From a virus: DNA of 24,480 bases. The notes beneath the pieces were generated by a model. It had not been told where the DNA came from and did not search any database. It worked only from the letters and a program-made list of their open reading frames with translations. The position numbers and the translations under genes were made by a program. The DNA is taken from the IMG/VR virus record IMGVR_UViG_3300047550_000285, positions 1 through 24,480 of that record; one strand, written 5' to 3'. Of the stretch, positions 1-24,480 are shown piece after piece; positions within the stretch are counted from its first letter, which is position 1, and every line of letters begins with the position of its first letter.

Positions 1-2
1 TA

Positions 3-1121
3 AACGGTGAAGCTACGCTAGTATTTTGTGATGGAACTGACGCAATTGCTGGTATTCAAACCGCTGGAGTAGGCCCAACTACGGTTGCTAATGGTGGCAC
101 GGGGGCCAGTACTTTTACTGGCGGATTTATTAAGTCCCCCTCTCCTTTTGGTACCACAACACTTACTTCAGTATCTACCGTAAACGCTGCTACAGAACTT
201 TCCAATCAAGTGCCTGTTGCTAACGGAGGCACTAACATAGCTTCCTATACGGCTGGCGACATTCTTTACGCTAGTGGCTCTACTACGCTAACAAAGCTAC
301 CAATCGGGTCGTCCGGTCAAGTGCTTACAGTATCTGGCGGTGGCATTCCCTCTTGGTCTGCAGGTGGTGCAGTTACTTCTGTAACCGGCTCTGGAATTAA
401 CGTTAGCCCAACTACGGGGGCTGTGGTCGTTTCACTTACTGGTACAAACGTAACTAACGCGCTTGGATTTACTCCACCTAGTTTATCTGGCACAAATAAC
501 TGGACCGGTGCAAATACGTTTAGCAGTGGCAGTATTACCAGCGATGAATATAACTTTAACGCTACTTCTTCTATTTATCTTAGTAGCAGCACAGTAAAAA
601 TAGACATTTCTAGCAACAACATAGCCATATTTGACCAGAGCGGTAGTGCTTATCGGTTGCGCTTTAACAATACCACTAGTGGTATTCAATATTCTGGGTC
701 GTCTGTTGAAGTAGGATTTTTATCCGGCACTTACTTAAGTATTTCTTCAGGACAATTTCTAACTAATACGGATAACGTTCTTAAGCCTAATTCTGGTAGT
801 TGGGGTGGTTATTCTGATCAACGGCTAAAAGAAAATATTGTTGATTACAGCAAAGGTTTATCAGCTATTAAAGCATTACGCCCAATTAACTATAATTTTA
901 TAGGTGAGCTTGGGGAACAAACTAATCACAAGACCTACACTGGTCTTATTGCTCAAGAAGTTGAACAAACTCCTCTTGCAACTATGGTTTCAGAAGGGTC
1001 AAATGGATACAAAATACTCGATCCTTCCGAACTTACCTACGCTTTGGTCAACGCAGTCAAAGAATTGTCAGCACAAGTTGATTCTCTCAAGGCCGAAGTG
1101 GCCGCACTGAAAGGAGCCTAA
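3..1121 (+). CDS. Tail fibre protein, C-terminal part, with S74 self-processing chaperone domain (5' partial)
   Basis: The reading frame is open from the window edge, so the start lies upstream; 372 residues are visible. Two copies of the VANGGT repeat common in phage tail fibres occur near residues 29 and 71, followed by Ser/Thr/Gly-rich beta sequence and an ALGFTPPSL element near residue 154. The C-terminus is a peptidase S74 intramolecular chaperone: S271-D-Q-R-L-K276 has the Ser/Lys dyad spacing of 5 seen in endosialidase-type domains. Then come LRPINYNF, a GLIAQEVE segment and a terminal heptad helix. In this family the domain trimerises the fibre and then cleaves itself off just before the Ser, so mature fibre would end near residue 270. 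The fibre probably mediates host adsorption. Internal GTG at 210 is not needed as a start because upstream sequence is equally fibre-like. Confidence 0.9.
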   Translation, partial: NGEATLVFCDGTDAIAGIQTAGVGPTTVANGGTGASTFTGGFIKSPSPFGTTTLTSVSTVNAATELSNQVPVANGGTNIASYTAGDILYASGSTTLTKLPIGSSGQVLTVSGGGIPSWSAGGAVTSVTGSGINVSPTTGAVVVSLTGTNVTNALGFTPPSLSGTNNWTGANTFSSGSITSDEYNFNATSSIYLSSSTVKIDISSNNIAIFDQSGSAYRLRFNNTTSGIQYSGSSVEVGFLSGTYLSISSGQFLTNTDNVLKPNSGSWGGYSDQRLKENIVDYSKGLSAIKALRPINYNFIGELGEQTNHKTYTGLIAQEVEQTPLATMVSEGSNGYKILDPSELTYALVNAVKELSAQVDSLKAEVAALKGA

Positions 1122-1123
1122 TC

Positions 1124-1393
1124 GTGGCTAGAAAATTTCCTGATTTAAATGATGATGGTGAAATAACCCAAGCCGACGTGCTTATGGGTAAAGGCGTCAT
1201 TGGTAAGAAAAAAGGTGGAAGCGTTAAATGGATTCAGTCAGCTATCAAAAAGCCAGGCGCTTTACGAAGCTCGCTTGGTGCAAAGAAAGGGGAAAAGATC
1301 CCTACAAAAAAGCTCGCAGCCGCAGCCAAAAAGCCGGGCAAGTTAGGCCAGAGAGCGCGGCTCGCCCAGACGTTGTCAAAGTTGAAAAAGTAA
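1124..1393 (+). CDS. Small basic phage protein with an EF-hand/dockerin-type calcium loop
   Basis: An 89-residue protein with a GTG start two bases after the fibre stop and an AAAGGAG ribosome site inside the fibre end. Residues 7-18 read DLNDDGEITQAD, which fits the dockerin/EF-hand calcium loop (D-x-N-x-D-G-x-I-x-x-x-D). The remainder is very basic, with Lys/Ala/Pro-rich sequence and repeated KKPG (residues 43-46 and 70-73), ending ARLAQTLSKLKK. I recall similar small basic proteins from aquatic phage genomes but know no established function. Placement between fibre and lysis genes suggests late expression. A second frame through this gene encodes a C-terminal transmembrane peptide (see 1228-1467). 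A structural, DNA-associated or lysis-linked role is possible; none is shown. Confidence 0.75.
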   Translation: MARKFPDLNDDGEITQADVLMGKGVIGKKKGGSVKWIQSAIKKPGALRSSLGAKKGEKIPTKKLAAAAKKPGKLGQRARLAQTLSKLKK

Positions 1394-1467
1394 CCCCGAC
1401 TTTTGGGCTATTGCTTTTTGGGGTGTCTCTGATATGTTCCTTGCTAATAGTCGCATGGAGGCAGTAG
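1228..1467 (+). CDS. Candidate overlapping or frameshifted peptide with C-terminal transmembrane segment
   Basis: In the -1 frame relative to the 89-residue gene, an open frame runs from ATG 1228 to TAG 1465-1467 and ends with a hydrophobic helix (FGLLLFGVSLICSLLIVAW) just after the 0-frame stop. Two routes could express it. One is a -1 frameshift at A AAA AAG (1306-1312), giving a 114-residue fusion of residues 1-63 with 51 new residues. The other is internal initiation at ATG 1228 behind AGGTGG (1213-1218), giving 79 residues, basic then transmembrane. Its stop abuts the next ATG (TAGATG), and its coding sequence fills an otherwise empty 74-base gap in a tightly packed genome. It sits directly upstream of lysis genes. 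Overlap with a real gene means it could be chance, so confidence is moderate to low. Confidence 0.35.
   Translation: MDSVSYQKARRFTKLAWCKERGKDPYKKARSRSQKAGQVRPESAARPDVVKVEKVTPTFGLLLFGVSLICSLLIVAWRQ
1306..1312 (+). other. Candidate -1 slippery heptamer A AAA AAG
   Basis: In the 0 frame this reads ACA AAA AAG, the X XXY YYZ form and the same heptamer used in E. coli dnaX. An SD-like AAAGGGG at 1286-1292 lies 13 bases upstream, close to the spacing of the stimulatory SD in dnaX. I see only weak downstream pairing (GAGC-GCG-GCTC near 1350), which is farther away than usual stimulators. Other AAA AAG pairs in the gene are preceded by C or G and do not make full heptamers. Confidence 0.4.
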
Positions 1468-1926
1468 ATGGCCCAGTTGCCAGATCCTACCGACCCATCC
1501 AAGGTCGTTCAGACTGCTTTAGGTGGAATCCGCGAGGCGATCAAAGCCGGACGGGACATCAAAGAGACAGCCAAAGAAGTCAATGCTTTTCTGGACGAGG
1601 AAGCTCGCGCCCGGGTAGCGTGGAGAAGAAAACAACAGGAAGTTCAGCGTCGGGGCGACATGATGTATATCGACGCCATCAACGAGTATCGGGTGCTGTA
1701 CAACCTGAAGAAAAACAAGGAAGACGCCTTCAGGCAGATTGAGAAAGAGTTTGGTAAAAGGGCAATACAGGAAGTTGAAGCATTAGAAGTCAGGCTTCGG
1801 AAGGAGCGCAAGGAGTTGCAAAAGGAGTACGACTCCGACCGACAGGCAACACGGAATGAGTGGTTAGTGCTGGGGGCTTTGGCTTTACTGGTTTACGGGA
1901 TACTTAAAGCGACAAAGGTGTGGTGA
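1468..1926 (+). CDS. Coiled-coil protein with C-terminal membrane anchor, lysis-region
   Basis: A 152-residue protein with ATG 1468 behind GGAGG (1456-1460). Residues about 20-125 are strongly helical and charged, rich in Lys, Glu, Arg and Gln, and look coiled-coil. Residues about 131-147 form one hydrophobic helix (WLVLGALALLVYGILKA), followed by a short KVW tail. This layout predicts a tail-anchored membrane protein with a large N-terminal cytoplasmic rod. It is immediately upstream of, and overlaps by one base (TGATG), the holin gene, so it belongs to the same translational unit as holin and endolysin. Its topology is opposite to a normal i-spanin (N-terminal anchor), and it has no lipobox. 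I do not recognise a named family; holin regulator, spanin analogue or virion-associated membrane protein are all open. Confidence 0.75.
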   Translation: MAQLPDPTDPSKVVQTALGGIREAIKAGRDIKETAKEVNAFLDEEARARVAWRRKQQEVQRRGDMMYIDAINEYRVLYNLKKNKEDAFRQIEKEFGKRAIQEVEALEVRLRKERKELQKEYDSDRQATRNEWLVLGALALLVYGILKATKVW

Positions 1927-2408
1927 TGATTACTTTACTTTCTACATTAGTTTCATTCCTGATGGGCGGCCTGCCCAAGGTGCTGGATTTCTTCCAAGAT
2001 CGGTCAGATAAGGCCCATGAGCTGGAGCTTGCCAAGATGCAGACGGAGCGGGAGCTTCAGATGCTGGAGAGAGGCTTTGCCGCCCAAGCCCGGGTTGAGG
2101 AGATCCGAACTGATCAGGTGGCTATGCAGACCGCCGTTCAGGAGCGCCAGGCACTCTACGCCCACGACATCGAGATCGGCAAAGGTGCCTCTCAGTGGGT
2201 GATCAATATGCGGGCTTCTGTCCGTCCGGTCATTACCTACGGCATGTTCTCAATGCTTTTATTTGTAAACATCTTTGGGTTCTTTTACGCCTGGAAAACT
2301 GGGGTGCCGTTTGACCAAGCCATGTCCATTCTGTGGGATGAGGATTCGGCCATCATCTTTTCAAGCGTGATCGCGTTTTGGTTCGGTAGCCAGTCCTTTA
2401 AGAAATGA
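1926..2408 (+). CDS. Holin of the GTA/3-TM type (putative)
   Basis: 160 residues from ATG 1926, which overlaps the previous stop (TGATG) and has AAAGG at 1914-1918; the GTG at 1920 is in frame but poorly placed. Hydrophobic segments lie at about 3-22, 101-121 and 138-155, with a charged helical rod at 24-85 between the first two. The R100-P101 pair at the start of the second helix and the C-terminal FGSQSFKK resemble the three-TM holin family of gene transfer agents and phages, from memory. It would form the inner-membrane lesion that releases the downstream endolysin, which lacks an export signal. It is coupled to the endolysin gene by an ATGA overlap. Assignment is by topology plus position; sequence identity to a characterised holin cannot be verified here. 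Confidence 0.7.
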   Translation: MITLLSTLVSFLMGGLPKVLDFFQDRSDKAHELELAKMQTERELQMLERGFAAQARVEEIRTDQVAMQTAVQERQALYAHDIEIGKGASQWVINMRASVRPVITYGMFSMLLFVNIFGFFYAWKTGVPFDQAMSILWDEDSAIIFSSVIAFWFGSQSFKK

Positions 2409-2911
2409 AAACGTCCGAGGTGGGCATCCACGTAATGCATCAGTTTGAAGGGTATCGTGACCGGCCCTATTTATGTCCTGCGTCAATATGGACTGTGGGC
2501 TGGGGCGAAGTGCTGCATCAGGAACAAATTCGCCTGCCAGTGATTCGCAAAGAAGGCTATACCGGAATGATCAGAAAGGAGTTCCCCCTTGCACCAGAGC
2601 ATAACCGTCAATGGTCAAAGTCAGAGCTGGAGGAGCGCTTCAAGAATCTCCTCGTCAGTTTTGAGCGTGGTGTTCTTCGACTTGCCCCTAATTTATCTGG
2701 GCGTCAAGGCTTGTTTGACGCTTGTGTCGCTCTTAGCTACAACATCGGTGTAGGGGGTTTTCAGAGGTCTACCCTTCGTCAGCGGATACTCAGGGATGAG
2801 CCGTTGGAAAGTATTGCTCAGGGGTTTATGATGTACGTAAATCCGGGTAGTGCTTTTGAAAAGGGATTGACGCGCCGCCGCAAAGCTGAAATTGCCTTAT
2901 TTATGAGCTAA
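2405..2911 (+). CDS. Endolysin, GH24 lysozyme (muramidase)
   Basis: A 168-residue lysozyme of the T4/P22 GH24 class that cleaves the MurNAc-GlcNAc bond of peptidoglycan. The catalytic region is E15-(8)-C24-(5)-T30, embedded in FEGYRDRPYLCPASIWTVGW. This is the E-8-D/C-5-T triad in which Cys replaces the Asp of T4 lysozyme, as in several phage endolysins. The later SYNIGVGGFQRSTL (about residues 114-127) matches the conserved N-x-G-x-G-F-x-x-S-T-L segment, and the TRRRKAEIALF end is also typical. The N-terminus is hydrophilic, so it is neither a signal peptide nor a SAR anchor, and release should depend on the holin. ATG 2405 overlaps the holin stop. Length is normal for the family. Confidence 0.93.
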   Translation: MKTSEVGIHVMHQFEGYRDRPYLCPASIWTVGWGEVLHQEQIRLPVIRKEGYTGMIRKEFPLAPEHNRQWSKSELEERFKNLLVSFERGVLRLAPNLSGRQGLFDACVALSYNIGVGGFQRSTLRQRILRDEPLESIAQGFMMYVNPGSAFEKGLTRRRKAEIALFMS

Positions 2912-2913
2912 TC

Positions 2914-5448
2914 ATGCCTTTACAGAAACTACAATTTCGTCCCGGTATAAACAGAGAAGGTACCAATTACTCGAACGAGGGTGGCTGGTACGACTGCGAC
3001 AAAGTTCGCTTCCGTTCAGGTTTTCCACAAAAACTAGGTGGCTGGATTCGTGCTACCGGTGAGTTCACTTACGAAGGTGTCTGCCGGATGATGATTAACT
3101 GGTCAGACCTATCAAACAATAATTTGCTTGGTATTGGCACCCATCTTAAGTATTACATTAATAATGGTCTTACCGAGTATCACAACATAACACCACTTCG
3201 TAAAACTACTAATCCGATGAGTAACAACCCGTTTTCTGCAACAAACGGGTCTACTACAGTTATGGTCACTGACACCACTCACGGCGCACAGCTTGGTGAC
3301 TACGTAACTTTTTCTGGCGCTACCACTTTTGCAGGTATTCCAGCATCCGAATTAAATACTGAACACAAAATAATTAATATTGTTGGCACAAATACATATG
3401 AGATTGAAGTAGACACGGCAGCAACTTCTACGGCATCAGGTGGCGGTGCTTCTGTTGTTGCCAAGTACCAACTTAATATTGGGCTACCTGCTTACACAAT
3501 TGGTAACGGTTTTGGCGCCGGTGCATGGAATGGCACTAACACTACCGCAACGGCAACTCTTGCCTATACGTCTGGATCAGGAAACGTACTTTTAGATGCT
3601 TTATCTGCATTAGCTATTAATGTAGATAGCACCGCTTCTTTTAGTGCATCTGGAATTATACAAATCAACAGTGAAATAATTACTTACTCAGGGAAAACAG
3701 CTACATCTTTTACTGGGTGTACGCGCGGGGTTCAAAACGATATTGTTTTTGCGTCTACTACCTTAAACGGTGGTATTAACGCTTCTGTTACAACAATCAC
3801 GCTAACTAGTGTTACTGGATTTACGGTACCGGTTATTGGTGCAGCAATTGTTCGGGTTGATAATGAATTAATTTCTTATACTGGTGTAGATAGCGTAAAT
3901 AATCAGTTAACAGGTTGTGTTCGTGGAACTAACGGAACTACAGCAGCTACGCATCTTACCGGTGCAACTATTGCTGAGTACGCAGGAATACAACATTCAT
4001 TAGATCCTACAACTGGATCTGCAATACCACCATCAATTACTGTATATCAAGTACTGCCTGAGTTTCTTCCCGCAACTGGAACAACTGGCTGGGGGGACGC
4101 TTTTGATACTGCCTTTGGTGCCGGTGTTGGTCAGCAGATGCGGTTGTGGAGTAATGATACGTACGGACAAGATTTATTAATTAGCCCGCGCGGCGGTGAT
4201 ATTTACTATTGGAATACGCTTACCCAATTACCAACTTTTACTCCTGCAATAACGCTTCAAGAAGCTGCAGTTGCCGAAGGATATGTCACGCAAGCTCCAT
4301 ACATTCCTAATGCTACAAATCAAGTAGTTGTATCAGACGTATCCCGGTTTGTTATTGCTATGGGCGCTAATCCATATGAGGCTGGCAACCCCGGCACTGA
4401 CTTTGATCCTCTTTTAGTACGGTGGTCAGACCAAGAAAATTTATACGATTGGGTTCCCGAAACAACTAATCAGGCAGGAGACACCCGATTAACTAACGGT
4501 TCGTACATTATGACGAGCAGAAAGACTCGTCAGGAAATCTTAATTTGGACAGATGCTGCTATCTATTCCATGCAGTATCTTGGTCCCCCGTACACATTTG
4601 GCTTTACGCTTTTGATGGACAACCTATCCATTATGTCTCCTGGGGCTGCAACAGTAGTTAATAACGTGGCCTACTGGATGGGTACAGACAAGTTCTATAC
4701 TTATACGGGTCGAGTTGAAACACTACCTTGCTCGGTGCGTCAATATATTTTTAACGATTTAGACTTTGACCAACGATTCCAAGTTATTTCGGGATCTAAC
4801 GAAGGTTATAACGAAGTTTGGTGGTACTACGTATCTGTTACAGAAGCTGCCGCTGCTACTGAAGAGAGTCGTCCACCACTTGCAGATAAATACGTGGTTT
4901 ACAACCACCTTGAGCGCATTTGGTATTACGGCACACTAAGCCGTACATTCTGGTTGGATACCCCCTTGCAAAACACTCCGATGTCGGCATTTGGAGACGT
5001 AGAGTTAGGCACATTGCTTTTTCAAGAAAGGGGAGTCGATGATGCTTCCACTGCAACCCCCGTACCTTTCACTGCTTATATTCAGTCCTCTGATTTTGAC
5101 ATCAGCGATGGACACAATTTTGGATTCGTATGGCGCATTATTCCTGACATTACTTTTGCTGGGTCTGGAGGTAATGCAGGTAATGTTTACCCTTCGGTAA
5201 CTATGGAGGTGCGACCCCGCACATTTCCAGGTACTTCGTATGGCCCAACCGATGTAGATACTGTAACGTCAGTACAACCATATAATTCAGTAATTAAGCA
5301 GTACACAATTGAAGAGTTCACGCCACAGGTCTACACCCGAATCCGTGGACGGCAGATTGCCTTTAAGATTAGTTCACAAGATCAGCTAGGTGTTACTTGG
5401 CAGCTAGGTAGTCCTCGTATTGACATTCGCCCGGACGGACGCAGGTAA
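2914..5448 (+). CDS. Large tail protein, nozzle/stabilisation-type (putative)
   Basis: An 844-residue beta-rich protein starting two bases after the endolysin stop, with no strong ribosome site. The N-terminus (FRPGINREGTNYSNEGGWYD, then CDKVRFRSG and GGW) resembles podovirus proteins annotated as packaged-DNA stabilisation or tail-tube proteins (P22 gp10 and T7 gp12 class, beta-propeller nozzles), from memory. Residues about 229-278 and 288-359 contain two copies of a Thr/Gly-rich module of the form GF...G.I.I..E.I.YTG...FTGC.RG, also present in the next gene. The C-terminal half has many Trp/Tyr strands (WSDQENLYDW, YWMGTDKFYTYTG, WYYGTLSRTFW) consistent with propeller blades. It probably closes the tail channel and positions fibres. 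It overlaps the next gene by one base (TAATG). Confidence 0.7.
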   Translation: MPLQKLQFRPGINREGTNYSNEGGWYDCDKVRFRSGFPQKLGGWIRATGEFTYEGVCRMMINWSDLSNNNLLGIGTHLKYYINNGLTEYHNITPLRKTTNPMSNNPFSATNGSTTVMVTDTTHGAQLGDYVTFSGATTFAGIPASELNTEHKIINIVGTNTYEIEVDTAATSTASGGGASVVAKYQLNIGLPAYTIGNGFGAGAWNGTNTTATATLAYTSGSGNVLLDALSALAINVDSTASFSASGIIQINSEIITYSGKTATSFTGCTRGVQNDIVFASTTLNGGINASVTTITLTSVTGFTVPVIGAAIVRVDNELISYTGVDSVNNQLTGCVRGTNGTTAATHLTGATIAEYAGIQHSLDPTTGSAIPPSITVYQVLPEFLPATGTTGWGDAFDTAFGAGVGQQMRLWSNDTYGQDLLISPRGGDIYYWNTLTQLPTFTPAITLQEAAVAEGYVTQAPYIPNATNQVVVSDVSRFVIAMGANPYEAGNPGTDFDPLLVRWSDQENLYDWVPETTNQAGDTRLTNGSYIMTSRKTRQEILIWTDAAIYSMQYLGPPYTFGFTLLMDNLSIMSPGAATVVNNVAYWMGTDKFYTYTGRVETLPCSVRQYIFNDLDFDQRFQVISGSNEGYNEVWWYYVSVTEAAAATEESRPPLADKYVVYNHLERIWYYGTLSRTFWLDTPLQNTPMSAFGDVELGTLLFQERGVDDASTATPVPFTAYIQSSDFDISDGHNFGFVWRIIPDITFAGSGGNAGNVYPSVTMEVRPRTFPGTSYGPTDVDTVTSVQPYNSVIKQYTIEEFTPQVYTRIRGRQIAFKISSQDQLGVTWQLGSPRIDIRPDGRR
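3598..3990 (+). repeat. Two tandem copies of a beta module in the nozzle-like protein
   Basis: Two divergent copies (about 3598-3745 and 3775-3990) encode GF/SF...G.I.I.sE.I.Y(S/T)G...FTGC.RG units. A third copy is in the next gene at about 5665-5880. The similarity is at protein level; DNA identity is low. Confidence 0.6.
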
Positions 5449-6323
5449 TGACTGTCTTAAATAAACTTAGAGGTTCTAAGGCGCCTAACCTGCCGATCAG
5501 TCCGGTTGAGTATTCTCAGCGGTATCACGACCAGTTTAGTAACGTACTGCGTCTATATTTCAACGAAATCGACAATCTGCTGGCTGCTCTGTACTCGGAT
5601 GCAGCAGGGGGGCGGTACATCAAGTTTCCCTACGGTGCTTTTAACCAAGACGGTACAACTACTTTATCCGTAGGTATTAACAACAACTCAACTGCTCCCA
5701 TACAAGTAGCATCTACAGCAGGGTTTTCAGCGCCCGGCTTTTTTAGTATTGAGCAAGAAATTATTGAATACACAGGGATAAGTGGTAACACATTTACCGG
5801 GATTACCCGGGGTGCCAAAAGCACAACTAATGTTGCCCATCTTGCCGGAGCCGCTGTTGCAGAAGTAGCGGGTGTCAATGCGGGTGCCGAAGCAGCAATC
5901 GTGTTAGATGCGGTTGACTATGAAAACGGTATTCACGTAGGTGGAGTTACATCTTCTACGCTACCGGATAGCAAAATATATTTTGAGTACGACGGAATAT
6001 ATAACCTGCAGTTCAGCTTTCAGTTTCTTAACTATTCCAACGCCGACGATAACGTCACAGTCTGGCTTAAAAAGAACGGCACCAACGTGCCTCTCACGGC
6101 TAGTGTGGAGCAGGTTAACGCCAAGCACGGGAGCTTCCCGGGGGCGGCAATTATGGCTCTAAACCTGTATCTGGATGTGCTGGCTGGACAGTATGTGGAG
6201 CTTTATTGGACTTCTGGCAGTGGGCTTAGCGTCTTAGGCACCTATCCTGCCGGGGTTGCCCCTGTTCACCCCGTTTCCCCATCGGCCATTGTGACGGTTT
6301 CTTTCGTCTCGGCACTACCATAG
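5448..6323 (+). CDS. Virion protein with shared beta module and C-terminal jelly-roll-like domain
   Basis: 291 residues from ATG 5448 (TAATG overlap with the tail protein). Residues 18-50 (SPVEYSQRYHDQF..LRLYFNEIDNLL) form a helical segment likely used for attachment to the tail. Residues about 73-145 hold a third copy of the module in the upstream protein (FSAPGFFSIEQEIIEYTG, FTGITRG, H..GA.VAE.AG). Residues about 150-291 are predicted beta strands (KIYFEYDGIYNLQFSFQF, VTVWLKKNGTNV, LDVLAGQYVELYW, VTVSFVSALP), a pattern like C1q/TNF-type jelly rolls found in phage appendages. I infer a small fibre, collar or appendage subunit next to the nozzle. No enzymatic residues are evident. Confidence 0.65.
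   Translation: MTVLNKLRGSKAPNLPISPVEYSQRYHDQFSNVLRLYFNEIDNLLAALYSDAAGGRYIKFPYGAFNQDGTTTLSVGINNNSTAPIQVASTAGFSAPGFFSIEQEIIEYTGISGNTFTGITRGAKSTTNVAHLAGAAVAEVAGVNAGAEAAIVLDAVDYENGIHVGGVTSSTLPDSKIYFEYDGIYNLQFSFQFLNYSNADDNVTVWLKKNGTNVPLTASVEQVNAKHGSFPGAAIMALNLYLDVLAGQYVELYWTSGSGLSVLGTYPAGVAPVHPVSPSAIVTVSFVSALP
5665..5880 (+). repeat. Third copy of the beta module, in the adjacent virion gene
   Basis: Encodes STAGFSAPGFFSIEQEIIEY, then FTGITRG and HLAGAAVAEVAG, matching the second copy in the upstream gene (SVTGFTVP, DNELISYTG, LTGCVRG, HLTGATIAEYAG) in order and spacing. Confidence 0.6.
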
Positions 6324-6373
6324 GCTTGACAAATGGAAGATAATATGACCCACGGCAAATTTAGGAGGTTTTT

Positions 6374-7384
6374 ATGGGTACTGGCGTAGGCGAGGCTATG
6401 CTCATTGGCGCTGCAACAGGCGCTGGTACGTCGGCAATTATGGGTAATGACCCCATCAAAGGTGCCATGTTTGGAGCGCTTGGCGGCGCTGTTATGCCTG
6501 GTATTGGGTCGGCTTTGGGGGGTGCTCCAGCGGGTGTAGGAAGCACTGCAGCCAGTGCGGTTCCCGGGGCCACTCAATCGGCATTTCAAAGTGCTTTGCC
6601 TGAAGTCTTAGGCACCGCCGGTTCATCCGCCGTACCAGAAACAGCAAGGGCAGGGATGACAGAGGCACTACGCGCTGGCTCAAATGTTCCGGCCACTAGT
6701 TTTAAAGACATATTTACATCTACTCCGGGTGGTCCAGACTTTGGTCAGAGGGTAGGTAACTACCTTGTGCAAAACCCCGGACAGGCCGCTATGACCGGCG
6801 CTAGTTTGGCAAACACTATGTTTAATAGCCCAGAACTTGCAGAGTTAGGGGGAGATAAATATGACGGCCCTCTTAGTATGTTTAGCTACGACCCAAGACG
6901 GTACCGGACAGCCCTCGCTGCCGGGGGCTTGGCAGATGGTGGTATAGCGGGTACCGAGCGGGGTATGTACCCTCAGTCTCAATTTCCCAAGACTCAGTAT
7001 GCCGTGCCGAGTCAGATGCCAACTAGCGCCGAAGTTATAGAAGCTGGGTACGAGCCAAGGGTTAACCCTTACACAGGTGAAATGCAATACCGATCTGGGG
7101 GAATTGCCGACTTGGGTTCGTATTCTGATGGGGGTCGTTTGTTGAAAGGTCCGGGTGATGGGATGTCTGACTCGATTCCTGCTCGTATTGGCAGGAAGCA
7201 GCCTGCTCGCCTTGCTGATGGTGAATTTGTGGTTCCTGCTGACGTGGTTTCTGGCATAGGCAACGGGTCCACTGATGCTGGTGCTAAACAACTTTATGCC
7301 ATGATGGACAAAGTACGTAAGGCACGCACTGGTACTAAAAAGCAGGGTAAAGCAATTAACCCACGTAAGTATATGCCTGCATAG
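6374..7384 (+). CDS. Glycine-zipper internal/structural protein
   Basis: 336 residues with the strongest ribosome site of the late block (AGGAGG 6363-6368, ATG 6374). Residues 3-60 are Gly/Ala-rich with repeated small-xxx-small spacing and hydrophobic stretches (AMLIGAATGAGTSAIMG, GAMFGALGGAVMPGIGSALG), which resemble a glycine zipper able to enter membranes. The middle is low-complexity, with GGLADGGIAG near residue 185 and GGIADLGSYSDGGRLL near 240. The C-terminal block (about 247-336: GPGDGMSDSIPARIG, ARLADGEFVVPADVV, STDAGAKQLYAMMDKVRKA) is compact and looks conserved; I recall similar ends on many aquatic phage virion proteins. Position before the large internal proteins suggests an ejection-complex component comparable in role to T7 gp14, which is inference from context. 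Confidence 0.6.
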   Translation: MGTGVGEAMLIGAATGAGTSAIMGNDPIKGAMFGALGGAVMPGIGSALGGAPAGVGSTAASAVPGATQSAFQSALPEVLGTAGSSAVPETARAGMTEALRAGSNVPATSFKDIFTSTPGGPDFGQRVGNYLVQNPGQAAMTGASLANTMFNSPELAELGGDKYDGPLSMFSYDPRRYRTALAAGGLADGGIAGTERGMYPQSQFPKTQYAVPSQMPTSAEVIEAGYEPRVNPYTGEMQYRSGGIADLGSYSDGGRLLKGPGDGMSDSIPARIGRKQPARLADGEFVVPADVVSGIGNGSTDAGAKQLYAMMDKVRKARTGTKKQGKAINPRKYMPA

Positions 7385-7392
7385 GTGAGCAC

Positions 7393-7500
7393 ATGAAATA
7401 CAATCATTTTTCGATGCTGCCCGAGCGGGCGTTTCAAAAGCGTCCTTTTGGGGGCATGACTTTAGAAGGCGGTATTTTTGGCGGTGGCGGCGGTGGTGGG
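7393..7500 (+). repeat. Leader repeat copy A
   Basis: The first 45 bases match the first 45 of copy B (8618-8662) at 38 positions. Five of the seven differences are synonymous, so the peptide M(K/R)YNHFSMLPE.AFQ appears selected. Both copies continue into GMTLEGG and a poly-Gly run. Confidence 0.7.
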
Positions 7501-8193
7501 GGTGGTGAATCAGAACCAGAACCTACCCGGCACTCAAACCCACAACCCGTGTCACCTTATATTTCTGCTGGAGGCGGGTTTCAAGGTCGCGGTGCGCCAA
7601 CCACTCCGGTGGGAGAAGCCGAATTTAATGCCGAGCGGTATCTAAAACAGAATCCCGATGTAGCGGCTGATCCTTACTACGGGAAAAATCCTTTTCATCA
7701 TTATCAAGACTTTGGTTTTGCCGAGCGTCGGTCCCCCAACGAAAATTTTCAGTATCTACCTTCTCAGCAGCCTCAGTACAACCCAGCATACAAAGGATTA
7801 GCTGGGGGAGAAGAGATGGTTAAAGACGCATACCAACGTATTTTAGGGCGTGAACCTGATGCTGAGGGACTTGCGTACTGGACTAATCAGATGCAAAAAG
7901 GATTGACTGGACAAGGAGCGGTGGCAGCGGCAACAACATCTCCTGAGTTTCAGCGTCAAAGAGAATACGAGCGTGCTTATACCGAGGCTTTTCGTCCTGG
8001 TTACAAAGAATTTGGACCGAGCGGTCAATATTATCAGCCTATTTACCAATCATCTTATAAAGATTATCAACAGCCAGCTAGGTTTTATGCCCCGTCGTAT
8101 GACATGCCTGCTGCTGTGAATCCGTTTGATTACAGTAAAGCAGCAGCAAAAGGTGAGGCAGAAGGCAAAGGATCTGATTCAGGTTCCAAATGA
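7393..8193 (+). CDS. Virion protein with duplicated leader, NPDV-type repeat and DUF4214 domain
   Basis: 266 residues, ATG 7393. The N-terminal leader MKYNHFSMLPERAFQ...GMTLEGG recurs on the 851-residue protein two genes downstream, and is followed by a nine-Gly run. Residues 76-113 (FNAERYLKQNPDVAADPYYG ... HHYQDFGFAERRSP) match a short module seen in bacterial secreted and S-layer-like proteins. Residues about 139-190 (VKDAYQRILGREPDAEGLAY, then WTNQMQKG) match DUF4214, which in bacteria occurs in large surface and calcium-binding proteins. The tail is Tyr/Pro/Gln-rich and probably disordered. It lies in the ejection-protein block and ends in an ATGA overlap with the GNAT-like gene. Function is unknown; surface-type modules suggest binding to host envelope glycans or proteins. 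Confidence 0.6.
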   Translation: MKYNHFSMLPERAFQKRPFGGMTLEGGIFGGGGGGGGGESEPEPTRHSNPQPVSPYISAGGGFQGRGAPTTPVGEAEFNAERYLKQNPDVAADPYYGKNPFHHYQDFGFAERRSPNENFQYLPSQQPQYNPAYKGLAGGEEMVKDAYQRILGREPDAEGLAYWTNQMQKGLTGQGAVAAATTSPEFQRQREYERAYTEAFRPGYKEFGPSGQYYQPIYQSSYKDYQQPARFYAPSYDMPAAVNPFDYSKAAAKGEAEGKGSDSGSK

Positions 8194-8621
8194 ATTTAGT
8201 CATTCGGCCAGTTGAAGTTAATTATGTATCGCAAGTTTGGCCGCGTGTAGAGTCGTTTTTAAATGATGCGTTAGTTAAAGATAGCGATGTACCTGACTGG
8301 AGTGATTGCTACAACATTCATCATGTTCAGGGATTTATAACTAGCGGGCAGTGGCTTTTATTAGTAGCGGTTGACGATAACAACGAAATACATGGTGCTG
8401 CAACTGTGACGTTTTCAAATTACCCAATGAACCGTGTAGCGTTTGTTACTTTGATTGGAGGACACTTAGTGTCTAGCCCTGAAACATTTGAGCAGTTACG
8501 TAATTTATTAAAAAGCTATGGCGCCACCAAGCTACAGGGTTACGGGCGCCCCGCCATAGTTCGGCTTTGGAAACGGTATGGATTTGAACCACGCACTACT
8601 TTAGTGGAAGTGAAATTATGA
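8190..8621 (+). CDS. GNAT-like acetyltransferase-fold protein
   Basis: 143 residues, coupled by ATGA overlaps at both ends. The pattern is that of a GNAT fold: helical start (SQVWPRVESFLNDAL), strand WLLLVAVDD, strand GAATVTFSNYP, strand RVAFVTLIGG, then FEQLRNLLKSYGATKLQGYG and a closing RLWKRYGFEPRTTLVEV, where the YGF followed by a strand is the usual GNAT end. The acetyl-CoA loop (Q/R-x-x-G-x-G/A) is not obvious: the segment after the fourth strand reads GGHLVSS, so catalysis is uncertain. GNAT-like proteins of this size sit among internal virion genes in podoviruses, and T7 gp13 has been compared to this fold. It could be an ejected modifier of host proteins or an assembly factor that has lost activity. 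Confidence 0.6.
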   Translation: MNLVIRPVEVNYVSQVWPRVESFLNDALVKDSDVPDWSDCYNIHHVQGFITSGQWLLLVAVDDNNEIHGAATVTFSNYPMNRVAFVTLIGGHLVSSPETFEQLRNLLKSYGATKLQGYGRPAIVRLWKRYGFEPRTTLVEVKL

Positions 8622-8712
8622 GATACAACCATTTTTCTATGTTGCCCGAGCAGGCATTTCAGCCACGTAATGGTCGGTTAGGTATGACCTTAGAAGGGGG
8701 TGGCGGTGGTGG
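8618..8712 (+). repeat. Leader repeat copy B
   Basis: Direct-repeat partner of 7393-7500. The two copies flank the DUF4214 protein body and the GNAT-like gene (about 1.2 kb) and are both in frame at gene starts. Confidence 0.7.
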
Positions 8713-11173
8713 AACGACTCAAAGCACGGTTACACAAACTAATATTCCAGACTGGCTACGCCCCCAAACGGAAGCATTAATTGGTTCAGCTACTCAAGAA
8801 TATTTTCAAACTACTCCAACGACTACCACTGATCCTGTAACTGGAGAAACTAAAACCACACAACAAATTACCGGCATAAAGCCGTTTACTCCTTACAGCA
8901 CTCGACCTGAAGATTATTCTGCTGGATTTAGTCCTATTCAACAGCAGATGCAACGTGAGGCTGCTGGTATGCAAAGGCCCGGACAGTTTGGGGCGGGTAG
9001 TCAACTTGTTGGTGCTGCTGGTTCTGGTGCATTTGGCACTACTGGGCAGGCTCTGGGATATGGCGGTATGGGTGCTGGCCTCGGTATGGAGGCCGCTGGT
9101 GCAGGTCAACGCTATCAACAAATGGCAACCGACCCTCGCGCAATGCAGTCCTATATGTCGCCCTACATGCAGAATGTAGTAGATACACAGAAGCAAGCTG
9201 CCATCCGTGACTACCAAGAACAGATCATGCCGCAGATTCAGGCGCAAGCTACTCGGGTTGGTGCATTTGGTGGGTCGCGTGATGCTATTCAAAGGGGTAT
9301 TGCACAGCGCGGTTTAGCTTCCCAACTGCAAGGCATTCAGGCAACAGGCTCTCAAAAAGCATTTGAAGAAGCACAGCGTGCCCAGCAGTTTGGGTCTACC
9401 CTGGGACTACAAGGACTTCAAGCTGGTATGCAAGGCGCACAAGTTGGTCTGCAAGGAGTTCAAGGCGCTCAGGCTGGCTATGGTATGGCTGGTCAGATGG
9501 GACGTTCACTTGCTGATATTGGCAGTCAACAACAAGCCGCCGACCTTTCTCGTATGCAGTTTCAAGGAAACGTCGGCGCACAACAGCAAGCACTGGAGCA
9601 GCAGCGTATTAATCAAGCTATCCAGAACTTCCAAGCTGCTCGTGAGCATCCGTATGAACAGCTATCTCGGTATAGTGGACTGCTTCGTGGCTACTATACG
9701 CCGACTAGAACAGAAACTACTAATCTGCCTGGTTACAATCCTATGGCTCAGTTTCTTGGCACCGGTATGCAAGCCTATGGGTTTGGAAAAATGGCTGGGG
9801 CGTTTAAAGAAGGTGGTTCAGTAAAAGAAAAGAAATACGACGAGGGGGGCATTGCCAGTATTAGTCAAAAAGTGATGAATGACCCAAAGTCATATTCACG
9901 AGAAATGATTAACAAAGGTATTAATAGCGGATCAATCAGTAAGATGGCAGGAGCCATTGGTTTAAGTGAGCTTGAGAACGCTGAACAACAAGCACAACAA
10001 CAAAAAAATTTAGCAACTCCAGCCCCACAGGGAACAATTCTTGGAGATCTTCAACAGCGGGCAAGTGCAGGCATTGATCAATTACCGTCAAACTTACCTG
10101 TACAACGTGCTGCTAGTGGCGGCATTATTGCTTTTGAAGACGGCGGTGATGTCAACGAACCTATTCGGTTTCAGAATGAAGGTTTAGTTGATATGGTTAG
10201 ACAGCAGCAAATGGAAGATCCTAATTACCGCGATCCACAAGACATTGAGGAATTAATTGCTGCCGCAAGGCGTCGTCGTGAAGGCTTAGGCAAAGATAAA
10301 AATATAGAAGCCTACGAAAAATACATGGAAGGGCTACCTGCTGAACTTAGTAAAAGCAGGGATATGAGTAAAGCTATGGCTATAGCATCTATGGGTAGCA
10401 AAATCGCTCAAACTCGGGGCCGCGCCATACCAGCAATTAGTGCTGGTTTAGAGGCTGGAATACCAATGCTTGCTGCAGGTGAAAAAGAATACCGTGCTGG
10501 TATGGGTGAACTTATGCGGGGTAGAGCACAGCTTGGACAGGCTGCTCGTGCTGAAGCCATTAGAGGTATTGAAGCTGGTGAAGCCGAAGCTAGAAGTTTA
10601 CGTGATCTTGCATCGCGTAAAGAAATTGCAAACCTTGATAGAGACGCACGTAAGTATGCAACAGATAATCCAAGTATTCTGGTTACAGCAAGAAGCATTA
10701 TGAAACCGGGTGAGTCTCTTAGTGATGCAGTTAAACGTGTGTATGGGATGCAACAGACGCCAGAGAAATACCAAGGTCAGTTAATTGCGGCTTTGAGTAG
10801 CGCGAGACAATCAGGATCAACTTTATTTCAAGATCAACTTAAAGACGCAAGAAGTGATATTTATTTCTTAAATAAAGTTGCAAGTGGTGATTCTAGTTTA
10901 CTTAAAACAGAAGATTTTAAACGGCGTTATCCAAATGTTAAAACTACGCAGGAAGCTAAAGACAAATTAGCTGCTGAACGTAGAAGATATATAGATGCTG
11001 AAGTACAAACACTTGAAGATCTTATGCCCGGAATGTTTAAAAGCGCACGCGGAGGATCTGGTTCAACAAAAATAATGACTGAGGCTGACGTTAAAGCTAC
11101 AGCTGCAAGCAGTGGAAGAACTGAAGCTGAAGTTAGAAAAGCCGCAATAGATCAAGGCTACACCATACGATAG
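8618..11173 (+). CDS. Large internal virion (ejection) protein, Gln/Ala/Gly-rich
   Basis: 851 residues from ATG 8618, overlapping the GNAT stop. It opens with the same leader as the 266-residue protein (MRYNHFSMLPEQAFQ...GMTLEGG plus a Gly run). Residues about 170-255 (SYMSPYMQNVVDTQKQAAIR, GAFGGSRDAIQRGIAQRGL) are a helical block that I recall as strongly conserved in aquatic phage structural proteins. Residues 265-292 are short LQG/AQ repeats. GG-type motifs occur near 397-415 (KEGGSVKEKKYDEGGIAS) and 498-510 (ASGGIIAFEDGGDV). Residues about 575-665 are long Ala/Arg-rich amphipathic helices with many small residues. Size, helicity and position directly before the giant gene suggest the counterpart of T7 gp15, a periplasmic tunnel component. 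There is no enzymatic motif. Confidence 0.65.
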   Translation: MRYNHFSMLPEQAFQPRNGRLGMTLEGGGGGGTTQSTVTQTNIPDWLRPQTEALIGSATQEYFQTTPTTTTDPVTGETKTTQQITGIKPFTPYSTRPEDYSAGFSPIQQQMQREAAGMQRPGQFGAGSQLVGAAGSGAFGTTGQALGYGGMGAGLGMEAAGAGQRYQQMATDPRAMQSYMSPYMQNVVDTQKQAAIRDYQEQIMPQIQAQATRVGAFGGSRDAIQRGIAQRGLASQLQGIQATGSQKAFEEAQRAQQFGSTLGLQGLQAGMQGAQVGLQGVQGAQAGYGMAGQMGRSLADIGSQQQAADLSRMQFQGNVGAQQQALEQQRINQAIQNFQAAREHPYEQLSRYSGLLRGYYTPTRTETTNLPGYNPMAQFLGTGMQAYGFGKMAGAFKEGGSVKEKKYDEGGIASISQKVMNDPKSYSREMINKGINSGSISKMAGAIGLSELENAEQQAQQQKNLATPAPQGTILGDLQQRASAGIDQLPSNLPVQRAASGGIIAFEDGGDVNEPIRFQNEGLVDMVRQQQMEDPNYRDPQDIEELIAAARRRREGLGKDKNIEAYEKYMEGLPAELSKSRDMSKAMAIASMGSKIAQTRGRAIPAISAGLEAGIPMLAAGEKEYRAGMGELMRGRAQLGQAARAEAIRGIEAGEAEARSLRDLASRKEIANLDRDARKYATDNPSILVTARSIMKPGESLSDAVKRVYGMQQTPEKYQGQLIAALSSARQSGSTLFQDQLKDARSDIYFLNKVASGDSSLLKTEDFKRRYPNVKTTQEAKDKLAAERRRYIDAEVQTLEDLMPGMFKSARGGSGSTKIMTEADVKATAASSGRTEAEVRKAAIDQGYTIR

Positions 11174-11185
11174 TAAAGGATTTTT

Positions 11186-14100
11186 ATGGCTCGTGATTTT
11201 AGTGCGGAATTATTTGGCACTTCAAAAAACGAAGAGCAACGTAATTTAGTTGGGAAAGATTTTAGTGCAGAGTTGTTTGGTACTGAAAAATCTATTACAC
11301 CAACTAAACCTCTTGCTGCAACTACTTCTGCGCCAGAACCTTCCGGTGAAGAAGGATTTTTTGGACGTAACTATCGTTATCTTACTGATGCTTTAGCTTC
11401 TGGGTTTGAGGGTGTACGCTCTAATGTTAAGGGCGAAGTCATGGCTACTACCGGAGCCATCATAAATGACATTGAACGAAAATATGGCGCAGGTGCCGCA
11501 AATGCACCTGAAGACGTAAGGTCACGCTACGAAACAGCTGTTAAAGAATTTGCTCAGGCTAAATCTGAACGCGATCAAATTAATCAACAACGTGTAGAAC
11601 GCGAAAAAGTTAGTCCACTACGCCCAGAAACTGCCAGATTAAAAGCAGCTATGGGGTCAGATGTTGGTTTTATGGAATCAGCATCTGAAGCAGGTAAAGC
11701 AATATTAAGCAATCCCGTTGGTGTAATTGCAGATCTTGGAGTGCAATCATTGCCAGCTTCAATGTACTCTGCTGTTGTAGCATTAACTTCATATTTTACT
11801 ACTCGTAGCCTAACTGTTGGAGCAGTAAGTGGTGGAACTGCATCAATGATTAGTGAGTTTGGTAATGAGTATGTCGAACGCAGGGAAAAGGGCGAAAGCC
11901 ATGAAGAAGCATGGAAAAACGCTCAAATTAAAACAGGAGTAATTGGTGTTCTTGATGGTGTATCTATGGGCACTGCCGGTAAAGCAGCCGGTAAAGTTGT
12001 AGACGCACTTACAAAACAAAAAGCTTTAGGCACAGCCGTTAAAGAAGCTGGTAAAGAAACTGCTAGACAAGCTGGATTAGGTGCCGCTGGAGAAGCACTT
12101 GGTTCATTAGCCGTAGGTGAAATTCCTAATCCCGCTCAAGTAATGGCTGAAGCAGTTGGTGAAGCATTTACCGGACCAGTAGAAGTAGCTGGCACTTATA
12201 GAAGCATGGCTTCTGACATTGATAAAAACAGAATTAATGAAGCCGCATATAACAAAGCTTTTGAAGAATATGAAGCTGACTTTTTAGCAAAGAAGAAAGC
12301 TGAAGTTGAAGCTAAAACTGAAGTTGATGCTGAAGAAAAAGTTGATCGTTTAAAAGACGCTGATCCGGCGCTTATTGATGAGGTTAAAAAGTATATCGAG
12401 CAAGCCGAAACTGCTCCATTAGATACAGAAGCTAACATTACAAAAAACCTTCGTAACTATGCGTTGCGGCTTAATCTTGATCCTAAGAAAAGTAAAACAA
12501 AGTCAAGACTAATTAGCTATATCAATAAAGCTATTGAAGAACATGAAGGACCTAAGCCACCGACACCCGAAAAATTGCAAGAGGTGTCAAGCTACTTACA
12601 AGGCTTGAACACAGGCACTGCCACTGAAACAGGTGGTTCTTTATTTAAAAAATTAAACCAGCTTGCTGGTAGGTCTAGTGGTATTGGTGTTACTTTAGAA
12701 GAAGGCAAAAAGCGCAATACAGAGAATCTTCTAGATGCCTTGTCAAAGGCAACGGGGGTAGACCTTGGATCTTACTATCAAAGAATTGGAGCGGGCGCTC
12801 AGGTTCCTAGCGGACCCGCTGGAGTTGGAACCGCCGCCGGAGTTACACCACCTGGACAACCAGATGTGGGTACAGCTGGACCTCCTACTGGAACGCCTCC
12901 AAGTGGAGCGGGCGTCAGCGACAGTGCATTAGTCGATGAGTTAAAGAATATCTGGGGCTCTAAAGATGGATTGCCTATCGGCCTTGGTGGATATACAGCC
13001 AGAGATAAAAAACTAATTGAAGGTGTCAATCGTGCAAAACAGGCCGGTATTCTAAATCAAGTACCAGCAGAAATAGTTGAGTATGTAGACAGAATTTCTC
13101 AAGGTCGAGCACGTCGATATCAGATGCAAGAAGATGGCACTGTGGTGGAGACTGCCACTGGGCCAGGTAAAACATTGTACTTGGATGAAACAGGTGCAAT
13201 GAGCGCTGATGAAGAAGTTGATGCAATAAAAGACTTCTACAACAGATTAGCCGAACCGTTTAAGAAAGTTAGGGAAGAAGGAAAAGAAGGCGCTAGGGCT
13301 GGTATTCCAACTAATTGGAATGAATTAACTTTAGATGAGCGTCAGCTATTCCTTGATTCGTTAGGTAGAGAGCAGGCAGGGGTTACACCTTTACGCCAAA
13401 GATTTGCTGAAGCGTTTGACAAACTTGCTCAATACAAGCGCACTAAAGCCCAATATGCTAAACAAGCAGGGATTCGGTACGACTCTCGTATGGATGCATT
13501 GGCCTCCTATGAGATTGATCGGGAAGCCGAAAGCTATGCTAGAGGTGTCGAGTTTCCGGCATGGAACGACCTTACTAAAGACCAGCAAACCGCTTATTTA
13601 GGACAAGTACCGATGACAGCCGGTGCAGTAGCCGGTGTCAGAGGTGAAGAATCTAAAGCTGGATTCGATGCTGTAGCAAAGCTATTGCCCAAACGTGAAG
13701 AAGCCGCTGCCACAGACGAGGCTTATGTTCGCGCTCAACAAGAAATTGAAGAGGAAGAACTTGGGTTAAAGACGCCTTTGCCAGAAGATATTCAGGATGA
13801 TGTCAAAGCCGGACGACTCGGATCAGTGCTTAGTTACCTGTCTGATTTTGCTCGCGGTGTAAGTAAAGGTGTAACAACTCCAACAGCAGGCATAGGCGAA
13901 CAAAGAGGCACTGTCAGTGCCGAACAGCTAGATCAAGCCACAAGAGAATTGGTTGACGCAGAGCAAGAACTGCGCGAGATGCAGCAACTGTATGTAGATC
14001 AAGCTGAAGACCGCAGTCGTCTTGAAACCGCGCTAGAGACAGCCAAAGGTAAAGATGCGACTACTTTAAGAAACCAGTTAGATGATCTTGTATCTGATCA

Positions 14101-17100
14101 AGAAATTGAAGACGCCCAGCAACGTGTTGATCTGTTAAATAAAAAGATTAGTCAAGGTCAAGCTGCAGTTGACCCCATCACGTCGGCAATTAATCAGTTG
14201 GTGGCAGGTGTCTTAAACAAAGTCTTATCAAAGACCAAACTTGTATATTTGACAGACGAGCAAATAAAAGCACGGGGTCAAGATCCCAACGAGTTTATTG
14301 GTGAGTACAGTCCTAAAACAGACACTATGTTTATCGGACGTCGTGGTCTTAATGAGACTACGATGCTTCACGAAGCAAGTCACGCGGCTACAGTATTAGT
14401 TCTGTTTAAATATCTTACTGGAAAGCGTAATGAATTGACGCCTGACCAGATGCGCGGCGCTCAACAAATTATCCGCATCTTTAATCAAACTAAAGGTTCC
14501 CTACAAGGCCGCTTCCCTGCTGCATACGCAAACGTGTATGAATTCATAGCTTATGCAACCTCAGTGCCTAAGTTTCAAATGGCATTGCAGAACATGAAAG
14601 TTAAGCGAGAAGTTGTTGAAGTTAAAGAAGGCGACGTAAACGTATACATTGACCCCGTTATCTATACAAACTTTTTCCAGACTCAAGAAGATATTAAAGT
14701 CCAAGAAGAAAAGACTAGCAAAAAAGTCGAAGGTGAAATTACTGTTTGGCAAAAATTTACGCAAGCTATGGCACAAGCTATCGGCTTGACTTACCGATTT
14801 GGTCGGCTGATTCGTAACAAGATTACACCTAAAGAATATTTTGATTCAGTACGCAAACAGTCTGCTAAAGAAGTAGCTGAAGGGTTAGAGTCTGCCGAAG
14901 ACCAAGAGGGTTATCAAAACTTTTTAGAAGACGTATTTGCTGGCACACAGGGCGCACCCGAAAAGGTTACAGTAGACAGAAAACTAATTGACAGACTTGA
15001 AAAAAGTCTGGCCCGTGCCGAAGCTGCCTATACAACGGAGCTTCAGAAAACAAAACGTGTTGAAGAGAAACTTGCCGAACTGCCGATTGACCAGCGTAAT
15101 AAAGATCCTGAGTATCGAGCACAAAAAGATCGAGAGATTGATGCAGCCGAAAAGGTTAAAGACCTTCAAGAAGAATTGTATTCAGCTGGTGGTATTGAGT
15201 ACGCCCCCAAAGAAACTAAGGCTGAACAGCGTAAACGTCTGACAGTATCGGTCGAGCCAGGCTACCTAGGTAATGCGTTTCTTGAGCTAATGGGTGCCTT
15301 CAATGACATTGCAGCTGCTCCACCTGAAGAAGGTATTGCCGGATTCAAAACTGAAGCTCTGCCTATTAAGTCCAAACCTGCTAAGAAAGCCCCTGTTCAA
15401 CAACCTACACTGAAAGAAATTGAAAGTGAACGGGTTAAACGAATGGAAGAAAAAGTTGGGGGAGCGGGAATTACAGCAAAAGCTATTTATAAAATATTTA
15501 AAGAATCACCTAAAGAAGTATGGTTAGATGTAGTTACAAAGTTTCAAAACACTCGCGCTTATCTTTTTGATCAAGAAAAGATATTAAGGAATGCTAAAAA
15601 ATTAAAACCGGCTGGTCCAGAACAAAACAATACAGCAACAGCTGTTACTACTTCTTTAACTATCGGTGATAATATTGAAAAAAGAACATTTAAAAAACTT
15701 GGTCAAGAACTCATGGGGTATCTTGATGAGTTGTCTGAGGCCTACGGAAAAAATGTAAATTGGGTATTGGCAAGACTCCATACCTACGCAATTGTTTTAC
15801 ATGATCCAGAAAGACGGCACGTTAAGTGGTTAATGGAAGCCCCACTAAATACTGTACAAGCAGTTACCGATAGAGAGCGTCTTTTAAAAGAAGTATTAAA
15901 AGTACCACGTCAAGGATTTTATGATCCTAACGCTGACGCTCGTGCTAAAAATATTTGGGCACAACTTGAAACACTAGTAAATAATACTTTAGACAAAAAT
16001 AGTCCGTTTGCTAAAGAAAGCAATAGTAAATACGACACCCTTGGCCCATTTTCACAAGACTACATTGAAAATGTTTTAAAGAAATACTATGACAACGATC
16101 CCAATGTAAAAAATGGTACCGTAGGTAAGTTATTTGATGTACTAAGAAAGATGGATGAGGCTACCCGTAAGCTAAATCAAGAATCTAATTACTACTCAAA
16201 TCCTGTAGCTAATCTTGTCGCAGCTTATGGCTTTAAGAATTATTTTCCGTTTAAAGGAAAAACTCAAGTTGGTCCAAAAGATCACAAGTACGATCCGTTT
16301 TCAAAGAAAGTAAGCGGTGAGCTACAAGAAAAACAAAATGCGTTTGATGGTCGTATTACTGATTCAGATAATCCAATAATTAACTTTCTTGTTGAAGCAT
16401 CAAAAGCATCTCGACGTACTGGTCGACATAGAGCCGGGGTAGAACTATCTATAAAAAATAATATTGACAATTATAAAAAAGGTGAAATTGGATTTAAAGG
16501 CAAATTTGTTGAAAACATTACTTTTGAGCAACAGTTTGATGATAAAGTTAATGAAGAATTAAAAAGAAGTCCTAATAACATATTTGTCAGAAAAACAGAT
16601 GGTTCTATAGATATCTACAAAATCGAAGACGATAAGATTTTAAATGCAATTAAGAAACCGTATCAATCACCACCAGAAGGTAGCATAACAGAGGCTGTAA
16701 ATACTGGTTTTGAGTATTTAAATAAAGTAACAAGCTTAATGGGTCAAGGTCATACTAGATACAACCTTTCATTTGCACCTATCGACTTTATTAGAAATAC
16801 ACTTGGTTATACAGGCATATTTAGCGCAGAGTACGGACCAAAAACAGCCGCAAAGTTAATCAATGCAATTGCTACAAGCGTAGTAATGGAAAATGGTTTT
16901 GCAAAAACTGTAAACTATTCAATTGCGTTTGCTAATGGTAACGACGCTAAATTAAAAGCACTAGCAGCTAAAGACCCGTACTATAAAGATATGGATCGCT
17001 ATTACGAAGGCGGTAGAGTAGCTTACATACAAGCATTAAACTATGACGATACTCTAAAAGATATTGCAAGATCTGTAGACAAAAGTGGTTTAATTAAAAC

Positions 17101-18598
17101 TAAAGAACAAGTAGATAAGTTTTTTGACGCTTATTTAGATATGTTTGAGTTAACTACTCGCATCGCTGCATATCGAGTGCTACGTGACTATCTTATATCT
17201 GAGGGAAAAATGTCTTCGGCAGACGCAGAAACCGAAGCAAAAGGTATAGTTAAAAACTTAGCGAACTTCGAACTATCAGGTGAGTGGGGTAGACAATTAG
17301 GTGCTTTCTATATGTTTTACCGACCAACCGCTACAGGTGCGGTCAGAAATATTGAGGCATTTGCTCCCGCTTTTGACTGGAAGCCTAAAGATTCTTTACC
17401 GGGCAAAGCTGGTGAACGGTACAAAAAAATGCGATACATAAAAGCCATGCGGAAACAAGATCGCTATGGCAAATTAAGTGTTGATGCTTTAAATAAAATG
17501 TACGAAAAATATGATAAGCAACGCAAAAACGCCAGAATAACATTGACAGCTGCAGCTGCAGTAGGGTTTATAACTTATTCGTTAGCTTTTGCTGGCGCTG
17601 ATGAAGATGATGAAGGACGTAATAAAACATTAACAGATGACACTGCGCGTTGGGTGCGAACTGCTCGGTTTAACACCGGCATGAAATGGAATGGTAAAGA
17701 TTTAGTTATACAAATTCCTTGGGGGTTTGGTATAGGAGCCTTCCTGTCCATGGGAGCTCAAACAGCTGCTTTATGGCATGGTGCTCAATCGTTCGGAAAA
17801 TACATAAAGAATGTTTTTGATGCGGCTATGGAATCTTTTATGCCTGTCCAAGTATCAAAAGTAGATCTTTCTGAACACCCCGGACTCATGATTATAGATA
17901 CTATAGCACCAAGCGTACTAAAACCTCAGATACAACTAGTCGCAAATACAGACACGTTTGGTAGAGATATTTATCCAGATGACAGAAGCAAAATAGCTGC
18001 GCCTTTTACTGCAAATGATAGCGTTCCAGAAATGTATAAAGATGCAGCAATATTTATGTACGATACATTTGGCATAAAAACATCTCCAAATGTTCTGTAT
18101 TTTCTTGTAAATAACTATATAGATGCTGTAGGAAGAGTATCCTCGACTGTTTATAACTGGATAGGTGTGGCGTCAGAAGGTAAGAGATTTGATATCAAGA
18201 CAGACACTTTGTTTTTTGATGGGTTCTTTAAAACAACATCTAACTATGATTCGCGTCAATTTACTAGTGTAGAAAAACAAATCAAAGAAATAGAACGTGA
18301 TTACAATGCTGCGGCTACAAATGATAGAAGATTAATAAGGTATACAGCAGAAAACCCTTACCATAAAGATATTATTGATTACTACAATAAATTTGTAGCA
18401 GGTGAACTGAAAAAAATTAGAAGTGAACTAAAAGATATACGAACTGATGAACAATTAACTCAAAAAGAAAGAGAACAGCGAATTGCTTTACTTAATAAAC
18501 AACAAGACATATTAAAGTCATCGTTTGTTTCTCTTATGAACAATCCATTGTGGAAAATTAAACCTGAAGAACCAATGATTGAGCCAAGCAAACGCTAA
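11186..18598 (+). CDS. Giant polyvalent internal virion protein with zincin metallopeptidase motif
   Basis: 2470 residues, ATG 11186 behind AAAGGA. The motif DFSAELFGT occurs twice at the start (residues 4-12 and 25-33). In order follow: an Ala/Gly-rich hydrophobic helical part (about 170-330), charged helices, a Pro/Gly linker (about 534-580), helical regions, a coiled coil (about 912-1000), a zincin region with H1062-E-A-S-H1066 just after DTMFIGRR, a second coiled coil (about 1268-1335), and a large C-terminal part (about 1840-2200) resembling large polyvalent protein domain LPD38 (FAPIDFIRNTLGYTGIF). The last contains a hydrophobic helix at 2118-2137. Such proteins are packaged and ejected with DNA, in the position of T7 gp16. 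The HExxH motif suggests a peptidase acting on envelope or host targets; no lytic transglycosylase motif is visible. Its stop overlaps the convergent gene. Confidence 0.8.
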   Translation: MARDFSAELFGTSKNEEQRNLVGKDFSAELFGTEKSITPTKPLAATTSAPEPSGEEGFFGRNYRYLTDALASGFEGVRSNVKGEVMATTGAIINDIERKYGAGAANAPEDVRSRYETAVKEFAQAKSERDQINQQRVEREKVSPLRPETARLKAAMGSDVGFMESASEAGKAILSNPVGVIADLGVQSLPASMYSAVVALTSYFTTRSLTVGAVSGGTASMISEFGNEYVERREKGESHEEAWKNAQIKTGVIGVLDGVSMGTAGKAAGKVVDALTKQKALGTAVKEAGKETARQAGLGAAGEALGSLAVGEIPNPAQVMAEAVGEAFTGPVEVAGTYRSMASDIDKNRINEAAYNKAFEEYEADFLAKKKAEVEAKTEVDAEEKVDRLKDADPALIDEVKKYIEQAETAPLDTEANITKNLRNYALRLNLDPKKSKTKSRLISYINKAIEEHEGPKPPTPEKLQEVSSYLQGLNTGTATETGGSLFKKLNQLAGRSSGIGVTLEEGKKRNTENLLDALSKATGVDLGSYYQRIGAGAQVPSGPAGVGTAAGVTPPGQPDVGTAGPPTGTPPSGAGVSDSALVDELKNIWGSKDGLPIGLGGYTARDKKLIEGVNRAKQAGILNQVPAEIVEYVDRISQGRARRYQMQEDGTVVETATGPGKTLYLDETGAMSADEEVDAIKDFYNRLAEPFKKVREEGKEGARAGIPTNWNELTLDERQLFLDSLGREQAGVTPLRQRFAEAFDKLAQYKRTKAQYAKQAGIRYDSRMDALASYEIDREAESYARGVEFPAWNDLTKDQQTAYLGQVPMTAGAVAGVRGEESKAGFDAVAKLLPKREEAAATDEAYVRAQQEIEEEELGLKTPLPEDIQDDVKAGRLGSVLSYLSDFARGVSKGVTTPTAGIGEQRGTVSAEQLDQATRELVDAEQELREMQQLYVDQAEDRSRLETALETAKGKDATTLRNQLDDLVSDQEIEDAQQRVDLLNKKISQGQAAVDPITSAINQLVAGVLNKVLSKTKLVYLTDEQIKARGQDPNEFIGEYSPKTDTMFIGRRGLNETTMLHEASHAATVLVLFKYLTGKRNELTPDQMRGAQQIIRIFNQTKGSLQGRFPAAYANVYEFIAYATSVPKFQMALQNMKVKREVVEVKEGDVNVYIDPVIYTNFFQTQEDIKVQEEKTSKKVEGEITVWQKFTQAMAQAIGLTYRFGRLIRNKITPKEYFDSVRKQSAKEVAEGLESAEDQEGYQNFLEDVFAGTQGAPEKVTVDRKLIDRLEKSLARAEAAYTTELQKTKRVEEKLAELPIDQRNKDPEYRAQKDREIDAAEKVKDLQEELYSAGGIEYAPKETKAEQRKRLTVSVEPGYLGNAFLELMGAFNDIAAAPPEEGIAGFKTEALPIKSKPAKKAPVQQPTLKEIESERVKRMEEKVGGAGITAKAIYKIFKESPKEVWLDVVTKFQNTRAYLFDQEKILRNAKKLKPAGPEQNNTATAVTTSLTIGDNIEKRTFKKLGQELMGYLDELSEAYGKNVNWVLARLHTYAIVLHDPERRHVKWLMEAPLNTVQAVTDRERLLKEVLKVPRQGFYDPNADARAKNIWAQLETLVNNTLDKNSPFAKESNSKYDTLGPFSQDYIENVLKKYYDNDPNVKNGTVGKLFDVLRKMDEATRKLNQESNYYSNPVANLVAAYGFKNYFPFKGKTQVGPKDHKYDPFSKKVSGELQEKQNAFDGRITDSDNPIINFLVEASKASRRTGRHRAGVELSIKNNIDNYKKGEIGFKGKFVENITFEQQFDDKVNEELKRSPNNIFVRKTDGSIDIYKIEDDKILNAIKKPYQSPPEGSITEAVNTGFEYLNKVTSLMGQGHTRYNLSFAPIDFIRNTLGYTGIFSAEYGPKTAAKLINAIATSVVMENGFAKTVNYSIAFANGNDAKLKALAAKDPYYKDMDRYYEGGRVAYIQALNYDDTLKDIARSVDKSGLIKTKEQVDKFFDAYLDMFELTTRIAAYRVLRDYLISEGKMSSADAETEAKGIVKNLANFELSGEWGRQLGAFYMFYRPTATGAVRNIEAFAPAFDWKPKDSLPGKAGERYKKMRYIKAMRKQDRYGKLSVDALNKMYEKYDKQRKNARITLTAAAAVGFITYSLAFAGADEDDEGRNKTLTDDTARWVRTARFNTGMKWNGKDLVIQIPWGFGIGAFLSMGAQTAALWHGAQSFGKYIKNVFDAAMESFMPVQVSKVDLSEHPGLMIIDTIAPSVLKPQIQLVANTDTFGRDIYPDDRSKIAAPFTANDSVPEMYKDAAIFMYDTFGIKTSPNVLYFLVNNYIDAVGRVSSTVYNWIGVASEGKRFDIKTDTLFFDGFFKTTSNYDSRQFTSVEKQIKEIERDYNAAATNDRRLIRYTAENPYHKDIIDYYNKFVAGELKKIRSELKDIRTDEQLTQKEREQRIALLNKQQDILKSSFVSLMNNPLWKIKPEEPMIEPSKR
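11195..11284 (+). repeat. Tandem DFSAELFGT motif at the start of the giant protein
   Basis: The nine-residue motif is encoded twice, 21 codons apart, with several synonymous differences between the DNA copies (for example gcggaattatttggc against gcagagttgtttggt), so the peptide rather than the DNA is conserved. Confidence 0.65.
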
Positions 18599-18810
18599 CT
18601 AATACGCCAAGCTCGGACACCTAGTACGCCTTCATCAACCATCGTATAACACTTCACCTGAACTTCGGCACGTTTAGCGGTAGTGTCTATGATGTAATGC
18701 ATGTACGCCGGACGTAATGTCGGTACAAAGAAACTTTCCCCTACCTGCATCCACTGGTAGGGGAATATCCACTCAGGCTCTTCAAAGTCCGTTATCTTAT
18801 CCGGGTCCAT
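18595..18810 (-). CDS. Small conserved-looking phage protein, unknown function
   Basis: 71 residues, last gene of the - strand operon. ATG (18810-18808) lies inside the primase-helicase end, overlapping it by 14 bases in another frame, and no ribosome site is visible, so it probably depends on coupled translation. The composition is that of a folded beta protein (FPYQWMQVGESFFVPTLRP, YIIDTTAKRAEVQVKCY, VRAWRI) with a motif WMQVGESFFVPT that I recall from small phage proteins of unknown role. There is no membrane segment or catalytic motif. Its TAG stop overlaps the stop of the giant late gene on the other strand by 4 bases. Candidate roles such as a small DNA-binding or replication accessory factor follow only from operon position. 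Confidence 0.7.
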   Translation of the reverse strand: MDPDKITDFEEPEWIFPYQWMQVGESFFVPTLRPAYMHYIIDTTAKRAEVQVKCYTMVDEGVLGVRAWRIS

Positions 18811-21688
18811 CTATATCTACTACGTCGGAAACGTCAAGTTTGAACTTGTAGGCCCGTAGATTGAATGAACCCACAGCGTCTTTCCAGCCTGTAGCCATGC
18901 GCTTTTTGTCTGTTGCCTCATCCGTGTACAGCACGTTAGCTTTGGTCAAGGCGGTTTCCATCTGTGAAATATTAATGTTCTTAGCCTTCAAGAACTCCTT
19001 GAAGGGTTTCTTAACTATGTAAGTGAACCCTGTGTCTACCTCACAACGGATGTCTAGCTTGCCTGACCTAGGTTCAATCGACACCTTGCCATCATTTATT
19101 GCTAGTAAAGAATTAAGGTTCTGGGTTACGTACTCGGACACTAATTCTTCGTAGTCAAGCTCAGACTTCTTACGAGCTTTATGGATGGCAAACATCTCTT
19201 GCAAAATAACTTTGTAGACGCGCTCAATATCCATAGTAATTACGTCTGCCCGAGTCGCTATTTCAGCTGACGCAAAGACTGCAGCGATACCACTGTTCCA
19301 AAATGTGTAGTCCGTATCGTTACTGAATTCGGTTAAAAGCCGACTGTGCCATCTAGAAACAGTACGCATCACTTCCGGCAAGCCAAGTCTATAGCAGGCT
19401 TCAATAAACATCAGACCGGCATGTCCGTAGTTAGTATTAAACGGATTAAAGATACGGGTGCCAACTTCATCGTCCATCTTGCCCAACGGCTTAAACATAT
19501 CCAGTTCAAATAGGCGTCTTAACTCACCACCCGGATCGTCTTTGAATGCATAAATTTTCTGAACTATTGACTGGTTTGTGGTCATCAAGACTATGTTTCT
19601 TGCGCCCTCAGATGTCTTGCGCTCCACGTTGTATGAACTTTGAAGCCTCAATTTACCCTTGGTGTTCATGGGCAGGGTGTATGCCATCTTAGATGCCAAG
19701 GCCGGAGAAGCATTAGACGCTTCATCTAATCCAAGTAGTAAACTATTTAAAGTAGACTGCCGCTGGTGAAGTGCTTGTGGTGTGGCACCTTCCTCTGTGG
19801 TTATCTTCTGATCCACCGGACTGCCGAACACGCTCAGTCCTGCATGTAGCGCGGCTGTTTTACCTGCCCCTTTTTCCCCGCAAAGGCTGACTACTAATCC
19901 GGTAGCGGGGGTAAACTTTATTAAGGGCGATCCGAACCCAGTCAACATGGCAAATGCATGGAACTCAAAACCCGGCTGGTTTAGCATGTCAGCACTTTCT
20001 CGCCAAGTTTCGTAGGTGCCGGACGTTTTGAGCAGGTCTGCTACGTTCCTAGTCATGGGAGATACAGGACAGTCAAATACGCCATTCGGCGTTATTTCTC
20101 TTGACCCGACCACGAAAGAGCCGTTTTCCGGTGGGCTAGTCCAACCCATCTGCATCCGCATGTCTTCGGCCTTTTTAACATTTAGTAAGTATTGAGCCCA
20201 TTTCACGAGATAGTCCCTAAAGATGTCAAAGTATTTGGGAGAAACAAACACACCGTTTTTAAACAAGAAGTCTTTAAACTTGTCTGTAGCACAGACGACA
20301 CTCATGGGCAAAATAAACTCCCTGTATGCATCCATCGGCAAGAACAGACGCATATGAAGTGCCTCTCCATCGTTCGGACTGTACAGACGCTTAATTGGTA
20401 CAAAGTCATAATTGAGTAATGGGAACGGCGGCTCTTGACTCATAGAGCCATCTTTCCTTGGTTTGCCTGCTGGTTGGTAATAAACTCCACCACTCACAGG
20501 GCGAATAAACGGAAACAAAGCGTCCGGAAACGTCAAGTATTCTTTCGGGTATTTAGCCTGTACAGGTTGGTTTTGCGTTGAGGTTGTATCGCTGCTATCC
20601 CCAGTTGGTGCATCGTCAGCCCTCGGCTGCGCGATTCGTAGTCGTTTTCCAATGTGGGTAGGGGAAGGGATCTTACCCCTGAATTGGCATCCCTCACACC
20701 CGCCGGGGTTCTCTCCTTCGAATTTCTCACAGGTGTATGCCCACTTGGCTTGTAGACAGTCGTTGGCTTTCTTTTCGGTTTCTGTTGCGCTGTAACCGGG
20801 ATAGGCCTCTGACATTCTATGTATGGCAGTAGCGCCATCAACACACCGGATGGCGACAGATAGTCCAGCCTTCCACATTGGCTCCGGACAAGTAGCGGCG
20901 TTTTGAAGAATCCATTTGATTTGATTACATCCTCGTCCTTCAAGGGATTCAATTGCAATTGTTTCAAAGACGTATTCATAATTATCTAACCCCAACATTT
21001 TTCGGGTTTCATCGTCTACCCCACGCTTAACTTGGCTCAAGTCAAACACAGATTCTTGGGGAGACTGTGTGATGTTTTCGCTAAACAGCGGGACTATTTC
21101 TTCTAGATCAAACTCTTTTATTTCGTTTATTAGAGTTACCTCTAACGGATCTTCACCCGACTTGACGTTGTAGTTAAGCGTGTACGGGACACGTAACACC
21201 CTAGCGGGGTCGGCTGGAACCGCCGGATCAATAATCAGCCCACGATCAATGCATAACTGCTTGAATTGTTTAGCGTACGGTAACCATTCGGACGTTTCAA
21301 GTTCTTTTTTAAGAATCCAATACACATGGAGACCGTTACCAGAGTCGATGATGGTCGGCTCGGGCAGTCCGGTTTCAGACAGAAACTTATCTAATCCAAC
21401 AAAAGCAGCTTCTTTTGTTTCATAACTATTTTTCTGCTTGCCTACATCAAGGTCCAGGTAAAAACTCTTGATGAAAATACTGTCTACAGCCTTCCGTGAT
21501 AATCCTTCAAACGTAGATAAAGCAAAATAAATGTTGGTGGGTGGCTCTTTTTTAAAGTTTTCTATAAGCCTGTACAAACCCTCTAAGTCTTCTGCGTACT
21601 TTTGCCTAACATCCGTCTTGTTTTTAATTCCATTGACTACGTAAGTACCATTTGACGGTAAGACTGTCTCAAGAAATGTTTTATACAT
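18797..21688 (-). CDS. Primase-polymerase / SF3-like (DUF927-type) helicase fusion
   Basis: 963 residues; priming and unwinding enzyme for phage replication. The N-terminal archaeo-eukaryotic-type primase domain (about 1-200) shows YLDLD with D79 and D81 as metal ligands, SGNGLH with H121 as the nucleotide-binding motif, and D154 plus R163/R166 in DPARVLRVPYT. Residues about 310-333 hold a Cys cluster C-x8-C-x10-C-x2-C followed by FRGKIPSP, likely zinc binding or a primase C-terminal element. The helicase domain has Walker A GEKGAGKT (about 602-610), Walker B LLLGLDEAS (about 645-653), MTTNQS (sensor-like) and a GGELRRLFELD arginine region. ATG 21688 is the first possible start (in-frame TAA just upstream) and has no Shine-Dalgarno match. 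The order resembles RepB/prim-pol-helicase fusions of plasmids and phages. Confidence 0.9.
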   Translation of the reverse strand: MYKTFLETVLPSNGTYVVNGIKNKTDVRQKYAEDLEGLYRLIENFKKEPPTNIYFALSTFEGLSRKAVDSIFIKSFYLDLDVGKQKNSYETKEAAFVGLDKFLSETGLPEPTIIDSGNGLHVYWILKKELETSEWLPYAKQFKQLCIDRGLIIDPAVPADPARVLRVPYTLNYNVKSGEDPLEVTLINEIKEFDLEEIVPLFSENITQSPQESVFDLSQVKRGVDDETRKMLGLDNYEYVFETIAIESLEGRGCNQIKWILQNAATCPEPMWKAGLSVAIRCVDGATAIHRMSEAYPGYSATETEKKANDCLQAKWAYTCEKFEGENPGGCEGCQFRGKIPSPTHIGKRLRIAQPRADDAPTGDSSDTTSTQNQPVQAKYPKEYLTFPDALFPFIRPVSGGVYYQPAGKPRKDGSMSQEPPFPLLNYDFVPIKRLYSPNDGEALHMRLFLPMDAYREFILPMSVVCATDKFKDFLFKNGVFVSPKYFDIFRDYLVKWAQYLLNVKKAEDMRMQMGWTSPPENGSFVVGSREITPNGVFDCPVSPMTRNVADLLKTSGTYETWRESADMLNQPGFEFHAFAMLTGFGSPLIKFTPATGLVVSLCGEKGAGKTAALHAGLSVFGSPVDQKITTEEGATPQALHQRQSTLNSLLLGLDEASNASPALASKMAYTLPMNTKGKLRLQSSYNVERKTSEGARNIVLMTTNQSIVQKIYAFKDDPGGELRRLFELDMFKPLGKMDDEVGTRIFNPFNTNYGHAGLMFIEACYRLGLPEVMRTVSRWHSRLLTEFSNDTDYTFWNSGIAAVFASAEIATRADVITMDIERVYKVILQEMFAIHKARKKSELDYEELVSEYVTQNLNSLLAINDGKVSIEPRSGKLDIRCEVDTGFTYIVKKPFKEFLKAKNINISQMETALTKANVLYTDEATDKKRMATGWKDAVGSFNLRAYKFKLDVSDVVDIDGPG

Positions 21689-21705
21689 ATTTTAGAGACA
21701 ATAAA

Positions 21706-21725
21706 GGCGTGCCACCAGACACGCC
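21706..21725 (-). terminator. Intergenic hairpin between HTH gene and primase gene
   Basis: A perfect 6-bp stem GGCGTG / CACGCC encloses an 8-base loop. On the - strand it is followed by TTTATTGTC, a poor U-tract, then 12 bases and the primase ATG. It could be a weak terminator, attenuator or RNA-stability element, because the downstream gene is transcribed in the same direction with no room for a promoter. A second small stem (CCGC-TTAT-GCGG, 21735-21746) spans the stop codon of the HTH gene. Confidence 0.4.
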
Positions 21726-21738
21726 GGTTACAATCCGC

Positions 21739-22056
21739 TTATGCGGGCTCGGTTTTTAACAGCTCGTTTACGTAGGCTCTTGCCGACTTGAAGTCTGCCA
21801 AGGGCAATACACCCTTGGCAGTATCTTCTTCAATGATTCTAAGAAGCGCATGAATTAGTTCTACACGCCCGGAACGTATAGGGCCCCCACGAAACCATGT
21901 ATGAACAGTCATTCGTGAGACTCCAAGTATCTTGGCAACCGACTTCATCGGGATATTTGCCTTGACACAGGCTTTAGCTAATACAACTCCAAGGTTGTCT
22001 TTCATATCAACCTTGTTTAAAAGCCCAACGTATTCAGGACTGTAAGACTTCGGCAT
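21739..22056 (-). CDS. Helix-turn-helix DNA-binding protein
   Basis: 105 residues from ATG 22056, one base after the stop of the upstream 277-residue gene. A GTG start 51 bases farther upstream would add a basic stretch overlapping that gene and is less likely. A lambda-repressor-like HTH lies in the middle: VVLAKACVKANIPMKSVAKI-LGVSRMTVHTWFRG, with the turn at GV and recognition helix RMTVHTWFRGG. The following LIHALLRIIEEDTAKGVLPL is a helical support. The small size and single domain fit a phage transcription regulator or a DNA-binding accessory factor for origin use. Sitting between a putative DNA-binding protein and the primase-helicase, it may regulate its own operon or help replication initiation. 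No operator could be identified. Confidence 0.8.
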   Translation of the reverse strand: MPKSYSPEYVGLLNKVDMKDNLGVVLAKACVKANIPMKSVAKILGVSRMTVHTWFRGGPIRSGRVELIHALLRIIEEDTAKGVLPLADFKSARAYVNELLKTEPA

Positions 22057-22057
22057 G

Positions 22058-22891
22058 TTACTTCTTGGCCCACTTCTTAACAAGATCAGATACTTCCTCC
22101 GGCGCACCTGCCGCAGATTTCTTAGATTCTTGTTTTACAGGCTCCTCAGTTTCAACAGCAGGCTCTTCTTCGCTTTCGGTTTCAGACTGATAAACAGTTA
22201 ACTTAATTGCGCTTTCAGCAGCCAAGCTCTTGCCCTGACGACGGACAGTCTCCCAGTCCTCCGGCGAAATTGCACCAGCGGGTGAGAACAGAAGCCGTGG
22301 GGTAGGCGACTTAGTATCAAACTGCATTTTGGTGATAACCGCACCAGCACTTACGTTGTGAGATGCAAGCATCTGAACATACGGACGGAAAGGCCAACGA
22401 CTGTTATCTTCCTTGCCGAATGATGATGTAGCAGGTAACACCAACTGATACACATTGCCATCCAACTGACCCGGCAAAGCAACCGCAGTACGCCATGACA
22501 AACGGCAAGCTGTGCCTGTACCACCCTGACCTGAACCTTTAACGCTGTTCGGGCATGAATCGCACGAACTAGCGGGAGGCTCTTTTACTGCCGGATCGGG
22601 GGTTTTGGCATCAGCAGACCAACAGGTCGGAGATACACGATCACCTTCCTTGTATGCCTTGGAATACCAAGTACGGGACGCATTGTGCGCCATCTTTACA
22701 AAGACAACATTCATCGAACGATCTTCGTTAACGGCCTGTTCTTTTCCGTTAACCATCATCCGAAATACGCCACCTTTGATAGAGATACGCTTGCTACCAA
22801 GACCACCTGCTACTGCGGCAGTATCTTCATCAAGGCCCGTACCGATAATTGCGGGATTGTTTTGCAGGATTGTTGCTAACTCATTACTCAT
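22058..22891 (-). CDS. Conserved-looking phage Cys protein, possible ssDNA-binding protein
   Basis: 277 residues with a strong ribosome site (AAAGGAG before ATG 22891). The N-terminal part carries KRISIKGGVFRMMVNGKE (34-51) and beta-strand segments (MNVVFVKMA, SRTWYSK). Four cysteines, C90, C110, C113 and C129, are spaced like a possible zinc site, with CDSCPNSVKGSGQGGTGTAC in between. VYQLVLPATSSFGKED follows. The C-terminus (about 235-277) is Glu-rich, then ends KKWAKK, so it looks disordered and partly acidic like SSB tails. I recall this family from aquatic podovirus genomes as hypothetical. Location between SNF2 helicase and primase suggests a replication role, and single-strand binding is my best guess. 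No catalytic motif is seen. Confidence 0.7.
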   Translation of the reverse strand: MSNELATILQNNPAIIGTGLDEDTAAVAGGLGSKRISIKGGVFRMMVNGKEQAVNEDRSMNVVFVKMAHNASRTWYSKAYKEGDRVSPTCWSADAKTPDPAVKEPPASSCDSCPNSVKGSGQGGTGTACRLSWRTAVALPGQLDGNVYQLVLPATSSFGKEDNSRWPFRPYVQMLASHNVSAGAVITKMQFDTKSPTPRLLFSPAGAISPEDWETVRRQGKSLAAESAIKLTVYQSETESEEEPAVETEEPVKQESKKSAAGAPEEVSDLVKKWAKK

Positions 22892-22912
22892 GTTGATACT
22901 CCTTTGACTAAA

Positions 22913-23332
22913 TTAAACTAACTCAACTGCGTTCGACTCAACCTTACTAGGTTTGCGAACAACGATTTGGTACTCGCGTACCACATTTACGCCGGGCGGT
23001 AACCCATCTTTCTGCCGCTCTTGCATAAATTCTTCAAAGTTACTTTCATGCACTCGTTTGTGTAACAACTGCGGTGCGTTGTTTTCCACAATGTAACCGT
23101 AAAAAGATTCCCAATCCAATACATGCACTCGTTGTTTGATGCTACGGATTACCGTACCAAAGACTGTGCGAACACTATCCATGTTCTGTTCGTTACAAAT
23201 GTCAATTAATTTTGCTTCGATATTATTCTGAGCAATCTTAAGCGCTTCATCTTTTGATTTGAATTCGCTAGCAAGACGTTCACGTTCAATACGCAAAGCC
23301 ATGTAGTCTTTTGTTAACTCATCTATAGTCAT
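22913..23332 (-). CDS. Hypothetical coiled-coil phage protein of replication operon
   Basis: 139 residues; ATG 23332 overlaps the helicase stop (ATGA) and has GAGG just upstream. Residues 1-45 (LTKDYMALRIERERLASEFK ... IEAKLIDICNEQ) form a long charged helix likely to dimerise. A small alpha/beta part follows: SVRTVFGTVIRSIKQRVHVL, DWESFYGYIVEN, LHKRVHESNFEEFM, then LPPGVNVVREYQIVVRKPSK. The order helix, strand pair, DW-x-x-F, LPPGV, final strand resembles small phage proteins of unknown function in recombination or replication modules, including the general size class of Gam-like nuclease inhibitors. That link is loose. Function is unknown. Translational coupling to the helicase implies stoichiometric expression with it. 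Confidence 0.7.
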   Translation of the reverse strand: MTIDELTKDYMALRIERERLASEFKSKDEALKIAQNNIEAKLIDICNEQNMDSVRTVFGTVIRSIKQRVHVLDWESFYGYIVENNAPQLLHKRVHESNFEEFMQERQKDGLPPGVNVVREYQIVVRKPSKVESNAVELV

Positions 23333-24480
23333 ATAACCTCCTCAATTACGTTGCGATAAAGATCAACTACTTTTTCATGTATGTCCATCTTACCTTCTAG
23401 CATTTTGTACATACGCCGTTCGACTTCTGATCCTTCAAGATGGATCACAGTCATTTTGTTTTTCTGACCTACCCGGTCAATCCTAGCAATACATTGAATG
23501 TATGTCTCGACTGACATCACCGGAGACCAAAAAACAATCGTATCTGCCGCAGTGAGTGTGACGCCGTGTGATGCGGCTTGCGGCTGAATGACAAGTATTC
23601 GCGGATCAGATTGTGTTTGGAATCGGTCAAAGATTGTAGCACGCTGACTCGCACTTACATCGCCATTTATTATCTCGTTAGTGTAACCACTAGTATTGAG
23701 ATAGTCGTGAACTATTTTTATGGTGTGTCGATAGGGAACAAATATCAACACCTTACGACTTGTTTCTTCTAAAACTTCTTTAAGAACATTTAGTCTTGGC
23801 TTGATATCAAATTCTAGAACTTCACCAGAATCGGTATAGATAGCACCGCCCGAAAGCTGAAGTAATTTAGTCAACATTGCGGCGGCGTTTACGGCTGAAA
23901 TTTCTTCGCCTGCGGCTTTGACCAGCATGTCGTTCTTTAATGCCAAGTAATATCTTTGCTGTTGCTGACTGAGTGGTGCGTCTCGGTACTGATACATAAC
24001 GTCCGGTAAGTCTAAGCACTCGTCTTTTGTGAACCGTATTGCGGGTTGCAACACATCAAACACATGCGTTTGTGCGTCTGCTCTAGGGGCCCACTTAAAC
24101 TGACTGATACGCCACATGACTTTGTCACGCCATGAACTAAAAAATTTTGGAACATTAGCCGATCCAAGTAGTTTAGCCAGTCCAAACGCATCCACAGGGG
24201 ATTGAGAAGCAGGTGTCCCCGTTAGCATCCATAGGCCCATGTGCGGTTTAAGTAGGGATCGCATGACTCGCCAACGCTGAGTAGTGGCTGTTTTGTAGGC
24301 ATTTGCTTCGTCGATGACGATTAAGTCAAACATAGCGTTTTCTATGGCGTCTTTGACGATGCCGATTCCGTCGTAATTAATAATTACGAACTCGTAGTCA
24401 CCCTCTATAACTTTTTTACGTTTTTCAGCAGTGCCGTAAGCAACTGCGGCTCTACGGTGCATAGCAGTTTTGAATAAGTC
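23329..24480 (-). CDS. SNF2-type DEAD/DEAH helicase (5' partial)
   Basis: 383 in-frame residues are visible. The frame is open to the window edge (six codons precede the internal ATG at 24462), so the true start and the Walker A motif lie outside. Visible motifs are motif II LIVIDEANAYK (DEAN in place of DEAH), motif III LTGTPAS, then the C-terminal RecA fold with KVLIFVPYRHTIKIV, NGDVSASQR, ILVIQPQAASHGVTLTAADT (motif V) and QCIARIDRVGQ (motif VI, the Q-x-x-x-R-x-x-R-x-G-Q signature of SNF2 ATPases). It is an ATP-dependent DNA translocase, likely in phage replication, recombination or DNA repair. It is the most upstream visible gene of the - strand operon and is coupled to the next gene by an ATGA overlap. 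Confidence 0.92.
   Translation of the reverse strand, partial: DLFKTAMHRRAAVAYGTAEKRKKVIEGDYEFVIINYDGIGIVKDAIENAMFDLIVIDEANAYKTATTQRWRVMRSLLKPHMGLWMLTGTPASQSPVDAFGLAKLLGSANVPKFFSSWRDKVMWRISQFKWAPRADAQTHVFDVLQPAIRFTKDECLDLPDVMYQYRDAPLSQQQQRYYLALKNDMLVKAAGEEISAVNAAAMLTKLLQLSGGAIYTDSGEVLEFDIKPRLNVLKEVLEETSRKVLIFVPYRHTIKIVHDYLNTSGYTNEIINGDVSASQRATIFDRFQTQSDPRILVIQPQAASHGVTLTAADTIVFWSPVMSVETYIQCIARIDRVGQKNKMTVIHLEGSEVERRMYKMLEGKMDIHEKVVDLYRNVIEEVI

What the first reader, a model, noticed from the sequence alone, without database searches (positions are those of the whole stretch)
1228..1467. Hidden transmembrane peptide in the lysis region, via -1 frameshift or internal start
The -1 frame of the 89-residue gene stays open past its stop and ends in a clean hydrophobic helix, with its TAG touching the next ATG. 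The gene holds one perfect A AAA AAG (1306-1312) with an SD-like AAAGGGG 13 bases upstream, similar to the dnaX arrangement. Alternatively, ATG 1228 behind AGGTGG gives a 79-residue basic-then-transmembrane protein with the architecture of small single-gene lysis peptides such as MS2 L. It directly precedes a holin and endolysin. Frameshifting would give two forms of the calcium-loop protein: soluble (89 residues) and membrane-anchored (114 residues).
Basis: partly seen in the sequence, partly recalled or inferred. Interest (0 to 1): 0.7.

Follow-up and report, generated by a model that had tools for sequence, protein, structure and literature searches.

The report
Frameshift-made membrane anchor in phage gene
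A small phage gene next to the cell-lysis genes carries a conserved ribosome-slippage signal that most likely makes some copies of its protein switch reading frame and gain a membrane anchor, so one gene gives a soluble and a membrane-bound form.

Summary
The 89-residue gene (1124-1393) belongs to a phage family with over 500 IMG/VR relatives; most lack a hydrophobic -1 frame. A subset of 10 distinct sequences (about 20 contigs) has a transmembrane tail there, next to the same downstream gene. All 10 carry in-phase A AAA AAG at the same two lysine codons. Among 62 unselected relatives with those lysines but no tail, 1 does. A scan on tail DNA alone found 11 contigs; all 11 have the heptamer. 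Across tailed genes only 6 of 53 third codon positions are invariant: three are the heptamer's, the rest lie in or beside a predicted downstream stem. Two tailed lineages (L342, L128/L127) have a -1 stop before the heptamer and no ATG/GTG/TTG between it and the hydrophobic core, so internal initiation cannot be the shared mechanism. In the window's lineage the tail was rebuilt from a neighbouring 25-codon membrane micro-ORF. Best explanation: dnaX-type programmed -1 frameshifting giving an 89-residue soluble and a 114-residue membrane-anchored form. The anchored form's function, including any lysis role, is inferred. Nothing was measured.

The parts
1124..1393 (+). 0-frame gene, 89 aa; EF-hand/dockerin-like N-terminus then basic KWIQ...KKPG...RARLAQTL core (phrog_20603 / phrog_15706, unknown function)
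1286..1292 (+). Shine-Dalgarno-like AAAGGGG, 13 nt upstream of the heptamer; candidate frameshift stimulator (published range for -1 shifts 9-14 nt)
1306..1312 (+). slippery heptamer A AAA AAG, in phase with the 0 frame
1318..1326 (+). predicted stem, 5' arm (AGCCGC-A-GC), 5 nt after the heptamer
1355..1362 (+). predicted stem, 3' arm (GCGCGGCT)
1312..1467 (+). -1 frame extension read after the shift (51 residues and TAG); linker plus transmembrane tail
1402..1458 (+). transmembrane segment FGLLLFGVSLICSLLIVAW in the -1 frame; pN/pS 0.49 in this frame, 0.99 and 1.35 in the others
1228..1230 (+). ATG at the Lys-Trp codons, with AGGTGG 1213-1218; possible but not required internal start
1468..1926 (+). 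152-aa gene, charged with a C-terminal hydrophobic segment; marker of the same neighbourhood in relatives
1920..2408 (+). 162-aa membrane-type protein (phrog_6637, unknown function), holin candidate by position only
2405..2911 (+). 168-aa endolysin (Phage_lysozyme PF00959)

Best explanation
The gene at 1124-1393 is decoded in two ways. Most ribosomes read through to TAA 1393 and make an 89-residue basic, soluble protein. A fraction slip back one base at A AAA AAG (1306-1312), probably helped by the SD-like AAAGGGG 13 nt upstream and a stem starting 5 nt downstream, and go on in the -1 frame to TAG 1467, making a 114-residue protein with the same first 63 residues, a new linker and one C-terminal transmembrane helix. 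The result is a soluble and a membrane-anchored form of the same basic domain in a fixed ratio, the anchored form with its domain most likely in the cytoplasm. Shown here: the conserved heptamer, the open frame, selection on the tail, and the absence of another shared route to the tail. Inferred: slippage itself, its efficiency, the use of SD and stem, topology, and that the anchored form works at the inner membrane around lysis, in concert with the neighbouring membrane proteins and endolysin.
For: 10 of 10 distinct tailed genes have the in-phase A AAA AAG; 1 of 62 unselected untailed genes with the same Lys-Lys does. A scan by tail DNA alone found 11 contigs; all 11 are also on the heptamer list. 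Only 6 of 53 third positions are invariant among the 10 tailed genes; three are the heptamer's wobble bases (hypergeometric about 8.5e-4, my arithmetic, ignoring relatedness), kept although the residue before it is Ala, Thr or Val; two of the other three are in paired stem columns and one is the bulged A in the 5' arm. L342 and L128/L127 have a -1 stop 24 and 39 nt before the heptamer and no ATG/GTG/TTG before the hydrophobic core; the L128 sequence is in two metagenomes. Stem: 7.5 of 8 pairs in tailed genes against 4.3 in 141 untailed and 5.1 in 24 untailed heptamer genes. SD-like pairing is stronger in tailed genes, -7.0 against -5.2 kcal/mol. The tail evolves under constraint in the -1 frame only. 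The anchor was kept although its sequence source changed: L140/L128 have their own tail plus a separate micro-ORF, the window clade has a tail made from that micro-ORF's DNA. A AAA AAG is the natural dnaX site and far more shift-prone in E. coli than the related heptamers it was compared with; SD spacing for -1 shifts is 9-14 nt (PMC5009743).
Against: No frameshifting was measured, and the host and its lysine tRNA set are unknown. The tailed genes are partly one lineage: on a tree without the heptamer columns supported branches force only two changes of the trait and a single origin is not rejected (p-AU 0.134), so counts are not independent events. The stem has no compensatory changes and is not the lowest-energy fold in L005, L140 and L128. 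About 20 relatives have the heptamer with no tail, so the heptamer alone predicts nothing. The -1 linker between heptamer and tail is poorly conserved in sequence.
Confidence: 0.82

Rival explanations
1. Internal initiation at ATG 1228 (behind AGGTGG) makes a separate 79-residue basic-then-transmembrane protein, like small lysis peptides such as MS2 L.
For: ATG or GTG is present in all tailed members and the -1 frame is open from it to the heptamer in 8 of 10; plausible SD in the window.
Against: The ATG/GTG follows from the conserved Lys-Trp codons and is common in untailed relatives (85 of 103). L342 and L128/L127 have a -1 stop after it and no standard start before the hydrophobic core. It does not explain the invariant heptamer.
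Confidence: 0.07
2. The tail is translated alone as an 18-residue peptide from TTG 1411, the remnant of the 25-codon micro-ORF that relatives have at this spot.
For: DNA homology of the tail to the micro-ORF; TTG and its surroundings are invariant in the window clade.
Against: No such start exists upstream of the core in L128/L127, whose tail is a different sequence next to an intact micro-ORF; no SD at a usable distance; does not explain the heptamer or the open -1 linker.
Confidence: 0.05
3. RNA polymerase slips on the A6 run, so that altered transcripts rather than shifted ribosomes give the fusion.
For: The shift site is an A run, and a changed run length could put the tail in frame.
Against: Bacterial slippage is described for runs of about 9 A or T (PMC5009743); here there are six. 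The conserved final G and the predicted downstream stem fit tandem tRNA slippage.
Confidence: 0.03
4. The open -1 frame is fortuitous: a decaying micro-ORF fused by deletion to a frame that happens to be open.
For: The tail DNA of the window clade does descend from the micro-ORF with frame change; the untailed family has no such extension.
Against: The tail evolves with pN/pS 0.49 in this frame only; tail without heptamer was never found; L140 and L128 have different hydrophobic tails in the same frame.
Confidence: 0.03

Closest known systems
E. coli dnaX programmed -1 frameshift
   Same: A AAA AAG, SD-like element upstream, stem a few bases downstream.
   Different: In dnaX the shift leads to a quick stop and a shorter protein; here it adds 51 residues with a membrane anchor, in an unrelated phage gene.
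Lambda gpG/gpGT and SPP1 17.5/17.5* tail assembly chaperones
   Same: Phage -1 frameshift that gives a second form with another C-terminus in a set ratio.
   Different: Different genes, slippery sites and role; no membrane segment (own knowledge); tail module rather than beside the endolysin.
IS3/IS911-type transposase frameshifts
   Same: A-rich slippery sites with SD and structural stimulators (own knowledge; PMC5009743 for stimulators).
   Different: Product is a fused transposase; nothing else shared.
XhlA-type holin partners (PBSX XhlA, SPP1 gp24.1)
   Same: Small protein with one C-terminal transmembrane helix beside an endolysin (PMC6316719); several relatives carry small one-helix proteins in this same slot.
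   Different: No sequence family match for the window protein; made by normal initiation, not frameshift.
MS2 L lysis protein
   Same: Basic segment followed by one transmembrane helix, overlapping another gene in another frame (own knowledge).
   Different: No homology found; expressed from its own start coupled to coat translation; lysis activity untested here.

Membership tests
dnaX-type programmed -1 frameshift site | In-phase slippery heptamer A AAA AAG inside the 0-frame gene | tested here: met
dnaX-type programmed -1 frameshift site | Heptamer conserved wherever the -1 extension is present | tested here: met
   10/10 distinct sequences; 11/11 contigs found by tail DNA
dnaX-type programmed -1 frameshift site | SD-like element 9-14 nt upstream | tested here: met
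   AAAGGGG at 13 nt; stronger pairing on average in tailed than untailed genes; range from PMC5009743
dnaX-type programmed -1 frameshift site | Stimulatory stem-loop a few nt downstream | tested here: inconclusive
   Predicted and enriched in tailed genes but no compensatory changes and not the best fold in three members
dnaX-type programmed -1 frameshift site | Measured frameshift product | not testable with these tools
   needs reporter, profiling or mass spectrometry
MS2 L-type single-gene lysis peptide | Own translation start for the overlapping frame | tested here: not met
   A candidate start exists in the window but no usable start in L342 and L128/L127
MS2 L-type single-gene lysis peptide | Lysis on expression without endolysin | not testable with these tools
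   needs expression
Haemolysin XhlA / known holin families | Sequence match to Pfam or PHROG lysis family | tested here: not met
   79-residue -1 ORF: 0 families in Pfam and PHROGs
phrog_20603 / phrog_15706 (0-frame protein) | Sequence match over the core | tested here: met
   E 0.00045 and 0.00062, residues 35-89 and 35-62; weak
EF-hand / dockerin calcium-loop proteins | Match above curated cut-off | tested here: not met
   Dockerin_1 E 0.059, 14 bits against 22.9; the motif is absent in tailed members L140 and L128

The most novel reading that the evidence does not exclude
A previously undescribed use of programmed frameshifting in a phage lysis region: the slippage rate sets how much of a small basic protein becomes anchored in the inner membrane, where it acts with the neighbouring membrane proteins to trigger or time lysis, and evolution has swapped the anchor's sequence while keeping the frameshift.
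Probability: 0.3. Interest if true: 0.8.

Novelty: new variant of a known kind. Interest (0 to 1): 0.6.

Why it matters
Recoding in tailed phages is known mainly from tail assembly chaperones and a few structural genes. This adds a candidate in a different gene, beside the endolysin, whose outcome is a change of cell location (soluble to membrane-anchored). The site is compact, the heptamer differs between tailed and untailed relatives, and a simple reporter would settle it. It also gives a traceable case of a separate membrane micro-ORF being captured by a frameshift product.

Tried and rejected
Internal start at ATG 1228 as the shared mechanism: rejected on L342 and L128/L127. Heptamer as sufficient sign: rejected, about 20 heptamer genes have no tail. 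Other slippery sites in the overlap (C AAA AAG near 1327, G AAA AAG at 1384): not conserved in the tailed genes. Three further -1 hits with hydrophobic extensions (L117, L195, L285) were set aside because the hydrophobic part is a separate gene with its own ATG. Covariation in the stem: none. Structure prediction of the 0-frame protein: mean pLDDT 60, all-helical, too poor for fold comparison. PDB sequence search: only weak dockerin-like hits. Relatives in bacterial genomes via the 152-aa gene: none. The tail in isolated phages: none; the nearest isolate with the 0-frame gene is Pelagibacter phage HTVC027P, without tail. Phylogeny-corrected test: too few independent pairs for significance. Paper searches found no description of this case, in an open-access library only.

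Full report
What is there. The window is a 24,480-base virus record, a tailed phage whose structural protein at 2914-5448 has distant relatives in Pseudomonas, Caulobacter, Roseobacter and Pelagibacter phages. After a tail-fibre gene with an S74 chaperone end comes an 89-codon gene (1124-1393), then genes of 152, 162 and 168 codons, the last a clear endolysin.

The family. Its conserved part is a basic core of about 55 residues, KWIQ..IKKPGALR..LG.K.G..IPAKKLAAAAKKPGKLGQRARLAQTL. The EF-hand-like start is optional: tailed members L140 and L128 begin directly at MAEKWI. Function is unknown in PHROGs.

The tail. Most relatives have no hydrophobic -1 frame; in 50 of 62 unselected untailed genes with Lys-Lys at the site the -1 frame stops before the 0-frame stop. 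Ten distinct sequences on about 20 contigs carry a hydrophobic tail of 22-24 codons past the 0-frame stop in the -1 frame, next to the same 152-aa gene (in L128 and L140 a micro-ORF lies between). Eight share the FGLLLFG-type tail of the window; L140 (VAPEFGAWFLAAAVLAAVLIMVT) and L128 (SRNIFLFGAAVIAAALIILVL) have different sequences. In the eight, the tail shows pN/pS 0.49 in the -1 frame against 0.99 and 1.35 in the other frames.

The heptamer. All ten have A AAA AAG at the same two lysine codons; of 62 unselected untailed genes with those lysines, one has it. The tail was found without reference to the heptamer for nine of these. A scan of the whole collection for tail DNA found 11 contigs, and all 11 are in the independent heptamer list. 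The reverse does not hold: about 20 other relatives have the heptamer without a hydrophobic -1 frame, so the heptamer arises by chance in the family but is always kept where the tail exists. Among the ten tailed genes nearly all third codon positions vary; 6 of 53 do not. Three are the heptamer's, with Ala, Thr and Val all tolerated before it so long as the codon ends in A. Drawing those three among six by chance has a probability near 8.5e-4; this is my arithmetic and ignores relatedness.

Stimulators. AAAGGGG lies 13 nt upstream in the window; others have AGCGGAGAG or AAGGA in the same stretch, and predicted pairing with the anti-SD is stronger on average in tailed genes (-7.0 against -5.2 kcal/mol). 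The published range for -1 stimulation is 9-14 nt (PMC5009743). Five bases after the heptamer starts a stem, AGCCGC-A-GC with GCGCGGCT; tailed genes form 7.5 of its 8 pairs on average, untailed 4.3, untailed heptamer genes 5.1. It has no compensatory change, and L005, L140 and L128 fold differently by energy, so it is suggestive only.

Why not an internal start. ATG or GTG at 1228 comes from Lys-Trp (AAA or AAG, TGG) and is present in 85 of 103 untailed genes. In L342 a -1 TAA stands 24 nt before the heptamer, in L128/L127 39 nt before, and between these stops and the hydrophobic core there is no ATG, GTG or TTG. The L128 sequence occurs in two separate metagenomes, which argues against an assembly error. 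For these two lineages slippage from the 0 frame is the only standard route; the same route serves all ten.

How the tail arose. In many relatives a 25-codon membrane micro-ORF, typically MGFWAFTFIGILLxLIALSLFxWSL, sits directly before the 152-aa gene. L140 and L128 have both a frameshift tail and this micro-ORF. In the window's lineage the micro-ORF has lost its ATG and five bases, and its DNA now forms the tail, first half in a new frame. The likely history is that a deletion removed the older tail and joined the frame to the micro-ORF; the direction is inferred. A frameshifted membrane end survived a change in sequence source, which points to selection for anchoring as such. L108 has a similar basic-plus-helix protein (TPQFGVWLVIAAVAALIIAVVVS end) as an ordinary separate gene.

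Mechanism and function. I conclude dnaX-type programmed -1 frameshifting, giving 89- and 114-residue forms. By composition the helix is a C-terminal anchor with basic residues before it, so the core most likely stays in the cytoplasm (inference). A part in lysis is suggested only by neighbours and by the one-helix proteins that fill the same slot in relatives; their families give no lysis match except weak Rz-like hits for one.

Limits. The tailed genes are related; supported branches force only two changes of the trait and one origin is not excluded. The collection scans were capped. No expression data were available.

Noticed in passing
L108, L110, L112, L114, L117, L118, L125, L128, L130, L140, L289, L300, L302 just before the 152-aa gene: A conserved 25-codon micro-ORF (M/V-GFWAFTFxGxLLxLIALSLFxWSL) with one transmembrane helix, its stop touching or near the next start; perhaps a real micropeptide or coupling leader.
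   Followed up: partly
slot between the tail-fibre or KWIQ-family gene and the 152-aa gene in L105, L110, L119, L123, L146: The slot is filled by alternative small proteins: C-terminal one-helix (MEESVETKLAVHEAVC...), N-terminal one-helix plus charged segment (phrog_462, weak Rz-like for L146), or a zinc-ribbon-like protein.
   Followed up: partly
L315, L316, L319, L322, L333, L347, L356 and others: Family genes with A AAA AAG at the same codons but a -1 stop within about 7-11 codons; a shift would truncate the protein, as in dnaX gamma. Chance or use not tested.
   Followed up: no
window 1408-1421 and the same place in seven relatives: CTATTGCTTTTTGG is invariant at DNA level, synonymous positions included, across the window-type tails including the divergent L342; a second signal beyond the peptide is possible.
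   Followed up: no
window 7393-7480 and 8618-8705: Two nearby genes share their first about 28 residues (M[KR]YNHFSMLPE[RQ]AFQ...GMTLEGG), a duplicated N-terminus.
   Followed up: no
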